Positions 1-64,000 of a stretch of 64,000 bases of DNA are shown in pieces. Origin of the DNA: an uncultured Erysipelotrichaceae bacterium (GTDB lineage Bacteria; Bacillota_I; Bacilli_A; RF39; UBA660); assembly GCA_902780395.1 (NCBI GenBank), contig CACZFH010000004.1:1-64000 (forward strand), in the 5' to 3' direction. Numbering within the stretch: position 1 is the first letter of the stretch; every line of letters starts with the position of its first letter. A model generated the notes under the pieces. The model saw only the letters and a list, made by a program, of their open reading frames with translations, had not been told where the DNA came from and did not search any database. The position numbers were made by a program, and so were the translations under genes.

Positions 1-1
1 C

Positions 2-622
2 CTCCCACATCTTCTTTATGTGAGTGGGAACGATGGTTTGAATTATTTTGGTTCCAACACAGTAAATAACTATGGAGTTCGTCCAGCCATTTCTCTAAAG
101 CCAGGTACCCATTATTCTACTGGAAATGGAAGTATGGCCAATCCATATATAGTAGATGCTGAAGCACGTCGTTATGTTTATTCGACTAGCACTGAAAATG
201 CAAAAGGTGCTTTAGTATCAGAGCTAGGTTCTACTTATAGAACAGAACAAGAAGCAATAAATGGCTTTAATAAAAGAGTAGTTTTAAATCATAGAATAGA
301 AAATGATCGAGTAACTTCTAGTGGAGTAACCTTTGAAAGAAATGGTATTATCTATACTCTATATGGTGAAGGAGCAACTTATAATGATTCAACAGGAGAA
401 TATAATGAAGATAGTATTTATTATGATGATAACAAACAAACTCTAAAAGAAGCCTTTGGAGAAGAAAATTGTACTGAGTACACAACACCAGAGAAATATT
501 ATGAATGCACTGATGGAAGTGAAGTAGGAGCAGTAAGAGCATCAGGTAGAGTGGGAGTTGAAATAAATCAATGGTACTGTAGAGATTTCCAAGATGGAAC
601 TTTTCACTGCAGGCAATATTAA
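2..622 (+). CDS. Surface protein, GVRP-module family (5' end outside window)
   Basis: The reading frame is open from the left edge, so this is the C-terminal 206 residues of a larger protein. A GTG at 20 is an internal codon, not a convincing start. The first 50 residues carry the module shared with the next two genes: GVRPAISLKPGT followed by a Y-S-T-G-x-G-S-M-A-x-P-Y-I motif. Unlike those paralogues it does not end there. About 150 more residues follow, with four cysteines near the C-terminus. Such modules, often with a C-type-lectin-like fold, sit at the ends of variable surface proteins in gut Firmicutes; ligand and function are not visible here. A terminator follows directly. Confidence 0.75.
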   Translation, partial: LPHLLYVSGNDGLNYFGSNTVNNYGVRPAISLKPGTHYSTGNGSMANPYIVDAEARRYVYSTSTENAKGALVSELGSTYRTEQEAINGFNKRVVLNHRIENDRVTSSGVTFERNGIIYTLYGEGATYNDSTGEYNEDSIYYDDNKQTLKEAFGEENCTEYTTPEKYYECTDGSEVGAVRASGRVGVEINQWYCRDFQDGTFHCRQY

Positions 623-652
623 GAAGAAAAAACTTTTATAGTTTTTTTCTTT
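623..652 (+). terminator. Intrinsic terminator
   Basis: A-rich stem (GAAAAAACT) pairs with AGTTTTTTTC across a short loop and runs into T-rich sequence just after the stop codon of the first surface-protein gene. Confidence 0.55.
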
Positions 653-697
653 TATTTTAATACATTACATGCTATAGTGATAATAGGGTAGAAGTTT

Positions 698-3001
698 ATG
701 AAACGTAGGAAAAGAAGAAGAAAACTACATACTAGAAAAGTATTATTACTAAATATGGTTTTAGTAGTTTTTGTGTTCCTTGGAATTGGTTATTCTTTCC
801 TAACTACAGAGTTAACTATTGATGGAGACATGAGTGTTAAAAAATACGTAGATACTTCTCTTTATAATGTCTTAAAAAAAGAAGTGGAAGCTAATGGTTT
901 AGCCAAAGAATATACTGGTGACCATCAAGACTCGATTGATGCTTCTTTATCAACAGAAAAAATATATCATTGGTATGGAAATAATGCTACCGAAGGCGCT
1001 TCTATCTTAAATAAAAATAATGTAATTTTTGCTAATCAATGTTGGCAAATGATGAGAACTACCGATACTGGTGGAGTTAAGATGATGTATAATGGAGAAG
1101 CCGAGAATAATCAATGTTTAACTACTAGAGGAAATCATATTGGTTATGATGGTGCTTTTTCAAAAGATATGACAAGTGATTACTGGTATGGAACAGATTA
1201 TACCTATGATTCTACAAATAATGTATTCAATGTTTCTGGTACTACCGAATTTTCCTCATGGAATGCTACGACAGGACCTAATCTAGTAGGCAAATATACT
1301 TGTGGACATTCGCTATTGGATTCTCCATGCTCAACCATATACTATGTGGAGTCATATGTGAGTCCAACAACTGCCACACTTGTTTCAATTGATTCAGATA
1401 TTAATTATTCTAAAATAGGTAATTTACCTTTCAATTTGGATTTTAATTCCCCAGCTTATCTTGGATATATGTATGGTGATATTCATGAATTTCAGGATTT
1501 AACTCTTACTGAAGAAGATATGACTGAAGTCTCACGGCTTTTAATAGATGATTCAATGGATGCTAATTATTATTATTCAAAAACGATTAATAAAAATGGA
1601 TCCAGTTATTCATTAATTAATCCAATACTTGGAAGTAATATACCAAATGGAGATTATAGTGGCTATTATACATTTGCTAGTTCTAGTGTAACTAGTGGAA
1701 CAGAAATAAAATACTTATTTGGAAAAGATGATGAGAATGGCTATTATTATAAAAATCTTAATTATCCACTGGAAGTAAATGACTATGTGATAGCAATCGC
1801 CAATAACATGATAGATAATGGTAATGATACTTATACTCTTGATGATATTTCTTATGTTACTATTACTGATTGGTATAATAATTATGCTAATTATGAAAAA
1901 AAGTATACATGTGGTGATTACTACACAACTACCTGTTCCCATCCTTCATATATTATTAGCACTAAACCTGATATATATGAATATGTTGATTCTGGGATAA
2001 AATTCATGATAGGTAAGAATAAAAGTGGAACTACCTTAACGGATACTCTTTTAGTTAGAAGAGATGAGTGGTATGATGACTATAGTTCTGCAAACAATGT
2101 TGGTAATTTTGGTGAATATAAATATACTTGTAATACAACAAGTGCTAATTGTACAGATCAAAATTTGCGAATGATATATTATAAAACAGAAAAAGGTTAT
2201 TACTATTTATATAATCATTATTGGGGATCTAGTGCTACTTGGGATGGCACCAAATACACATTAGTAAATCCAATAGGAATTGAAAATTATGATAACTTTA
2301 CTGAACTAAATACTCATCATTATACTTGTGTTGAGTGGGGAGCAACATCATGTACTAGAGTTGCCTATATCTATAATTATAGTTTAGAATTCAATTTTTC
2401 TGTTTATGGAGAAAAATATGTTTACTTAGAAAATGGAGTTACTGATCCTTCACAAGTATTATCGGATATGCTTGATAAGAATACTACTAATTCCGTTATG
2501 AAAAATGGTTTGGAATCTTGGTATAAGAGAAATTTATTAAGTTATGATGATTATATTGAAGATACCATCTACTGTAATAATAGGGAAATATCGAATCTCT
2601 ATGGTTGGGATCCAAATGGAGGAGATTTAGCAACAAGACTAACTTATGAGGATAATGAAGTAAATACTGATTTGTATTGTACAAAGGTAACAGATCGTTT
2701 CAGTGTAAATAATCCTCAAGCCCAGCTTACTTATAAAATTGGTTTACCTACATTTTCTGAAGTGAACTTGTTGAATACTGATAGTGTTAGAACATCAACT
2801 GATTGGTATTGGCTATTCTCACCTAACTATATGCATTGGTATACTCCTTTTATATTAGTTGTAGATACAAATGGTTCAGTTAGTTATGTTCCATCATTTG
2901 AACCAGGTGCTGTTAGACCTGTTATTTCTTTAAAAGCAGGAACTAAGTATCTATCAGGAGATGGCTCTATGGCTACTCCTTATATAATTACTACTGGTTA
3001 A
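698..3001 (+). CDS. Large membrane-anchored surface protein with C-terminal GVRP module
   Basis: This is a 767-residue protein. Residues 1-15 are strongly basic, and a single hydrophobic segment at about 16-33 (an anchor or uncleaved signal) ends in GIGYSFLTTELTIDG. The third paralogue has the matching GIGYAVLNTTLGIDG. The exposed part opens with a Cys-Trp-Gln-Met block (TTDTGGVKMMYNGE) and has many Tyr/Asn/Cys residues and repeated xDWYxxY motifs. It ends with the AVRPVISLKAGT / GDGSMATPYI module. Family members show this architecture in gut Bacillota, but no activity is known to me. The start ATG follows AGGGTAGAAG. It is probably a cell-surface adhesin or receptor; its C-terminal module lacks the G+C-rich patch seen in the third copy. 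Confidence 0.8.
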   Translation: MKRRKRRRKLHTRKVLLLNMVLVVFVFLGIGYSFLTTELTIDGDMSVKKYVDTSLYNVLKKEVEANGLAKEYTGDHQDSIDASLSTEKIYHWYGNNATEGASILNKNNVIFANQCWQMMRTTDTGGVKMMYNGEAENNQCLTTRGNHIGYDGAFSKDMTSDYWYGTDYTYDSTNNVFNVSGTTEFSSWNATTGPNLVGKYTCGHSLLDSPCSTIYYVESYVSPTTATLVSIDSDINYSKIGNLPFNLDFNSPAYLGYMYGDIHEFQDLTLTEEDMTEVSRLLIDDSMDANYYYSKTINKNGSSYSLINPILGSNIPNGDYSGYYTFASSSVTSGTEIKYLFGKDDENGYYYKNLNYPLEVNDYVIAIANNMIDNGNDTYTLDDISYVTITDWYNNYANYEKKYTCGDYYTTTCSHPSYIISTKPDIYEYVDSGIKFMIGKNKSGTTLTDTLLVRRDEWYDDYSSANNVGNFGEYKYTCNTTSANCTDQNLRMIYYKTEKGYYYLYNHYWGSSATWDGTKYTLVNPIGIENYDNFTELNTHHYTCVEWGATSCTRVAYIYNYSLEFNFSVYGEKYVYLENGVTDPSQVLSDMLDKNTTNSVMKNGLESWYKRNLLSYDDYIEDTIYCNNREISNLYGWDPNGGDLATRLTYEDNEVNTDLYCTKVTDRFSVNNPQAQLTYKIGLPTFSEVNLLNTDSVRTSTDWYWLFSPNYMHWYTPFILVVDTNGSVSYVPSFEPGAVRPVISLKAGTKYLSGDGSMATPYIITTG

Positions 3002-3029
3002 AGAACAAGTTTTGTACTTGTTCTTTTGT
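3001..3029 (+). terminator. Intrinsic terminator
   Basis: A perfect 9-bp stem AAGAACAAG / CTTGTTCTT with a 7-nt loop and a T-tract starts at the stop codon. Confidence 0.8.
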
Positions 3030-3074
3030 TTTACTTGAAGTATAATGATAATAGATATAATAGGAGGTGTTAGT

Positions 3075-3506
3075 ATGTGGTGGAAACGGCTTAAGAGAAG
3101 ACAACGTTTTGCACGTAAAAGAAATCTAACATATCTCCTTTTTTTGTTTATTCTACTTAGTATGGGTATTGGTTATGCAGTATTAAATACAACACTAGGA
3201 ATAGATGGAACAAGTAAGCTTGCTAATGCTAAATGGGATATTCATTTTGATAATATACAAGTAAAAGATGGTAGTGTTACCCCAACAAGTGCAGCTACTA
3301 TCACAGATAATACAGCAGTAGCTTTTTCTGTTACGTTAGAAAATCCAGGAGATTATTATGACTTTAATATTGATGTAGTAAATGCTGGAACTATTAATGC
3401 TATGATAGATACTATTTCAATACAACCAGTTTTAACAGAGAATCAACAAAAATACTTAGATTATATAGTAACTTACTCTGATGGAACAGAACTAGCAGAA
3501 TTATAA
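3075..3506 (+). CDS. N-terminal fragment of frameshifted surface protein (anchor plus Ig-like domain)
   Basis: The ATG follows a strong AGGAGGTG site. The product has a basic N-terminus, a hydrophobic segment (about residues 19-40) and the GIGYAVLNTTLGIDG motif. A beta-sandwich-like domain follows, with NPGDYYDFNIDVVNAG, typical of bacterial surface/TasA-like Ig folds. The frame stops at 3504-3506. The next frame continues the same protein immediately (ASDPDDYPDEDED and on into the family core). Removing one T in the GAATTATAAA at 3498-3507 would give E-Y-K-E-A-S and join the two. This is therefore half of one gene broken by a 1-nt insertion, either real decay or an assembly error. Confidence 0.7.
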   Translation: MWWKRLKRRQRFARKRNLTYLLFLFILLSMGIGYAVLNTTLGIDGTSKLANAKWDIHFDNIQVKDGSVTPTSAATITDNTAVAFSVTLENPGDYYDFNIDVVNAGTINAMIDTISIQPVLTENQQKYLDYIVTYSDGTELAEL

Positions 3507-5556
3507 AGAAGCAAGTGATCCAGATGATTATCCAGATGAAGATGAAGATATTCCAATTGAAGTATCAATTATTTATGTCCAAGAGAATGAAGATGCAGAA
3601 GATGTACCACATCCACCAACTTTATATGGTGTTTTAGAAGATGCAGCAGAAGAGGGAACCTATGCCAAAGAGTATACAGGAGCACATAAAGATTCATTTA
3701 CCCAAAATCCTAGTAAAAAGATATATCATTGGTATGCCGATAATAATACAAATGGAACTGCTATCTTAGATAAGAATAATGTAATATTTGCCGGACATTG
3801 CTGGCAAATGATAAGAACAACCGATACTGGTGGAGTAAAGATGATTTATAATGGTGAAGCAGTAGATAACCAATGTTTATCTACGCGTGGAACACATGTG
3901 GGATATGCATCTAGAACAAGCCAAAACTTAGCTTCCGCCTATTGGTATGGAACTGATTATACTTATGACTCTACAGCAAAAACATTTAAAGTAAGTGGCA
4001 CAACAGAACAAACTATGTGGAACGAGAGCAATGGACCAGGACTTATTGGAAAATATACTTGTAAATCAACTAGTGTTGATGGAACATGCGCAACCTTATA
4101 TTTAGTAGAATCATATTACAATAAGACGAGCGCTTATGTAATACCACTAAATTCTAGTTCTAATTATTCACAATTTGGAACACTACAATTTAATGCAAGC
4201 TATAATTCACCATCTTATGTTGGATATATGTATAATATAGTTTATCCAGACATTTATAAACCAATGACCTCAGTTGAGACTATGTTATTAAGTTCTTCAC
4301 TTGCTACAGATTATTGGTATGCAAATTCTGTAACTTGGGGTACTCCTACTGCGAGTAGGTATAATCTAGATAGTCCGTATCAAGTATCGGCTACAACAGA
4401 TTATCCAAACTTAGTAGGAGAATATACATTTAGAAATGCGACACAAACTTATACGAATACAAATGTATATTATATTGCAGCAGTAAATAATACAACCATG
4501 TATTATATTCAATTAGCAGATTCTGGAAATCATACTTTGACTGATTTTAACTACACATATACATATGGTGATAGTTTTACGGATAATGGAGACGATACAT
4601 ATACGATTAATAATCCAACAACAATAAAAAGAAGTGATTGGTATACAAGCTATAGTAGTGTGGGAGCAGGTAAATATGTATGTAAGAATGCAGTAAATGA
4701 TACATGTAGTGAGTTATGGTATACAACTGCAACTTCAACTACGTCAATGACATATATTAAGGTAGCAAATAATTATAAGTATGCAAAAGGATTTACTTGG
4801 GATGGAAGTAAGTATGTATTAGATAATGATACATCTGTCACTTTCTGGAATATCAATGATAGTACTAATGAAACAAGTATAAACAATGCACATTATACAT
4901 GTTGGAATGAAACAGGTGAATGTACAACCATATCTTATATTTATTTCATAGAAGGAACAACTCCATACTATATAAATATTACTAATGGTAAAAGTGTTGA
5001 AGATGCCAAAAATGAAATGTTATATGATGATAACGTAAACACAATCAATTCAACGATAAAAAGTGGAGTAGATGCATGGTATAAGCAATATTTATCAGAT
5101 TATTCTGACTATTTAGAAGATACAATATTCTGTAATGATAGAAGTCAAAGCAACCAATCAAATAATGGCTGGAATCCAAATGGTGGAAGAACTTCGACAT
5201 TTATGTATTTTTATGGAGCTAGTGATTTAAGTTGTCCAAATGATACAGATAAATTTAGTGTAAGTAATAATAAAGCAAAATTAACATATAAAGTTGGTTT
5301 AATGTCTTATTACGAGATGTACTTATTAAATAATTCACATGCACGAAAAACGGGACAAAACTATTGGCCTGCTTCTCCTAGCTATTTCTACTACAACGGC
5401 GCTGTTGGGTGGGGCGTGGTCACGAACGGTATCATGGACGTCAGCAGCGTCAGCCTCTCGAGCGGCGTGCGTCCGGCAGTTTCACTGAAGCCAGGTATTA
5501 CGTATTCAACTGGTGATGGAAGTATGGCTACTCCATATATTGTAAATACAGATTGA
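3496..5556 (+). CDS. C-terminal part of frameshifted surface protein with putative DGR variable region
   Basis: This frame is open from 3496, but the first ATG is at 3808. The residues before that ATG match the upstream paralogue (KEYTGxHxDS, KKIYHWYxxN, CWQMIRTTDTGGVKMIYNGE), so the true protein began at 3075 and the frames are separated by a +1 shift near 3503. The core resembles the 698-3001 protein throughout, including the Trp-Tyr-rich and Cys-containing blocks. The final 60 residues differ strikingly in base and codon use: 5380-5466 is dominated by NNC codons, then comes GVRPAVSLKPG and a Y-S-T-G-D-G-S-M-A-T-P-Y-I end. If the frameshift is real, the surface-anchoring half is lost. Confidence 0.7.
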   Translation, partial: QNYKEASDPDDYPDEDEDIPIEVSIIYVQENEDAEDVPHPPTLYGVLEDAAEEGTYAKEYTGAHKDSFTQNPSKKIYHWYADNNTNGTAILDKNNVIFAGHCWQMIRTTDTGGVKMIYNGEAVDNQCLSTRGTHVGYASRTSQNLASAYWYGTDYTYDSTAKTFKVSGTTEQTMWNESNGPGLIGKYTCKSTSVDGTCATLYLVESYYNKTSAYVIPLNSSSNYSQFGTLQFNASYNSPSYVGYMYNIVYPDIYKPMTSVETMLLSSSLATDYWYANSVTWGTPTASRYNLDSPYQVSATTDYPNLVGEYTFRNATQTYTNTNVYYIAAVNNTTMYYIQLADSGNHTLTDFNYTYTYGDSFTDNGDDTYTINNPTTIKRSDWYTSYSSVGAGKYVCKNAVNDTCSELWYTTATSTTSMTYIKVANNYKYAKGFTWDGSKYVLDNDTSVTFWNINDSTNETSINNAHYTCWNETGECTTISYIYFIEGTTPYYINITNGKSVEDAKNEMLYDDNVNTINSTIKSGVDAWYKQYLSDYSDYLEDTIFCNDRSQSNQSNNGWNPNGGRTSTFMYFYGASDLSCPNDTDKFSVSNNKAKLTYKVGLMSYYEMYLLNNSHARKTGQNYWPASPSYFYYNGAVGWGVVTNGIMDVSSVSLSSGVRPAVSLKPGITYSTGDGSMATPYIVNTD
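5380..5490 (+). other. Putative DGR-type variable region (VR)
   Basis: From 5401 to 5480 the sequence is 66% G+C (53 of 80 bases counted), against a surrounding background rich in A+T. Between 5380 and 5466, 19 of 29 codons are NNC (AGC, TTC, TAC, GGC, GTC, ATC, GAC, CTC, AAC). These are interleaved with non-NNC codons for A, GW, V, T, M and S, and the patch is followed by GVRPAVSL. This is what adenine-directed mutagenesis of AAC codons copied from a template repeat would leave. No template repeat and no reverse transcriptase lie in the window, so the assignment is an inference. Confidence 0.6.
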
Positions 5557-5602
5557 TTTTCTTGAAAATAATTGATAATATAAAGGTGAGGAAGGTAATG
5601 AT

Positions 5603-6136
5603 ATGAGTAAAAAGAAAAGAAAAAAGCAAAAAAAAGACAATAAATATCTAAAAATACTATGCCTTTTTCTAGTTACTTTAATTCTATCATTTGCCTACAT
5701 CATGAAAGAACATAATAATTTAGAACCCCAACTAAATGAATTAACAACAAGTTATATTTCATTTAATAATAGTAATGTAACCGATCGTCTTACCATTTCT
5801 AATTTAAAGAATATGTCCGAAAGGATAGGAAAAAGTAAATGGAATAAAAGTCGCTTAATAATTCCTATTTCAGGTGATAAGAATCGACCTTATGAAATAA
5901 TAATTTATCCTATTAATAAAGATACTAAAGAGGAGTATATAGAAATATATATTCAGCATAAAAAAGAAAAAATTAGAAAAAAATTAAGTGAGTTAGAAAG
6001 TTCTACAAATGGTGGAAAAATACTCTACCAAGGAAAAGTAGACCATAGTAGTGTCGTTGTAAATATGTGGATTTCAAATAAATATAGGACTAAAGATGAT
6101 AAAAATTCATTTGAAATTAAAATAGTCGCAAGATAG
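5603..6136 (+). CDS. Hypothetical membrane-anchored protein
   Basis: This 177-residue protein is not recognised. A very basic N-terminus (KKKRKKQKK) precedes one transmembrane segment at about residues 19-35. The remaining 140 residues are hydrophilic, mixed alpha/beta in character and probably outside the membrane, with no cysteine motif or catalytic signature. The start ATG follows GGTGAGGAAGG. It ends 10 nt before the thymidylate kinase gene, so the two are probably co-transcribed. It may serve the surface-protein genes upstream, but nothing in the sequence proves that. Confidence 0.7.
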   Translation: MSKKKRKKQKKDNKYLKILCLFLVTLILSFAYIMKEHNNLEPQLNELTTSYISFNNSNVTDRLTISNLKNMSERIGKSKWNKSRLIIPISGDKNRPYEIIIYPINKDTKEEYIEIYIQHKKEKIRKKLSELESSTNGGKILYQGKVDHSSVVVNMWISNKYRTKDDKNSFEIKIVAR

Positions 6137-6146
6137 GAGAGATACT

Positions 6147-6809
6147 ATGGCAGGTAAAATAATAGTAATCGAAGGAACAGAATGTTCAGGAAAAGAAACT
6201 CAAAGTAAACTATTAGAACAAAACTTACAGAAAATGGGAAAAAAATGCATTCGTTTTGAATTCCCTATGTATGATACACCAACAGGTAAAATTGTTGGTA
6301 GAGATTATTTAGGAAAAAAAGAAATGGGAGAATCTTTATTTACAGAAGGTTCTATGAATGTAGACCCTCATGTAGTATGTTTATATTATGCTGCCGATAG
6401 AAAATATAATCTTTCTAAAATAGAAGAATATATTAAAAAGGATTATTATGTTATTTTAGACCGATATACTACTTCTAATTTAGCTCATCAAGGAAGTAAG
6501 ATCCAAGATAAAGATAATCGTTTTGATATGTATCAATGGATTGATAAATTAGAGTATTGGCTACTCCAATTACCCAAACCAGATAAAACGATATTTCTTC
6601 ATGTACCTTTTGAGACAGCTCTTACCATTAGAACTAACAAAGAAGGAAAAGAAACAAGTGAAGAATCGTTAAAAAGGGCAGAAGAAGCTTATCTTGAGTT
6701 AACAGAATTATATAATTGGGATAAAATTGAATGTGTCAAAAATGGAGCATTAAAAAGTATTGATGAAATTCAGCAAGAGATTTTAAATAAAATTGAAGAA
6801 CTATCTTAG
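6147..6809 (+). CDS. tmk: Thymidylate kinase
   Basis: Phosphorylates dTMP to dTDP in the cytoplasm for DNA precursor supply. The 220-residue length fits the family. The P-loop is at residues 9-17 (GTECSGKET), where most bacterial enzymes have GxDGSGKST; the Cys-Ser-Gly-Lys-Glu version occurs in some Firmicutes. The LDRY motif (about residues 105-108) is the conserved DR(Y/F) dTMP-binding element, and a basic lid region follows near residues 155-170. The start follows AGGAGAGA. The last codons form half of the terminator hairpin. Confidence 0.9.
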   Translation: MAGKIIVIEGTECSGKETQSKLLEQNLQKMGKKCIRFEFPMYDTPTGKIVGRDYLGKKEMGESLFTEGSMNVDPHVVCLYYAADRKYNLSKIEEYIKKDYYVILDRYTTSNLAHQGSKIQDKDNRFDMYQWIDKLEYWLLQLPKPDKTIFLHVPFETALTIRTNKEGKETSEESLKRAEEAYLELTELYNWDKIECVKNGALKSIDEIQQEILNKIEELS

Positions 6810-6820
6810 TTCTTTTTTTT
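6796..6820 (+). terminator. Intrinsic terminator overlapping the end of tmk
   Basis: The stem AAGAACTA / TAGTTCTT with a TCT loop is followed by eight T. The hairpin includes the stop codon of tmk. Confidence 0.75.
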
Positions 6821-6822
6821 GT

Positions 6823-6858
6823 AAAAAAAAAGAAACAGACCATAAGGACTGTTCTTTA
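6823..6858 (-). terminator. Intrinsic terminator of the pilus ATPase gene
   Basis: Read on the minus strand, AGAACAGTCC / GGTCTGTTTCT forms an imperfect hairpin followed by a run of nine T. Confidence 0.6.
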
Positions 6859-9108
6859 TACTTCAGGTGTTAATGGAGTCAAATCCTTTTTTTCTTCTTT
6901 TGGCACGTCATGAATAGGGGTAGGTAATGCCGGAATTGGCGATACCAAAGAATTAAGAACATCATCATCAATTGGTTTAATTGGTTCAATATTCTGTACA
7001 GGATTTGGATTTACTATTTCTGGTAAAGATTGATTAATAGTTGGTATCATACTCTTAACAGGCTCTACTGTATTTACTTGATTAACAGGAGATGGACTAG
7101 CAATCAAATTAACCAAAGAAGGAACAACTTGATTTGGTTTATTCTGAGAAGTAGGATTAGTTGGAACTTGTTGTGGAGCATTAGGTGCTTTATTATTTTG
7201 ATTAATTGTAGGAATTATTGGAACAGTAGGAACTGTTTTAGGTACAGTAGAATTATTTGTCTCAGGTGCAGTCACCGGTTTAACGTTATTTACTGTAGTA
7301 GTATTAGCAACAGGAACATTAGAAATAGTAGGAATAACAGTTGGTTTAGGTTCAACATTTTGTGGTTTTTCAGGTTGTACTAATTGTGGTTGTACCGGTT
7401 GTTGTACTGGATGTGGTTGTACAGGCTTTTGCTGAACTGGTTGTATTGGTGGTTTTGGTTGTTCAATAGGCTTAGGTTGTTCCAACTTTGCAGGTTGTGG
7501 TTGAACTGGTTGTTCAACTTTTTTAGCTTGTGTAACTTGCGAAGTTTTTTCTTCTTCAGCCTTTATAGGTTTTGGTGTTGAAGAAGTAGGTATAGAAGCA
7601 TCTTCTTTTTTATCATCTTTTGCTTCTTCTTTCTTTTCTTCTCCTTCTTCTTCTGAATTACCATCATCAGTAGAACTTTCTTCTGGAGCATCTGCAAAAT
7701 CAGCAGCTGAGAAAGCAGGAGCAGATACTAATTTAGAAACATCATTTTCATCATCTTTCTTAATAGAAACATCTAATAAACCATCAGCTTCTTCCACAAC
7801 AGCATCTTCTACAGGAACTGATTCCTTAATTTCAGTAGCCATTTCATTTTCATAGTTATCATCATCTTCATTTTCAATTTCAATTGTACGATATACTTCT
7901 TCAAAAGAAGTCTTTCCTTCTAAACACTTAATTAAAGCATCTTGTAGCATCGTAATAGTACCACCATCATAAACCATTTTAGCTAATTCTTTTTTTTCTA
8001 TTTTTTCATTACTAATAGCAGCACGAATATCATCATTAAGTTCTAATACTTCGTGAACAGCAATACGTCCATGATATCCTTTACGACAATGATCGCAACC
8101 TTTTGGATTGGCATCCCATACATGAGTAACATCCATATTCATATATTTTTTAAATACTTTTTTCTCGTATTTTGTAGTTTCTCTTTGATATTTACAATCT
8201 TGGCAAAGCATTTTTGCAAGTCTCTGAGAAATAATTCCAGATAATGCTGTAGAAAGCAAATATCTTTCAACATCCATATCCAATAAACGTTCAACAGTTG
8301 CTAAAGCATTGTTAGTATGGATAGTAGATAAAACTAAGTGTCCTGTAATAGATGCACGAACAGCAATTTGCGCTGTTTCAGAGTCACGAATCTCACCAAT
8401 AAGAATAACGTTAGGGTCCTGACGCAAAATAGAACGTAAAGCCGCTGCAAAAGTCATTCCAATTTCAGCATTAACTTGTACTTGGTTAATACCTTCAATA
8501 TTCATTTCAATCGGATCTTCAACCGTAATAACATTAGTTTCAGGTTTATTAAGTCCCTGTAAAATAGAATAAGTAGTTGTAGATTTACCAGAACCAGTAG
8601 CACCAGTTGTTAAGATGATACCATTTGGTATTCCCATCATACGTTTTACTTTTTCTAAGTTACTAGGATGGAATCCTAAAGAATCAATTCCCTGTAAACT
8701 ACGTGTATAGTCTAAGATACGGATAACGATTTTTTCTCCTTCATTAAGTGGTAAAGAAGACACACGCATATCTAAATAAGTATCACCAAACATCCCTTTT
8801 ATCGCACCATCTTGTGGTAAACGAGACTCAGTAATATTCATATTTGCTAATAATTTTAAACGAGTAGTTAAATTTCTTTCATAAGCTTTTGGAACGAAAG
8901 TATAATCCTGACAGTCACCATCGATACGGAAACGTACCATCATTCCTTCCTCTCTAGGATCGAAATGAATATCAGATGCATTATGTTTAGATGCAGAAAT
9001 GATGATATAATCTGCTATCTGAGTAATAGGAGTCTTTGCATAATCAAAAGACACCATGAAACTTTCGGTTCCTTTTTGGACACGCTTGACATCAAACTGA
9101 ACCATCAT
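6856..9108 (-). CDS. Type IV pilus/competence-type assembly ATPase with long Pro/Gln-rich tail
   Basis: PilB/GspE/ComGA-family hexameric ATPase that powers pilin polymerisation at the inner face of the membrane. Walker A GATGSGKST is at residues 169-177. The Walker B region (VILIGEIRD) is at about 234-242, and the His-box STIHTNNA is at 261-268. A four-cysteine zinc element has C302, C305, C338 and C341. The N-terminal regulatory domain of PilB/GspE is absent, giving a ComGA-like core of about 390 residues. The last 350 residues are unusual: an acidic stretch, then QPVQPQ-like Pro/Gln/Val-rich sequence, probably disordered. The gene is divergent from two prepilin-like genes. The start follows AAAGGGG. 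No pilC or pilD gene lies in the window. Confidence 0.88.
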   Translation of the reverse strand: MMVQFDVKRVQKGTESFMVSFDYAKTPITQIADYIIISASKHNASDIHFDPREEGMMVRFRIDGDCQDYTFVPKAYERNLTTRLKLLANMNITESRLPQDGAIKGMFGDTYLDMRVSSLPLNEGEKIVIRILDYTRSLQGIDSLGFHPSNLEKVKRMMGIPNGIILTTGATGSGKSTTTYSILQGLNKPETNVITVEDPIEMNIEGINQVQVNAEIGMTFAAALRSILRQDPNVILIGEIRDSETAQIAVRASITGHLVLSTIHTNNALATVERLLDMDVERYLLSTALSGIISQRLAKMLCQDCKYQRETTKYEKKVFKKYMNMDVTHVWDANPKGCDHCRKGYHGRIAVHEVLELNDDIRAAISNEKIEKKELAKMVYDGGTITMLQDALIKCLEGKTSFEEVYRTIEIENEDDDNYENEMATEIKESVPVEDAVVEEADGLLDVSIKKDDENDVSKLVSAPAFSAADFADAPEESSTDDGNSEEEGEEKKEEAKDDKKEDASIPTSSTPKPIKAEEEKTSQVTQAKKVEQPVQPQPAKLEQPKPIEQPKPPIQPVQQKPVQPHPVQQPVQPQLVQPEKPQNVEPKPTVIPTISNVPVANTTTVNNVKPVTAPETNNSTVPKTVPTVPIIPTINQNNKAPNAPQQVPTNPTSQNKPNQVVPSLVNLIASPSPVNQVNTVEPVKSMIPTINQSLPEIVNPNPVQNIEPIKPIDDDVLNSLVSPIPALPTPIHDVPKEEKKDLTPLTPEV

Positions 9109-9156
9109 TTCAACCCCTTTGTCTACTTTTCTATGGTAATTTACTATAAAGTATTA

Positions 9157-9162
9157 TATAAT
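9157..9162 (+). promoter_or_regulatory. -10 element for the first prepilin-like gene
   Basis: TATAAT lies 36 nt upstream of the ATG at 9199 in the divergent intergenic region; no good -35 is evident. Confidence 0.4.
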
Positions 9163-9198
9163 AGATTTAACAGAATAGCAAGGAATGTGATAAGAAAA

Positions 9199-11394
9199 AT
9201 GAAAAAAAATAAATTGAATAATAAAGGTTTTATCTTAGCAGAGACACTTGTAGTAACGGTTTTTTTAATGATTTTATTCTCAATGCTTTACAGTAATTTT
9301 TATCCATTAATTGGAGAGTATGAGAAAAGAGAAAATTATGATACAGTAGATGGAAAATACTCTGCTTTTTGGTTAAAAAGAATGATTGAAGACAAATCAT
9401 ATGCTTTATTAGCCGATAATAACAGTATTCTAAATTTTGACTCAAGAGGATATGTACGATTTAGATGTAGCGATGTGTCAGAAGAAGATGATAAAAGAGC
9501 TACTTGCATAAACTTAGTTAAATCAATGCAAATAGAAGGTTGTGATAAAAAAGGTGATAATTGTGAAATCTATATTACAAAATATCGTATTGGAGACGAA
9601 TCAGAAGAAGTATCTAATTTTAAAAAAACAGTAAAGAATAATTTAAAAAAATACGAAGAAAACTGTTTTTCTAATAAATGTCAACAAAAGTATATTTCTA
9701 ATTGTATTAATGAAAAGGGATTAACTGAATCCGAATGTTTAGAAGAAGCTGAAAAAAAAGTATTTAGAAGTAGCTTCCAAGATTATGTAGATTCATTACC
9801 TGATTATAAAATTGATTCTTTAAATGGAGCAGAATATAGGGTGATTGCTGAATTCCATAATAGAAAAGATAATAATAATTATTTTTCTTATTCAACTATA
9901 GAAGTGAATAGGGGATTTGTTCCAACAACAACAACATCTTCTAATATGCACACTGTTAGTATTAAATATAATGCCAATGGTGGTAAGTTTAAGGATGAAC
10001 ATGGAGAGGATTACTCTATGTCAGGAAATATTATATTAAAAGACGGAACAAGCACAATCCATGTTTTATTAGGAGGAAGAAAATTACCAGATGATGGTTT
10101 ACTAAATTATAATGATGCCACTAATATTAATCTAGAAAGATTGGGATATTATATTGAAGCAGGAAAAGAATGGAATACCAAAAGTGATGGAACAGGTATA
10201 GATTTTAATCAGGATAATCCATACGAAGCAGAAGCATTTTGTCCAGATTTAAGTAGTGGAAATTGTGTAATTACGTTATATGCTAATTGGAAACCAGAAA
10301 CCTATTCCATAACTTATGATGCTAATGGAGGAACGATTCCCGATAATCCTACTTCTTACACAATTGAAACAGAGACATTTACGTTAAATAGTCCAACAAG
10401 TGATGAATTTATTGGATGGACTGGTAGTAATGGAACAGAACTTCAAAAAACAGTCAAGATAAATAAAGGATCTGTTGGAAATATGACATTTAAAGCTAAC
10501 TGGATGAGTAAAGGACCATTTATAAATAACGAAAATCCACCAGAAATATTCCAAACTTTAGCGGCTGCTTTAGATGGAACAACAAGCGGTTATATAATAT
10601 CTTTGAATTATGATTTTACCGATAGTTCAACACCAACATCGTCAAAAAACGTAACATTAGATTTAAATGGACATATCTTAACTACCAAAAAACTTCTAGC
10701 AATTACGGGAGGAACCATGAATTTAAAGAATGGAATTTTACAAAATGCTACTACTGACAGAACCATCGAAGTAAGGGCTGGAACTCTAAATATTGGAACA
10801 AGTGGTGATAATACAACTATAACTGAAGTAATTAATAAAAAAGCCCAAACACAAGAGAACCAAAATAGTTGTACGATTTATATAAAATCAGGGGCTACTA
10901 CAAATATAGAAGGAGATAAAGTTACAGTAAAAGCTGGTATGGGTAGCTCATCTAGATATGCCAAAACTATTCAAAATGCGGGGAAATTAACTTTTAAAAG
11001 TGGTAAAATTATTGCTGATGCCCAAATTGGAAATGGAGCCACAGCAGTAAATACAACAGGTACTTTTACCATGACAGGAGGATATATTTATTCTTCAAAA
11101 TTAGCTAACCAACGTTGTGGAGTATGTGTTAATGGTGGAACAACTAGAGTTACAGGTGGAACAATAGAAGTAAGTGGTAGAACTTCAAAAACTGGTTTAG
11201 ATGGAGGAGCTCTAGATAGAGTAGTTTCTAATTGTTGTACTTATGTCGGAAAAAGTGTTACACTAAAATGTACTGGAACCAAAAGATGCCTATATGGAAA
11301 CAATAATTATTTATATAAAGAAAGTGGTGGGCCAAACATAATAGCATCTGATGTTGAGAATAAAGATACAGGTACTAAAGTTGGATCATGTTAA
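9199..11394 (+). CDS. Giant prepilin-like protein with InlB-type repeats and beta-helix
   Basis: The N-terminus is a class III (type IV) prepilin signal: basic leader, K-G then FILAE, with Glu at position +5 of the mature protein and a hydrophobic helix. The body is not pilin-sized (731 residues). Residues about 250-440 contain two Listeria-Bacteroides/InlB B-like repeats (YNANGG, YDANGG, xANW). Residues about 455-690 have the periodic T-L-x-L-N-G / G-T-x-N-I pattern of a right-handed beta-helix. There are many Cys pairs. I start it at 9199 because GTGAT at 9187-9191 serves as ribosome site; the frame is open further upstream into the divergent gene. It is probably a surface-displayed pilus subunit or tip adhesin assembled by the neighbouring ATPase. 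Confidence 0.8.
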   Translation: MKKNKLNNKGFILAETLVVTVFLMILFSMLYSNFYPLIGEYEKRENYDTVDGKYSAFWLKRMIEDKSYALLADNNSILNFDSRGYVRFRCSDVSEEDDKRATCINLVKSMQIEGCDKKGDNCEIYITKYRIGDESEEVSNFKKTVKNNLKKYEENCFSNKCQQKYISNCINEKGLTESECLEEAEKKVFRSSFQDYVDSLPDYKIDSLNGAEYRVIAEFHNRKDNNNYFSYSTIEVNRGFVPTTTTSSNMHTVSIKYNANGGKFKDEHGEDYSMSGNIILKDGTSTIHVLLGGRKLPDDGLLNYNDATNINLERLGYYIEAGKEWNTKSDGTGIDFNQDNPYEAEAFCPDLSSGNCVITLYANWKPETYSITYDANGGTIPDNPTSYTIETETFTLNSPTSDEFIGWTGSNGTELQKTVKINKGSVGNMTFKANWMSKGPFINNENPPEIFQTLAAALDGTTSGYIISLNYDFTDSSTPTSSKNVTLDLNGHILTTKKLLAITGGTMNLKNGILQNATTDRTIEVRAGTLNIGTSGDNTTITEVINKKAQTQENQNSCTIYIKSGATTNIEGDKVTVKAGMGSSSRYAKTIQNAGKLTFKSGKIIADAQIGNGATAVNTTGTFTMTGGYIYSSKLANQRCGVCVNGGTTRVTGGTIEVSGRTSKTGLDGGALDRVVSNCCTYVGKSVTLKCTGTKRCLYGNNNYLYKESGGPNIIASDVENKDTGTKVGSC

Positions 11395-11420
11395 GAGAAA
11401 AGAAAAACTTTTCTCTTTTT
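11393..11420 (+). terminator. Intrinsic terminator
   Basis: The stem AAGAGAAAAG / CTTTTCTCTT with an AAAAA loop and a T-tract begins at the stop codon. Confidence 0.8.
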
Positions 11421-11441
11421 GTTTTCATTATGAAAAAAAAT

Positions 11442-11450
11442 TGATATAAT
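11442..11450 (+). promoter_or_regulatory. Extended -10 promoter element
   Basis: TGATATAAT lies 27 nt before the next ATG and matches the extended -10 motif seen before many genes in this window. Confidence 0.6.
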
Positions 11451-11477
11451 GATAATGAATAATCGAGGAGAATAATT

Positions 11478-14003
11478 ATGAAGAAGTTAAATAATAAGGG
11501 TATTACAACAATAGAAGTACTTATCTGCTTTGTATTAGTAGTTATTATTACAGTATCTATGTTTGCAACTGTATCATCCTATAATAACAAAAGAAATGAA
11601 GAAAGAAATAAGGAAGAAATAATTGTTTATAAGGAAACAATAACTAAAGAAATACAAGATGATTTTATTAAAATTGGTTTAATAAATGCTGATTATAATA
11701 AGGAAACAAGTGATGATAAAACAACTACATATTCCATAGATTGTACCTTAAAAGATGGAACTCAAAGAAGATTAGAAATAATTCAAAGATTTACAAAATC
11801 TACATATCACCCAGGTGGAACAGAAGAAGCTGATGATTATTATATGATTAAGTATGGAAAACCTGATGATATGATTGAATACCCAATTCCAGATTTAGGT
11901 TCTTTTAAAAATAAAGAGACTAATAAGACTGTTAAAGATTTAAGTATTAATAATGTCCTAATCAAGATTACTGATGATAGTATTTTATCGATATATATTG
12001 GTTTTTATCACCCAGAGTTAACCACTAAATTTGCCATTAATATTGTATCTCCAATTAACTATGTATTTAGTCCATCTGGACAAGAAATTGACACCTCTAT
12101 GAGATGTCCAACGATTATCGTTAAAGATGGTGATACAGTATTAGGAAGTAATGTAACAACAACTGCCGAGAAACTTGACATTGACTTTGATTTTGATAGT
12201 TCAATCAAAGAGTGGGATTTTCTTACTGATGATGACGGAAATGAACCAGGAGCAACTTATGTAGAATCTGGAGGAATAAGATATCGATTATGGAATCACT
12301 ATGATACGGAAACTACTACCACAGAAAATCTTACTGCAGAAGGAAATAGAAGAATTTTATTATATATTTATAATCAAATGGGAGATGTTAAAGAATGTTC
12401 TTATGGACCATATAATATCGATCGTTCTCCTCCTGCTTGTCCAACTATTAGTTCGGTAACTTCTGATAATAATACCTATACACCAAATACATGGACAAAT
12501 AAGAATATTACATTAAATTATTCTTTTGATCCAGACACAGAAAGCTGGGATTATCAAACCGGACTTATGAATCAAACTACTTTATCAAATGTAGTAAAAA
12601 ATAATCCAACTGTAACAAGTACCTCTTTCACAACGGATGGAGCTCATCGTGTAGTAGCAACAGTAAGAGATGAAATAGGCAATTCACAAGTATGTGAATA
12701 TTCGGGCTATTTAATAGATAAGACAGCTCCAGAATGTCCAACTACAACAGCCAGTATTTCGACAGGTGCTTATACAACAAATACCTATACGAATCAAAAT
12801 ATTAATTTAACATTTAATTTCCCAGGTGATGTAGCAAATTGGGATTGGGCTACTTCTTTAAATAATGGTAGTTGGACTACTCAAGCGACTAATTTACCAC
12901 CATCTAATAATACCAAGCTATTAACTGAAGAAGGAAATAATCGTGGAAAAATAATAGTTAGAGATGAAGTAGGAAACGAAAAAGAGTGTGTTGTTTCAGG
13001 TTACCTAATTGATAAAACAGCACCTAAAATAACTAGTATTAAGTATAAATATAGGTCTTCGATTTTTGGAACAGATGGTAAATGCCAATTAACACCAGGT
13101 GGTACTGACTGTGAAAATAATATTATTACTGACACTTCCTATGGTGGTAATAATAGAATAGAAATAAAAAGTGAAAAGGCTGCAACCTGTTTAGCATATG
13201 TAAAAAATGGTTATACAAATTCCTCAAATTGTACACCAAAGTGGACAGATCCAACAACAATAACTAAAAATGGAAATACTTCTAAAATAGGAACAATTTA
13301 CTCTATTACAGGTGGTGGGGGAGCTGTAATACTAGATCCTAGTAGTTTACAATTTACAGAAGCAAATTTAGACAAAGTTTCCATTATGATTTATTATTAT
13401 GATGGAATAAGTGAATCGTTTGCAACATCTAATAGTAATATATACTACCAAAAAAATGCATCTTATCCATCGGGAAATCCTACATCAGTACCAGCAAAAG
13501 CAGTTGCCGCTAGCAATACAGGGGAAACATTTAAAATAGTTGTAACAGATGCTGCAGGTAATTCTAACAGTTGGATAATACAATTTTATTTTACAGGGCA
13601 AGGAATGTTTAAAGATCCAACCTCAGGTAAATTCTTTTGGAAATACATTCAATATGGTGGAACTACGTTTAAGACTGGTTGGGCTAAGCATTACTATTTA
13701 AGACCGAGTGCTTCTCCTAAAGAATACCGAAATCAATGGGCCTATTATTCTGATGCTGGACATGTACTTCCAAGCTTATTAGGTTCATGTCCAAACCATG
13801 GTTGTTTATATCAAGGATGGCTTAAAGATGGCAGCAATTACTTTTATCTAAACTATAACGCAGTAAGTACAGATGATTTACCTGCAGGATACATGGCATC
13901 TAATCGTAGTATAACTGCATGTACAAATAATGACTGGAATAATAGCAATTGTAATAAAACAACAAGATGGTGCGATACAAATGGCTATTGTACTACATCC
14001 TAA
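11478..14003 (+). CDS. Giant prepilin-like protein with Ig-like repeats and CW-binding-like tail
   Basis: The prepilin signal has cleavage expected after NNKG, before ITTIE (Glu +5), then a hydrophobic helix to about residue 30. The 841-residue protein then shows at least three related modules of roughly 90-100 residues. Each has a W-(D/E)-x-x-T block and ends in YLIDKTAPxxP or the close YNIDRSPPACP, typical of bacterial Ig-like domains. The C-terminal 130 residues contain GWLKDGSNYFYLN, resembling choline/cell-wall-binding repeats, and end in a Cys-rich segment. A good GAGGAG site precedes the ATG. With the preceding gene and pilB it forms a pilus-like adhesin locus. Wall binding is inferred from repeat similarity only. 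Confidence 0.8.
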   Translation: MKKLNNKGITTIEVLICFVLVVIITVSMFATVSSYNNKRNEERNKEEIIVYKETITKEIQDDFIKIGLINADYNKETSDDKTTTYSIDCTLKDGTQRRLEIIQRFTKSTYHPGGTEEADDYYMIKYGKPDDMIEYPIPDLGSFKNKETNKTVKDLSINNVLIKITDDSILSIYIGFYHPELTTKFAINIVSPINYVFSPSGQEIDTSMRCPTIIVKDGDTVLGSNVTTTAEKLDIDFDFDSSIKEWDFLTDDDGNEPGATYVESGGIRYRLWNHYDTETTTTENLTAEGNRRILLYIYNQMGDVKECSYGPYNIDRSPPACPTISSVTSDNNTYTPNTWTNKNITLNYSFDPDTESWDYQTGLMNQTTLSNVVKNNPTVTSTSFTTDGAHRVVATVRDEIGNSQVCEYSGYLIDKTAPECPTTTASISTGAYTTNTYTNQNINLTFNFPGDVANWDWATSLNNGSWTTQATNLPPSNNTKLLTEEGNNRGKIIVRDEVGNEKECVVSGYLIDKTAPKITSIKYKYRSSIFGTDGKCQLTPGGTDCENNIITDTSYGGNNRIEIKSEKAATCLAYVKNGYTNSSNCTPKWTDPTTITKNGNTSKIGTIYSITGGGGAVILDPSSLQFTEANLDKVSIMIYYYDGISESFATSNSNIYYQKNASYPSGNPTSVPAKAVAASNTGETFKIVVTDAAGNSNSWIIQFYFTGQGMFKDPTSGKFFWKYIQYGGTTFKTGWAKHYYLRPSASPKEYRNQWAYYSDAGHVLPSLLGSCPNHGCLYQGWLKDGSNYFYLNYNAVSTDDLPAGYMASNRSITACTNNDWNNSNCNKTTRWCDTNGYCTTS

Positions 14004-14015
14004 ATTACAATAAGG

Positions 14016-14044
14016 AAAAGAGAATCAAGAAGATTCTCTTTTTG
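14016..14044 (+). terminator. Intrinsic terminator
   Basis: The stem AAGAGAATC / GATTCTCTT with an AAGAA loop is followed by T5. Confidence 0.85.
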
Positions 14045-14094
14045 TCTATAAAATGACAAATTATTTAGTTTTCTTTCATAAGATATAAATTCTT

Positions 14095-14103
14095 TGTTAT
14101 AAT
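14095..14103 (+). promoter_or_regulatory. Extended -10 promoter element
   Basis: TGTTATAAT lies 16 nt before the protease start codon at 14120; a weak TTTCAT is 18 nt upstream of the TATAAT. Confidence 0.6.
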
Positions 14104-14119
14104 GATAATAGGTGATAAG

Positions 14120-15133
14120 ATGAAGAAGTATTTAACAGAACTGAAAGACCTCATCAAAGAAGAGTATAAATTCTACTTATGCATGATAATCTTATTTATA
14201 ATCTTAATATTTCCTGTAAACTATTACATTGTAGTAGGAGGCGGTATAAGTGATATTTCTTCTAGGATTCAAGTAGAACAAGCTTATCAAAGTAAAGGTA
14301 GTTTTAATATTAGTTATGTTACAGAATTAGATGGTACTGTAGCAACCTATCTATTAAGTTATCTAATTCCTAAATGGGAACGAGAAAGTGTAAATGATTA
14401 TAAGTTTACTGATAATGAAACTCTTAATGACATTCAATTCCGTAATGAATTAGATTTAAAAACAGCTAATTCAACAGCTATCTACTGGGCCTATACTTTA
14501 GCAAACAAAGAAATAAAAGAAGTAAAAAAAGATCTATATGTAATTGCTAGGACAAAAGAAATATCTTCTTCACTAAAAGTAGGAGATATAATTCTAAGTA
14601 TGGATAATAATTCTTTTGATTCTTTAGAAGACTATCGAAACTATATAAATGAAAAAGAAATAGGGGATGAGATTACTGTAAAAATAAAAAGAAAAGGTAA
14701 AGAAAGAGAAGAAAAAGTAACTATTCAATCACTAAATGATAAAAAGGTAATTGGAGTTCTTTTACAATATGTCAAAGAATATGAAACTACTCCAACTATA
14801 AAAGTAAAATTTAAAAAAGATGAATCAGGTCCATCAGGAGGCTTAATATCTACTTTAGAAATCTATAATCAATTAACAAAAAAAGATATAACTAATGGTT
14901 TAAAAATAGCTGGAACAGGAACAATTGAAGAAGATGGAACTATTGGTAATATAGGAGGAATTACTTATAAAATACTGGGAGCTGAATCATCTCATGCTGA
15001 TTATTTTCTAGCACCTAGTGGTAATAATTATAAAGAAGCTCTAAAATATAAGAAAAAAAAGAACTTAAAAATTAAAATTATCGAAGCTAAATCAATAAAA
15101 GATGTTCTTAAGAAACTGGAGGAATTAACATGA
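14120..15133 (+). CDS. YlbL-like membrane-anchored PDZ/Lon-fold serine protease
   Basis: A 337-residue protein with one N-terminal transmembrane segment (about residues 17-40). A PDZ-like domain (about 140-210; LKVGDIILSMD) and a C-terminal Lon-type proteolytic domain follow. The catalytic Ser lies in GPSGGL near residue 245 and the partner Lys in GGITYK near 285, the S16 Ser-Lys dyad. Order and length match B. subtilis YlbL, a membrane-anchored protease. The active site should face outside. The start is placed at the ATG following GGTGAT rather than at 14102, which lies inside the promoter. It overlaps the next gene by 4 nt (ATGA). Confidence 0.85.
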   Translation: MKKYLTELKDLIKEEYKFYLCMIILFIILIFPVNYYIVVGGGISDISSRIQVEQAYQSKGSFNISYVTELDGTVATYLLSYLIPKWERESVNDYKFTDNETLNDIQFRNELDLKTANSTAIYWAYTLANKEIKEVKKDLYVIARTKEISSSLKVGDIILSMDNNSFDSLEDYRNYINEKEIGDEITVKIKRKGKEREEKVTIQSLNDKKVIGVLLQYVKEYETTPTIKVKFKKDESGPSGGLISTLEIYNQLTKKDITNGLKIAGTGTIEEDGTIGNIGGITYKILGAESSHADYFLAPSGNNYKEALKYKKKKNLKIKIIEAKSIKDVLKKLEELT

Positions 15134-15672
15134 AAATAGGAATAGATTTAGATGATACTATATGTCGAACAACTGAAATTGTTCATAAGAAATTAGAGGA
15201 GTATGCTGAAAACATTAATTTAAATCCTCTAGATATTATGAATGATGAAAGTCTAAAAGAAGAATTTTTTCAAAAAGAATTAAAAGAAGCATATAAAGAA
15301 GTAGAAATAAAAAGAGAAGCAAAAGAAGTAATTAGAAGACTAAGAAATAAAGGAAATAAAATATATATTATTACTTCCAGAAGTGATAATTATCATGGAA
15401 TAGATTTTACTCAGATTACCAAAGATTGGTTTCAAAAACAAAACTTAGAAGTAGATGAAATGATATTCTCTGTCGATGGAGAAAACAAAGCTAAAGCTTG
15501 CAAAGAGTATCAAATTGACTTAATGATTGAAGATAATCCATATAATTTTAAAAAGATAAGAGAATTAGGAATAAATTGTATCTTATATGATGATCGAGGA
15601 AAATTTGATTTAAAACAAGATTATTATACAAGTTGGTTAGAAATAGAAAAGTATATTGAAAGGAATCATTAA
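15130..15672 (+). CDS. HAD-family 5'-nucleotidase-like protein
   Basis: A 180-residue haloacid-dehalogenase protein. Motif I is IDLDDTI (residues 4-10, nucleophile Asp followed by D-D-T). Motif II is the Ser/Thr-R region IITSRS (about 75-80), followed by a Lys near K120, and motif III is IEDNP (about 138-142). The cap and size fit the 5'(3')-deoxyribonucleotidase / YqfW-YorS group, which dephosphorylates nucleotides in the cytoplasm; the substrate is not decided by sequence. It is translationally coupled to the upstream protease gene (4-nt overlap). Confidence 0.7.
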   Translation: MKIGIDLDDTICRTTEIVHKKLEEYAENINLNPLDIMNDESLKEEFFQKELKEAYKEVEIKREAKEVIRRLRNKGNKIYIITSRSDNYHGIDFTQITKDWFQKQNLEVDEMIFSVDGENKAKACKEYQIDLMIEDNPYNFKKIRELGINCILYDDRGKFDLKQDYYTSWLEIEKYIERNH

Positions 15673-15673
15673 T

Positions 15674-16492
15674 ATGAAAAAGAAATTATTATTATTAATA
15701 CTATTAATTATAGGAGTAACAATCCCTGCAAAAGCAGCAAATTATGCTATAAAGGAACTAATACCAGTAAATATAGAAACTACGATAGTAACTAATCATT
15801 TTAGTTATAAAAGCTTTAAATATGATGATAATCATGAAGCTGGAGATACTCTTCATGATAACGCTATAGTTTTTACTGGAATTAAAAATTTAACAGATGA
15901 GGAAAAACCAATTACTATTAGTATTGGACTATTTGATGAAAATAAAAAAAATATTGGTACAATCCATCACTGTACCAATAAAGAAGATGAAGAGCAAGAA
16001 ACATTAATGTTAGCTAGTAAAGAAGAAATAGCATATAAAATACCAATAGAAAAAAAATACTTAAAAGAAGGAACTACCGTAAGAGACATCAAGTACATTG
16101 CCGTATTATCTGATAATATAAATTGTCACACTGGTGGCAGTGATGAGTACCTTGGGCAAACAGTTGAAGAGATTGGCATGTTTAAAAATACTAGCATTGA
16201 TGATGATAGTAAAATGTTTATCTACATTATGTTAGGAGTAGGAGCTTTAGTATTACTATTATTCTTATGGCGCTTTGTCTTTACATCCTATTATGATAAT
16301 ATGGATGGAAATGATGTAAGACAAGGATATAAACAATATAATAAGGATTTAAAAAGAGAAAGAGAAAAAGAAGCCAAACTACATCCACCAGTTCCAAAAG
16401 AAGTAGTAAGAGAAAAAACGGATAAAGTACTAGAAGAAGAAAGACAAGCTAGTCAAGGAGGACCAACTGATCTACATAATATGTACAAATAA
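15674..16492 (+). CDS. Secreted/membrane protein of unknown function
   Basis: A 272-residue protein. A signal peptide (about 1-22, ending in AKA) precedes an extracellular domain of about 165 residues with few Cys. One transmembrane helix lies at about 180-200 (MLGVGALVLLLFLW), and a charged cytoplasmic tail of about 70 residues is rich in Lys/Glu. The ATG is 1 nt after the previous stop, with AAGGAA inside that gene. I do not recognise the family. Its placement suggests one operon with the YlbL-like protease and nucleotidase genes. Confidence 0.7.
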   Translation: MKKKLLLLILLIIGVTIPAKAANYAIKELIPVNIETTIVTNHFSYKSFKYDDNHEAGDTLHDNAIVFTGIKNLTDEEKPITISIGLFDENKKNIGTIHHCTNKEDEEQETLMLASKEEIAYKIPIEKKYLKEGTTVRDIKYIAVLSDNINCHTGGSDEYLGQTVEEIGMFKNTSIDDDSKMFIYIMLGVGALVLLLFLWRFVFTSYYDNMDGNDVRQGYKQYNKDLKREREKEAKLHPPVPKEVVREKTDKVLEEERQASQGGPTDLHNMYK

Positions 16493-16507
16493 AAAATGGT
16501 GATATAA

Positions 16508-18715
16508 ATGAATAATGATGAATTAAGATTTATTGATAGATTATTTAAAGATTTATATAAAGATCCACAAGTACAACATCATTCTAATAATAAAGAAACA
16601 GATAAATATAATATAATTGATAGTTATATATCTTCTTTAGAAATAGTTCATAAAAGAGCTATGGAAAAGGAATGGAGAATTGAATATCTAAAAAGTCTAT
16701 ATCACAATAAATATGTAATCAAAAAAGAAGATATTCCTGATAGTTATTATAAGAATCAAGAAAGACTAGCCTTAGAAAGAGGCTTTGGTCATATAGTATT
16801 ATCAAAAGGAGCAAAAGAGAGATTGCAACAAGAAATCATCGATAACCAAACATCTAGCTTAGATGTTTGGTTAGATTATTTCTTAAGTGAAGATGCCAAA
16901 TTTTACCCATTTTGGGCTAAATATTGGGCTTTCCAAGGAATGTTAAAATTAGGTTCTTATGATAAAACAAAAAGAACATTCAATAAAAGAACGAAAGAAA
17001 CAGTTTCTCCATTTGCAGATTTAAATAGAGAAGCTTTAGCTAAATCTATTGACTTAATTATTAAATATGTAGGAAAAGAAGAAATAGAAGAAAAAGAATT
17101 AGAAGTAATCGTTAAAAGAGGTTCTTTCCAAACGGTATATCCATATGTTTTAGAATATATATTAAAAAATAATAATAGTAGTATTAAAAGAAATGAAGGA
17201 AAATGGATTAAATATAATCAAGGCAGTGACCATATGCCTTTAGTAAAATCCCTACAAGGGTATAATACAGGCTGGTGTACTGCTGGAGAATCAACTGCAA
17301 GATCCCAACTACAAGGAGGAGATTTCTATGTATATTACACATTAGATGAAAATAATGAATATAAGGTACCAAGAATAGCCATTAGAATGGAACAAGGAAA
17401 AATAGGTGAAATAAGAGGTATAGCTGAAGACCAAAACATTGAACCCGAAATGGAAGAAATAGTAGCCGACAAAATAAAAGATTTTCCTGATAAAGAAAAA
17501 TATTATAAAAAAGTATCGGATATGAAGAAACTAACAGAAATCTATTATAAACATAAACATAAAGCAGAATTAACAGTGGAAGAATTAAGATTTCTATATG
17601 AAATAGATTCCAACATAGAAGGTTTTGGATATGACAAAGATTCTAGAATAGAAGAAATAATAGACGAAAGGGGAAAAACAAGAGAAGACTTAGCAAAAGT
17701 CTTTAACTGTAATACATCTCAAATAGCTTTCTCAGTAAAAGAGTTAATGAAAGATACAATATACTACTATGGAAGTATATATGGTAAAACACTAAATTTA
17801 CCACAGTACATTAGAGAAAATTTATATTTAGGCAGTCTAAAAAGTTCCGAAGGTTTAACACTACCTCAAAATGTAGGAGGAGATTTAGATTTAAGTAACC
17901 TAGAGAGTGCCAAAGGTTTAACCCTACCTCAAAATGTAGGAGGAAATTTAGATTTAAGAAGTCTAGAAAGTGCTGAAGGTTTAACACTACCTCAAAATGT
18001 AGGAGGATATTTAAATTTAAGTAGCCTAGAAAGTGCTGAAGGTTTAACACTACCTCAAAATGTAGGAGGATATTTAGATTTAAGAAGTCTAGAAAGTGCT
18101 GAAGGTTTAACCCTACCTCAAAATGTAGGAGGAGATTTAGATTTAAGTAGTCTAGAAAGTGCCAAAGGTTTAACACTACCTCAAAATGTAGGAGGATATT
18201 TAGATTTAAGAAGTCTAGAAAGTGCTGAAGGTTTAACACTACCTCAAAATGTAGGAGGATATTTAGATTTAAGTAGCCTAGAAAGTGCTGAAGGTTTAAC
18301 ACTACCTCAAAATGTAGGAGGATATTTAGATTTAAGAAGTCTAGAAAGTGCTGAAGGTTTAACCATACCTCAAAATGTAGGAGGAGATTTAGATTTAAGT
18401 AGTCTAGAAAGTGCCGAAGGCTTAATGCTATCTCAAAATGTAGGAGGATATTTAGATTTATGTAATTTAGAAAGGGCTGAAAACTTAACGCTACCTCGAA
18501 GTATTGGAGGTAGTTTATATTTAGAAAATATAAACAGTGCCGAAGGCCTAGTATTACCAGAAAGTATAGGCAGTGATTTATTTTTAAAAAATCTAGAGAG
18601 TACCGAAGGTTTAATTTTCCCAGAACCATTAACTTATACTATTTATTGTGATGGCTTTAAGATAACATCTGAAAACGTAGATAATTATAGAAAAAAACAT
18701 CAACGAAATAGATAA
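16508..18715 (+). CDS. Repeat protein: unknown N-terminal domain plus 13 LRR-like 21-residue repeats
   Basis: This is a 735-residue protein. Residues 1-430 form a hydrophilic domain with a distinctive GWCTAGEST box followed by LQGGDFYVYYT and RIAIRM. A similar W-C-T / G-D-F-Y-V-Y-Y signature occurs in PcfJ-like and leucine-rich proteins of mobile elements, but I cannot assign a function. From residue 431 there are 13 tandem 21-residue units (consensus LPQNVGGYLDLSSLESAEGLT) that would fold as a short solenoid. Nine units are almost identical. There is no signal peptide, so it is probably cytoplasmic. The start follows GGTGAT. The repeat suggests protein-protein recognition. Confidence 0.7.
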   Translation: MNNDELRFIDRLFKDLYKDPQVQHHSNNKETDKYNIIDSYISSLEIVHKRAMEKEWRIEYLKSLYHNKYVIKKEDIPDSYYKNQERLALERGFGHIVLSKGAKERLQQEIIDNQTSSLDVWLDYFLSEDAKFYPFWAKYWAFQGMLKLGSYDKTKRTFNKRTKETVSPFADLNREALAKSIDLIIKYVGKEEIEEKELEVIVKRGSFQTVYPYVLEYILKNNNSSIKRNEGKWIKYNQGSDHMPLVKSLQGYNTGWCTAGESTARSQLQGGDFYVYYTLDENNEYKVPRIAIRMEQGKIGEIRGIAEDQNIEPEMEEIVADKIKDFPDKEKYYKKVSDMKKLTEIYYKHKHKAELTVEELRFLYEIDSNIEGFGYDKDSRIEEIIDERGKTREDLAKVFNCNTSQIAFSVKELMKDTIYYYGSIYGKTLNLPQYIRENLYLGSLKSSEGLTLPQNVGGDLDLSNLESAKGLTLPQNVGGNLDLRSLESAEGLTLPQNVGGYLNLSSLESAEGLTLPQNVGGYLDLRSLESAEGLTLPQNVGGDLDLSSLESAKGLTLPQNVGGYLDLRSLESAEGLTLPQNVGGYLDLSSLESAEGLTLPQNVGGYLDLRSLESAEGLTIPQNVGGDLDLSSLESAEGLMLSQNVGGYLDLCNLERAENLTLPRSIGGSLYLENINSAEGLVLPESIGSDLFLKNLESTEGLIFPEPLTYTIYCDGFKITSENVDNYRKKHQRNR
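17798..18616 (+). repeat. 63-bp coding tandem repeat, 13 units, with a 252-bp higher-order period
   Basis: Units begin every 63 bp (checked at 17852, 17915 and 17978). Units 2-10 (17861-18427) are nearly identical; the first and last three are diverged. Residue 8 is Asp only in units 2, 6 and 10, Ser/Arg alternates at residue 12, and synonymous differences (AGTAGC versus AGTAGT) are shared by units four apart. Four-unit blocks have therefore been duplicated. Confidence 0.9.
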
Positions 18716-18754
18716 AAAGATACTTAATATAAAAGTATTAAAAGATAAGATAGC

Positions 18755-18780
18755 AAGACTAGAGTATTCTAGTCTTTTTC
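18755..18780 (+). terminator. Intrinsic terminator
   Basis: The stem AAGACTAGA / TCTAGTCTT with a GTAT loop and a T-tract lies downstream of the repeat-protein gene. Confidence 0.8.
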
Positions 18781-18791
18781 ACATAATTTCC

Positions 18792-18823
18792 CATAATTGT
18801 GAGATAATTCTGCCACAATTGTT
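18792..18823. promoter_or_regulatory. Inverted repeat in intergenic region
   Basis: ATAATTGTG and CACAATTGT are arranged as an inverted repeat with a 12-nt spacer between the terminator and the two-component system. This could be an operator or a hairpin; there is no further support. Confidence 0.25.
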
Positions 18824-18945
18824 AGATACAATAGAATCAAGAAAGGAGAAATGTGTTATAAGGTTATAAAGAGATAAAAGAGATAATTAAAAATTTAAAA
18901 TATAGAAAAAATAAAGAAAAGGAGGGATAATCCTAAGAGAAAAAA

Positions 18946-18954
18946 TGATATACT
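18946..18954 (+). promoter_or_regulatory. Extended -10 promoter element
   Basis: TGATATACT lies 17 nt upstream of the response-regulator start codon. Confidence 0.5.
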
Positions 18955-18971
18955 AGAGATAGGTGATAAGT

Positions 18972-19634
18972 ATGTATACAATTGGTTTAGTGGAAGATGA
19001 AGAAGCTTTATCCAATATTGTAAAGCTCTATTTAGATAGGGCTGGTTATGAAACAATCTGTTTTAATAAAGGAAAAGATGCCATTTCTTATATAGGCAAT
19101 AAAATTGACTTATGGATTTTAGATATTATGTTAGGAGATGATGTTAGTGGGTATGATGTAATCAAAGCTATTCGGGAAAAAGATGAAAATGTACCAGTAA
19201 TCTTTACATCAGCAAGAGATCAAGAAATTGATAAAATCTTCGGTTTAGAGTTAGGATCCGATGATTACATGACAAAACCCTATTCAAGTAAAGAATTAGT
19301 ATTAAGAGTAAACAATATCATAAAACGTGTTTACAAAGAAAAAGAAGAGAGTAATATCTTAACATATGATGATTATAAGATTGATTTAGATAAAAGAACT
19401 GTAGAGCAAAATAGCAAATTAATAAAATTAACAACATTAGAATATGATTTATTAATCTTATTAATCAAGAATAAAGATAAATGCTTTTCTAGAGAAGAAA
19501 TTTTAAATAGTGTTTGGGGATCTGATTATTTTGGGAATGATCGAGTAGTAGATGATTTAATTAGAAGAGTAAGAAAACGCCTTCCAAAAATTAAAATAGA
19601 CGCCGTCTATGGATATGGATATCGTTTATCATGA
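18972..19634 (+). CDS. OmpR/PhoB-family response regulator
   Basis: A 220-residue DNA-binding regulator. The receiver domain (about 1-118) has the acidic pair E8-D9, phospho-acceptor D51 (LDIML), and K102 in T-K-P-Y. The winged-helix output domain (about 125-220) ends in YGYGYRLS, typical of the OmpR class. I start at ATG 18972; a GTG at 18963 is part of the GGTGAT ribosome site. It overlaps the kinase gene by 4 nt, so the pair is co-expressed. The regulon cannot be told from the window; the genes on either side belong to unrelated groups. Confidence 0.92.
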   Translation: MYTIGLVEDEEALSNIVKLYLDRAGYETICFNKGKDAISYIGNKIDLWILDIMLGDDVSGYDVIKAIREKDENVPVIFTSARDQEIDKIFGLELGSDDYMTKPYSSKELVLRVNNIIKRVYKEKEESNILTYDDYKIDLDKRTVEQNSKLIKLTTLEYDLLILLIKNKDKCFSREEILNSVWGSDYFGNDRVVDDLIRRVRKRLPKIKIDAVYGYGYRLS

Positions 19635-20911
19635 ATCCACAACAAAATCGTCTAAGTAAACAATTACTATTAGTAGTTGGCGTAGCCTTTATTCTACTAT
19701 TTATATCCCTAGGAATAGTTCTTCCTAGAATGTTAATCCCTGTAGCTGAAAAAAATATCTATAATTACTTAAGTGAACCATTAAAAATGTATGATAGAGA
19801 TGTTGACAGTGACTTATTAGACACAGAAATTGCTTATATATATCTTACAGAAGATAGTATGGCAACTTCTCCCAATATTGATAAAGTTTTAGACTCCCCC
19901 AAGATTAATAAAATTTTAAAACTTATGAACGACCCTTATGGGAAAATAATCTATAATCATAAAACTTATTATTACTATACTTTAAAAAATGATGAAATCA
20001 CAAAAATTGCGATTTCCAACGATTCATACATCAATAGAACTAAATCGGCCATACTAAAAACCATCTTTCCTCTAGTATTAGCAACTTGTTTATTAATTGG
20101 ACTAATGCTTGTATTTTGGTCTAGTGTTATCGTAAGAAAAATCGAAAAATTAAAAGATAAAATCGATAACATAGATAATCCAAACTATAATCACAAAATT
20201 GATTTCGAAATAGATGATGAAATACGTTCTCTCGCCCTCGCAATAGAAGATATGCGAATCTCTCTCATCAGTCAAGAAAAAGTTCGAAATCAAATGTATC
20301 AAAACATTTCACATGATTTTAAAACTCCTCTCACCGTTATAAAATCATATATTGAAGCTGTGGAAGATGGAGTAGAAGATAAAGACTCTGCTTTCCAAAC
20401 AATAAAAGAGCAAACCGACAAATTAGAGCAAAAAGTACGCTCTCTACTATACTTAAATAAATTGGATTATCTAAAAGATAAGGAAGTTGACAAAACCAAA
20501 TTCATAGATATGGAATCATTAATTCAAGAAGAAGTAGATAAATTTAAATTTCATCGAAAAGATATTAATTTTGAAGTGAATTATGATAAAAAAAGCAAAT
20601 TCTATGGATCAAAAGAAAACTGGGAAACCATTTTAGATAACTTATTAAGTAACTTTATGAGATATGCAGATAAAACAATTCGTATTACAGTTAAGCAAAA
20701 TAAATTATATTTGTATAATGATGGAGAACCAATCGATAAAGACTTTTTAGAAGTAATCTTTACCCCTTTTAGAAAAGGAATTAAAGGAGAATTTGGATTA
20801 GGCTTATCTATTGTTAAGAAAACATTAAATCTCATGGATTATGACATTTTAATAAGAAATGAAAAAAAAGGAGTTTCCTTCATTATGTCGAGACAAAAAG
20901 GAGTAAAATAA
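19631..20911 (+). CDS. Sensor histidine kinase (partner of upstream regulator)
   Basis: A 426-residue membrane kinase. Transmembrane helices at about 10-31 and 143-165 enclose an external sensor domain of about 110 residues. A HAMP-like linker and the dimerisation/phosphoacceptor helix (HDFKTPL, H228) follow. The catalytic domain has an N-box (NLLSNFMRYA) and G-boxes (NDGEPI, FGLGLSIVKK). It phosphorylates the response regulator encoded just upstream. The ligand of the sensor domain is unknown. The last codons are part of the terminator. Confidence 0.92.
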   Translation: MNPQQNRLSKQLLLVVGVAFILLFISLGIVLPRMLIPVAEKNIYNYLSEPLKMYDRDVDSDLLDTEIAYIYLTEDSMATSPNIDKVLDSPKINKILKLMNDPYGKIIYNHKTYYYYTLKNDEITKIAISNDSYINRTKSAILKTIFPLVLATCLLIGLMLVFWSSVIVRKIEKLKDKIDNIDNPNYNHKIDFEIDDEIRSLALAIEDMRISLISQEKVRNQMYQNISHDFKTPLTVIKSYIEAVEDGVEDKDSAFQTIKEQTDKLEQKVRSLLYLNKLDYLKDKEVDKTKFIDMESLIQEEVDKFKFHRKDINFEVNYDKKSKFYGSKENWETILDNLLSNFMRYADKTIRITVKQNKLYLYNDGEPIDKDFLEVIFTPFRKGIKGEFGLGLSIVKKTLNLMDYDILIRNEKKGVSFIMSRQKGVK

Positions 20912-20925
20912 ACTCCTTTTTTTTT
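20895..20925 (+). terminator. Intrinsic terminator
   Basis: The stem AAAAAGGAGT / ACTCCTTTTT with a 7-nt loop overlaps the end of the kinase gene and runs into T9. Confidence 0.85.
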
Positions 20926-20934
20926 GGTTTTTTC

Positions 20935-20963
20935 TTGAGTGAAAAAAATGAGTATAGTATAAT
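20935..20963 (+). promoter_or_regulatory. Promoter of the NAD biosynthesis operon leader
   Basis: TTGAGT, a 17-nt spacer, then TATAAT. It sits directly after the preceding terminator and 23 nt before the leader ORF. Confidence 0.75.
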
Positions 20964-20986
20964 ATAATTGAAGGGTAGGTAATAAT

Positions 20987-21034
20987 ATGAAAATAGTTGA
21001 TTTAAAAAGTTATCTACCGAATAATAAACAATAG
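20987..21034 (+). CDS. 15-residue leader peptide ORF upstream of pncB
   Basis: ATG...TAG encodes MKIVDLKSYLPNNKQ. It is preceded by GGGTAGGTAAT and lies between a good promoter and a terminator hairpin. Part of its coding sequence (TTATCTACC, 21009-21017) can pair with GGTAGGTAA (20974-20982) over its own ribosome site, with one G-T pair. It may be a translated leader or just part of a structured RNA; the peptide itself shows no recognised motif. Confidence 0.4.
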   Translation: MKIVDLKSYLPNNKQ

Positions 21035-21035
21035 G

Positions 21036-21058
21036 AAAAAGGAACCTTGTTCCTTTTT
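21036..21058 (+). terminator. Leader terminator/attenuator before pncB
   Basis: The 10-bp stem AAAAAGGAAC / GTTCCTTTTT with a CTT loop lies between the leader ORF and pncB, 27 nt before its start. Because the only visible promoter is upstream of it, some read-through or regulated antitermination is needed to transcribe pncB. Confidence 0.75.
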
Positions 21059-21085
21059 GTTTGTTATTGATAAGAGGAGGATCGT

Positions 21086-22522
21086 ATGAATAAAACATTA
21101 GTAACTGACTTATATGAACTCACTATGGCTCAAACTTACTTTTTAGAGGGAAAAAAAGATGAAATATTATATTTTGATATCTTCTTTCGGGAAAATCCTT
21201 TTAAAGGAGGATATACCATAAGTGGTGGTTTAGATGAAATAATAGAATATATTGAAAACTTTCATTTTACAGCAGAAGATATTGAATACTTGCAAAGTCT
21301 AAATCTCTTTCAAAAAGAATTTCTAGAGTATTTAAAAACACTTCGTTTTACTGGGGATGTTTATGCTGTACCAGATGGAACTGTTATTTTCCCCAATGAA
21401 CCAATCATTACTGTTAAAGCTGACTCTATAACGGCTCAAATATTAGAAACAGCCTTATTAGCCAGCTTCAACCATGCATCTTTAGTAACAACATCAGCTA
21501 AAAGAATAACATCTGCTGCCAAAAACATTCCGGTAATGGAGTTTGGTGCCAGACGTGCTAGAGGAATTGATTCCTCTGTAGAAGCCAGTAAATACGCATT
21601 TATTGGTGGCTGTGTAGGAACTAGTAATACTTATGCTGGAAAAAAATATAACATCCCTGTTTTAGGAACTATGGCTCATTCTTTAGTAACTGAAGAAAAA
21701 GATGAATATACGGCTTTTCTTGGTTATGCCAAAGCCAATCCTAATAATTGTGTTTTTCTAGTAGATACATATGATACCTTAAAAAGTGGTGTAAAAAATG
21801 CTATTAAAGTTGCTAAAGACTATTTAACACCCAATAATTTACCATTTAAAGGAATCCGTATTGATTCTGGAGATTTAGCTTATCTTTCCAAAGAAGCTAG
21901 AAAACTCTTAGATGCCTCTGGTTATAAAGAAACTACTATTTGCCTAAGTAATAGTTTAGATGAATTTACTATTAAAGACTTAATAGAACAAGGAGCTTCT
22001 TTCAATTCCCTAGGAGTAGGAGATAATATTGCTGCTTCTAAAGAAAGGTTAGGAGGAGTCTATAAATTGGTAGCAGTTACAAAAAACAATGAAATATCTC
22101 CTCGTATGAAAGTAAGTGATAATCCATTTAAAACTACCACTCCAGGATTTAAAAAAACAATTAGGTTTTATGATAAAGAAACAGGTTATGCTTTAGGAGA
22201 TGTTGTAGCTTTAAGAGAAGAAATAATAAATGAAGAGCAATATACCTTAGTTGATAGTACAGAAACTTGGAAGAAAAAAACAATTTCTAATTATATAATA
22301 AGAGAATTACAAGTACCAGTCTTTATAAAGGGACAGAAAGTTTATCAAACTCCTTCTATTACAGAAAAACAAGCCTATTGTCAGAAAGAATATGATACAC
22401 TTTATCCTGAAGTAACTCGTTTATTAAATCCACATGAATATTATGTTGATTTAAGTGATAAATTAAGAGAATTAAAGGAAAATATGATAATTGCTTCTAG
22501 GAAAGAAGAGGAAATTATATGA
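21086..22522 (+). CDS. pncB: Nicotinate phosphoribosyltransferase
   Basis: Converts nicotinate plus PRPP (with ATP) to nicotinate mononucleotide, the entry step of NAD salvage. The length of 478 residues fits the Firmicute enzyme. Diagnostic segments are the N-terminal TDLYELTMAQTYF, EFGARRARG (about residues 151-159), GTMAHSLV (about 194-201), and FKGIRIDSGDLA (about 253-264), which forms the phosphoribosyl site. A strong AGAGGAGG site precedes the ATG. It overlaps nadE by 4 nt and heads the operon pncB-nadE-prs-nadD. Confidence 0.95.
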   Translation: MNKTLVTDLYELTMAQTYFLEGKKDEILYFDIFFRENPFKGGYTISGGLDEIIEYIENFHFTAEDIEYLQSLNLFQKEFLEYLKTLRFTGDVYAVPDGTVIFPNEPIITVKADSITAQILETALLASFNHASLVTTSAKRITSAAKNIPVMEFGARRARGIDSSVEASKYAFIGGCVGTSNTYAGKKYNIPVLGTMAHSLVTEEKDEYTAFLGYAKANPNNCVFLVDTYDTLKSGVKNAIKVAKDYLTPNNLPFKGIRIDSGDLAYLSKEARKLLDASGYKETTICLSNSLDEFTIKDLIEQGASFNSLGVGDNIAASKERLGGVYKLVAVTKNNEISPRMKVSDNPFKTTTPGFKKTIRFYDKETGYALGDVVALREEIINEEQYTLVDSTETWKKKTISNYIIRELQVPVFIKGQKVYQTPSITEKQAYCQKEYDTLYPEVTRLLNPHEYYVDLSDKLRELKENMIIASRKEEEII

Positions 22523-23259
22523 ATGCCGAAGAACAAGTTAGAAAAGTAACAGAATTCATTCAGAATTATTTTAAAGAAAATAATCTTGGTGGTGTCATCA
22601 TTGGTATTAGTGGTGGTAAAGATTCCGCTGTAGCTTTAGCATTATTTGTAAAAGCTTTAGAAAAAGAAAATGTTATAGGAATTACCTTACCATGTCATTC
22701 AAATGAACAAGATAAAATAGATGCTATAAAATTAGCTGATTTCTATGGAATAAAACTATTAAATATAGATTTAACAAGTACTTATGATACTTTTACCGAA
22801 GAAGCTATGAAATTAGAAGAATTCATTGTATCAGAAGATAGTGAAATTAATTTAAAACCAAGACTTAGAATGGCATCTTTATATTATGTTGCTCAAATGC
22901 TATCTCTACGTGATAATAAAAGATATATTGTTGCTGGAACAGGTAATAAATGTGAAGAATATGTAGGTTATTTTACTAAAGGAGGAGACTCTGTTTCAGA
23001 TATTAAAGTATTAGCTGATTTTACCGTAGAGGAAGTATACCAATTAGGGGAAGTATTACAAGTTCCAAAAGATATCTTATATAAGACACCTAGTGATGGT
23101 TTAAGTGGTAAAAGTGATGAAGAAAAATTAGGAGTAAAGTATAGTGATATTGCTAAAGTAATAAATGGTGAAGAAGTAGCTGAAGAAATAGCCAATAGAA
23201 TTAAAGAAATGCATAATAAGAATCAACATAAGTTTGTTATACCAACTTATTATAAATAG
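22519..23259 (+). CDS. nadE: NH3-dependent NAD synthetase
   Basis: Amidates deamido-NAD to NAD using ammonia and ATP. The protein has 246 residues without the glutaminase domain of the long form, so free ammonia is the nitrogen donor. The PP-loop is GISGGKDSA (residues 29-37). Later conserved segments are GTGNKCE (about 140-146), GDSVSDIKVLADFTVEEVYQL (split over 156-176) and PSDGLSGKSDEE (about 191-202). It is coupled to pncB by an ATGA overlap. Confidence 0.95.
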   Translation: MNAEEQVRKVTEFIQNYFKENNLGGVIIGISGGKDSAVALALFVKALEKENVIGITLPCHSNEQDKIDAIKLADFYGIKLLNIDLTSTYDTFTEEAMKLEEFIVSEDSEINLKPRLRMASLYYVAQMLSLRDNKRYIVAGTGNKCEEYVGYFTKGGDSVSDIKVLADFTVEEVYQLGEVLQVPKDILYKTPSDGLSGKSDEEKLGVKYSDIAKVINGEEVAEEIANRIKEMHNKNQHKFVIPTYYK

Positions 23260-23277
23260 AAAAAAAGGGAGAAGTAT

Positions 23278-24387
23278 ATGGATAATAGGAAGTTAAAATT
23301 ATTAGTAATGCCTAATTGCCAAGAATTAGGTGAAAAAATTGCCAAAGAATTACAGAAACTAAATAAACAAGAAGATAGTATATTATTAGATTACACCCCG
23401 GATCGTTTTAGTAATGGTGAAGGAAAAGTTCGGATTCATGATAACATTAACAATGTAGATTTATATATTCTAAGTGACATTGGAAATTATGGAATAACTT
23501 ATAAATATCATGGCAAAGATCATGAAATGTCACCTGATGAACATTTTCAAGATATTAAAAGAAGTATTGCTGCAACTAGTGGACATGCTGCTAAGATTAA
23601 TGTAATAATGCCTCTTTTATATCAATCAAGACAAGATAAAAGAAAAGGAAATGAATCTCTAGATTGCGCTATTGCTCTACAAGAACTAGAAAACATCGGA
23701 GTAAAGAATATTATTACCTTTGATGCTCATAATGCTAGTGTCTGCAATGCTATTCCAAGACTTCCTTTTGAAAACTATTATCCAACTCATCGTATATTAG
23801 AAGAATTAATTAATAGAGAAGAGATTAAAGATTTACTAGTAATTGCCCCTGATATGGGTGCCATGGAAAGAGCTCGTTACTATGCTGAAATGTTAGGAGT
23901 AGATGTTGGCGTCTTTTATAAAAGAAGAGATTTATCAAAAGTTGTCAATGGTAAAAATCCAATTGTTGAGCACATGTATATGGGAGCAAATCCTGAAGGT
24001 AAAGATATTATAATAGTAGATGATATGATTGCTAGTGGAGGTTCAATTTTAGAAGTTGCTGAACAATTAAAACAAAAAGGAGTAGCAAAAATCTTTTTAA
24101 TAGTAACTTTTTCTCTATTTACCGAAGGATTTGATCGTTTTCAAGAAGCCTTTGAGAAAGGAATCTTTCAGAAATTATATTCTACAAATTTAACTTATGT
24201 ACCAGAAATAGTAAAAGAAACTCCATGGTATCAAGATGTAGATTGTTCAAAATATTTAGCAAGTATTATCAACACGTATTATCATAATGAAGATCCATCT
24301 CCATTATTAAATGGTCAAAAGAAAATGATTAATAAAATTCAAAAGAAAAAGGAAGCTGAAGAAAAACAATTACAAATAGAAATATAA
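23278..24387 (+). CDS. prs: Ribose-phosphate pyrophosphokinase (PRPP synthetase)
   Basis: Makes PRPP from ribose 5-phosphate and ATP. The 369 residues are longer than the usual 310-320, with extra N-terminal and C-terminal (Lys/Glu-rich) segments. Recognisable parts are FSNGEGKVRI (residues about 42-51), the pyrophosphate region PLLYQSRQDKRKGNES, ITFDAHN, and the PRPP-binding loop IIVDDMIASGGS (about 246-257). Its place between nadE and nadD suggests it supplies PRPP for PncB, although it may also serve nucleotide synthesis. The variant is divergent, so activity is inferred. Confidence 0.85.
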   Translation: MDNRKLKLLVMPNCQELGEKIAKELQKLNKQEDSILLDYTPDRFSNGEGKVRIHDNINNVDLYILSDIGNYGITYKYHGKDHEMSPDEHFQDIKRSIAATSGHAAKINVIMPLLYQSRQDKRKGNESLDCAIALQELENIGVKNIITFDAHNASVCNAIPRLPFENYYPTHRILEELINREEIKDLLVIAPDMGAMERARYYAEMLGVDVGVFYKRRDLSKVVNGKNPIVEHMYMGANPEGKDIIIVDDMIASGGSILEVAEQLKQKGVAKIFLIVTFSLFTEGFDRFQEAFEKGIFQKLYSTNLTYVPEIVKETPWYQDVDCSKYLASIINTYYHNEDPSPLLNGQKKMINKIQKKKEAEEKQLQIEI

Positions 24388-24400
24388 AGGAGAGATTATT

Positions 24401-24991
24401 ATGAAAATAGGAATCTTTGGAGGAAGCTTTAATCCCCCACATAAAATGCATAAATCAATTGCCAAAGAGCTAATAAAGAAAAAGTATGTAGATCTAGTAA
24501 TAATCGTTCCAACCGGAATAAAATATCATTATAAGAATAATCTTTTAGAAAATGATATTCGTTATAGACTACTAAAAGAAATGACTAAAAAAGAAGAAAA
24601 TATCTTAGTAAGTAAATATGAGTTTCAAGAAAAAGAAGTTTTTACCTATGAAACAATGGAATATTATCAAAAACAGTATCCCAATGATGAATTATACTTT
24701 ATTTGTGGATCAGATAATATGAAGTATTTAAAAGAATGGAAAGATTGGGAAAAGTTATTAGATAAGTATAAATTACTAGTCATTCCCAGAAATACTAAGA
24801 AAGTAGAGGAAATAAAAAAAGAATTTGCTCCATACTTAGATCATATCGTACTAGCAAATATGGAAGCCAATGATATATCATCTACTATTATTAGAAATGC
24901 TTTAAAAGAAAATAATAATGAATTATTAAAAAAATATTTAGATAAAGAAGTACTAGAAGACATTGTTTTAAATCATTTATACCAAAATTAA
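24401..24991 (+). CDS. nadD: Nicotinate-nucleotide adenylyltransferase
   Basis: Adenylates nicotinate mononucleotide to deamido-NAD, the substrate of NadE. The 196-residue nucleotidyltransferase has GGSFNPPHKMH (residues 6-16), containing the (T/H)xGH-related catalytic element; the family's second His (PxHxGH) is replaced here by Met-His (PPHKMH). The C-terminal signature ISSTIIR lies near residue 165. The start follows AAAGGAGAG. It is the last gene of the pncB operon before a new promoter for nadK. Confidence 0.93.
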   Translation: MKIGIFGGSFNPPHKMHKSIAKELIKKKYVDLVIIVPTGIKYHYKNNLLENDIRYRLLKEMTKKEENILVSKYEFQEKEVFTYETMEYYQKQYPNDELYFICGSDNMKYLKEWKDWEKLLDKYKLLVIPRNTKKVEEIKKEFAPYLDHIVLANMEANDISSTIIRNALKENNNELLKKYLDKEVLEDIVLNHLYQN

Positions 24992-24999
24992 TAAAATAG

Positions 25000-25008
25000 T
25001 GTTATAAT
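25000..25008 (+). promoter_or_regulatory. Extended -10 promoter element upstream of nadK
   Basis: TGTTATAAT lies 37 nt before the nadK start codon. Confidence 0.55.
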
Positions 25009-25045
25009 GAAATAAATGTGACACTCTAGTATACAAAGGTGAACT

Positions 25046-25846
25046 ATGAATAAGAAAAAAAGAGTAAAATTAGTGATTAATAATACTGAAAAATCTGAAA
25101 GAATAGCCGAAAAAGTAAAAAAACAATTATTAGCTAAAGAATTTGAAATAGTAGAAGAAGACTATGGTTTGGCTATTTCCATTGGAGGAGATGGAGCTTT
25201 CCTAAGAATGGTAAAAGAAACAGGCTTTAATGAGAATGTTTTATATGTAGGAGTAAATGCAGGAACTCTTGGTTTTTCTCAAGACATAGAAGAACAAGAA
25301 ATACCTACTTTTATAGAATCTTTAGAAAAAGAAGATTATAATTATGAAGAAATAGGAATTGCCGAAGCAACAATTAATACAACAGATTTTGTTGATCATT
25401 TCTTCTATTTAAATGAATTAATAGTAAGAGATGCTGAATTAAAAACAACTAGATTAGAAGTTTGTGTAGATAAAGTATTATTAGAAAATTATGTAGGAGA
25501 TGGTCTATTAGTATCTACTTCTTTTGGATCAACTGCCTATAATTTAAGTTTTGGAGGAAGTATTGTCTATAATACATTTCACTCCTTACAATTAACTCCT
25601 ATTGCTCCTTTAAACAATAAGAGTTATCGAAACTTAATAAACTCCGTAGTAATTCCTGCTGAAAAAACAATTCAAATAAAACCAAGACAAGATGAAATGA
25701 ATAAGATTATTACAATCGATGGCGATAATCACTATTATAATAATGTATTAGATATAAATATATCTATTGGAGAAAGAAAAATAAGATTAATTAGAAAGAA
25801 AGATTATAATTTTATTCAAAAAGTAAATGATAAATTTTTAAAATAG
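25046..25846 (+). CDS. nadK: NAD kinase
   Basis: Phosphorylates NAD to NADP in the cytoplasm. The 266-residue protein has the GGDG motif (residues 49-52, ISIGGDGAFLR), the NxGxLGF element (about 74-80, NAGTLGF), and the glycine-rich GDGLLVSTSFGSTAYNLS signature (about 152-169). The start follows AAAGGTG. It completes, with the four genes upstream, the route from nicotinate to NADP. Confidence 0.95.
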   Translation: MNKKKRVKLVINNTEKSERIAEKVKKQLLAKEFEIVEEDYGLAISIGGDGAFLRMVKETGFNENVLYVGVNAGTLGFSQDIEEQEIPTFIESLEKEDYNYEEIGIAEATINTTDFVDHFFYLNELIVRDAELKTTRLEVCVDKVLLENYVGDGLLVSTSFGSTAYNLSFGGSIVYNTFHSLQLTPIAPLNNKSYRNLINSVVIPAEKTIQIKPRQDEMNKIITIDGDNHYYNNVLDINISIGERKIRLIRKKDYNFIQKVNDKFLK

Positions 25847-25857
25847 AAAGGTTATAT

Positions 25858-26355
25858 ATGATTGGAATTATAGAAACAGAATTAAATGCTTTTATTATAA
25901 TGGAAAATATTAAAAGGAAATATCCAAAATTAAATATAAATATTTATTATTTAAAAGATAGTATTATAGAAGGTATAGAAAGATTAAAAGAGAACAGTAA
26001 AATAATAATTGTTCCTAATAATTGCTCTATAAAGGAAAAATATCCAGAAATTTCATTTTTATCATTAAAAGAATTAGTTATAGATAATACTTATGAATTA
26101 AAAGATCCTGAATTAATTGAAGCTATTCAAACAGGAAATGAAGAAATAATTAATAAGATATTAAAGACAATTCCCCAAAATAAAATAATTCTAATCAATC
26201 AACCAATCATTTTATGGATAAAAGAAATAATCGAAAAGAAGTCAAATCAAAAAGTAATTTCTAATATAGATAATCTCTTAGATGATTTAGAAAAAAAAAT
26301 AAAAGAAAAAAAGATAAATCACAATCAAGAAGGAAAAGTATCAGTAATGATTTAA
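25858..26355 (+). CDS. Degenerate glutamate-racemase-like protein
   Basis: A 165-residue protein that aligns by eye with MurI/RacE, which is normally about 265 residues. The N-terminus IGIIETELNAFIIMENIKRK matches the IGVxDSGxGGLTVxKEI block. KIIIVPNNCSI occupies the place of the ACNTAT motif and KIILINQPIILWIKEII that of the LGCTHYP motif. Both catalytic-cysteine motifs are therefore altered or lost, the Asp-Ser pair is E-T, and the region between the lobes is much shorter. It is probably catalytically dead or a new function. It lies 11 nt after nadK. Confidence 0.5.
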   Translation: MIGIIETELNAFIIMENIKRKYPKLNINIYYLKDSIIEGIERLKENSKIIIVPNNCSIKEKYPEISFLSLKELVIDNTYELKDPELIEAIQTGNEEIINKILKTIPQNKIILINQPIILWIKEIIEKKSNQKVISNIDNLLDDLEKKIKEKKINHNQEGKVSVMI

Positions 26356-26378
26356 GAAAGAGAAATCTTTCTTTTATT
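26354..26378 (+). terminator. Intrinsic terminator
   Basis: The stem AAGAAAGA / TCTTTCTT with a GAAA tetraloop and a T-rich tail follows the stop codon. Confidence 0.8.
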
Positions 26379-26422
26379 TTACTAATTATTAAAAATAGTT
26401 TATAATTAAAATGGTGAGAAAA

Positions 26423-27034
26423 ATGGAAATAAGAGACACTTTTACTTATAAATTATTAAAACCTCTTGCTAGTATTTTTATAAGAGTCTGTTATCGTCCT
26501 CAAATAAAGGGATTAGATAATATTCCTAAAACTGGAAGAGTAATTCTAGCTGGAAATCATACCAAAGCATTAGATCCTATAATGTTAGTGGGCGTTCAAA
26601 AAAGAGTAATACATTTTCTTGCTAAAGATGAATTATTTCATGGTAAAATAAAATGGATTATAAAAAAGCTCGGATGTATTCCTGTAAATCGTCGAATTCA
26701 TGATAAAAATGCATTAAAAGAAGCAATAAATGCTTTAGAAAAAGATTTATGTATAGGAATTTTCCCAGAAGGAACTATTAATAGAACAGATGATATTATA
26801 ATGCCCTTCAAAATAGGAGCAGTAAAAGCAGCTTATGAGACCAATTCAATTATTGTTCCATTTACAATTGTAGGAGAATATAAATTGTTTAGAAAAGGCC
26901 CTAAATTAGAATTTATGAAACCCATAAAAGTAGGGAATAACCTAGAAAAGGAAAATGAAAAACTAATGAATCTTATCAAGAATAAATTAAAGAAAGAAGG
27001 ATTTAAAAATGGAAGAAAAAATGACACTTTATAA
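26423..27034 (+). CDS. 1-acyl-glycerol-3-phosphate acyltransferase (PlsC family)
   Basis: Transfers an acyl chain to lysophosphatidate in membrane phospholipid synthesis. The 203-residue protein has the catalytic NHTKALD (H-x4-D) motif near residue 45 and the substrate-binding FPEGTINR near residue 113. I start at ATG 26423; the frame's ATG at 26411 lies in the GGTGAG ribosome site. The 3' end overlaps the next PlsC-like gene by 26 nt in another frame. Two adjacent paralogues may differ in acyl-donor or acceptor preference. Confidence 0.88.
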   Translation: MEIRDTFTYKLLKPLASIFIRVCYRPQIKGLDNIPKTGRVILAGNHTKALDPIMLVGVQKRVIHFLAKDELFHGKIKWIIKKLGCIPVNRRIHDKNALKEAINALEKDLCIGIFPEGTINRTDDIIMPFKIGAVKAAYETNSIIVPFTIVGEYKLFRKGPKLEFMKPIKVGNNLEKENEKLMNLIKNKLKKEGFKNGRKNDTL

Positions 27035-27848
27035 AGTGGCAAAACCAATCTTAGGATTTATTTATAAGTTATGGTATAATCCCAAAATAATTGGAAAGGA
27101 AAATATTCCTAAAAACGGACCAGTAGTAATAGTAGGAAATCATGTTCATATTATGGATCAATGTAATGTAATTTTAGCAACCAAAAGATGTATTCACTAT
27201 ATGGCTAAGAAAGAATACTTTGATCCAAGTTATAAAGAGGGAAAATTCCCATGGTTTTTTAAAGGAGTAGGTTGTATCCCTGTAGATCGTAGTAAAAAAG
27301 ATGAAGAGGCTACGAATGAAGCTATAAATGTTTTAAAAAATAGTGAGATGTTAGGATTATTTCCAGAGGGAACCAGAAATAGTTTAAAAGAGGCTAGAGC
27401 TAAAGAAATATATGAAAAATATTTCCTTGAAGAAACAATCGATTTTAATGAGTTTTATAAGAAAGTAAAGAAAAATAAAACTTCTTTTATCAATTATCTA
27501 GAAGAATTAAAAGATAACAAAGTTATTACATTGGATGAATTTAAAGATAATGTAATAGATGCCGATGGTTTCTTACAATATTTAATAAGAGATCATCGTC
27601 TAACTAGAGAAGATTACTATAATCATGTTCTTCTCCCATTAAAGTTTGGAGCTGTTTCAATGGCTCATAAAACCAATGCTTTAATTGTTCCTTATGCCAT
27701 TACCGGAGAATATAAATTCCGTAGTAAAAACTTAATGATAAGAATAGGTGAACCCTTTACAGCAGATGATGATTTAGTAAAAGCTAATGAAAGACTAGAT
27801 CAAGAAATAAAAAATCTTATGAAAGAAAATGAACAAAATAAATGGTAA
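27009..27848 (+). CDS. PlsC-family acyltransferase with internal insertion
   Basis: A 279-residue paralogue of the preceding enzyme, with NHVHIMD (H-x4-D, near residue 38) and FPEGTRNS (near residue 116). Directly after the second motif lies an insertion of about 75 charged residues (EIYEKYFLEETIDFNEFY... to about residue 205) not present in the first copy or in typical PlsC. The fold then resumes with LPLKFGAVSMAHK. The start follows GAAGGA. The insertion may be a regulatory or partner-binding module. Confidence 0.85.
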   Translation: MEEKMTLYKVAKPILGFIYKLWYNPKIIGKENIPKNGPVVIVGNHVHIMDQCNVILATKRCIHYMAKKEYFDPSYKEGKFPWFFKGVGCIPVDRSKKDEEATNEAINVLKNSEMLGLFPEGTRNSLKEARAKEIYEKYFLEETIDFNEFYKKVKKNKTSFINYLEELKDNKVITLDEFKDNVIDADGFLQYLIRDHRLTREDYYNHVLLPLKFGAVSMAHKTNALIVPYAITGEYKFRSKNLMIRIGEPFTADDDLVKANERLDQEIKNLMKENEQNKW

Positions 27849-27860
27849 ATAATGTAAACC

Positions 27861-27893
27861 AAAGGACCTTATCACTATAAGGTTTCTTTTTTT
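27861..27893 (+). terminator. Intrinsic terminator
   Basis: ACCTTAT / ATAAGGT with a short loop, flanked by A-rich and T7 tracts. Confidence 0.75.
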
Positions 27894-27918
27894 ATGATAA
27901 AATAAATATGGTGATTAT

Positions 27919-28755
27919 ATGAAACATAATGAATTTGACAATGAGATTAAATATCGATTATTTCGTAGTGTTAAAGAGATTCTCCATCCTACTATATCAA
28001 AACGAAATATCAGTAATTATATAATAGTGTTAGATGAAGAAGTATTACCAATTAGAGTTTTTTATCCAAAAAAAGTAACAGAAATGCATAAGGTAATAAT
28101 ATATGTACATGGTAATGCTACTATAACAGATTGTACCAGTGAATATAGTAGTATTTGTAAAAACATGAGTATAAAAACAAACCATTTAGTAATTGCTATA
28201 GAATACCAAGAACAGGCTAAACAATATCAAAAGATGGTAAAAGAAATTGAAAAGACAATAGAATACTTATATCAAAGATTAATTCTAGATGGAATAGAAA
28301 AAGAAGATATAACTTTAGTAGGAGATTCCACCGGAGCAACCATTATTACTGGTTTAGAAGATGAAAAAATACCAATAGCCAAAGAAGTATTATTTTATCC
28401 AATTACTTCATTAGATTTTAAGAAAGAAAGATTTCCTTCTATCGGAGAAAATAGAAATTTTAATATAAATTTAATGAAGAATATTGAAGAGTATTATAAC
28501 TATTTACTACAAGAAGATGATTATCAAAATCTAATGTTAAATCCTTTGAATAAATCTCTAAGTAATAAACCAAAAACTCTAGTAATGGTAGGAAAAGTAG
28601 ATTGCCTAAAAGATGAAGCTAAAGAGTATTATGATAAATTAAAAGGAGAAGGAAACAAGTATATAGAATTACCATTCTCAACCCATGGCTTTTTAAAAAA
28701 CATGGATAAAGAACTAAGTGAAGAAGTATATGGGGAACTAAATTTATTTTTATAA
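27919..28755 (+). CDS. Alpha/beta-hydrolase (HSL/esterase type)
   Basis: A 278-residue hydrolase of unknown substrate, presumably cytoplasmic. The oxyanion/turn region is YVHGNATI (about residues 59-66; hormone-sensitive-lipase types usually have H-G-G). The nucleophile elbow is GDSTG (S about 137). The Asp lies in VGKVDCLKDEA (about 228-238) and the His in STHGF (about 260), giving a complete triad. The start follows GGTGATTAT. It probably acts on a small ester or lipid; its position after the PlsC pair hints at lipid metabolism, but that is only context. Confidence 0.75.
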   Translation: MKHNEFDNEIKYRLFRSVKEILHPTISKRNISNYIIVLDEEVLPIRVFYPKKVTEMHKVIIYVHGNATITDCTSEYSSICKNMSIKTNHLVIAIEYQEQAKQYQKMVKEIEKTIEYLYQRLILDGIEKEDITLVGDSTGATIITGLEDEKIPIAKEVLFYPITSLDFKKERFPSIGENRNFNINLMKNIEEYYNYLLQEDDYQNLMLNPLNKSLSNKPKTLVMVGKVDCLKDEAKEYYDKLKGEGNKYIELPFSTHGFLKNMDKELSEEVYGELNLFL

Positions 28756-28762
28756 AAAAATA

Positions 28763-28771
28763 TGATATACT
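28763..28771 (+). promoter_or_regulatory. Extended -10 promoter element
   Basis: TGATATACT lies 17 nt before the lipoprotein start codon. Confidence 0.5.
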
Positions 28772-28788
28772 AATAGGGAGGCGATAAT

Positions 28789-29298
28789 ATGAAAAAGTAT
28801 GCAATCCTATTTTTATTAGGAATAACATTATTTATAGTAACAGGTTGTGAAGATCAAAAAGGAACAGTTGTTAGTAATGGAGAAAAAGTAAATACTACCA
28901 AAATGGAACACAAACATTGTGAAAGAATTGGAAATCTTGATAATGGAGAAGTCTCTTTACATTATGAAATATATTATACTGGAGAAGTATTAAATCTAAT
29001 TCAATCAGAAGAAAAGGTAATTTCTGAAGATCAAGAAATACTAGATAAATATGAAAAAGCTTATAAAGATATTCATGCCCATTATGAAGGATTAGAATAT
29101 TATGATACAAATGTAATAAGAGAAGATAACTCAGTAACAAGTACTATTGTAATTAATTATGATAAAATAAGTATTCCAGCTTTATTATCCATTGAAGGTG
29201 AAAAAGATAATATTATAGAAGATGGAATTGCTAAAGTAGATAAATGGCTAGAATTAGCTAAAAAGTTTGGAACCAAATGTACATTAGTAGAGGAATAA
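28789..29298 (+). CDS. Lipoprotein resembling the YehR/DUF1307 family
   Basis: A 169-residue lipoprotein. The signal sequence has the lipobox IVTGC (Cys at about residue 20), and the mature protein should be tethered to the outer face of the membrane. The rest is compact, with two further cysteines (in KHCERIG and TKCTLVEE) that could pair, and a central Y-E-K-A-Y-K-D segment. It resembles the small YehR-type lipoproteins (DUF1307), whose role is unknown. The start follows GGGAGGCG. Confidence 0.65.
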   Translation: MKKYAILFLLGITLFIVTGCEDQKGTVVSNGEKVNTTKMEHKHCERIGNLDNGEVSLHYEIYYTGEVLNLIQSEEKVISEDQEILDKYEKAYKDIHAHYEGLEYYDTNVIREDNSVTSTIVINYDKISIPALLSIEGEKDNIIEDGIAKVDKWLELAKKFGTKCTLVEE

Positions 29299-29308
29299 TC
29301 CTCTATTT

Positions 29309-29384
29309 GTTCGGATAGTTTAATTGGATAAAATATTTCCCTCCGACGGAAATGATAAGGGTTCGATTCCCTTTCTGAACACCA
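29309..29384 (+). tRNA. tRNA-Arg (anticodon CCG)
   Basis: A complete cloverleaf: acceptor GTTCGGA / TCTGAAC (one G-T pair), D-arm, anticodon stem TTTCC / GGAAA with loop CTCCGAC (anticodon CCG at positions 34-36), T-arm AGGGTTCGATTCCCT, and an encoded CCA end. It reads the CGG codon. Confidence 0.92.
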
Positions 29385-29405
29385 TAAAAAGTATAAAAAA
29401 AGAAA

Positions 29406-29437
29406 AAGTATTAAGAAAATAATCTTAATACTTTTTT
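29406..29437. terminator. Bidirectional terminator
   Basis: A perfect 11-bp stem AAGTATTAAGA / TCTTAATACTT with A-tract and T-tract flanks lies between tRNA-Arg and a convergent gene. Confidence 0.85.
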
Positions 29438-29978
29438 ATTCTACTTTATTAAAATGATCATAAGTACCAGGTTTTACAAAAGACCAACTATCATCATTTT
29501 CAAGTAATGGATAATCATTATCAATTTTATCAACATCTTCTACTAAAACATCAACTCCATTATCCACCAACACAATAGTAGCTTTTCTTAAAAAAGGGAT
29601 ATCTTTATCTTCTTTATAGTCATGTTCTACTCCCTTAAAATAGAAAACTCCTTTACCATTTTCAAATAAAATAGTAACATCATCAAAACTAGTCAAACGA
29701 TAAAGAACCCAAGTAAAGGTAATTTGTTTATCTGTTATAGCGGATATAATAAACTCATTTTGAGTAACTAGATTATTCCATTTACCTATAAAACCAGAGT
29801 AGTCAACCTTTTCTTTTACAATATTCTTATCAGTATCTTCAGTTGTATTATTTTCTTTAGAATTAGTTTTAGTAGAAGAATTACTGTTAAGAACTAAATT
29901 ATTAAATAATAAAAAGCCTGATAATAGAATTATAATAAGTAAGATAATTATTCCTATAATAGTTTTCTTTATTTTCAT
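29436..29978 (-). CDS. Hypothetical membrane-anchored protein
   Basis: A 180-residue protein not recognised as a known family. A basic start and one transmembrane helix (about 8-28) are followed by a Ser/Thr/Asn-rich linker (about 33-55) and an exposed beta-rich domain of about 120 residues beginning YSGFIGKWNNL. This plan resembles small lipocalin-like or DUF beta-barrel surface proteins. It lies 20 nt downstream of the phosphodiesterase gene on the same strand, so it is likely co-transcribed. Confidence 0.65.
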   Translation of the reverse strand: MKIKKTIIGIIILLIIILLSGFLLFNNLVLNSNSSTKTNSKENNTTEDTDKNIVKEKVDYSGFIGKWNNLVTQNEFIISAITDKQITFTWVLYRLTSFDDVTILFENGKGVFYFKGVEHDYKEDKDIPFLRKATIVLVDNGVDVLVEDVDKIDNDYPLLENDDSWSFVKPGTYDHFNKVE

Positions 29979-29998
29979 TTAGATACCTTCTTTCATAT

Positions 29999-30694
29999 TT
30001 ATATACCATTTCCTATATTATTACAAACTGCAATAAATGGTTCTTTTGGAAATTCTTCTTTCTTTTTAATAGTCCATACCATAATAGGATATTTTAAAGA
30101 CAATTTTTGAAATTTCTTGGTTTTTAATAGTTTTTTATGAATAGCTAAATAATCTGCTTTACTATAATGAATCATAAAACTACTTTGCATGAACCATCGT
30201 AATAAAAGAGTATTATACTTTGAATGAATTAAATAACCAACTTCACTTTGAGAATGCTTCTTTAAATAACGAACAATTCTTGGATTAAATGATTTAAGAA
30301 TATAAGAGTAGGGATAATCCTCTAAGATAGATAATAATATTTGACAAGTATCATGAATTTTCTTTGTATTTTTAACTTCTATATCAAGTAAGACTTTTCC
30401 TTTTACTAGTTTTAATACTTCTTCTAGGGTAGGAATCTTTTCTTTTGTATCTAGTAAGGTATATTTTTTTAATTCCGTACTAGTAACATCACAAATTCTT
30501 TTAGAAACACCAGTCATTCTTTCCATATTGTCATCATGGAAAACTACTAATACATTATCTTTTGTTAGTTGTACATCTAATTCAATAGCCCAATTCATTT
30601 TCATAGCTTTTCGAAAGGCTAACATAGAGTTTTCTGGAATATCTTTATTATTAAATGCTCCTCTATGAGCAATTCTATTATTATGTATTTTCAT
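29999..30694 (-). CDS. Glycerophosphodiester phosphodiesterase
   Basis: Hydrolyses glycerophosphodiesters to glycerol 3-phosphate and an alcohol. The 231-residue TIM-barrel protein has the GDPD signature IAHRGAFNN (His/Arg at about 9-10), the metal-binding E-x-D in AIELDVQLTKD (about 36-46) and the second His in VVFHDDNMERM (about 50-60). There is no signal peptide, so it is cytoplasmic, as in UgpQ. The start follows GAGGTGA. Confidence 0.88.
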   Translation of the reverse strand: MKIHNNRIAHRGAFNNKDIPENSMLAFRKAMKMNWAIELDVQLTKDNVLVVFHDDNMERMTGVSKRICDVTSTELKKYTLLDTKEKIPTLEEVLKLVKGKVLLDIEVKNTKKIHDTCQILLSILEDYPYSYILKSFNPRIVRYLKKHSQSEVGYLIHSKYNTLLLRWFMQSSFMIHYSKADYLAIHKKLLKTKKFQKLSLKYPIMVWTIKKKEEFPKEPFIAVCNNIGNGI

Positions 30695-30760
30695 AGTTTC
30701 ACCTCATTTCTAGTATACTACAAAAATCATTTAAAAACACTTCTCTATCGTTATATTATA

Positions 30761-30769
30761 TGTTATAAT
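30761..30769 (+). promoter_or_regulatory. Extended -10 promoter of tRNA-Thr
   Basis: TGTTATAAT ends 14 nt before the first base of the tRNA. Confidence 0.65.
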
Positions 30770-30783
30770 GTAAAAAGAAAGAC

Positions 30784-30859
<76 letters not shown>

Positions 30860-31036
30860 TTAAAGAATCTGGTTGAACTTTGGTTCAATTTACTAATAAA
30901 TATCAATTCTAGAAATGGAATTGATTTTTTTGTTCTTGAAAAAGCAACTAAACATTTAAATGCTGAAATGGATGAAGCTGCTGAGAAATTTTATCAAACA
31001 AAAAAGGGCAAAGAAAAAGACGATTACGAAATGTAA
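30860..31036 (+). pseudogene. C-terminal coding remnant, possibly of a recombinase
   Basis: An open frame without a start codon runs from the 3' end of tRNA-Thr to TAA at 31034-31036. It reads through FFVLEKATKHLNAEMDEAAEKF and a Lys/Asp/Glu end. The position (flush against a tRNA) and helical charged end resemble the C-terminus of a tyrosine recombinase, but no catalytic residue remains to prove this. It may also be chance coding. Confidence 0.3.
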
Positions 31037-31047
31037 TTGTCTTAATT

Positions 31048-31552
31048 TTATCCTTTTCTAGTATTCATTGAAACAAAATCCTGAGCGATTTTTTGATATT
31101 TATTGTATGTTTCTCTGACGTTTTGTGTTTGTATTATTTCTTTTGTAAATTCATTAAATGAATCTTTGTTTTGAACTAATTCAATTAAAAATCTCATTTT
31201 TTCTTCATCACTTATTTCGTTTAACTTTTCAAGATAATTTGATAGTGCTGTAGTCCAAAATGGGTCTACACTTGTTATAAAACTAATAATATCTGATAAA
31301 GAAATTTCAAATTTCTTGTCCTCAATTTTATACTCTCTACCTGTTTTTTCTTTTAATAACTCTTCTAATGCAATCCTTGTAGAATTATTATTTACATCAT
31401 TGCTTGCATTTAAATAATTTTTAATAATATGATCGATTTGTTCCTCTTTAGAATTAAAACAATAATTTTTCTTTAATTCTTCATACTTTGCCTCTAATTC
31501 TTCTACAGATAAGTTTTCAAACCTTTTTTTTTACATTTGGTGCAAATGCCAT
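31048..31552 (-). pseudogene. Hypothetical gene disrupted at an A9 homopolymer
   Basis: On the minus strand an ATG (31552) with AAAGGAGT upstream and TGTTATAAT further upstream starts MAFAPNVKKK. The frame stops after 11 codons. One base out of frame, coding continues for about 155 residues (FENLSVEELEAKYEELKK ... to TAA at 31048). The two frames join if the run of nine A (T9 at 31524-31532) had eight. The protein would be about 167 residues, helical and charged, of unknown function. Replication slippage, transcriptional slippage and an assembly error are all possible. Confidence 0.6.
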
Positions 31553-31576
31553 AAATATCATACTCCTTTATTAATT

Positions 31577-31585
31577 ATTATAACA
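31577..31585 (-). promoter_or_regulatory. Extended -10 element, minus strand
   Basis: TGTTATAAT on the minus strand, upstream of the disrupted gene that starts at 31552. Confidence 0.5.
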
Positions 31586-31890
31586 TGATTTTTGAAAAAA
31601 TTTATTCATTTTGGGAACTTAATGCTATAAAAAAAAAGAACTGAAATTTATTAGTTTGTTCTTTGCAAATATAAATGTTCAATATAGTATCTTGTATCGC
31701 ACCACAAAAGAATATGTTCATATTTTATATGCATCAGTCTGGAATATGACTAATTTTTTGTGCATTAAAGAACACACTGGTAATTTTGACACTCGCACCA
31801 GTAATTATTCTAATAAATAGTAAATACCAATAACTATTCTTTTTTAATAAACAGTATGATAGAATAATTAATTAAATAAAGGAGGATTTT
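31586..31890. other. Non-coding accessory intergenic region
   Basis: About 300 nt with no open frame of note. It contains an imperfect hairpin AAAGAAC ... GTTCTTT (about 31637-31667) and, at its right end, an AGGAGG site for the next gene. Nothing else was recognised. Confidence 0.5.
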
Positions 31891-31892
31891 AA

Positions 31893-32369
31893 GTGAAAAT
31901 TTTTAAAAATGATTCAGTATATGTTCAAAATAATGATTTAGCATATTTAAATTCAACAGATTTAGGAATACCTGCTTCTATATATATGAAATATATTGGT
32001 AATGGTAAAATGATAACTAATGATAATAATAGATATGATTTTATTAAATTTGATGAAGACTCTGAAATAGAATTCTTTAAAGGTTTAGATTGGATAATTG
32101 ACTACAACGAAGTAAAAGATTTAAGTGAAGATGAAATTATTAAATTATCCGAAAGCATTGGAAAGGAACACGAAGAAATTGCGACAAGTTTTAATTCAAT
32201 GTCAAGAAAAGAGCAACAACAACATAATGATTTGATTACAAAGTGTGATTTTCTAGAATTTAAATTCTATTCTATAATAGACTTTTTGTGGTTTAAACAA
32301 GGTCATATTTCAATGGAATTACCCGAAGAAGAAAATGTAAAAATAAAAAAAGATAATAATATAAATTAA
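31893..32369 (+). CDS. Hypothetical accessory protein
   Basis: A 158-residue acidic protein, not recognised. The start is GTG with a strong AGGAGG site 9 nt upstream. There are no signal or membrane segments. The second half is predicted to be helical and charged (KDLSEDEIIKLSESIGKEHEE). It is 11 nt from the next gene and shares its AT-rich accessory setting downstream of tRNA-Thr, so the two are probably an operon of mobile origin. Confidence 0.65.
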   Translation: MKIFKNDSVYVQNNDLAYLNSTDLGIPASIYMKYIGNGKMITNDNNRYDFIKFDEDSEIEFFKGLDWIIDYNEVKDLSEDEIIKLSESIGKEHEEIATSFNSMSRKEQQQHNDLITKCDFLEFKFYSIIDFLWFKQGHISMELPEEENVKIKKDNNIN

Positions 32370-32380
32370 GGAGGTTCGAA

Positions 32381-32941
32381 ATGGAAAAAAAATCAAAAAA
32401 GGATGGAAAACAATCAAATCTTATTTTTTCTGAGTTTAAGAAAACTATTGATGATATTTCTTCAGATCAAGAATTGATGGATACAGTTTTTGAAGTAATT
32501 TATAAGGCTGAATTAAAAGACTTGAAGCTATTAAGAAGTGTTGCTTCAAAATATCAAAATGCTACTATTAAAGAAAAAAAGTATATTATTACATGTATTA
32601 TTGCATTTATTATCGAAGAGTCTTTTCTAATTGATCATAGAATTAAAGAACATGAGTGTGATATTTATGGTCATAAATTTGGTAAATGGGAATTACATAC
32701 AGTGAGTAAAACTGAATTTAAGAACTATGATGATTGTCTTTCAGAAGATCACCCTCACCGCGGAATGTATTATCGTGAGGAAAATAAAATGAAAGTATGG
32801 AAAAGGTATTGTAAGAATTGTGAAGAATGTGAAACTTCTTATGAAGAGCCTAGAATAGTAGCACGAGCAAAAGCTAGGCAATACAAAAAGAAAAGAATTG
32901 CAGAACTAAAAGAAGAATTAAAAGAATTAGAAAAAAAATAA
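32381..32941 (+). CDS. Hypothetical protein with probable zinc-binding motif
   Basis: A 186-residue cytoplasmic protein. A helical first half precedes HECDIYGHKFGKW and then RYCKNCEECE, a Cys/His arrangement typical of small zinc-stabilised domains that begin C-x-x-(x)-G-H-x-F-x-x-W and end C-x-x-C. The last 30 residues are a Lys/Glu-rich coiled helix. The function is unknown. AAGGAGG precedes the ATG. It is probably co-transcribed with the preceding gene. Confidence 0.65.
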   Translation: MEKKSKKDGKQSNLIFSEFKKTIDDISSDQELMDTVFEVIYKAELKDLKLLRSVASKYQNATIKEKKYIITCIIAFIIEESFLIDHRIKEHECDIYGHKFGKWELHTVSKTEFKNYDDCLSEDHPHRGMYYREENKMKVWKRYCKNCEECETSYEEPRIVARAKARQYKKKRIAELKEELKELEKK

Positions 32942-32978
32942 TACTGATAATTCAGAAATTTCTCTTTATGATGTAATA

Positions 32979-33012
32979 AAAGAACTAATTAGAAATAGTT
33001 AGTTCTTTTACT
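32979..33012 (+). terminator. Intrinsic terminator
   Basis: The 10-bp stem AAAGAACTAA / TTAGTTCTTT with a 10-nt loop ends the accessory pair. Confidence 0.7.
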
Positions 33013-33083
33013 TTATAGTAGACAAAGTAGGTATTTTAGATTTAATAATCTATAGAAAATGGCATTAGAAATATCATCAACAA

Positions 33084-33431
33084 CTATCTTACTTTTACTT
33101 TTTCAGCATCTTCCATATCCAATACTTTTTCCATAGTATTTACAACTCTATCGTTTTCAATGTAGAAATCTAATGAATAAGCAATTAGCATCATCATCAT
33201 AATACCAATTACAAAATTAAGCATCCTCTCCATCATCGAATAACTAAAATTAGAACTATTAATAATATCAAAAGTTCCGCAAATAAAAAAGTATGCCATT
33301 AACCTAGCACTAGCATCTCTATTATTTTTGGCAATGAAATACTTATCTAAAGAACTATAATTTCTAGTTTCCATCTTCTTTTTTGAAAAAAGAACTTTTC
33401 CCAATTTATTTTGTTTTTCTATATCAATCAT
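33084..33431 (-). CDS. Small membrane protein of unknown function
   Basis: A 115-residue protein with two hydrophobic segments (about 45-63 and 70-90, the second starting MLNFVIGIMMMMLIAY) and a cytoplasmic-looking charged N-terminus. The family is not recognised. AAAGGGGAG lies upstream. It is the last gene of the accessory stretch after tRNA-Thr and is divergent from the three-gene AAA+ unit. Confidence 0.55.
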   Translation of the reverse strand: MIDIEKQNKLGKVLFSKKKMETRNYSSLDKYFIAKNNRDASARLMAYFFICGTFDIINSSNFSYSMMERMLNFVIGIMMMMLIAYSLDFYIENDRVVNTMEKVLDMEDAEKVKVR

Positions 33432-33491
33432 AATCTTCTCTCCCCTTTGTTGGCATATTATATCATATTACCCCCAAAAAAGCAAAAATTA

Positions 33492-33520
33492 TTGTCAAGA
33501 TAGGAAGATTATGATATTAT
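33492..33520 (+). promoter_or_regulatory. Promoter of the three-gene AAA+ unit
   Basis: TTGTCA, a 17-nt spacer, then TATTAT preceded by TGA (extended -10). It lies 26 nt upstream of the ATG at 33547. Confidence 0.7.
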
Positions 33521-33546
33521 ATACAGCCATAAGTGAGGGGTTCTTT

Positions 33547-34845
33547 ATGGGAAGACGAAAAGAAAGCAAAGACCGAATAAGAATTAAAAACTTAAAGAAT
33601 ATTCAAGAAATATACCTACAAGATATTCAACCGATAAGCCTTAAGGGTCACATAAATTTAGTTCCTGGTTTTTGGGTCTATTGTCTAGACCCATATGAAA
33701 TAATACAATATTATGCCGATGAACCAATGTTTGAAGAATTTGTTCTAAGATTAAAAGAAGTATATCTAGAAGAAAAAGATAGTCTTTTAAATGGTCATAT
33801 TAAAATAGATCCTAAAACAGAAAAACTATTTTTAGAAGGAAACTTAGAACAGCTAAAAGGAATCTATAAGTTCTATCAAAATCAAGAAGGATACAACTAT
33901 TCATTACTATTTAAAGAAGACAGATTAAGAGCTAGATTACCAATTATTCTATATCATTTTAAAGAAGCTTCTAAATATTTAGTTAAAGAAATGAGAGATA
34001 TAATTCCATCAAAAGATATTTCTTTTTTTAGTACTATTATCAATAACATGCCAAAAAAACTATTATTAGATTATGATGAAGATGAGAATAGCTGGACAAT
34101 AGAGATTGGTAATATATTTAATAGACCAATGCCATTAATAATAAAAGCAGAAATAGATAAAACCAAATTGGCCATTAAATGTGAAGTGCCAGAATTAGAA
34201 TTTTTAGATGAAACTACTTACCAAATTGAAAATGGTAAGGTAATAAAAGAAAGAGAAATATATTCAAAAAATGATTTACTACACTATTTCAAGAATAATC
34301 TTGAAATAGTTGATCAAGAACTACCAAATAAATGGTTAATGCAAGAAGAACAAAAACATGATAATTGGTTTAAAACTCCTTGGGGTGGATATATTGGTAT
34401 AACAGAGAAAAATGAGGTTATCAATGTAAGTACCAATAAAGTAAAAGATGAAAATGGTCTAGATTCATTAAGAGAAGAAAAAGATATCATTCAAACAATA
34501 GAGACTATTTATATTACACCATCAGAAGACTCTGTTTTGATAAGAGAAATAGCAAGTAAAGATTATTATAAAAAAGCTAATGAGAGATATACATTAATGC
34601 GAATTCCTCTAGATAAAATGAATAGAACATCAATAGGTATTATTAAAAATAACAGATTATTATTAGAAACATCATTTGATAAAAGTGGCTTAATTGGTGC
34701 TGTTAAGAAAAAACTAGCAGGAAAATATTTCTATCATATAGCTAACTTAGAGTCAATCAAAGATACTATTCAATTTATTGGAAAAGAAGAGGGAATCTAC
34801 GATAGTGTAGATTTACTAGATGCAAAAATATATGAAAAAAGGTGA
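33547..34845 (+). CDS. Unknown protein, first gene of AAA+/VWA-like unit
   Basis: A 432-residue soluble protein with no recognised domain, signal or membrane segment. It contains GFWVYCLDPYEI early, then mixed alpha/beta sequence, and ends shortly after SFDKSGLIGAVKKKLAGKYFYHI. I start at ATG 33547 (MGRRKES), preceded by GTGAGGGG, instead of the upstream ATG inside the promoter. Its stop codon lies 6 nt before the ATPase start, so production is coupled. It is probably a substrate-recognition or adaptor component; that is inferred from operon position only. Confidence 0.7.
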   Translation: MGRRKESKDRIRIKNLKNIQEIYLQDIQPISLKGHINLVPGFWVYCLDPYEIIQYYADEPMFEEFVLRLKEVYLEEKDSLLNGHIKIDPKTEKLFLEGNLEQLKGIYKFYQNQEGYNYSLLFKEDRLRARLPIILYHFKEASKYLVKEMRDIIPSKDISFFSTIINNMPKKLLLDYDEDENSWTIEIGNIFNRPMPLIIKAEIDKTKLAIKCEVPELEFLDETTYQIENGKVIKEREIYSKNDLLHYFKNNLEIVDQELPNKWLMQEEQKHDNWFKTPWGGYIGITEKNEVINVSTNKVKDENGLDSLREEKDIIQTIETIYITPSEDSVLIREIASKDYYKKANERYTLMRIPLDKMNRTSIGIIKNNRLLLETSFDKSGLIGAVKKKLAGKYFYHIANLESIKDTIQFIGKEEGIYDSVDLLDAKIYEKR

Positions 34846-34850
34846 TTAAA

Positions 34851-37076
34851 GTGGGTATGTTTAGAACAGAAGAAGAAATAAAAAGAGATAAAGAAAGAAG
34901 ATTGGTTGATTCCTTTATCTATAAGATTAATCAATTAATACTAACCGATAACAAATATCCTATCATAGATTATGTTAGAGATTATACAAATAAAGTAATA
35001 GATGGGTATGATAGTGTTTTTAAGGATATAACCACAATTCTAGAAATATTTAATAAGATGATAGAAAGCAATATTGATGAGATAGAAGAATTCGAGGATC
35101 ATTTTAAATTGTTAGAGAAAACATATCCATCAATAGTTCCTAAAAACAGCATAGATTATGAAAAAAGAAGAAACGATTTTATTAATACCTTCGTAGGAGC
35201 TAATGGTGTCCTAGCTAATGGAATCTACAATGAAAAAGTAGCTGCTTTATTTGAAAATAAAAGTTTATATTTAGACATTGTTAGTCTTATCAACGGTAGT
35301 GATTTTCATTATATACTTATTGAAAATATAGATTTAATTAATAAGACAATTATTAATTTAGCTCCAGAATATAGTACTGGAGAAAGATTAAGAAGTGCCG
35401 TGATTCAATACTTAGATGGTTTTGAAAGAATCACAAATGAAGATTATCAAGGACATAGTGAAAATCAAATAGAGGAAGCCAGAAATAGAAATGGAATATA
35501 TAAAACTACTAGAAAAGAAATGGCAATCATGGAAAAAAGATTACTTGAGACTTCTCTTGTTTTAGAAAGAATAAAAGCTGCCGAATTAAACATAGATGAT
35601 AAAATATCAACTCTTAAAAAAATAATTGATGATGGTATAGAATTAATAAAAAAAGTAGCTGAAGATAATGAACAACTTCAAGCAGGTAAATTATCAGCTG
35701 AAACAGATAGATTAATGAAACGTTTAGATGATTATTTAACAGTTTTAGAGCCAGTTTTAAAACAAAAAAGTAATAAAGTATTTGAAGAAACTAGACAAGA
35801 ACAATTGCAACAATTAGAAAACTACAAAGTAGCTTTTGCTGGCTATAGTTCTTTATCCGACGATATTGCTAGAATGAGGAGAGAATCTGAAGAAGCACTA
35901 AATCTTTGGCAAGAAAAAGTTGAAGAAATTAAACATTTTTCCGAAAATAACCCAAAAGTTCGTAGAATAGCAGAGCAACAAAAAGGTTTATCTCCTATAG
36001 AAAATCAAATTATTGTTTCTGGAAGTCCTACTATTATACTTCCTTATAGTGATATTAGCTTACCAAAAGAAATATCAACAGGTATACTTCCATTACTTGA
36101 TAAAACTATTCCTTATGGAAAAAGATATGAATTAATGGAAGAACTAATAGAAAAAAATATAAAGAAAGGTATTAATTATCATAAAAATTTCAAACAAGCC
36201 GCTTCCCTTTTATTAGAAGGTCATAGCTTATATCTTTATGGACCTTCAGGTTCAGGAAAAGGATATATGGTAGAACAATTAGCTAGTCTATTATCTTATG
36301 ATAAAATGATAGAATTAAGTAAAATTACAGATAAATATACTGTCGAAGGATATAGAGATCCTCAAGGAACATATCAACCATCAGAGACTGCTATTGCTGC
36401 CTTGTATGGCTATTTATTAGTTCAAAATGAACTAGATAACTACGATCAAAATAATACAGTTATGATGAATCATATTATAGATAAAATTCATAAGAAATAT
36501 AATAACCAACAAACAAACGTGACACATGTTTTTTGCAATACAGTAGCTATCAATATCCATCCTAACTTTCGTACCGTAGCAACAGCTAATACCCGTGGAG
36601 CAGGACCTAATATAGTATATCCTCAACGTGAACAAATTGATGGTGCAGTGTTACAAAGATTAAAACCTATATATATTGATTATGATGAAGAACTAGAAAA
36701 TCAATATCTTACTTATGAAAACTGGAAAGATTTTATGAAAATATTTCGTGCTGCTTGTGCCCAATATGCTCACGAAAATAAACTTGAAGAAGCTCCTGGA
36801 GAATTGAATACTAGAGATATTTACTCATTGCGAGAAACAATCGACAATAATTGTAGAGAATTGGCCTGGATTGTAGAAGAAAATTTCACGCAAACAAAGG
36901 ACCCTGAGTTTTTAATATATCTTCGTAGATATGTAGGAAATGCATACGATATTCCATATGAAAGCATAACTGCTCCATCAAATTATGCTAATAAGAAGGG
37001 AGTCTTAAAAACTGTTCCTTCCACAGAGATTGCTAAAACATTTATATATCAATGTAAATATCTAAGAGGTAAATAA
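34851..37076 (+). CDS. MoxR/CobS-type AAA+ ATPase with coiled-coil N-terminus
   Basis: A 741-residue protein. Residues 1-430 are charged and helical with heptad-like stretches (about 230-370). The AAA_5-type module follows: Walker A GPSGSGKG (36240-36263), sensor-1 block FRTVATANTRGAG, then LQRLKPIYIDYDEELE, typical of CobS/MoxR proteins. The expected Walker B reads LLVQNELD, so the canonical Asp-Glu is Asn-Glu. Such ATPases remodel proteins together with VWA partners; the next gene may encode one. GTG 34851 is preferred because GGTGAT lies 4 nt before it. It is flanked by 1- and 5-nt gaps, so all three genes form one operon. Confidence 0.75.
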   Translation: MGMFRTEEEIKRDKERRLVDSFIYKINQLILTDNKYPIIDYVRDYTNKVIDGYDSVFKDITTILEIFNKMIESNIDEIEEFEDHFKLLEKTYPSIVPKNSIDYEKRRNDFINTFVGANGVLANGIYNEKVAALFENKSLYLDIVSLINGSDFHYILIENIDLINKTIINLAPEYSTGERLRSAVIQYLDGFERITNEDYQGHSENQIEEARNRNGIYKTTRKEMAIMEKRLLETSLVLERIKAAELNIDDKISTLKKIIDDGIELIKKVAEDNEQLQAGKLSAETDRLMKRLDDYLTVLEPVLKQKSNKVFEETRQEQLQQLENYKVAFAGYSSLSDDIARMRRESEEALNLWQEKVEEIKHFSENNPKVRRIAEQQKGLSPIENQIIVSGSPTIILPYSDISLPKEISTGILPLLDKTIPYGKRYELMEELIEKNIKKGINYHKNFKQAASLLLEGHSLYLYGPSGSGKGYMVEQLASLLSYDKMIELSKITDKYTVEGYRDPQGTYQPSETAIAALYGYLLVQNELDNYDQNNTVMMNHIIDKIHKKYNNQQTNVTHVFCNTVAINIHPNFRTVATANTRGAGPNIVYPQREQIDGAVLQRLKPIYIDYDEELENQYLTYENWKDFMKIFRAACAQYAHENKLEEAPGELNTRDIYSLRETIDNNCRELAWIVEENFTQTKDPEFLIYLRRYVGNAYDIPYESITAPSNYANKKGVLKTVPSTEIAKTFIYQCKYLRGK

Positions 37077-37077
37077 T

Positions 37078-38037
37078 ATGAGTAGAGAGCCTAATTATTT
37101 AAAATATCCATCCATCATGAAACCACCACAATCAATACAATTAATGAATGAAAATATAACACTATATGAGTATACTTTTAATGGAATAATAGAATTATAT
37201 GATTTCTTAAAGACTAATCCACCTATAAATGAGAAATTTAATAAAGATAGGTTATCCAGTGTTATAAAATCAACTGCTTTTTCTGGAGCTCCTTATGATC
37301 AAGCAGTTGAAAAATTGATGGATTCAGAAGCTGCTGGATATCTCAATTACTTAAAGATTAATAGAAATATTCAAAGATTTGCATCTAATAATAAAACATA
37401 CAAAACAGTAAAAACTTTAGCTGGAACACCGGACCCAATTGCTATTGCTACCAATTCACCATATACTTCTACTACTAGAAGAAAAGTAAGAGTTCCTAAA
37501 ACAATAGTATTAAACGTTGATATATCCTTTGATGGAGATACAACAGATGACCAATTGTTAAATAGAGCCATAATTGTTACAGTTTTAATAAATGCTTTAG
37601 AAAGAAGAAACTATAAGGTATTAGTTAATTCATTCATACTAAGTGAATATGGTGATGAAGTAATCAAAGCAACTTTTGGTATTAAAGGAACTGGCAAAGG
37701 CACTGATTATCAAACATTATACAAAACACTGGTAGTTAAAGAGTTTTTTAGAAGAATCTACTTTAGATTAGTTGAAGTGAGTGATGTTGAAAATAAATGG
37801 TGGTATTCTTACGGAGGACCCTGCAGTAAAGAAAAAAGTAAGGAATTAATGAGAATAGGTTCAAATGAATTGTTGTTTAGAAGTCTAAATAAAATGGAAA
37901 TATATGGAAAAGATATTGGGGAAGATTTTAAAAATTCGATTGAACTACTAGGATTAAAAAGCATAATAGATGTTTCCTCTGAAAAAAAAATATTAGAACA
38001 ATGTTTAGAGAATAAAGAAAAGATTTATCATAGATAA
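37078..38037 (+). CDS. Probable VWA-like partner of the AAA+ ATPase
   Basis: A 319-residue soluble protein. Its middle (about residues 138-185) reads TIVLNVDISFDGDTTDD then NRAIIVTVLINALERRNYKVLV. This resembles the strand-MIDAS-like-loop-helix pattern of degenerate VWA proteins paired with CobS/MoxR ATPases in phages and mobile elements (DUF7192-like). A true D-x-S-x-S metal site is not complete (D-I-S-F-D instead). The ATG lies 1 nt after the ATPase stop. The assignment rests on this pattern and on context; no enzyme activity is implied. Confidence 0.6.
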   Translation: MSREPNYLKYPSIMKPPQSIQLMNENITLYEYTFNGIIELYDFLKTNPPINEKFNKDRLSSVIKSTAFSGAPYDQAVEKLMDSEAAGYLNYLKINRNIQRFASNNKTYKTVKTLAGTPDPIAIATNSPYTSTTRRKVRVPKTIVLNVDISFDGDTTDDQLLNRAIIVTVLINALERRNYKVLVNSFILSEYGDEVIKATFGIKGTGKGTDYQTLYKTLVVKEFFRRIYFRLVEVSDVENKWWYSYGGPCSKEKSKELMRIGSNELLFRSLNKMEIYGKDIGEDFKNSIELLGLKSIIDVSSEKKILEQCLENKEKIYHR

Positions 38038-38143
38038 TCTTTTTTTTACTATCTAGTTAAATAGAGAACAAAATAATTATTCTTTTTTTTAAATATATGT
38101 TACAATATAAATAGCATGATAAGAATCATGATAGGAGGGTAAT

Positions 38144-38902
38144 ATGTTTAATTTAAATAATCAAGTAGCAGTAATTACAGGAGCATCATCTGGATTAGGG
38201 ATGCAAATGGCTAGAGGCTTTGCTAAGCAAGGTGCTAATCTTGTAATACTTGCTAGAAGAGTAGAAAGACTTGAAGAATTAAAAAAAGAATTAGAAAGTC
38301 AAGGAGTAAAAGTATTAGCAATAAAATGTGATGTTACAAATACCGATGATATTAACAGCGCTGCTAAACAAGCAGAAGAAACCTTTGGAAAAGTAGATAT
38401 CTTAGTTAATTGTGCAGGATCTTCAAAGGATAAAGGTGTTCTTGAAATGAATGATGAAGAATGGGATTTTACCATTGCTACCGATGAAACAAGTGTATTT
38501 AAAATGACCAGAGCATTTGGAAATATCATGAAAAAGAATAATTATGGAAGAGTAATTAATATAGCATCTATGTATGGTATGGTAGGAAATTCTGAAATAC
38601 CTACAATTGCTTATCATTCTTCTAAAGGAGCTGTAGTTAATTTCACCCGTGCTGCTGCTGCTGAATTAGCTCCACATGGAATTACAGTAAACTGTATTTG
38701 CCCAGGTTATTTCTATACAGAATTAACAACAGCAGTATTAGATACAGAACAATTCCAAGCTTTTGCTAATAGCCATGTTCCTATGAAGAGATATGGAAAA
38801 GAAGGAGAATTAAATGCCGCTGCTATTTTCTTAGCAAGTCCTGAAGCAAGTTATGTAACAGGAGTAATTCTACCAGTAGATGGTGGTTATACTGCAGTAT
38901 AA
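38144..38902 (+). CDS. Short-chain dehydrogenase/reductase
   Basis: A 252-residue NAD(P)-dependent oxidoreductase of the classical SDR family. The cofactor loop is GASSGLG (residues 12-18), NCAGS replaces the usual NNAG near 87, the catalytic Ser lies in NIASMYG, and Y-x-x-x-K is YHSSK near 155. The end VTGVILPVDGGYTAV is typical. The closest functional names would be gluconate 5-dehydrogenase or FabG-like reductase, but the substrate cannot be fixed. A strong AGGAGGG site precedes the start. Confidence 0.88.
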   Translation: MFNLNNQVAVITGASSGLGMQMARGFAKQGANLVILARRVERLEELKKELESQGVKVLAIKCDVTNTDDINSAAKQAEETFGKVDILVNCAGSSKDKGVLEMNDEEWDFTIATDETSVFKMTRAFGNIMKKNNYGRVINIASMYGMVGNSEIPTIAYHSSKGAVVNFTRAAAAELAPHGITVNCICPGYFYTELTTAVLDTEQFQAFANSHVPMKRYGKEGELNAAAIFLASPEASYVTGVILPVDGGYTAV

Positions 38903-38933
38903 TAAAGCTAATATTTACATATTTAAAAAAATA

Positions 38934-38942
38934 TGATATAAT
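38934..38942 (+). promoter_or_regulatory. Extended -10 promoter element
   Basis: TGATATAAT lies 27 nt before the ATG at 38970. Confidence 0.6.
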
Positions 38943-38969
38943 ACTCTCCAAAAGAAGGGGAGTATTTTT

Positions 38970-39704
38970 ATGGACAAAAGTTCAGAACAAATAGATAAAT
39001 ATTTAGAACAATATGAAAACTCACAATTATCTTTAGAATTAGAACTATATAAAAATGCTATCTATGATATTACCAAAATACTATCTTTTCAAGAAAAAGA
39101 CTCTCTGAAAAGAACAAATATTGGTTATAAGACAGAAGATACAATAGCCAGAATCAATAAGTCATTAAAAAATAGATTAAAAAATGATAATAATAATTTA
39201 TCATCAATAGAACTAGAAGAACAGTATTTAAAAGAGTTACTATATTTACTACAATTAGTAGAAAAAGAATTAAAATATAGATATAGATTATGTGTTCTTT
39301 CTAATTTAAATAGAAAAAAACAATTTAAAAAAGCAAAACTATCAAAAAGCAATGAACAATCAATTCAATTGATGATTTACAAAGGATTAGTAGATTCATT
39401 AGAGGATTTTTGTAATGATGGTTTGATTGTCTCAGAAATCATCAAAGAACAATATGCTAAAATAAAGAGATTAGAAAGAAAACTAAATTGTATGTTTTCA
39501 AATGTAGAAGACCAAAAATCAAAAGAACTATATGAAGATTGGTTAAAATTAAAGAAAAAAGTACTTGGATTTGAAATGGAAACAGTAGCATCTTTGGATA
39601 GTATTTGTAAGAATATATCATTAAAATGCAAGTATTTGAAAGCTCAAGCAAATACAAATAGAAATACAAATTCTCGAAAATACACATTATTGAATCGTAA
39701 ATAG
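38970..39704 (+). CDS. Hypothetical helical protein
   Basis: A 244-residue, Lys/Glu/Leu-rich protein without membrane segments or recognised motifs. It is probably almost entirely alpha-helical with coiled-coil potential (residues about 60-115 and 150-200). Three cysteines are scattered. It has its own promoter and terminator, so it is a single-gene unit. AAGGGGAG precedes the ATG. The function is unknown. Confidence 0.65.
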   Translation: MDKSSEQIDKYLEQYENSQLSLELELYKNAIYDITKILSFQEKDSLKRTNIGYKTEDTIARINKSLKNRLKNDNNNLSSIELEEQYLKELLYLLQLVEKELKYRYRLCVLSNLNRKKQFKKAKLSKSNEQSIQLMIYKGLVDSLEDFCNDGLIVSEIIKEQYAKIKRLERKLNCMFSNVEDQKSKELYEDWLKLKKKVLGFEMETVASLDSICKNISLKCKYLKAQANTNRNTNSRKYTLLNRK

Positions 39705-39729
39705 GATGAAAACATCCTATTTTTTTTTG
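39701..39729 (+). terminator. Intrinsic terminator
   Basis: The stem ATAGGATG / CATCCTAT with an AAAA loop is followed by ten T; it overlaps the stop codon. Confidence 0.85.
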
Positions 39730-39734
39730 ATTTA

Positions 39735-39743
39735 TGATATAAT
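39735..39743 (+). promoter_or_regulatory. Extended -10 promoter element
   Basis: TGATATAAT lies 25 nt before the likely GTG start of the P-type ATPase. Confidence 0.6.
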
Positions 39744-39768
39744 AAAATATAATAAGGGTCGTGGTAAA

Positions 39769-42399
39769 GTGAAAAATGATAGATATTATGCAATGACAAT
39801 AGAAGAAGTCTTTCATAGAGTTCAAACATCAAAAGAAGGACTTTATAGTAAAGAAGTTCAAAAAAGACAACAAAAATATGGAAAGAATGAATTACCTAAA
39901 TCGGAAGATTTTAGTATCTGGGATGTCGTATTACAAGAATTATTAGATCCCATCGTTTTATTGCTACTAATCTCCGTTTTAGCATCATTACTAATAGGGG
40001 AAATAGTAGATGCAGTGGTAATCATATTAATAGTTGGAATAGATATTATTATTGGGACTTATGAAGAAACTAAAGCAAATAATACAATGTCAGCCTTAGA
40101 AAAACTAATTTCTGAGAAAACAAAAGTAAATCGTGAAAACGAAGAAATAATCATAGATTCAAAAGATGTTACAGTAGGAGATTATATTTTTCTAGAATCA
40201 GGAGATAAAATTCCTGCTGATTTAAGAATCGTTGAATCACATAATTTTACAGTAGATGAATCAATCTTAACAGGAGAAAGCCTACCAGTTGAAAAAAACA
40301 AAAAAACTTTACCCAATAAAAAATGTGCTATTACATCGCAAAGTAATATCGTCTTTGCTGGAACAACAGTTATGACCGGACGTGCCACAGCTGTAGCAAT
40401 CAGAATAGGAACAAATACCGAAGTTGGAAAAATTGCCACAACTATGCATGAAACTAAAGAAGAAAAGTCTCCTTTAACCATTCGTATTGATCAATTTTCC
40501 AAACAAATCAGTATAGCAATTATTGCCCTAGGAATCATAATAGCACTATTATTACTATATAAAGGAGTACATCCTTCTGAAATATTAGTATCCGTAATAG
40601 CCTTAGCCGTATCAGCAATGCCAGAAGGCTTACCTCTTGCTATGACAATGGCTCTAACTATAGCATCCAATAAAATGGCAAAACATAAAGTAATTACTAA
40701 GAAATTAAATTCCGTAGAAGCTTTAGGAAGCTGTACCGTAATTGCTAGTGATAAAACAGGAACTCTAACAGTAAATGAACAAACAGCTAGAAAAATAATA
40801 TTACCAAATAATGAAGAGTATATGATTACAGGTACTGGATATAACATTGAAGGAGAAGTAATAGGCAAAAACCTAGAATTTGCCAAAGAAATAGCTAAAC
40901 TAGGAATTATTAATAATGAAGCAAAATTTACTAAAGAAAATCAAATAGGAGATTCAATTGATATAGCTTTCTTAGTATTAGGAGAAAAACTAAAGATTAA
41001 AACAAATGAAGTAGAAATACTAGAAACCATTCCTTATGAATCCGTAAATAAGTATTCAGCTGTTTTTTATAAGATAGGAAATGAAACATATTGTACAATG
41101 AAAGGATCTCTAGAAGTAATCTTAAATGCCTGTAAAAATATGAATTTATCAAAAACATTTGATAAAGAAAGAATAGGACTTCAAAATGAAGAACTCTCAA
41201 AAGATGGTTATCGAGTCATTGGAATAGCTAATGGAAAAATAAAAGAACAAAAAGAATATACAGAAAAAGATATGAAAGATTTAACGTTTATGGGACTAGT
41301 AGGCTTTATTGATCCTATTCGTAAAGAAGCTATTCCAGCTATAAAAAAATGTAAAATGGCTGGAATCAAAGTTTTAATGATTACTGGAGATCATCCTCTA
41401 ACAGCATTTAAAATAGCTAAAGATTTGCAATTAGCTACTCATTATAAAGAAACAACCACAGGAGAAGAAGTGGAAGAATACTATAATAAAGGAGAAAGAC
41501 TTTTTGATGAATTCGTAAAATCCAAAAAAGTCTTTTCCCGAGTTACACCTCTCCAAAAATTAAAAATAGTAGAATCTCTAAAGAGACAAAAAGAATATGT
41601 AGCAGTAACAGGAGATGGAGTAAATGATGCTCCAGCTTTAAAAACAGCTAATATTGGTATCGCTATGGGTAGTGGAACTGATATAGCTAAAGAAGCTGCT
41701 AAAATGGTTGTTTTAGATGATAATTTTAAATCAATTGTAAGTGGTGTCCAAGAAGGAAGAGTAGCTTATGCCAATATAAGGAAGATTACTTATTTTCTGT
41801 TGTCTTGTGGCCTAGCTGAAGTATTATTTTTTACATTATCTGTATTAATGAATATGCCAATGCCTCTAGTAGCTATCCAACTATTATGGTTAAATGTAGT
41901 AACAGATGGATTGCAAGATATTGCATTATCATTTGAAAAAGCTGAAAATGATATTATGAAAGAACCTCCAAGAAATCCTGAAGAAAGCTTATTTAATAAG
42001 GATATGATAGAAGAAATCATAATAGCAGGATTAAGTATAGGAATTTTAGTTTTCTATGTATGGTTCTACTTAGTAAAGACTTTGAATATGGAACTATCTC
42101 TAGCTAGAGGATATATTATGGTTTTAATGATCATCCTTCAAAACTTACATGCCTTTAATTGCCGTAGTGAAACAAAAAGTATTTTTAATAAAACCATTAA
42201 GAAGAATAATATATTTATTATTAGTATAGTATTATCTATTCTATTAGGATTAGCTGTAATAGAAATACCACAATTATCTTTCTTATTAAAAACAGAACAT
42301 ATTCCATTACCAGCTTTATTAACTGAAATACTATTTGGTGGAATAATCATTGTAATAATGGAATGCTATAAAAAAATAAAATATCTAAAGAAAAATTAG
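39769..42399 (+). CDS. Calcium-type P-type ATPase
   Basis: An 876-residue P2-type cation pump in the cytoplasmic membrane. The N-terminal cation-ATPase domain leads into transmembrane helices. The actuator loop is TGES, the phosphorylation site is SDKTGTLT, and the hinge is GDGVNDAP. Calcium-site residues are visible: PEGLP in M4 and NVVTDGLQD in M6. About ten membrane helices fit a SERCA/PMCA-like bacterial Ca2+ exporter. I place the start at GTG 39769 (K-N-D-R-Y-Y-A-M-T-I-E-E), because the upstream ATG lies inside the preceding terminator. ATG 39793 is an alternative. Confidence 0.9.
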   Translation: MKNDRYYAMTIEEVFHRVQTSKEGLYSKEVQKRQQKYGKNELPKSEDFSIWDVVLQELLDPIVLLLLISVLASLLIGEIVDAVVIILIVGIDIIIGTYEETKANNTMSALEKLISEKTKVNRENEEIIIDSKDVTVGDYIFLESGDKIPADLRIVESHNFTVDESILTGESLPVEKNKKTLPNKKCAITSQSNIVFAGTTVMTGRATAVAIRIGTNTEVGKIATTMHETKEEKSPLTIRIDQFSKQISIAIIALGIIIALLLLYKGVHPSEILVSVIALAVSAMPEGLPLAMTMALTIASNKMAKHKVITKKLNSVEALGSCTVIASDKTGTLTVNEQTARKIILPNNEEYMITGTGYNIEGEVIGKNLEFAKEIAKLGIINNEAKFTKENQIGDSIDIAFLVLGEKLKIKTNEVEILETIPYESVNKYSAVFYKIGNETYCTMKGSLEVILNACKNMNLSKTFDKERIGLQNEELSKDGYRVIGIANGKIKEQKEYTEKDMKDLTFMGLVGFIDPIRKEAIPAIKKCKMAGIKVLMITGDHPLTAFKIAKDLQLATHYKETTTGEEVEEYYNKGERLFDEFVKSKKVFSRVTPLQKLKIVESLKRQKEYVAVTGDGVNDAPALKTANIGIAMGSGTDIAKEAAKMVVLDDNFKSIVSGVQEGRVAYANIRKITYFLLSCGLAEVLFFTLSVLMNMPMPLVAIQLLWLNVVTDGLQDIALSFEKAENDIMKEPPRNPEESLFNKDMIEEIIIAGLSIGILVFYVWFYLVKTLNMELSLARGYIMVLMIILQNLHAFNCRSETKSIFNKTIKKNNIFIISIVLSILLGLAVIEIPQLSFLLKTEHIPLPALLTEILFGGIIIVIMECYKKIKYLKKN

Positions 42400-42401
42400 T
42401 A

Positions 42402-42410
42402 TGTTATAAT
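42402..42410 (+). promoter_or_regulatory. Extended -10 promoter element of tkt
   Basis: TGTTATAAT lies 22 nt before the transketolase start. Confidence 0.55.
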
Positions 42411-42432
42411 AAAAATGATGGGAGGAATGGAT

Positions 42433-44412
42433 ATGATAAATCAAATTACCGATATATCCGAAATAAACCAGGAAAAAATAATCAATCAAATTCGTAGTTT
42501 AGGCATTGATATGATTCATGAAGCAGGTAGTGGACATCCAGGAATAGTCTTAGGAGCTGCTCCAATAATTTATACACTATATGCACATCATCTAAGAGTA
42601 AATCCCAAAAATCCAAATTATTTTAATAGAGATCGATTTGTGATGTCAGCCGGACATGGATCAGCCTTATTATATGCAACCTTACATTTAGCAGGATATG
42701 ATCTAAGTTTAGAAGACTTAAAACAATTTCGACAAATAGATTCCAAAACTCCAGGTCATCCAGAATATGGTAGAACCCCAGGAGTAGATTGTACTACAGG
42801 ACCTCTAGGACAAGGTTTTGCCACTGCTGTTGGTATGGCTATGGCTGAAGCTAATCTAAGAACAAGATATCCCAATTTAATAGATTATAATACTTATGTA
42901 TTATGTGGAGATGGCGATTTAATGGAAGGAATTTCCTATGAAGCTGCTTCTCTAGCAGGTACTTTAAAACTACATAAGTTAATTGTTTTATATGATTCAA
43001 ATAATATCTGCTTAGATGGAAAAACCAGTGATACTTTTAATGATAATATTTCTATGAGATTTATTTCTCAAGGTTGGAATGTAATTACAGTAGAAGATGG
43101 AAATAGTTTTGAATTAATAAATAAAGCCATCGAAGAAGCCAAAACAAGTACTGATAAACCTACTTTAATTGAAATAAAAACCACTATTGGAAAATACTCA
43201 TTATTAGAAGGAACCAATAAAATTCATGGAACTCCTCCAACAGAAGAAGATATTACTCAAATGAAAGAAAAAATGGGAGTTAGAAATATTCCATTTGCTA
43301 TCAGCCAAAATATCTTAGAGGAATTCCAATATATCATGAAAGAACGTTGTGAAAATATTCAAAGTGACTGGGAAGAAAAACTAGTCAATGAATCTGACGA
43401 AGTAAAAGAAGAATTGTCTTATTTTATGAATTCAAATAAAAAAATAGAAATAAAAGATTTATTTTATGATACTCCTGAAAATGGTATTGAATCAACAAGA
43501 GATACTTCTTCTAAAATATTAAATGCTTATGTAAAGGATAAACCTTATTTATTAGGTGGAGCTGCTGATTTATTTGCTGCCAATAAAACATATATCCAAG
43601 AAGGTGGTAATTTTCAAAGTGAGAATTACTTAGGAAAAAATATTTATTATGGTGTCAGAGAACATGCTATGGGAGCTATCTCAAATGGATTAGCTTTGTG
43701 CGGATTTAGGCCATATGCTTCAACATTTTTATCATTTAGTGATTATTTAAAGCCAGCAATGCGATTAACAGCTATGATGAATTTATCAAATATATATATA
43801 TTTACCCATGATTCAATAAGTGTCGGAGAAGATGGACCAACCCATCAACCAATAGAGCAACTATTAGCTCTTAGAACACTACCTAACTTAGATGTCTTCC
43901 GTCCAGCCGATGCTAATGAAGTAATAGGTTCTTATAAAGCAATCTTTGAAAAGGAGAGTGGACCAAGTGCTATAACTCTAGCACGTAATAACGTTCCTAT
44001 CTTAGAAGAAACGAAAGCTAATGAAGTGGAAAAAGGTGCTTATATTGTTCTTGATACGATGAAAAAACCAATGGGTATCATCATGTCATCAGGAGAAGAA
44101 TTACATTTAGTACTAGAAGTTGCTAAAAGATTAAAAACTAAAGGAATAGATATAAGAGTAGTATCTGTACCAAATTTAGGAAGATTTTTAAAGCAAAGTG
44201 ATGAATACATAGAAGACTTATTACCAGTAGAAGTACGAAAAATAGTAGTAGAAGCATCATCATCATTCTCATGGAATAAACTAATCTATAATTCAAAATA
44301 CCTAATCACCATCGATGAATTTGGTGCTAGTGGTAAAAAAGAAGATGTCTATAAAAAATATGGTTTTGATGTAGACTCTTTAGAAGAAAGAATAGAACAA
44401 TTACTAAAATAA
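42433..44412 (+). CDS. tkt: Transketolase
   Basis: Thiamine-diphosphate enzyme that transfers two-carbon units in the pentose phosphate pathway. The 659-residue length is right for the family. Seen: HEAGSGHPG near the N-terminus, the ThDP/Mg site GDGDLMEG (about 155-162), and the Pyr-domain segments YGVREHAMGAI and HDSISVGEDGPTHQP (about 460-474). Start at ATG 42433, 7 nt after GGGAGG; earlier ATGs overlap that site. As in B. subtilis, sirA-like and yneF genes follow further down, here with two genes inserted between. Confidence 0.95.
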   Translation: MINQITDISEINQEKIINQIRSLGIDMIHEAGSGHPGIVLGAAPIIYTLYAHHLRVNPKNPNYFNRDRFVMSAGHGSALLYATLHLAGYDLSLEDLKQFRQIDSKTPGHPEYGRTPGVDCTTGPLGQGFATAVGMAMAEANLRTRYPNLIDYNTYVLCGDGDLMEGISYEAASLAGTLKLHKLIVLYDSNNICLDGKTSDTFNDNISMRFISQGWNVITVEDGNSFELINKAIEEAKTSTDKPTLIEIKTTIGKYSLLEGTNKIHGTPPTEEDITQMKEKMGVRNIPFAISQNILEEFQYIMKERCENIQSDWEEKLVNESDEVKEELSYFMNSNKKIEIKDLFYDTPENGIESTRDTSSKILNAYVKDKPYLLGGAADLFAANKTYIQEGGNFQSENYLGKNIYYGVREHAMGAISNGLALCGFRPYASTFLSFSDYLKPAMRLTAMMNLSNIYIFTHDSISVGEDGPTHQPIEQLLALRTLPNLDVFRPADANEVIGSYKAIFEKESGPSAITLARNNVPILEETKANEVEKGAYIVLDTMKKPMGIIMSSGEELHLVLEVAKRLKTKGIDIRVVSVPNLGRFLKQSDEYIEDLLPVEVRKIVVEASSSFSWNKLIYNSKYLITIDEFGASGKKEDVYKKYGFDVDSLEERIEQLLK

Positions 44413-44444
44413 AAAGAAAATGAATTTCATTTTCTTTTTTCTTT
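44411..44444 (+). terminator. Intrinsic terminator
   Basis: The A/T-rich stem AAAAGAAAATG / CATTTTCTTTT with a T-tract starts at the tkt stop codon. Confidence 0.75.
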
Positions 44445-44563
44445 TTTAATAATAATTCCTATGCTTCTATAAGGATATATTAAAAAGTATTTACTTAAGA
44501 ACTTATTAATGTTAGAATAATGACTAAAAAAATAATTAATTTTAATGAAAGAAGAGGATATAC

Positions 44564-45010
44564 TTGAATAAAGATTATAAAGAAAAGTTAATAGAATTAA
44601 AAAACTATTTAATACTAGCATCAATGATTGGAGGAATATCACTATTACCAGGATGTGCCGGACAAAAACTAGAGAAGCCAAGTAATGAGCAAACTGCTTT
44701 TGTAGCAAATATAGCTAATGCAGAAATAAATTCAACTCTTAATGATGATGATGATGTAGCTATAGTTGTATACGAAAATGGAATATATATAATACATGAC
44801 CTAAAATTTGGAGAATATGCCCCTAGAGCAGAAGTTGTTAAAACAAACAGAAATAAAGATCAAAAAGATATACCATATTCAAAAATATCTATGATATTTT
44901 ATACAGATAAAGATGCAACAGCTCATGAAAAAGCAGTAGTATTTATTGCTTCCTTAGAATCAGGATATTATATAGATTATGATGATATACAAAAAAAATA
45001 TAAGAAATAA
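44564..45010 (+). CDS. Putative lipoprotein of unknown function
   Basis: A 148-residue protein with a hydrophobic segment ending in the lipobox LLPGC (Cys at about residue 31) after a rather long charged N-terminus. The mature part is about 118 residues, acidic (DDDDV) and Tyr-rich, with no recognised motif. The start is TTG, with GAAGAGGAT about 6 nt upstream and no in-frame ATG nearby. It is a single gene ended by a strong terminator. Confidence 0.6.
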   Translation: MNKDYKEKLIELKNYLILASMIGGISLLPGCAGQKLEKPSNEQTAFVANIANAEINSTLNDDDDVAIVVYENGIYIIHDLKFGEYAPRAEVVKTNRNKDQKDIPYSKISMIFYTDKDATAHEKAVVFIASLESGYYIDYDDIQKKYKK

Positions 45011-45025
45011 TGATTAAAAGAAGAT

Positions 45026-45055
45026 AAACAGTATAGAAGTTCTATACTGTTTTTG
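45026..45055 (+). terminator. Intrinsic terminator
   Basis: A perfect 10-bp stem ACAGTATAGA / TCTATACTGT with an AGT loop and a T5 tail. Confidence 0.85.
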
Positions 45056-45118
45056 TTTTAAACAAAGTGTAAAAATGTGTAAATCAAGAATTAATTATTA
45101 ATCAAAAAGAATATTATA

Positions 45119-45127
45119 TGATATAAT
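45119..45127 (+). promoter_or_regulatory. Extended -10 promoter element
   Basis: TGATATAAT lies 23 nt before the MscS-family gene. Confidence 0.6.
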
Positions 45128-45150
45128 CATCTTTCGCGGGGTGAAAATAT

Positions 45151-46023
45151 ATGCAAAAATTGAATGAAATCTTACAAAAAATAAGTATTATTAATACAAC
45201 AAATTATGATTTATTATCAATCTTATTTGAATCTACAATTATATTTATAATTTATTATATATTAAAGAAAATAATACAGCATATAGTATATAAAAAAATG
45301 GAAGGAAGAAAGGAATATATAATAAATCATACATTACAAATATTATTAAATATCTTAGAATGTTTATCTTTTATAATAATATGGAATAATTTTATAAAAA
45401 ATTTAATGACTTTAATAAGTGTTATTTCAGCAGCAATGACTATTTCATTAAGAGAATTAATTTTAAACTTTTTTTGTGGTATTTATATTAATATAAAGAA
45501 ACCATTTAAAGTAGAAGATAGAATAGAAATAGATGGTATAAAAGGGGATGTTACCAATATTTTTGCCTTATCATTTGAAGTAGTAGAAGTATCAACAAAT
45601 GAAACACACGGTCAATCAACTGGGATTATTGTAACCTTTCCTTCATCAATCGTACTAACAAAACCTATAAAAAATATTACCAAAGGTTTTAAATATATAT
45701 GGGATGAAATAGTTATAAAAATTGATTTACAAAGTGATTTACAAAAAAATAAAAATGAAATCTATAAGATAATTAATAATAATGAAATAATTAAGAATAT
45801 TCCTCATAAAATGAAAAATCAAATTAATTATATAAACTCAACAAATAGAATTTATTATAATAAATTAGATCCCATAATCTATACCAGAATTGTAGATAAC
45901 TATATAGAATTAACTGTACGATACCTAATGCATCCCAAAAAAGCTAGATATGTAGAAAGTGAAATATGGAACAAGATATATAATTCTTATAAAGAAAATA
46001 AAATAAATTTATATACAAATTAA
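45151..46023 (+). CDS. MscS-family mechanosensitive channel
   Basis: A 290-residue membrane protein. Two N-terminal helices are followed by the pore-lining MscS helix (about 95-120, SAAMTISLRELILNFFCGIYI), then the beta-domain FKVEDRIEIDGIKGDV (about 124-139) and a C-terminal mixed domain. This is the standard small-conductance channel plan that releases solutes under osmotic down-shock. The pore helix has Ala/Gly spacing as in MscS. The start follows GGGGTG. Confidence 0.88.
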   Translation: MQKLNEILQKISIINTTNYDLLSILFESTIIFIIYYILKKIIQHIVYKKMEGRKEYIINHTLQILLNILECLSFIIIWNNFIKNLMTLISVISAAMTISLRELILNFFCGIYINIKKPFKVEDRIEIDGIKGDVTNIFALSFEVVEVSTNETHGQSTGIIVTFPSSIVLTKPIKNITKGFKYIWDEIVIKIDLQSDLQKNKNEIYKIINNNEIIKNIPHKMKNQINYINSTNRIYYNKLDPIIYTRIVDNYIELTVRYLMHPKKARYVESEIWNKIYNSYKENKINLYTN

Positions 46024-46108
46024 AACAAATTTTCAAGATATTATAAAGACTCTCCCTAAATCATCAATTTTTGACACTTATAATTGATATATTATGAATG
46101 GTGATAAA

Positions 46109-46531
46109 ATGAAAGTCTATTATATTTTTAGAATAAAAAAAGAATTTATTAATCTATATAAAGATAGTCCTAGTACTTTATTTCAAATTTTAAAAAGTAT
46201 TTATTATTTAGATAAAACAGAAGTAGAATATGGCTATCATCTCTTTAAACAGTTAATAGAGCCATTTAATAAAAATCAATTAGATCGAGAACTATTTATA
46301 AAATTTCATCAAGATATTCCTTATTCTAAAAGAAAAGATACTCACTATATAAATAATCTATATCGCAATGAAATATCTAGATTAACAATTCATAATTCAT
46401 TTTGTAAACTAGAATTAGAACAAAACTTTTCTTCTTTCTTTCCTATCTTAGAAGAAGAGTATCATAATTTATTTGTATGTGCTTTTCAAAAAACTGATTT
46501 CTTCTTTTTAGAAAACTCCTTGCACATTTAA
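46109..46531 (+). CDS. sirA: SirA-like (YneE) sporulation inhibitor of replication
   Basis: A 140-residue protein beginning MKVYYIFRIKKEFINLY, which matches the start of SirA/YneE-type proteins. In B. subtilis SirA binds DnaA and blocks re-replication at the onset of sporulation. Support also comes from order: the next gene is yneF and transketolase lies upstream, as in B. subtilis tkt-yneE-yneF. Start at ATG 46109, after GGTGAT. The family diverges fast, so the name rests mainly on synteny and the N-terminal motif. Confidence 0.6.
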   Translation: MKVYYIFRIKKEFINLYKDSPSTLFQILKSIYYLDKTEVEYGYHLFKQLIEPFNKNQLDRELFIKFHQDIPYSKRKDTHYINNLYRNEISRLTIHNSFCKLELEQNFSSFFPILEEEYHNLFVCAFQKTDFFFLENSLHI

Positions 46532-46568
46532 CTATAATTCGTTAAAATAAATACAAGGAGATGAATTT

Positions 46569-46778
46569 ATGTTACATGATATATTATTATTAGTAGTAGG
46601 AATAATAATTGGAGCTGCTATAGGATTTTTTTTAGCACGTTATTTCATGAAGAAATATTTAAAACAAAATCCACCAATTAATGAAGATATGATTAAAGCG
46701 TTAATGATGCAAATGGGAAGAAAACCAAATCAAAAGCAAATTAATCAAATGATGAAAGCTATGGAGAAATATCAATAG
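46569..46778 (+). CDS. YneF-like small membrane protein (UPF0154)
   Basis: A 69-residue protein: one transmembrane helix (about 5-24, with [17 protein letters not shown]) followed by a basic cytoplasmic tail containing [20 protein letters not shown] and QMMKAM. This is the full length and sequence pattern of UPF0154/YneF, a conserved Firmicute membrane protein of unknown role. It directly follows the sirA-like gene; AAGGAG precedes the start. Confidence 0.88.
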
Positions 46779-46794
46779 ATATTTCTTTTTTTTA
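46765..46794 (+). terminator. Intrinsic terminator
   Basis: The stem AGAAATATC / GATATTTCT with an AATA loop and a T-tract overlaps the end of the yneF-like gene. Confidence 0.8.
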
Positions 46795-46829
46795 TAATAT
46801 ATAGTAAACTAATAATAGTAGGTGATAGT

Positions 46830-47345
46830 ATGAATGATAATAATAATGATAATAATATAATAAATGAACAGGATTCAAAAGAGATAAGTGATTTACTTAT
46901 TAGTTCCTTTTCTCTTCTTTCTAAACTACCTTTTATAATTCTAATTGGAGTTATAGCTATAGTTATTCTATTAAAAGGTACATCTGATTCTATTATTATA
47001 GGGGGATTACTTTTAATTATTGAAATAATAATTGTCATTAGTGATTATAAAAATATAAAATATATAATAGATTTAGCCAAAAAAATAAAGAAAAAGCCAA
47101 GATTCTCAATTACCTTAGAAAATGTAGGAGATGCTTTGTATATTATAGTGTTTTTCATAATTATTCTTATGGTTTATAGGCTTTGGGCTACCCATTTCGA
47201 TGAACCTAATATTGATAAATATATTATTGCTATTGGAGTGGTAATTATTATTAGAACCATCCTAATTGTCATAAGTAGAATATTAGTTGGTTATAACAAG
47301 AATAATAAAATTATTGATATAAAAATAAATAAAGATAATCATTAA
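46830..47345 (+). CDS. Four-helix membrane protein of unknown function
   Basis: A 171-residue protein with a charged Asn/Asp-rich N-terminus (about 1-25) and four hydrophobic segments (about 35-52, 55-72, 100-115, 130-152). No cysteine, His or transporter motif is seen. The ATG follows GTAGGTGATAGT. It stands alone between the yneF-like gene and the disrupted Cys-cluster gene. Confidence 0.6.
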   Translation: MNDNNNDNNIINEQDSKEISDLLISSFSLLSKLPFIILIGVIAIVILLKGTSDSIIIGGLLLIIEIIIVISDYKNIKYIIDLAKKIKKKPRFSITLENVGDALYIIVFFIIILMVYRLWATHFDEPNIDKYIIAIGVVIIIRTILIVISRILVGYNKNNKIIDIKINKDNH

Positions 47346-47524
47346 GAAAACACATCTATCAATTGAATAATAATTCATTTTATGTTACTATACCCAGACA
47401 AGGTGTATACTATGAAAAAATATTGTATTAAGAAAGAAAGCCAAATATAGTTTATGTTCTAAAATAAAACTAAAGGCTTAATTGTATTCTGAAAAGAGCA
47501 TAACTTTACTTTACATAAGAAATA
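47346..47524. other. Intergenic region without recognised gene
   Basis: It holds only a 12-codon open frame (47412 on, MKKYCIKKESQI) after AAGGTG and AT-rich spacer. No hairpin terminator is obvious after the membrane-protein gene. Confidence 0.4.
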
Positions 47525-47533
47525 TGATATAAT
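47505..47533 (+). promoter_or_regulatory. Promoter of the Cys-cluster gene
   Basis: TTTACT, a 17-nt spacer, then TATAAT as part of TGATATAAT. It lies 26 nt upstream of the ATG at 47560. Confidence 0.65.
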
Positions 47534-47559
47534 AAGAAGCCATTAAGGGGGAAATGACT

Positions 47560-48165
47560 ATGTCAGACTATAATAAAGATGTAATTGACCAAAAATTAGC
47601 TTATATAAATGAGTATTATCCATATTGGCATCATGGCCATGTAATAAAAGATTTAAAAGAATTATCTTTTGGTAGATGTAATGGCTGTAAAGGATCTTGT
47701 TGTAAAAATAATTCATGTTATTATCTTGCAAGTGATTTTGGGGGAAATTTGAATGATCAAGATTATGTAAGATTAATTTTAAATGGTGGATTAGTATCTG
47801 TATCCAGATCATATTTTTATCGCTTTTCAGAAAAATCAGATTTTTTATTACTTAGACCACGTCATGTTTTAGAAAAAGACAAAGTTATAGGAAAACGTAT
47901 ACCATTAATACGTAATTTATGTATCTTTTTGGGTCAAGATGGTTGTATTCTTCCAAGATAATTACGCCCAACAGATGGTTTGATTTATAAATGCAAACCG
48001 AAAGAAAAATTATTAGTATATGAAATTGAAAAAAGTTGGGAACCATATCAAGATACGTTAAAAGATATATATGAAGAATATCAAGATAAAAAAATACCAA
48101 TACCTAACATAACAGAAGAAAAAGTAAAAGAATTACAAAAAATAATAATGATGCCACACTATTAA
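47560..48165 (+). pseudogene. YkgJ-like Cys-cluster protein interrupted by in-frame TAA
   Basis: The first part (134 codons) contains RCNGCKGSCCKNNSCYYL, the C-x2-C-x3-CC cluster of small zinc/iron-sulphur-cluster (YkgJ-like) proteins, and LCIFLGQDGCILPR. A TAA at 47959-47961 stops it. In the same frame LRPTDGLIYKCKP and 60 more residues follow, supplying the RP-T...Y-K-C end that the family normally has after the G-C-x-L segment. GAA to TAA would be a single change. Start ATG 47560 is preferred over 47554 for spacing to GGGGG. Decay is likely; true read-through cannot be excluded. Confidence 0.65.
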
Positions 48166-48193
48166 AAGACAACAAAAAATTGTCTTTTTTTTG
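48164..48193 (+). terminator. Intrinsic terminator
   Basis: The stem AAAAGACAA / TTGTCTTTT with a 7-nt loop and T8. Confidence 0.8.
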
Positions 48194-48234
48194 TTACTGA
48201 TAAATATCAAGTATTAGACAAACTAATCATTATA

Positions 48235-48243
48235 TGATATAAT
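48235..48243 (+). promoter_or_regulatory. Extended -10 promoter element
   Basis: TGATATAAT lies 27 nt before the ATG at 48271. Confidence 0.6.
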
Positions 48244-48270
48244 ATGCAATCACAAAGGGGAATAATCAAT

Positions 48271-49269
48271 ATGATGGATGAATTTAATCAATATAGAAAT
48301 AAAAATGGTTATATAGACTTAAATAAAATACCGGATAAATATTTTTATGACAGTCAAAGTGGTAGAATTGAAGTTTATGAAACCATGAATGATGTTTATT
48401 ATTATAGACATAATCTTTGGGCTAGAGATGACATTAGAGAAATTATAAACCAAGAAATAGCTAAACAAGTAGATTGTGAAAATGCTGAATATGATTTAGC
48501 AACACTAAAAGGGTCAATAGGTATTATAACAAGAAGTTTTATAGGTGAAAAAGAAATATTTAAAAACGGAATGGATTTTTTATATTCTTCGCCTTACAAG
48601 AGAACAGAAAACACATTATATAATTATTTACTTGCTCTAAAGAAAAGAAATGTTCCTAAAGAACGAATCCAAGAAATATGTAGAGGAATGTTAGAAAATC
48701 ATATATTAGATATTTTTTCACTTCAAGAGGATAGAAGCCTTTATAATTTAGGCTTTCTTGAGAAAGCAGGTAACATCAGACTAGCTCCAAGACTTGACAA
48801 TGAAATGAGCTTTTTACATGATATAAATAGTAAAATAAATCCTTTTCTCGAAGCCCCAAACAAAAAACAATATATCATAGAAAAAATGCCATTGCGCCTA
48901 AAAGTAAGTGATCAAAACCAATTTCGCTTATTATCAACAATAGACTTAAATGATCCAATTATTGATTATTGGGAATCATCAACCTGGAAAACAATACCAA
49001 CAGCCAAAAAGCAAGACATGGTCAAAAATATTTCTTTACAATCTCGTAATAGTTCCATGAAAGAAACCTATAAAACAATCCAAAAAGAAATGAAAAAGAT
49101 GAATTCATATATTGAGAGAGCATCTCAAATGAATTTTGAAGAAATATACTATCATTTGAAACAATATAATATTGGATTGTCTGAAGCAGAAAAAGAATTT
49201 TTCAAATTATTATATCAAACTAGAGTAGAAATGTTTTTTGAACAAAAACAAAAGATTAAAAATAGGTAA
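48271..49269 (+). CDS. HipA-like kinase-fold protein
   Basis: A 332-residue soluble protein. YDLATLKGSIGIITRSF (about residues 72-88) resembles the Y-x-L-A...GV-S-x-(D/N)-F block of HipA/CtkA-like Ser/Thr kinases. EDRSLYNLGFL (about 165-175) then LAPRLDNEMSF (about 182-192) match their catalytic D-R-x-x-x-N and D-N-x-x-S. The N-terminal beta subdomain appears short, and an ATP-binding Lys is not obvious. No HipB-like antitoxin gene is adjacent; it has its own promoter. It may be a stand-alone kinase, or an inactive relative. Confidence 0.5.
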   Translation: MMDEFNQYRNKNGYIDLNKIPDKYFYDSQSGRIEVYETMNDVYYYRHNLWARDDIREIINQEIAKQVDCENAEYDLATLKGSIGIITRSFIGEKEIFKNGMDFLYSSPYKRTENTLYNYLLALKKRNVPKERIQEICRGMLENHILDIFSLQEDRSLYNLGFLEKAGNIRLAPRLDNEMSFLHDINSKINPFLEAPNKKQYIIEKMPLRLKVSDQNQFRLLSTIDLNDPIIDYWESSTWKTIPTAKKQDMVKNISLQSRNSSMKETYKTIQKEMKKMNSYIERASQMNFEEIYYHLKQYNIGLSEAEKEFFKLLYQTRVEMFFEQKQKIKNR

Positions 49270-49310
49270 GTAATATAATTACCTTCTAAGCGTATTGTCT
49301 CTAAATAATA

Positions 49311-49319
49311 TGATATAAT
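49311..49319 (+). promoter_or_regulatory. Extended -10 promoter element of uvrC
   Basis: TGATATAAT lies 23 nt before the uvrC start codon. Confidence 0.6.
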
Positions 49320-49342
49320 ATTATCGAGCAAGGAGGTATCCT

Positions 49343-51103
49343 ATGAAAGATTTTAAAGAAAAATTAAGTTTAGTTCCTACTAAACCTGGTAGTTATCAAA
49401 TGAAAAATAAAGAAGGTATTATTATCTATGTAGGAAAAGCTAAAAACCTCCAAAGAAGGTTAAGAAGTTATTTTACTAGAACCTTAACTGGTAAAACAAA
49501 ACTATTAGTAGATGAAATAGATGACTTTGAATATATTGTGACCTCATCTGAATTAGAAAGCTTAATCTTAGAGATAACTTTAATAAAAAAATATGATCCT
49601 AAGTATAATATCTTACTAAGAGATGATAAATCATACCCATATATAGAATTAACAAATGATAAGTATCCCATGGTAAAAGTAGTAAGAAATGTTAAAAGAA
49701 AGAAAAATAAGAATCATTTATATGGACCTTATCCTAACGTATATGCTGCTCGTAAAACAGTAAATATGATTAATAGAATATATCCATTAAGAAAATGTGA
49801 AAAACTAAAAAAAGAACTTTGTTTGTATTATCATATTCATGAATGTTTAGGTTATTGTGAAAAGAAAATCCCCGAAGAGAAAATAGAAGAAATGAAAAAA
49901 GAAATAATATCTTTCTTAAAAGGGGATTCTTCTATTATTACCCAAAAGATAACCGAAGAAATGACTAAAGCATCTGAAGCTATGAATTATGAAAAAGCTC
50001 TAGAATTAAAAACAATGCTAGAAGATATAGAAACTACTTTAAGAAAACAAAAAATAGATTTAAATAAGAACTATAATTTTGATTTAGTAAACTATTATAC
50101 TAATAATAATTTTACAAGTATTGAATTATTCTTTATAAGAGATGGTTTACTATTTGGTAGACATAATGAGATAATTCCTTCTTTAGGAGATATTACTAGT
50201 GAAGTAGAGGAGTATTTAATAAAGTTCTATGAAAAAACTCTTCCTCCTCATGAATTGCTAGTTCCAGAAGAGATGAACAAAGAACTATTACAAGATTATT
50301 TTAATGTCAAGGTAACAACTCCTCAAAAGGGTAAATTAAAAAGCCTTTTAGACTTAGCTTTAGAAAATGCTAAAGAACAATTAGAATTACAAGAAGAGAC
50401 TCTAAAGCATGATGATGAAGAAAGAACAAAAGCCTTAGAAGAATTAAAAAAACTATTAGGCTTAAAAAAACTAAGTAGAATGGAATCATTTGATAATTCT
50501 CATTTATTTGGTACTTTCTATGTAGGTGGAATGGTAGTATTCGATGATTTCTTACCCAATAAAGACTTATACCGAAAATATAAAATATCTAGTGAAGTAA
50601 AAGATGATATAGGAGCCATGAAAGAAGTAATATATAGAAGATATTTTAAAACAATCATGGAGGAGTCATATACTCCAGATTTAATTGTCATGGATGGTGG
50701 AAAAACTCAAATTAATGCTTGCAAAGAAGTATTAAATTCTCTTAATTTACATATTCCTATAATAGGCTTAGTCAAAGATAATCATCATAGAACAAGTCAC
50801 ATTATGAATGAAAATTTAGAATTATTAGATGTAAGTAAAGATTCTAAATTATTCTTATTCTTAACCAGAATTCAAGAAGAAGTACATAGATATGCTATAT
50901 CTTATCATAGAAATATTAAGGCTAAAGGAGCACTTTCAAGTACTTTAGAAGTAATACCAGGAATAGGGGAAGTAAGAAAAAAAGAACTATTAAAGAAATT
51001 TGGTTCCCTAAAGAAAATAAAAGAAGCTTCACTTGAAGACTTAAGTGAAATAGTAGGAAATGATGTAGCAACAAAATTAAAAGAGTATTTAAAAGAAGTG
51101 TAA
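49343..51103 (+). CDS. uvrC: Excinuclease ABC subunit C
   Basis: Makes both incisions in nucleotide excision repair with UvrA and UvrB. The 586 residues include the GIY-YIG nuclease domain at the N-terminus (PGSYQMKNKEGIIIYVGKAK), a central UVR motif helix (about 195-235), the RNase-H-like second nuclease domain (FDNSHLFGT, IVMDGGKTQ) and C-terminal helix-hairpin-helix motifs (IPGIGEVRKKELL). A good AAGGAGG site precedes the ATG. Confidence 0.96.
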   Translation: MKDFKEKLSLVPTKPGSYQMKNKEGIIIYVGKAKNLQRRLRSYFTRTLTGKTKLLVDEIDDFEYIVTSSELESLILEITLIKKYDPKYNILLRDDKSYPYIELTNDKYPMVKVVRNVKRKKNKNHLYGPYPNVYAARKTVNMINRIYPLRKCEKLKKELCLYYHIHECLGYCEKKIPEEKIEEMKKEIISFLKGDSSIITQKITEEMTKASEAMNYEKALELKTMLEDIETTLRKQKIDLNKNYNFDLVNYYTNNNFTSIELFFIRDGLLFGRHNEIIPSLGDITSEVEEYLIKFYEKTLPPHELLVPEEMNKELLQDYFNVKVTTPQKGKLKSLLDLALENAKEQLELQEETLKHDDEERTKALEELKKLLGLKKLSRMESFDNSHLFGTFYVGGMVVFDDFLPNKDLYRKYKISSEVKDDIGAMKEVIYRRYFKTIMEESYTPDLIVMDGGKTQINACKEVLNSLNLHIPIIGLVKDNHHRTSHIMNENLELLDVSKDSKLFLFLTRIQEEVHRYAISYHRNIKAKGALSSTLEVIPGIGEVRKKELLKKFGSLKKIKEASLEDLSEIVGNDVATKLKEYLKEV

Positions 51104-51202
51104 AGGTCCAATATATTTGGATTTTTTTATTTGATTAACTTCTTTTTATGATAATATAAAATAAATGATAAGTATTAATTAAAAGATCGGAGATTGAAAA
51201 AA

Positions 51203-52051
51203 ATGAATAATAATAAATCCAAAAAGAAGAGTATAATTAAATACCTAGTAATAACTATTACTGCCCTATATACACCATTTGCTATAATGATGTGCATGAA
51301 TAGTATTCAAATGTTTTTAGTACATGATAATACAGACACAATTATGGGATGGGCTTTAGCTGTTCTAACACTTTTGCCATATATTTTGTTATATTTTGCT
51401 AAAGATAAAAAAAGCATGATACTTATTTATATTGCCATAGTCCATGAATTATCAATGATGACAGGAGTTATTATTTTTGAAAAAATGAAATCAGAATGGA
51501 TATCGATAGACAAGCCAATTATTTATATCTATCCAAAAGAGGAAATAAATGTAAAAATAAAAGTATCTAATCCTGAAAAACTAACTGTATCTTATCCAAA
51601 ATACAATGACGGTTGGCAAGTAAAAGCTCTAACCGATGGAACTTTAATAGCTAAGGATAATAAAAAGTATTATGCTCTATACTGGGAAGGGCAAGGAAAA
51701 GATAATAAACTTAAAGAGGATGGCTTTGTAGTAAAAGGAGACGACACAGCATCTTTCTTAGAAGAAAAATTAGAATTATTAGGTCTAAATTATAAAGAAA
51801 GAAATGAATTTATAATGTATTGGCTACCTAAATTAGAGAAAAATAAATATAATTACATTAGATTTATGACCAAAGAAGAAATAGATAATAATATGAAATT
51901 AATAATTGATCCAGAACCAGACACTTTAATAAGAGTAATGATGGAATATAAAGGATTAGATAAAAAGATAAAAGTAAAAGAAGAAAAATTAACTAAAGTA
52001 GAACGTAAAGGTTATACAGTAGTTGAATGGGGAGGAACTGAGATTAAGTAG
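51203..52051 (+). CDS. Membrane protein with conserved extracytoplasmic domain
   Basis: A 282-residue protein. Three to four N-terminal hydrophobic helices (about 12-110) are followed by a soluble domain of about 165 residues beginning KPIIYIYPKEE. This includes VSYPKYNDGWQV, YYALYWEGQG, GFVVKGDDTASFLEEKLELLGL and VVEWGGTEI. The soluble domain is a conserved Firmicute sequence, often predicted as extracellular, of unknown function. Start at ATG 51203; the TTG at 51194 is too near CGGAG. The 3' end reaches the next gene. Confidence 0.7.
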   Translation: MNNNKSKKKSIIKYLVITITALYTPFAIMMCMNSIQMFLVHDNTDTIMGWALAVLTLLPYILLYFAKDKKSMILIYIAIVHELSMMTGVIIFEKMKSEWISIDKPIIYIYPKEEINVKIKVSNPEKLTVSYPKYNDGWQVKALTDGTLIAKDNKKYYALYWEGQGKDNKLKEDGFVVKGDDTASFLEEKLELLGLNYKERNEFIMYWLPKLEKNKYNYIRFMTKEEIDNNMKLIIDPEPDTLIRVMMEYKGLDKKIKVKEEKLTKVERKGYTVVEWGGTEIK

Positions 52052-52061
52052 TTATATCATT

Positions 52062-52574
52062 ATGAGAAAAAAAGTAAAAGAGAAAAAAATAGAATTAAAA
52101 GATATATGGATATTAGCTTTAACAATAATAGGTCCAATCATAGCATTTATTCCTATCACGATGTTAGGACCTTTATTTGTTGTAATTGGTGTAGTGTTAT
52201 ATACACTTTATGCTACTATTCAAGCAATGAACCAAAAATTCAATTTATTAACAATAATACTAATTTATGGAACACTTATGATTATCTCCTTTGTTATTGC
52301 ATATAATCTAAGAAACTGTGTACATATTCTTAATGAAACTTATGATTGTCCTATCGATTATTTTATATTTCCTAGGTTTATGGCTAGAACTAGTATAAGT
52401 ATTTACTTTATACCCCTAGTAACCTATATGGTTGCAAGTATTAAAAAGATTAGAAAAATTAAAGTAGGTATGATAATCATATTACTTGTTGGGTTGTTAT
52501 CGTTTTGCATTACGAAAAAAGTTAGTGAAAATATTATTCCTTTCGCAGAAGCAAATTATGCCGCTAAATATTAA
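52062..52574 (+). CDS. Membrane protein of unknown function
   Basis: A 170-residue protein with a charged N-terminus and four predicted transmembrane helices (about 12-28, 31-50, 58-75 and 105-120, with a fifth near 135-152). The start is uncertain: ATG 52062 has no obvious ribosome site, while the frame is open to a TTG at 52023 inside the preceding gene. No family is recognised. It is probably translated together with the gene before it. Confidence 0.55.
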   Translation: MRKKVKEKKIELKDIWILALTIIGPIIAFIPITMLGPLFVVIGVVLYTLYATIQAMNQKFNLLTIILIYGTLMIISFVIAYNLRNCVHILNETYDCPIDYFIFPRFMARTSISIYFIPLVTYMVASIKKIRKIKVGMIIILLVGLLSFCITKKVSENIIPFAEANYAAKY

Positions 52575-52605
52575 GAAATGATTCATTTCATTTCTTTTTG
52601 TTTTA
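52573..52605 (+). terminator. Intrinsic terminator
   Basis: The stem AAGAAATGA / TCATTTCTT with a short loop and T5. Confidence 0.75.
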
Positions 52606-52639
52606 TGTTATATTATTAATGTTAGAAGTGGGTGATGTA

Positions 52640-54418
52640 ATGAGTAAAATAAAAGTAATGGATGAAGTCTTAGCTAATAAAATTGCTGCTGGAGAAGTTG
52701 TTGAAAAGACTATGAATGTTGTTAAAGAGTTAGTTGAGAATTCAATTGATGCTGAAAGTACAGAAATAAAAATAGAATTAATTGACTCTGGTGTCAAAGA
52801 AATAAAAGTAACTGATAATGGTATTGGTATGGATGAAGAAGATGCCATTATGGCTTTTCAAAGACACGCTACTTCTAAATTGACTAAATTAGATGATTTA
52901 TTCTATATAGAATCATTAGGTTTTCGTGGTGAAGCACTTCCTTCAATTGCCAGTGTATCTAATGTTACTCTAAAAACTAGTAATGGAAAGATTGGTACAT
53001 TAATAACCTTATCTGGAGGCCATGATTTAAAAGTAGAAAGAGCAGATCTTCAAAAAGGAACAACAATTACAGTACAAGATTTATTTTATAATACTCCTGT
53101 ACGTTTAAAATATTTAAAAAATTTATATGTAGAATTAGCTTATATTGTAGAGTATCTTAATAAAATGGCTTTATCTTATCCAAATATTAAATTTACTCTA
53201 ATTAATAATGATAAAGTCCTACTGCAAACAGATGGAAATGGTGATTTATTAAAAGTAATCTACGAAATATATGGTGTAGATATTACTAAGAAAATGATTC
53301 CAGTCGAGGCTGAAAACGATGATTACTATATCCATGGCTATATATCATATCCCGAAGTAACTAAAGGTAATAGAAACTCTATTACTACTTTAGTAAATGG
53401 TAGAGTAATAAAAAATAATGAATTAAATAAATGTATTGTAGACTGTTACCACACTTATATTCATAAAGATCGTTATCCTGTAATTATTTTAAATATTGAT
53501 GTAGATCCTATCTTAGTAGATATTAATATCCATCCAACTAAAATGGATATTAAATTTTCTAAAATGGATTTCCTAAAAGATTTAATAATAGATTGTTTTT
53601 CTAAAACCTTAGAAGAATTGACACTAATACCAGAAGTAAATGTCAGAGATAGTTATTCAGTAAGTGAAGTAAGAAGACAAATAACTAATGAAACTAAAGA
53701 AGAAAATCCAATCGAACAAGAAAAAAAGTATGAAGAAATAAAACTAGATTTTGAAGTACAAGAAGAAAAGAAAGAAGAAGAGAAAAGAATAATAGATAAT
53801 TTACCATTTGAAGTAGAAGAAGATAAAAAAGTTGCGAGAATTAAAAAAATGATCCCTCGAGGAGTAGTCTTATTAACTTATATTGTTGCTGAAAATGAAG
53901 ATGGCATGTATTTAATAGATCAACATGCTGCTGCTGAAAGAATCAATTATGAAAAAGTAATGAAACAAATGAAAGAGAAACCTATACCAGTAGATTTATT
54001 AGTACCTATCAAAATAGAATTGAGAAAAGATGAATTTATTTTAGCTAAAGAAAGATTAAAAATATTAGAAGAATATGGTTTTGTCATCGAAGAATTTGGT
54101 GGAAACACTATTATAGTAAGGACTTTCCCTAATTGGATACCTGAAGAAAAAAGTGAAGATATTATTCGTAAGATTATTGATTTGGTAATAGAAAAAGGAA
54201 ACTTTGACTTTGATCAATTTATTTGGAGAATGGCTGCTACAACAGCTTGTCGTATGTCAGTAATGGCTAATACTTATATATCAAAAGAGGATGAAGAATG
54301 GATCTTAGAAAATATTAGGTATTGTGAAAATCCATTTACCTGTCCCCATGGCAGACCGACTATTATTACTTATACAAAATATGAACTTGAAAAACTATTT
54401 AAAAGACAATTAGATTAA
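52640..54418 (+). CDS. mutL: DNA mismatch repair protein MutL
   Basis: A 592-residue mismatch repair protein. The N-terminal GHKL ATPase has VVKELVENSIDA (motif I), DNGIGM (motif II) and GFRGEAL (motif III). The C-terminal domain carries the endonuclease motif DQHAAAERINYE, followed by TACRMS and CPHGRPT zinc-related segments. It is therefore the nicking type found in bacteria without MutH. Start at ATG 52640 after GGGTGATG. miaA follows by 11 nt, as in Bacillus. Confidence 0.97.
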   Translation: MSKIKVMDEVLANKIAAGEVVEKTMNVVKELVENSIDAESTEIKIELIDSGVKEIKVTDNGIGMDEEDAIMAFQRHATSKLTKLDDLFYIESLGFRGEALPSIASVSNVTLKTSNGKIGTLITLSGGHDLKVERADLQKGTTITVQDLFYNTPVRLKYLKNLYVELAYIVEYLNKMALSYPNIKFTLINNDKVLLQTDGNGDLLKVIYEIYGVDITKKMIPVEAENDDYYIHGYISYPEVTKGNRNSITTLVNGRVIKNNELNKCIVDCYHTYIHKDRYPVIILNIDVDPILVDINIHPTKMDIKFSKMDFLKDLIIDCFSKTLEELTLIPEVNVRDSYSVSEVRRQITNETKEENPIEQEKKYEEIKLDFEVQEEKKEEEKRIIDNLPFEVEEDKKVARIKKMIPRGVVLLTYIVAENEDGMYLIDQHAAAERINYEKVMKQMKEKPIPVDLLVPIKIELRKDEFILAKERLKILEEYGFVIEEFGGNTIIVRTFPNWIPEEKSEDIIRKIIDLVIEKGNFDFDQFIWRMAATTACRMSVMANTYISKEDEEWILENIRYCENPFTCPHGRPTIITYTKYELEKLFKRQLD

Positions 54419-54429
54419 AAGGAGTAAAT

Positions 54430-55308
54430 ATGAAAGATATTATAGTAATAGTAGGACCAACTGGAGTTGGTAAAACAAAACTTAGTATTGAACTAGCCAA
54501 ATCATTAGATGCTGAAATAATCAATGGCGACAGTGTAGCAATTTATAAAGGATTAGATATAGGTAGTGCTAAACCAACCAAAGAAGAACAAGAAAACATT
54601 CCTCATCATCTAATCGATATAAAAGAAGTAGATGAAGACTATACAGTATTTGAATATCAAAAAGATTGCCGAGAAAAAATCAAGGAGATTAAGTCAAGAA
54701 ACAAAAGAGTAATTATCGTAGGAGGAACTGGTTTATACATGAAAGCTGCTCTATATAATTATCAGTTTAGTGAAGAAACCACTTATAAAGAGTATCTAGA
54801 GTATTCAAATGAAGAATTATTAGCCAAAATAAAAAAACAATATACAGGAGTTCTTCCCGAATTAAATAATCGAAAAAGATTAGTAAGATTATTAAATAAA
54901 TTAGAGAATAAAGAGATTATTACAAATAAAAAAGATGAATGCTTATATCCCCTTAAAGTAATAGGATTAACCACTAATCGAGATACTCTTTATGAAAGAA
55001 TAAATAAAAGAGTAGATTGTATGATAGAAAATGGTCTTTTAAAAGAAATAGAATCTATGAAAGAAAAATACAATAATTCTAGAATATTAAATAGTGGAAT
55101 AGGGTATAAAGAGTTTTATGACTATTTATTTCATGATAAAAATCTAGCTGATGTAATAGAAGAAATAAAAAAAGACTCTCGTCATTTTGCAAAAAGACAA
55201 TATACTTTTTTTAATCACCAATTTAATACTCATTGGATAGAAGTTGATTTTAATAATTTTTCTAATACCATCAAAGAAGTAGAAGAATATATAAAAAAAG
55301 ATGCTTAG
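54430..55308 (+). CDS. miaA: tRNA dimethylallyltransferase
   Basis: Adds a dimethylallyl group to A37 of tRNAs reading UNN codons. The 292-residue enzyme has the P-loop GPTGVGKTKLS (residues 8-18), NGDSVAIYKGLDIGSAKP, and HHLID (about 59-63). A GGTGLYM segment (about 99-105) and the C-terminal KDSRHFAKRQYTFF motif follow. It is co-transcribed with mutL. Confidence 0.96.
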   Translation: MKDIIVIVGPTGVGKTKLSIELAKSLDAEIINGDSVAIYKGLDIGSAKPTKEEQENIPHHLIDIKEVDEDYTVFEYQKDCREKIKEIKSRNKRVIIVGGTGLYMKAALYNYQFSEETTYKEYLEYSNEELLAKIKKQYTGVLPELNNRKRLVRLLNKLENKEIITNKKDECLYPLKVIGLTTNRDTLYERINKRVDCMIENGLLKEIESMKEKYNNSRILNSGIGYKEFYDYLFHDKNLADVIEEIKKDSRHFAKRQYTFFNHQFNTHWIEVDFNNFSNTIKEVEEYIKKDA

Positions 55309-55328
55309 TAATTTAAGCATCTTTTAAT
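55296..55328. terminator. Bidirectional terminator
   Basis: A perfect 12-bp stem AAAAGATGCTTA / TAAGCATCTTTT with a 6-nt loop lies between convergent genes, with A- and T-tracts on both sides. Confidence 0.85.
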
Positions 55329-56248
55329 TCTAAATAATGATTAATATTATAAGAATGTTGAGTTCTTTCCATACTTCTTAATTGATTACTATTTAATAAG
55401 AAATAATTATGATCTAAATAATTCCTTCCATCACTAGCAACAGGATCATCCCAAGTTAAATCAATATGATACCATTGTCCTCCAAGTTCTAATGCATTCC
55501 AAACATGATTATCTGATGAGACTTTATAACTTTTTATTCCCATTTTTTCAAGGAATAATTCCATTAAATCAGAATAACCTCCACAAATAGCATATCCTTC
55601 AAATAAAGGGCCATAAGCAATATCAGAACGATAATTAACAATACCTCTTTCACTTCTTTCAGAATCATATCTTGTAGAATTAATAATATAGTCATGAATA
55701 TTTCTTATATTCTGTTCATAAGAATTATAATCAAATACAAGTTGTGGATATAACTCATCAATCTTTTGATTAATCAGAACAATATCATCAGGCGTATAAC
55801 TTTTAACTAAAGTAATATGAACTCTTCCTAATGTATCAAATTCCGTTTCTATATGAGCAAAACCATTATAAGGATGAACATAATTATTAATATCAGAAAG
55901 AAGACTTTGATCATTCGCAATAATTTTAACATGATCAAGACAACTTGCATAATCACTAGGACAATAAAAAGTAAAATCTGTTTGTCCAGAATTAATAACA
56001 GTATAATAAATATTTAATAAATCTTGATAAGAACTAGGAGAAAAATTATCAGTATTTTGAATAAACATAAAATCATAATCTCGATAATATTCATTCTTTT
56101 CATTTAATGTTACTAAAGCATTATTCTTTAATAAATAACTATTCATAATAGTTGTAATTTCATCTTGCCTTAAAATAACAAAACCAACTAATACCAAGAA
56201 CAAACCACAAGTAAATAACATTTTAAATAAAGCGATAAATCTTTCCAT
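55313..56248 (-). CDS. Membrane-anchored transglutaminase-like protein
   Basis: A 311-residue protein. One N-terminal transmembrane helix (about 10-26) is followed by an extracytoplasmic region. The transglutaminase-like (cysteine protease fold) core has a complete triad: Cys in YAICGGYSDLM (about 220), His in SDNHVWN (about 246) and Asp in YHIDLTWDDP (about 262). Such proteins may be proteases, cross-linkers or peptidoglycan-associated enzymes; the substrate is unknown. GGTGATGAT precedes the start. Confidence 0.82.
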   Translation of the reverse strand: MERFIALFKMLFTCGLFLVLVGFVILRQDEITTIMNSYLLKNNALVTLNEKNEYYRDYDFMFIQNTDNFSPSSYQDLLNIYYTVINSGQTDFTFYCPSDYASCLDHVKIIANDQSLLSDINNYVHPYNGFAHIETEFDTLGRVHITLVKSYTPDDIVLINQKIDELYPQLVFDYNSYEQNIRNIHDYIINSTRYDSERSERGIVNYRSDIAYGPLFEGYAICGGYSDLMELFLEKMGIKSYKVSSDNHVWNALELGGQWYHIDLTWDDPVASDGRNYLDHNYFLLNSNQLRSMERTQHSYNINHYLELKDA

Positions 56249-56301
56249 ATCATCACCAATTCCTTATCTTAATTCTACTATTAATAAAAAACAAAGTAAA
56301 C

Positions 56302-56330
56302 AAAAAAACCAATTATTTAAATTGGTTTAC
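56302..56330 (-). terminator. Intrinsic terminator of rpsT
   Basis: On the minus strand AAACCAATT / AATTGGTTT with a short loop is followed by T7. Confidence 0.85.
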
Positions 56331-56590
56331 TCCATGGTATTCATAATCTTAGTTAATCTTGATTTCATACGAGCAGCTTTATTCTTATGAATGATTCCAC
56401 TAGACATAGCTTTATCAACTCTTTGAATGGCAATATTTAAATTATTGCTAGCAGCTTCTTTATTACCATCTTTAACTTCTTTCTCGAATTTCTTAACAGC
56501 AGTTCTCATACTATTTCTAATAATTCCATTAACATCAGCTTTTTTAGCATTTGAACGCATTCTCTTTTTAGCACTTTTAATATTTGGCAT
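56327..56590 (-). CDS. rpsT: 30S ribosomal protein S20
   Basis: An 87-residue, Lys/Arg/Ala-rich helical protein beginning MPNIKSAKKRMRSNAK and containing the conserved IHKNKAARMKSRLTK. It binds 16S rRNA during 30S assembly. The start follows GAGGTGAGA. It is divergent from gpr, exactly as in B. subtilis. Confidence 0.97.
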   Translation of the reverse strand: MPNIKSAKKRMRSNAKKADVNGIIRNSMRTAVKKFEKEVKDGNKEAASNNLNIAIQRVDKAMSSGIIHKNKAARMKSRLTKIMNTME

Positions 56591-56689
56591 AATCTCACCT
56601 CACTTTTGTAAACAAGTTAATTCTACCAAAAAATATGAAAAAAAGCAAATAAAATTAACAAATTTGTAAAAGATACTACTGGTGATAAC

Positions 56690-57469
56690 ATGAAAAAGAA
56701 GAAATCTATCTATACAGATTTAATAGTAGAAATAAATAATCAAGAAGAAATGAATAATATTATTCTAAAAGAAAAGAATATAACTGTCACAGAAACAAAG
56801 AAAAAAGATAAGAAATATACTACTATTTTTTATAAGAATCTTGAAGATTTAAAGGAGTATCAAAAAGTAAAAGAAATCTTAATAGGAGAACTAGAAAAGT
56901 ATCTTCCTAATTTAGGTAATGAAGTAATTTTAGTCGTTGGTTTAGGAAATAAAAAAAGTACCCCTGATTCTTTAGGCCCAGAAGTAGTAAATCACATTTT
57001 AGTTACAAGACATTTATTTTTAATAGGGGAAGTAGAAAAAGGATATAGTAATGTAGCAGCTTTTACTCCCAATGTAATGGCTAATACAGGAATGAGTTCT
57101 ACTAAAATGATAGAATGTATTGTAAAAGAAATAAAAGCTACTAAGGTAATTGTAATAGATGCTTTAAAAACAAATACAATAGAACGTTTAGTAAAAACAA
57201 TTCAAATATCTAATGAAGGAATAACTCCAGGTAGTGGAATAGGTTCTAATAGAGAAGAAATAAGTAAGAATAAAATGAATATAGATGTAATTGCCATAGG
57301 AGTACCAACTGTCATGAATTTAAATAGGATAAAAGATAATAAAGAAGATTATATGATTACTCCAACGAATATAGATTTTGTTATAGAACAATTATCATAT
57401 TTATTAGGAGATGCTCTTAATAAAACTCTCCATCAAAACGATATTCGACAAAAAAACAATTTAAAGTAG
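56690..57469 (+). CDS. gpr: Germination protease GPR
   Basis: Degrades small acid-soluble spore proteins during germination. Diagnostic segments of the A25 family: GLGNKKSTPDSLGP (about residues 86-99), VTRHL, FTPNVMANTGMSS (about 126-138), IDALKTN and ITPGSGIGSNREE. At 259 residues it is shorter than the B. subtilis protein (about 370), mainly by a truncated N-terminal/propeptide region and C-terminus. The start follows GGTGATAAC. Confidence 0.88.
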   Translation: MKKKKSIYTDLIVEINNQEEMNNIILKEKNITVTETKKKDKKYTTIFYKNLEDLKEYQKVKEILIGELEKYLPNLGNEVILVVGLGNKKSTPDSLGPEVVNHILVTRHLFLIGEVEKGYSNVAAFTPNVMANTGMSSTKMIECIVKEIKATKVIVIDALKTNTIERLVKTIQISNEGITPGSGIGSNREEISKNKMNIDVIAIGVPTVMNLNRIKDNKEDYMITPTNIDFVIEQLSYLLGDALNKTLHQNDIRQKNNLK

Positions 57470-57492
57470 TGTACTATCAAATTGGTGATAGT

Positions 57493-58398
57493 ATGAAGAA
57501 AATGAAAATATCTCAAAAAAGCAAAAAAAAGAAAAAAATATTTTTTCTTTTCATGCTTATCATTGGAGTATTAATTAGTTATCATAAATTAGATGAATCA
57601 AATATCGAAATATCCAATAAAGAGTTTATTCAACTAATCACCAATCACACATTTAAGGAAGAACCAAGTATATTAAATATTATTGCTAAAAAAACAATGG
57701 AAATGGCTAATCCTATAGAAACTATGAATAAAGAATATTTAGAACATGTAGCAGTCATAAAAGAAGAAAAAGAAGAAGAAAAAAGCCTTCCCATAGTATA
57801 TTTATATAATACTCATCAAACAGAAGAATATAAACCAATTACTTTGGCAGAAATCAGTGTAAATCCAACCGTTATTATGAATAATTATATTTTACAAGAT
57901 ATTCTAAAAAGAAATAATATAGAAGCTATCGTCGAAGAAGAATCTATCCAAGAAATAAGAAAACAAAATAATTGGAATTATGCTGATAGTTATAAAGCTA
58001 GTAGAGTATTATTAGAAAAAAGAATTTTAGAGTATCCGTCTCTTAATTATTTTATAGATATTCATAGAGATAGTCTAGGTAAGGATAAAACCACAACTAC
58101 AATTGATAATAAAAGTTATGCTAAAATTCTTTTTATTGTTGGTTTAGAAAATCCAAATTATCAAGAAAATCTAGTATTTACAGAAAAAATAAATCAAAAA
58201 ATACAAGAAGAATATCCAACACTAAGTAAAGGAATATATCAAAAAAGTGGTCAAGGAGTAAATGGTGTCTATAATCAAGATTTTCATAAACATACCATCT
58301 TAATAGAAATAGGTGGATATGAAAATACTACTAGTGAAGTATTAAATTCGACTTTAGCTTTTTCTAAGGTATTTATGGAGGTACTTCATGATGAATAA
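57493..58398 (+). CDS. spoIIP: Stage II sporulation protein P
   Basis: Peptidoglycan amidase/endopeptidase used for septal thinning and engulfment. A basic N-terminus and one transmembrane helix (about 18-34) precede the catalytic domain with YLYNTHQTEEY (about 116-126), IDIHRDS (about 195-201), and GVYNQDFHKHTILIEIGG (about 266-283). These are the zinc/catalytic signatures of SpoIIP. Start at ATG 57493, after GGTGATAGT; the open frame begins earlier in gpr. The 3' end overlaps the next gene by 11 nt. Confidence 0.9.
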   Translation: MKKMKISQKSKKKKKIFFLFMLIIGVLISYHKLDESNIEISNKEFIQLITNHTFKEEPSILNIIAKKTMEMANPIETMNKEYLEHVAVIKEEKEEEKSLPIVYLYNTHQTEEYKPITLAEISVNPTVIMNNYILQDILKRNNIEAIVEEESIQEIRKQNNWNYADSYKASRVLLEKRILEYPSLNYFIDIHRDSLGKDKTTTTIDNKSYAKILFIVGLENPNYQENLVFTEKINQKIQEEYPTLSKGIYQKSGQGVNGVYNQDFHKHTILIEIGGYENTTSEVLNSTLAFSKVFMEVLHDE

Positions 58399-58690
58399 AT
58401 TTATAAGAGGGACAGGTATTATTATAGTGATTATGTTTATATCATTATATTTATCAAGGTTTAATATAGAAACATATGAAAATAAAAGGCTCTTAACAGA
58501 ATCAGCTATCATAAAATATGAACAAGATTTAAAAGAAGGAAAAAATATCCTAGAAAAAAGTTATATTCCAGAAGAAAAAAACTATAATAATAAACCATCA
58601 CAAATAGGTAGAAAAGTATCAAATACTATAGAATCTTCTTTTAAAAAAGCTTTAAAAATACTTATGAAAATATTAAATGAAATGCAATAA
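58388..58690 (+). CDS. Small membrane protein in the yqxA position
   Basis: A 100-residue protein with one N-terminal transmembrane helix (about 6-24) and a Lys/Glu-rich tail. In B. subtilis gpr-spoIIP is followed by yqxA (a similar small DUF3679 membrane protein) and lepA. Size, topology and position agree with yqxA, but sequence identity is not clear. It is translationally coupled to spoIIP. lepA does not follow here. Confidence 0.6.
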   Translation: MMNKFIRGTGIIIVIMFISLYLSRFNIETYENKRLLTESAIIKYEQDLKEGKNILEKSYIPEEKNYNNKPSQIGRKVSNTIESSFKKALKILMKILNEMQ

Positions 58691-58738
58691 GTATTAACAT
58701 AATTTTCTCTTTTTGTTATATTAATAGAAAGCAAAAGT

Positions 58739-59047
58739 ATGAAGAAGAAAACTACATACTAAAAAAGTCTTTCTACTAAATAGCATTATAGTAGTTTTTC
58801 TGAATGTCTTAAAAAAAGAAGCCATATCAGGTGGTTTAACCAAAGAGTATACTGGAAGTAATCAAGACTCTATGGATGCTTCTTTATCAACTGAAAAAAT
58901 ATATCACTGGTATGCCAATAATGATACTGTGGAGTAAAGATGATTTATAATGGTGAAATAGAAGAGGGAAAATGTTTAAATACAAGAGAAAATCATCTGG
59001 GATATGGTTCTTGGAATTATCCATATGTAGTGGAAACCGATTGGTAG
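58739..59047 (+). pseudogene. Decayed copy of the surface-protein family
   Basis: The DNA matches the 5' part of the 698-3001 gene with stops, frameshifts and deletions. Recognisable pieces are AAACTACATACT with the next hydrophobic codons, then TTAACCAAAGAGTATACTGG, GATGCTTCTTTATCAAC, ATATATCACTGGTATG, GGAGTAAAGATGATTTATAATGG, and a late GGTTCTTGGAATTATCCATATG. The Ig-like/GVRP core is gone. It lies 53 kb from the intact cluster and shows that this family has been duplicated and lost. Confidence 0.75.
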
Positions 59048-59106
59048 ATCATAATAGTACAAATGTGCTATTTTTTTGATAAAGCCTTTATTTTTTAAGG
59101 AAAATG

Positions 59107-59115
59107 TGATATAAT
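59107..59115 (+). promoter_or_regulatory. Extended -10 promoter element
   Basis: TGATATAAT lies 24 nt before the ATG at 59140. Confidence 0.6.
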
Positions 59116-59139
59116 ACAAGCAGCTAAAGGGGGATGGCT

Positions 59140-60492
59140 ATGAAGAATCAAGTAATGTCAACTATATCTCTTAATACACTGTTAAGAGAATGTAAAAAAG
59201 AAGATATTTCAGATGAAGTTATTAAACAAGAATTATCAGCGGCAAATGGTACTAATATTCATCAAATATTTGGATATCGCTTTTATGAAGATGATTTAGT
59301 AGATACTTTAGACGTCTATCACGATGGAAATTATATCATAGGTTATATAATTCCAAGTTATCAGGAACTCTTAAAGAAAGTATGGAAATTTTTATTAAAA
59401 GAAAAAGTACCAGAACACATTGAAGATAATGAAGAATTAACCAAAAGATTAACAGAAAGATTAAATCAATTAAAGAGTTTAAGTTTACCAATAGAATTAT
59501 GTACCGAAGAAAATGCTTTTTATTATATAGATGACTATTATTCTAAAGGAATAAAATATCACAACAAAATAATGGAATTAAAAAGAAAAGGTCAAAAGAA
59601 TAGTAAAGAATTTAAAGCTATAAATCATTTCTATTATTCAAGAGCCTTTTATCCAATTTATGAAGATTATATAAAACAAGTCCAAAGCTTATTCTTTGAA
59701 AGACTAATCACCAAGAGAAAAGAATATAAAGAATTAATAGAAACAAAAACTTTTAATAGTATTATAAATAAATACTTTGACTTGAATAAAGTAGCAATGT
59801 ATATTGTACATACATACTTAGTAAAATGCGAAGAATCAACAAATCATGAAATAATAACAAAGTATTATAAGTTAATAGAAAAATATAAAGATTCTTCTAC
59901 TTACAATAAAAATATTTCTTTAACAACTGATGAAGGAATTCAATTAAATTGGGATAATCTTCAAAGAAGAATAAAATATATTGAGCAAAAGCTTCAAGAC
60001 TATGAAGTAGAAGTAAACTGGGAAATTGTTCCTTCTGGTAAGAAGCAAATAATAAAACAACAAGGACAACCAAGAAGTCTGATCTTAACCAAAGAACAAG
60101 CAAAAAAACTAGCTGAGCTTCAACAAGTTGGAAAAGAAAAAAAAGAATTTTATGAATCGACTCCTTACATGCTTAAAGCTAGAGGTTTAAAAAAATATCG
60201 AGGATATGTGGCTTATATATATGAAAATGGTCAAGTACTATTAGATAGAGAATATGATGAAAAAGCTCCAAGTAGTGCCAAAGGAAATGCTATCTTTGCT
60301 ATCAAAGCCATTGATTTTGGAGCATTAAGTAGATTAGATAAAACTACATTAAGAAAAAATCCTAAAGTACAACCAATCGATCATAGAGGCTATTGGAAAG
60401 ACAGAGTAAAGGAACTTATTTATAGAGAAGGTAATGATGAAGAACAAGAAGCTTCTAATACTTTAGTAAAGAAATTAAAAAAAGAATGTTAA
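59140..60492 (+). CDS. Hypothetical protein
   Basis: A 450-residue soluble protein, not recognised. The first two thirds are helical and charged. From about residue 335 the sequence has YRGYVAYIYENGQVLLDREYDEKAPSSAKGNAIF, which suggests a small beta-domain. The start is ATG 59140, 6 nt after AAGGGGG; ATG 59134 lies too close. It is a single-gene unit with its own promoter and a terminator. Confidence 0.65.
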   Translation: MKNQVMSTISLNTLLRECKKEDISDEVIKQELSAANGTNIHQIFGYRFYEDDLVDTLDVYHDGNYIIGYIIPSYQELLKKVWKFLLKEKVPEHIEDNEELTKRLTERLNQLKSLSLPIELCTEENAFYYIDDYYSKGIKYHNKIMELKRKGQKNSKEFKAINHFYYSRAFYPIYEDYIKQVQSLFFERLITKRKEYKELIETKTFNSIINKYFDLNKVAMYIVHTYLVKCEESTNHEIITKYYKLIEKYKDSSTYNKNISLTTDEGIQLNWDNLQRRIKYIEQKLQDYEVEVNWEIVPSGKKQIIKQQGQPRSLILTKEQAKKLAELQQVGKEKKEFYESTPYMLKARGLKKYRGYVAYIYENGQVLLDREYDEKAPSSAKGNAIFAIKAIDFGALSRLDKTTLRKNPKVQPIDHRGYWKDRVKELIYREGNDEEQEASNTLVKKLKKEC

Positions 60493-60510
60493 CTTAACAT
60501 TCTTTTTTTA
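60480..60510. terminator. Bidirectional terminator
   Basis: The stem AAAGAATGTT / AACATTCTTT with a 5-nt loop lies between convergent genes, with A-rich and T7 flanks. Confidence 0.8.
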
Positions 60511-61371
60511 TTGATATAATTCTTTCTTTAATAACTCTAAATTGTTTTCCATAATAGAAACATAATCTTGTTTTTCACTTCTTTCAGCATCTGTAATATT
60601 ATCTAGTCTATGAAGAGCAATTGTTTGCACTTCAGAATATGTCTCTCTTAATTTCTTAACATTTTCATTTTCTTCATCGCCCTCAAATAGGAAAATAAAA
60701 CTAACTGTTCCACTAGTAATTAAATTCTCTGCATCTGCCATAGTCTTTTGAGTAGCGTCACCATCTATACAAGTTACTTGCATTCCAAACTTCTCTAAAT
60801 ATTTTAAAGCACTATCAGCAACCAAAATAGCCTTATTATTAGTACTATCTACCGCTACACGATAGTCAGCATCTACTTCACTTATTGTTATTTTTAACTC
60901 TTCATAAGCATTATCAATATCTTTCTTTAAATAATTACTTGTAATATATTCATTTAAACTTAAACGTACATTTTGACTCATCATTAATAAAGAAGATGGA
61001 TTTAACCATAATTCTTCAGGAGAATAATCAGTTTCTAAAACATAAGCAGTATCAATAATCTTTAAATCAGGATTAATTGCTAATAAATCAACAGCTAAAT
61101 TTCTTTCTTTTTCTAGAAGACCATTATAAACAAATAAATCTTTACTAGCATATTCCTTCTTTTGTTTCTTACTAATCTTATAATCGTCTGTATCTACACC
61201 ATCTGGATAAATAGAACTAATAGTAGCATGATTTCCATATAAACTCTTAACTACATATTCATTTGGATAATTAGTAACAATAATCTCAATATTATCCATA
61301 CTATCATTACTACAACCAGTAATTGCAAATGTAAAAATAATCAATAAAATTAAAAATATTTTTTTTCTCAT
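60508..61371 (-). CDS. ZnuA-like substrate-binding lipoprotein lacking metal histidines
   Basis: A 287-residue lipoprotein (lipobox AITGC, Cys about 20) with the overall plan of cluster A-I metal-binding proteins (ZnuA/MntC/TroA). It has [39 protein letters not shown], a long helix (about 145-180), then [18 protein letters not shown]. The positions expected to hold His (in P-H-x-W-L-x-P and in the first loop) read E-E-L-W-L-N-P and D-D-Y here. It probably binds something other than zinc, or is a non-transport relative. It overlaps yidD by 4 nt; no ABC permease is nearby. Confidence 0.7.
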
Positions 61372-61589
61372 AATTTCTCCTTCTTTGGAACTGGGTCATA
61401 TCCATAAGATCCCCCAGGACGACATTTTAATATTCTTTTCATTGTTAAAAAAACACCTTTTATAGAACCATAAGTAAGAATAGCTTCTTTGGCATACTCA
61501 CTACAAGTAGGTATAAAACGACATTGTTTATGACTCGATAAAGGCATTTTCTGATAGAGATTAATGAAAAACACAAGAATTTTTTTCAT
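61368..61589 (-). CDS. yidD: Membrane protein insertion efficiency factor YidD
   Basis: A 73-residue protein with the YidD signature: Y-Q-K-x-P-L-S...[11 protein letters not shown] and [18 protein letters not shown]. It is thought to assist YidC-dependent membrane insertion. The start follows GGTGATAGG. It is upstream of, and translationally coupled to, the metal-binding-like lipoprotein gene. Confidence 0.95.
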
Positions 61590-61745
61590 CCTATCACCAG
61601 TTTCATTTTACTATTAATGAAGAACTTTTTCAAGGCTAAAAAAATCATAATACTTGAAAAAAAAAATGATAAATAGTAAAATCGATATGATGATGTAAAA
61701 AAGCTAATTAATTATACTTAACTTTGATAATAAGGAAGGATTACT

Positions 61746-63077
61746 ATGGATAATAAAAATAATGAAGAATTAGAATTAGATAAAACGAAGAGATTTGAAA
61801 AACTTCAATCTGCTTTTAATTATAGTATTTTTTCTAAAAAAGATGAATCCACTTTAACTAAATTAGAAGAGAATTCTTCTCAAGAAGAACCAACAAATGA
61901 AGAGACAAATACAGATTCTATCAATAAAGAGCTAATCATACCAGAACAAGAGGTATCAGATATACCACAAGAAGAAACTGAAAAAGAAAAAAGCACTATT
62001 GAACAAGCCAAAGAAATAGCTAACTTCTTTTCTTTGGATAAATCTAAGTATGATGGCTATAAGGAGAGGGTAATAAAATATAGTATATCTGCAATTATAG
62101 CATTCTTCTTTTTACTAATATCTATTATAGGATATAATAATATAAATAAACAAAAGATAAGTATATTTGAAAATTCAAAGATTAACTATTCAGTATGTCA
62201 AAAAGAAAATCAGTACTATGAAGATGAATGCCTTGGAGAAGGAAATAGATATACTTCTTCCCTAACAGATAAAATACGAATCAATTATATCTACAATGCA
62301 GTTTATCAAAAAAAAGAAAAGAAAAAATATGAGTACTATGTAAAAAGTAAATTGTTATTTAAAACAGGAAAAAATAATGAACTAGAATTATTAAAAAAAG
62401 AAGATGCACTAACAAAAAAGCAACAAGGGACATTAGATGGAAAAATATTATCAATAAAAGAAACTATAGATATTCCATTCCAAGATTATAATGAATATGC
62501 TCTTAATTATAAAAAGGATTATCCTTTAGTTGATATGAGTACCTTGGAAGTTTCCTTAATAATAAAAGAAGGAAATAAAGAAAAAGAATTATCTACTATT
62601 ACTATTCCGTTAACAAAAGAAATATATAGTATATCAAAAAAAGAAATATCAAACAAAGTAACAAAATACAGTACAACTTTAAATAAAGCTTTATTAATAA
62701 TATTTATTATATGTATTGTTTTAGGACTATTATTTACAATTATTACAATTGAAAAACTTGTACGTTTCATATATCAAACAAAACCAAATGAGATTTCCTA
62801 TCAAAAAGAGTTAAATAAAATACTAAAAAAATATGATAAATATATTATAAACTTAGAAAATCACAATTCAATTGAAAATCCTAAAGATGAATACATAGTA
62901 AAATCATTTCAAGAATTATTAGATGTAAGAAATACATTAAAAGAACCAATATTATATTATAAAATAAATGATAATAAGTCAGAATTTTATATTCAAGGGA
63001 AAGAAAAAACTTATAAATATATTATGAAAGAATCTGATTTCAAAAAAAATAGTATTATTAAAGAAAGTGATAATTAA
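61746..63077 (+). CDS. Membrane protein of unknown function
   Basis: A 443-residue protein. The N-terminal cytoplasmic part (about 1-110) is acidic and Glu/Thr/Ser-rich, probably disordered. Two transmembrane helices (about 115-135 and 315-340) enclose an external domain of about 180 residues with two cysteines (SVCQKE, DECLGEG). A C-terminal cytoplasmic domain of about 100 residues ends KESDN. The family is not recognised. The start follows AAGGAAGG. Confidence 0.65.
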   Translation: MDNKNNEELELDKTKRFEKLQSAFNYSIFSKKDESTLTKLEENSSQEEPTNEETNTDSINKELIIPEQEVSDIPQEETEKEKSTIEQAKEIANFFSLDKSKYDGYKERVIKYSISAIIAFFFLLISIIGYNNINKQKISIFENSKINYSVCQKENQYYEDECLGEGNRYTSSLTDKIRINYIYNAVYQKKEKKKYEYYVKSKLLFKTGKNNELELLKKEDALTKKQQGTLDGKILSIKETIDIPFQDYNEYALNYKKDYPLVDMSTLEVSLIIKEGNKEKELSTITIPLTKEIYSISKKEISNKVTKYSTTLNKALLIIFIICIVLGLLFTIITIEKLVRFIYQTKPNEISYQKELNKILKKYDKYIINLENHNSIENPKDEYIVKSFQELLDVRNTLKEPILYYKINDNKSEFYIQGKEKTYKYIMKESDFKKNSIIKESDN

Positions 63078-63083
63078 ATCATA

Positions 63084-63114
63084 AAAGAAAAGTTTTATTC
63101 TTTTCTTTTTTTTG
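63084..63114 (+). terminator. Intrinsic terminator
   Basis: The stem AAAAGAAAAG / CTTTTCTTTT with a 7-nt loop and T-tract. Confidence 0.75.
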
Positions 63115-63122
63115 ATATAATG
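63114..63122 (+). promoter_or_regulatory. Extended -10 promoter element of rnc
   Basis: TGATATAAT begins within the terminator tail of the preceding gene and lies 14 nt before the rnc start. Confidence 0.6.
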
Positions 63123-63136
63123 AAATAGGTGATTAT

Positions 63137-63805
63137 ATGGAAGAGTTATTTCAACAATTAAACATTCATCCAAAAGATAAAAAATTATATCAAACTGCTT
63201 TCTCCCATAGTTCTTATGTTAATGAACATAAACAAAAAAACGACTATGAAAGATTAGAATTTTTAGGAGATGCTGTTCTTGATTTAGTAGTAGCAGATTA
63301 TTTGTATAACAATCATAAAGATAAAGAAGGGGAAATGACCAAAGTAAGAGCAAGCTATGTATGTGAGAATGCCAATTATTGTTATGCTACAAGCTTAGAT
63401 TTACAAAAATATGTACTACTTGGTCACGGAGAACAAAAAGAAGGAATAAAAAAAGCTATTATTGCTGATATTTTTGAAGCTTTAATGGGAGCAATATATT
63501 TAGATTTAGGCTTTGCCACTGTAAGAAAAGTAATTTTAAAAGTAATATTACCTTTTATTAAAGATCCCAATATATCTTTTTTCAATGATTATAAAAGTAG
63601 TTTGCAAGAATTAGTACAAACAAATCAAAAATCAGTAGAATATGAAGTTATAAAAGAGGAAGGACCCGCTCATGAAAGAGTATTCACTGTCGAAGTAAAA
63701 ATTGACAATATAGTTTATGGTAAAGGCAAGGGTAATTCTAAAAAAGAAGCTGAACAAGAAGCCGCAAAAGAAGCCCTAAATAAAATGGTAAAGAAGAAGA
63801 ATTAA
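63137..63805 (+). CDS. rnc: Ribonuclease III
   Basis: Double-strand-specific endoribonuclease for rRNA and mRNA processing. The 222-residue protein has the signature ERLEFLGDAVLDLVV (about residues 35-49) with catalytic Glu/Asp, the second acidic site DIFEALMGAIYLD (about 111-123), and a C-terminal dsRNA-binding domain (YKSSLQELVQ ... KKEAEQEAAKEAL). The start follows GGTGATTAT. Confidence 0.96.
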   Translation: MEELFQQLNIHPKDKKLYQTAFSHSSYVNEHKQKNDYERLEFLGDAVLDLVVADYLYNNHKDKEGEMTKVRASYVCENANYCYATSLDLQKYVLLGHGEQKEGIKKAIIADIFEALMGAIYLDLGFATVRKVILKVILPFIKDPNISFFNDYKSSLQELVQTNQKSVEYEVIKEEGPAHERVFTVEVKIDNIVYGKGKGNSKKEAEQEAAKEALNKMVKKKN

Positions 63806-63818
63806 ACTTCTTTTTTTT
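63794..63818 (+). terminator. Intrinsic terminator
   Basis: The short stem AAGAAG / CTTCTT and T8 overlap the rnc stop codon. Confidence 0.6.
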
Positions 63819-63861
63819 ATGTAAAGTAATGAAAAAAGTCTATAAAAATCAAATAGTATTA

Positions 63862-63890
63862 TTGATTAAAAGTTACAAAATGGGTATAAT
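63862..63890 (+). promoter_or_regulatory. Promoter of the last (partial) gene
   Basis: TTGATT, a 17-nt spacer, then TATAAT. Confidence 0.7.
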
Positions 63891-63959
63891 AAAATTAACA
63901 AAATACGTACAAGGTAGCATAGTACTTGTTTTGGATATGTAGGAAAGGAAAAAGGTAAA

Positions 63960-64000
63960 ATGAAGAAAAAAAGAACAGGAATTATAGGAATTCTTATAGC
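63960..64000 (+). CDS. Start of an uncharacterised gene (3' end outside window)
   Basis: ATG at 63960 after AGGAAAGG begins MKKKRTGIIGILI, a basic then hydrophobic N-terminus consistent with a membrane or exported protein. Only 13 codons are visible, so no function can be given. A good promoter lies 70 nt upstream. Confidence 0.5.
   Translation, partial: MKKKRTGIIGILI

Follow-up and report, generated by a model that had tools for sequence, protein, structure and literature searches.

A variable region of DGR origin, with no cognate cassette in its genome assembly, at the 3' end of a surface-protein gene of an uncultured Erysipelotrichaceae bacterium

A G+C-rich patch at positions 5380-5466 of the window, as the entire stretch of 64,000 nucleotides analysed here is called, is a genuine variable region (VR) of a diversity-generating retroelement (DGR), judging by its sequence and those of its relatives. 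In a DGR, a reverse transcriptase (RT) copies a template RNA, inserting bases at random wherever the template has an adenine, and the 3' end of a target gene is exchanged for this copy. Sister species carry a complete DGR cassette beside a VR gene of the same family; the assembly of the window's own genome (G000) lacks such a cassette, and the gene that carries the VR is broken in frame in this assembly. The VR is most likely frozen, because the cassette is absent from the assembly and the gene is broken, and the favoured reading, which is considered reasonably probable, is that of an orphan VR left behind after cassette loss.

The VR was first spotted from its codon pattern alone and was then confirmed by its relatives. 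The G+C content at 5401-5480 is 0.6625, exactly the 66% that the initial annotation had counted inside an A+T-rich gene, compared to 0.33 for the gene (3808-5556) and 0.28 for the 64-kb window, and the richest 80-base G+C patches of the entire 64 kb are those at 5387-5416. Equally exact was the count of NNC codons, 19 of the 29 in-frame codons of 5380-5466. This is the top value of 19,190 stretches of 29 codons in long open frames, which contain a mean of 2.4 C-ending codons and reach 13 in the next best case. The target gene, its parts and its paralogues are located as follows.

20..622, plus strand: 3' end of a further paralogue, truncated by the contig start; not hypermutated
698..3001, plus strand: paralogue without a VR, with ordinary codons; no adenine-restricted pattern in comparison with the template repeat (TR)
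3075..3506, plus strand: N-terminal half with membrane anchor, ended by the frame break at about 3496-3506; 79% identity to the N-terminus of the unbroken G029 homologue
3496..5556, plus strand: open frame of the variable protein, with repeats and a C-terminal VR domain; 582-aa ORF, assigned by homology and a weak DUF6273 match
5364..5483, plus strand: entire segment homologous to the TR of the sister species; 120-base match, 77%, E=6e-20
5380..5463, plus strand: VR core, NNC codons at template-adenine positions amid constant codons; from the TR comparison and the NNC count
5464..5481, plus strand: constant G+C-rich 3' end, GVRPAV; candidate initiation-of-mutagenic-homing site (IMH-like), putative in function

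The VR occupies the 3' end of the protein gene, and its core stops about 90 bases ahead of the stop codon. The sole difference between 5464-5481 and the TR, ATT to GTT, is common to nearly all VRs of the family, and the IMH-like GVRPA end after the VR is constant in nearly all of them. Identity between the 582-aa ORF and the C-terminal part of DGR target proteins in the sister species reaches 80%. DUF6273 matches the window protein weakly (E=0.011), and 11 of 13 family members match it, the best at 3.5e-6. With regard to a C-type-lectin-like variable domain, the AlphaFold model of the variable protein (pLDDT 36) is unusable, and no PDB match was found for this protein. The picture of one gene in the initial annotation had to be given up in terms of the open frame: the anchor half (3075-3506) and 3496-5556 lie in different frames, the homologue on G029:C46 is a single frame, and at the junction very roughly 17 codons seem to be missing in comparison with homologues. 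The frame break may be real or an assembly error.

Homologous DNA was searched for in 59 genomes, including 35 others of the same genus, and was found in nine other genomes. On G018:C25 (RGIG5090, roe deer rumen) and G002:C114 (hRUG889), the first match is followed, about 430 bases downstream, by a second that is rich in adenine. At these loci the order is target gene, TR (TTGGCTTGCTTCGCCTAACTATTTCAACAACAACAACGCTAACGGTCGTAACGTGAACACGAACGGTAACATGAACAACAACAACGTCAACAACACTAACGGCGTGCGTCCGGCA), 140-aa gene in the Avd position and 498-aa RT. The RT (L112, L113) contains IGAMTSQ (IGxxxSQ motif) and YMDD and matches PF00078 (E=1e-18); the 140-aa gene has no convincing family match of its own. This locus, with TR, Avd-like gene and RT by a VR gene, is a standard DGR layout, and the same cassette was found in two further MAGs, L167 (RUG13444) and L168 (RGIG5890, sheep jejunum). 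The G018 cassette itself is divided between contigs. The near-copy rich in adenine, next to an Avd-like gene and a DGR-type RT, for which a search had been proposed in the initial annotation, is present on G002:C114 and G018:C25 and absent from the window's own genome. As a separate observation, DGR RTs of these Bacilli (L113:5642-7138, minus strand; L168, L170 and L171) match MutS domain I at their C-terminus (E 2e-5 to 3e-4); on G018:C21, MutS domain I is a separate small gene adjoining the RT (L145:7143-7559, minus strand, E 5e-8).

Comparison with the sister-species TR unveiled the restriction to adenines. The window core differs from it at 22 of 38 template adenines and at 5 of 57 other bases (Fisher p = 2.6e-7), and the nine other VRs of the family give p from 5.6e-5 to 3e-9, values that are not fully independent of the search because the TR itself was found with the VR as query; adenine restriction was not a criterion when the TR was searched for. 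Mean pairwise diversity among the ten VRs is 0.64 in adenine columns and 0.14 elsewhere (p = 3e-16). The paralogue at 698-3001 differs from the TR at 32 of 40 adenines and 68 of 81 other bases (p=0.79), and the place homologous to the VR core has a G+C content of 0.31 and A+T-rich codons. Together with the lack of hypermutation at 20-622, this bears out the earlier statement that the two upstream paralogues are ordinary here. Each homologue carries its own, different G+C-rich segment; a homologue with the identical segment, which had been named as a sign of simple transfer, was not among them. An ordinary G+C-rich segment of a surface protein, formed without any DGR, would agree with the presence of the GVRP motif in non-variable paralogues too. 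This explanation is ruled out by the adenine-restricted match to a TR adjoining a DGR RT in the sister species, the absence of the adenine pattern from the VR-less paralogue also speaks against it, and its probability is regarded as negligible.

The five non-adenine differences of the window core all fall at two spots, AACGGTCGT to GTTGGGTGG and ACT to TCG. Because the VRs of G005, G018:C25 and G029:C6 carry GAGTGG at the first of these spots, a variant template containing GAGTGG was probably the source of the window VR, and on it GAG to GGG would again be an adenine change. No template of the GAG TGG type was found in 39 genomes of the genus (up to 3 mismatches), GTDB genomes or viral contigs.

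G000 is a MAG of 1.83 Mb in 73 contigs, 96% complete, and the window is the left end of its contig C4. The earlier observation that neither TR nor RT lies nearby is valid for the window and for the whole assembly, and the place upstream of the gene, which had been offered as an alternative to action in trans, is a contig break. RT and Avd of the sister-species lineage are absent from G000, identical searches finding both in G002 and G018, and DNA and pattern searches for a cognate TR returned nothing but the VR and paralogue tails. Neither a cassette nor a recognisable remnant of one was found along the more than 60 kb of contig past the gene; within the window, the TR-VR match is the sole convincing one, other matches being short, weak and A+T-rich. 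A search for VR, TR and IMH patterns in viral contigs gave 71 matches by chance in phages of high G+C content, none of them rich in adenine or similar to GVRPA, and otherwise nothing. The initial reading of a DGR target is upheld in the identity of the VR and fails for an element at work here: since a cognate TR, Avd and RT are all missing from the assembly and the reading frame of the gene is interrupted, the patch is better described as a former or remote DGR target.

Three RTs are present in G000, namely that of a prophage DGR on C2, a retron-like one on C19 and AbiA on C44. The RT of the prophage DGR is of a separate lineage and has a TR of its own, and the VR of this element lies in another protein. 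Steering of the window VR in trans by this element was rejected, because its TR is unrelated to the window VR. The prophage DGR (G000:C2:58000-74000, L016) is complete, with a VR at about 7121-7220 within a 649-aa putative tail protein and a TR at about 7333-7432 in the gap ahead of the RT (7647-8906); its TR core recurs on G028:C14 (L163) with a different VR. AbiA (G000:C44:3585-5417, L018) is an abortive-infection RT (E 1e-111), and the retron-like RT (G000:C19:7632-8867, L017) stands beside an apparent restriction-modification pair. Positions 1-99 of the window are identical to the last 99 bases of L019 (G000:C50), both in paralogous genes, and the sequences then diverge; these shared contig ends are an assembly break within a repeated gene family.

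L166 and L167, near-identical loci of two strains with the cassette, differ by 21 substitutions and a 3-base insertion in the 121-base VR and by 38 substitutions in the other 10 kb or so, a divergence of 17% versus 0.4%. From the sequences of this pair, the DGR looks active in the sister species. Recombination between paralogues may have contributed, because 16 of the differences outside the VR bunch in about 170 bases directly upstream of it (3241-3413). In G018, a second VR gene distant from the cassette (C7:84.6 kb, L121) matches the TR and is adenine-restricted (p=3e-6), so that action on distant targets is likely in the genus.

Most likely, a DGR of the kind that in the sister species would rewrite the 3' end of the surface-protein gene, and so randomise a C-terminal domain, wrote the window VR in an ancestor or a donor. 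The cassette of TR, Avd and RT would then have been lost from the G000 lineage, with the diversified sequence staying in place; the target gene would since have been broken, and the VR would no longer be rewritten, with no cassette acting on it in trans. This orphan, frozen VR is supported by the sister cassette, the adenine restriction, L166/L167, the empty searches of G000, an excess of non-adenine differences, the frame break and the DGR on G018:C21. Counterpoints are that the MAG is in 73 contigs at 96% and DGR loci can break assemblies, that the frame break might stem from misassembly, and that the remote VR of G018 makes action at a distance plausible in the genus. The same remote VR, found together with a cassette, agrees with continued rewriting of the window VR in trans by a cassette of the species' own that is absent from the assembly, as do the incompleteness of the MAG, broken at a paralogue, the still open VR with few non-adenine changes and the documented remote targets of cyanobacteria (PMC7517822). 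Such rewriting is considered unlikely in view of a 96% complete assembly without any fragment of TR, Avd or RT, the broken frame of the gene, and five more genomes with a like VR and no cassette.

Adenine-pattern VRs occur in eight genomes (G000, G002, G005, G018, G024, where there are two, G025, G029 and G032), and a cassette is detectable in only two of them, G002 and G018. The five cassette-less genomes besides G000 are 58-94% complete, and the chance that all six miss the cassette through incompleteness alone is about 1.5e-5 if they are independent, which is doubtful; the figure is a rough guide, because repeats and mixed strains hamper the assembly of DGR loci. The G005 contig stops about 630 bases past the homologous part of the gene. 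Non-adenine differences number 3-10 in cassette-less VRs versus 0-9 in those with a cassette (one-sided p=0.04, from small numbers and with one count made by hand across a 3-base insertion), and the excess may reflect no more than a difference between the TR found and the one proper to the window. Acquisition of the diversified 3' end, or of the gene, from a DGR-bearing relative by recombination or transfer, with no rewriting in this lineage, would fit the window VR being of the TGG template type, like those of G005, G018:C25 and G029:C6, with no matching TR found, and the bunching of the L166/L167 substitutions upstream of the VR, a pattern expected of gene conversion between paralogues. No donor carrying this VR was found, and the present data do not separate acquisition from cassette loss; acquisition is judged quite improbable.

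A second DGR lineage of the genus is located on G018:C21 (L145, G018:C21:9000-25000), with an RT at 7560-8686 and a VR gene at 9648-10835, both on the minus strand, and a bAvd-like gene. Its TR and VR differ at 12 adenines and at no other base, and the RT frame is broken: this is a direct example of a VR that has outlasted its RT. On G030:C7 (L146), a DGR with an Asn-rich template (TR at 8218, VR at 7453) shows 15 adenine and 0 other differences over 70 bases, and its RT frame, which has three TAG codons, is broken or read through. More tentatively, the DGRs of the genus might follow a hit-and-run course, in which cassettes are often lost or moved between lineages and the receptors that they wrote remain, each a fixed variant different from the others.

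DGRs, remote targets and VR-less paralogues are already known (PMC7517822; PMC3521204; PMC8144416); modestly new is the orphan state of VRs across a genus. Should orphan VRs prove frequent, DGRs would have shaped more bacterial surface proteins than is now estimated, and a genus that has genomes with and without the cassette would allow cassette loss after diversification to be tested. Surveys of DGRs do not detect remote targets (PMC8144416), and VRs away from an RT are missed because the elements are found by their RT. Among the closest known systems are the sister cassettes of G002 (hRUG889), L167 (RUG13444), L168 (RGIG5890) and G018 (RGIG5090), which share with the window the target gene family, the VR layout and a TR matching the window VR. 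They possess TR, Avd-like gene and RT, whereas the window is without all three, and the window VR points to a variant template with GAG/GGG TGG in place of the GGT CGT of the sister TR. Chromosomal DGRs of cyanobacteria with remote variable proteins likewise have VRs at the 3' end of a paralogous gene family, some of them far from the cassette, and adenine-restricted differences; their remote VRs share a genome with the DGR, unlike the VR of G000, which has no cognate cassette (PMC7517822). The DiGReF survey described DGRs with several VRs and with VR-less paralogues; although the cassettes are complete there, the diversified gene is, as in the window, one of a family of paralogues with stable copies alongside (PMC3521204).
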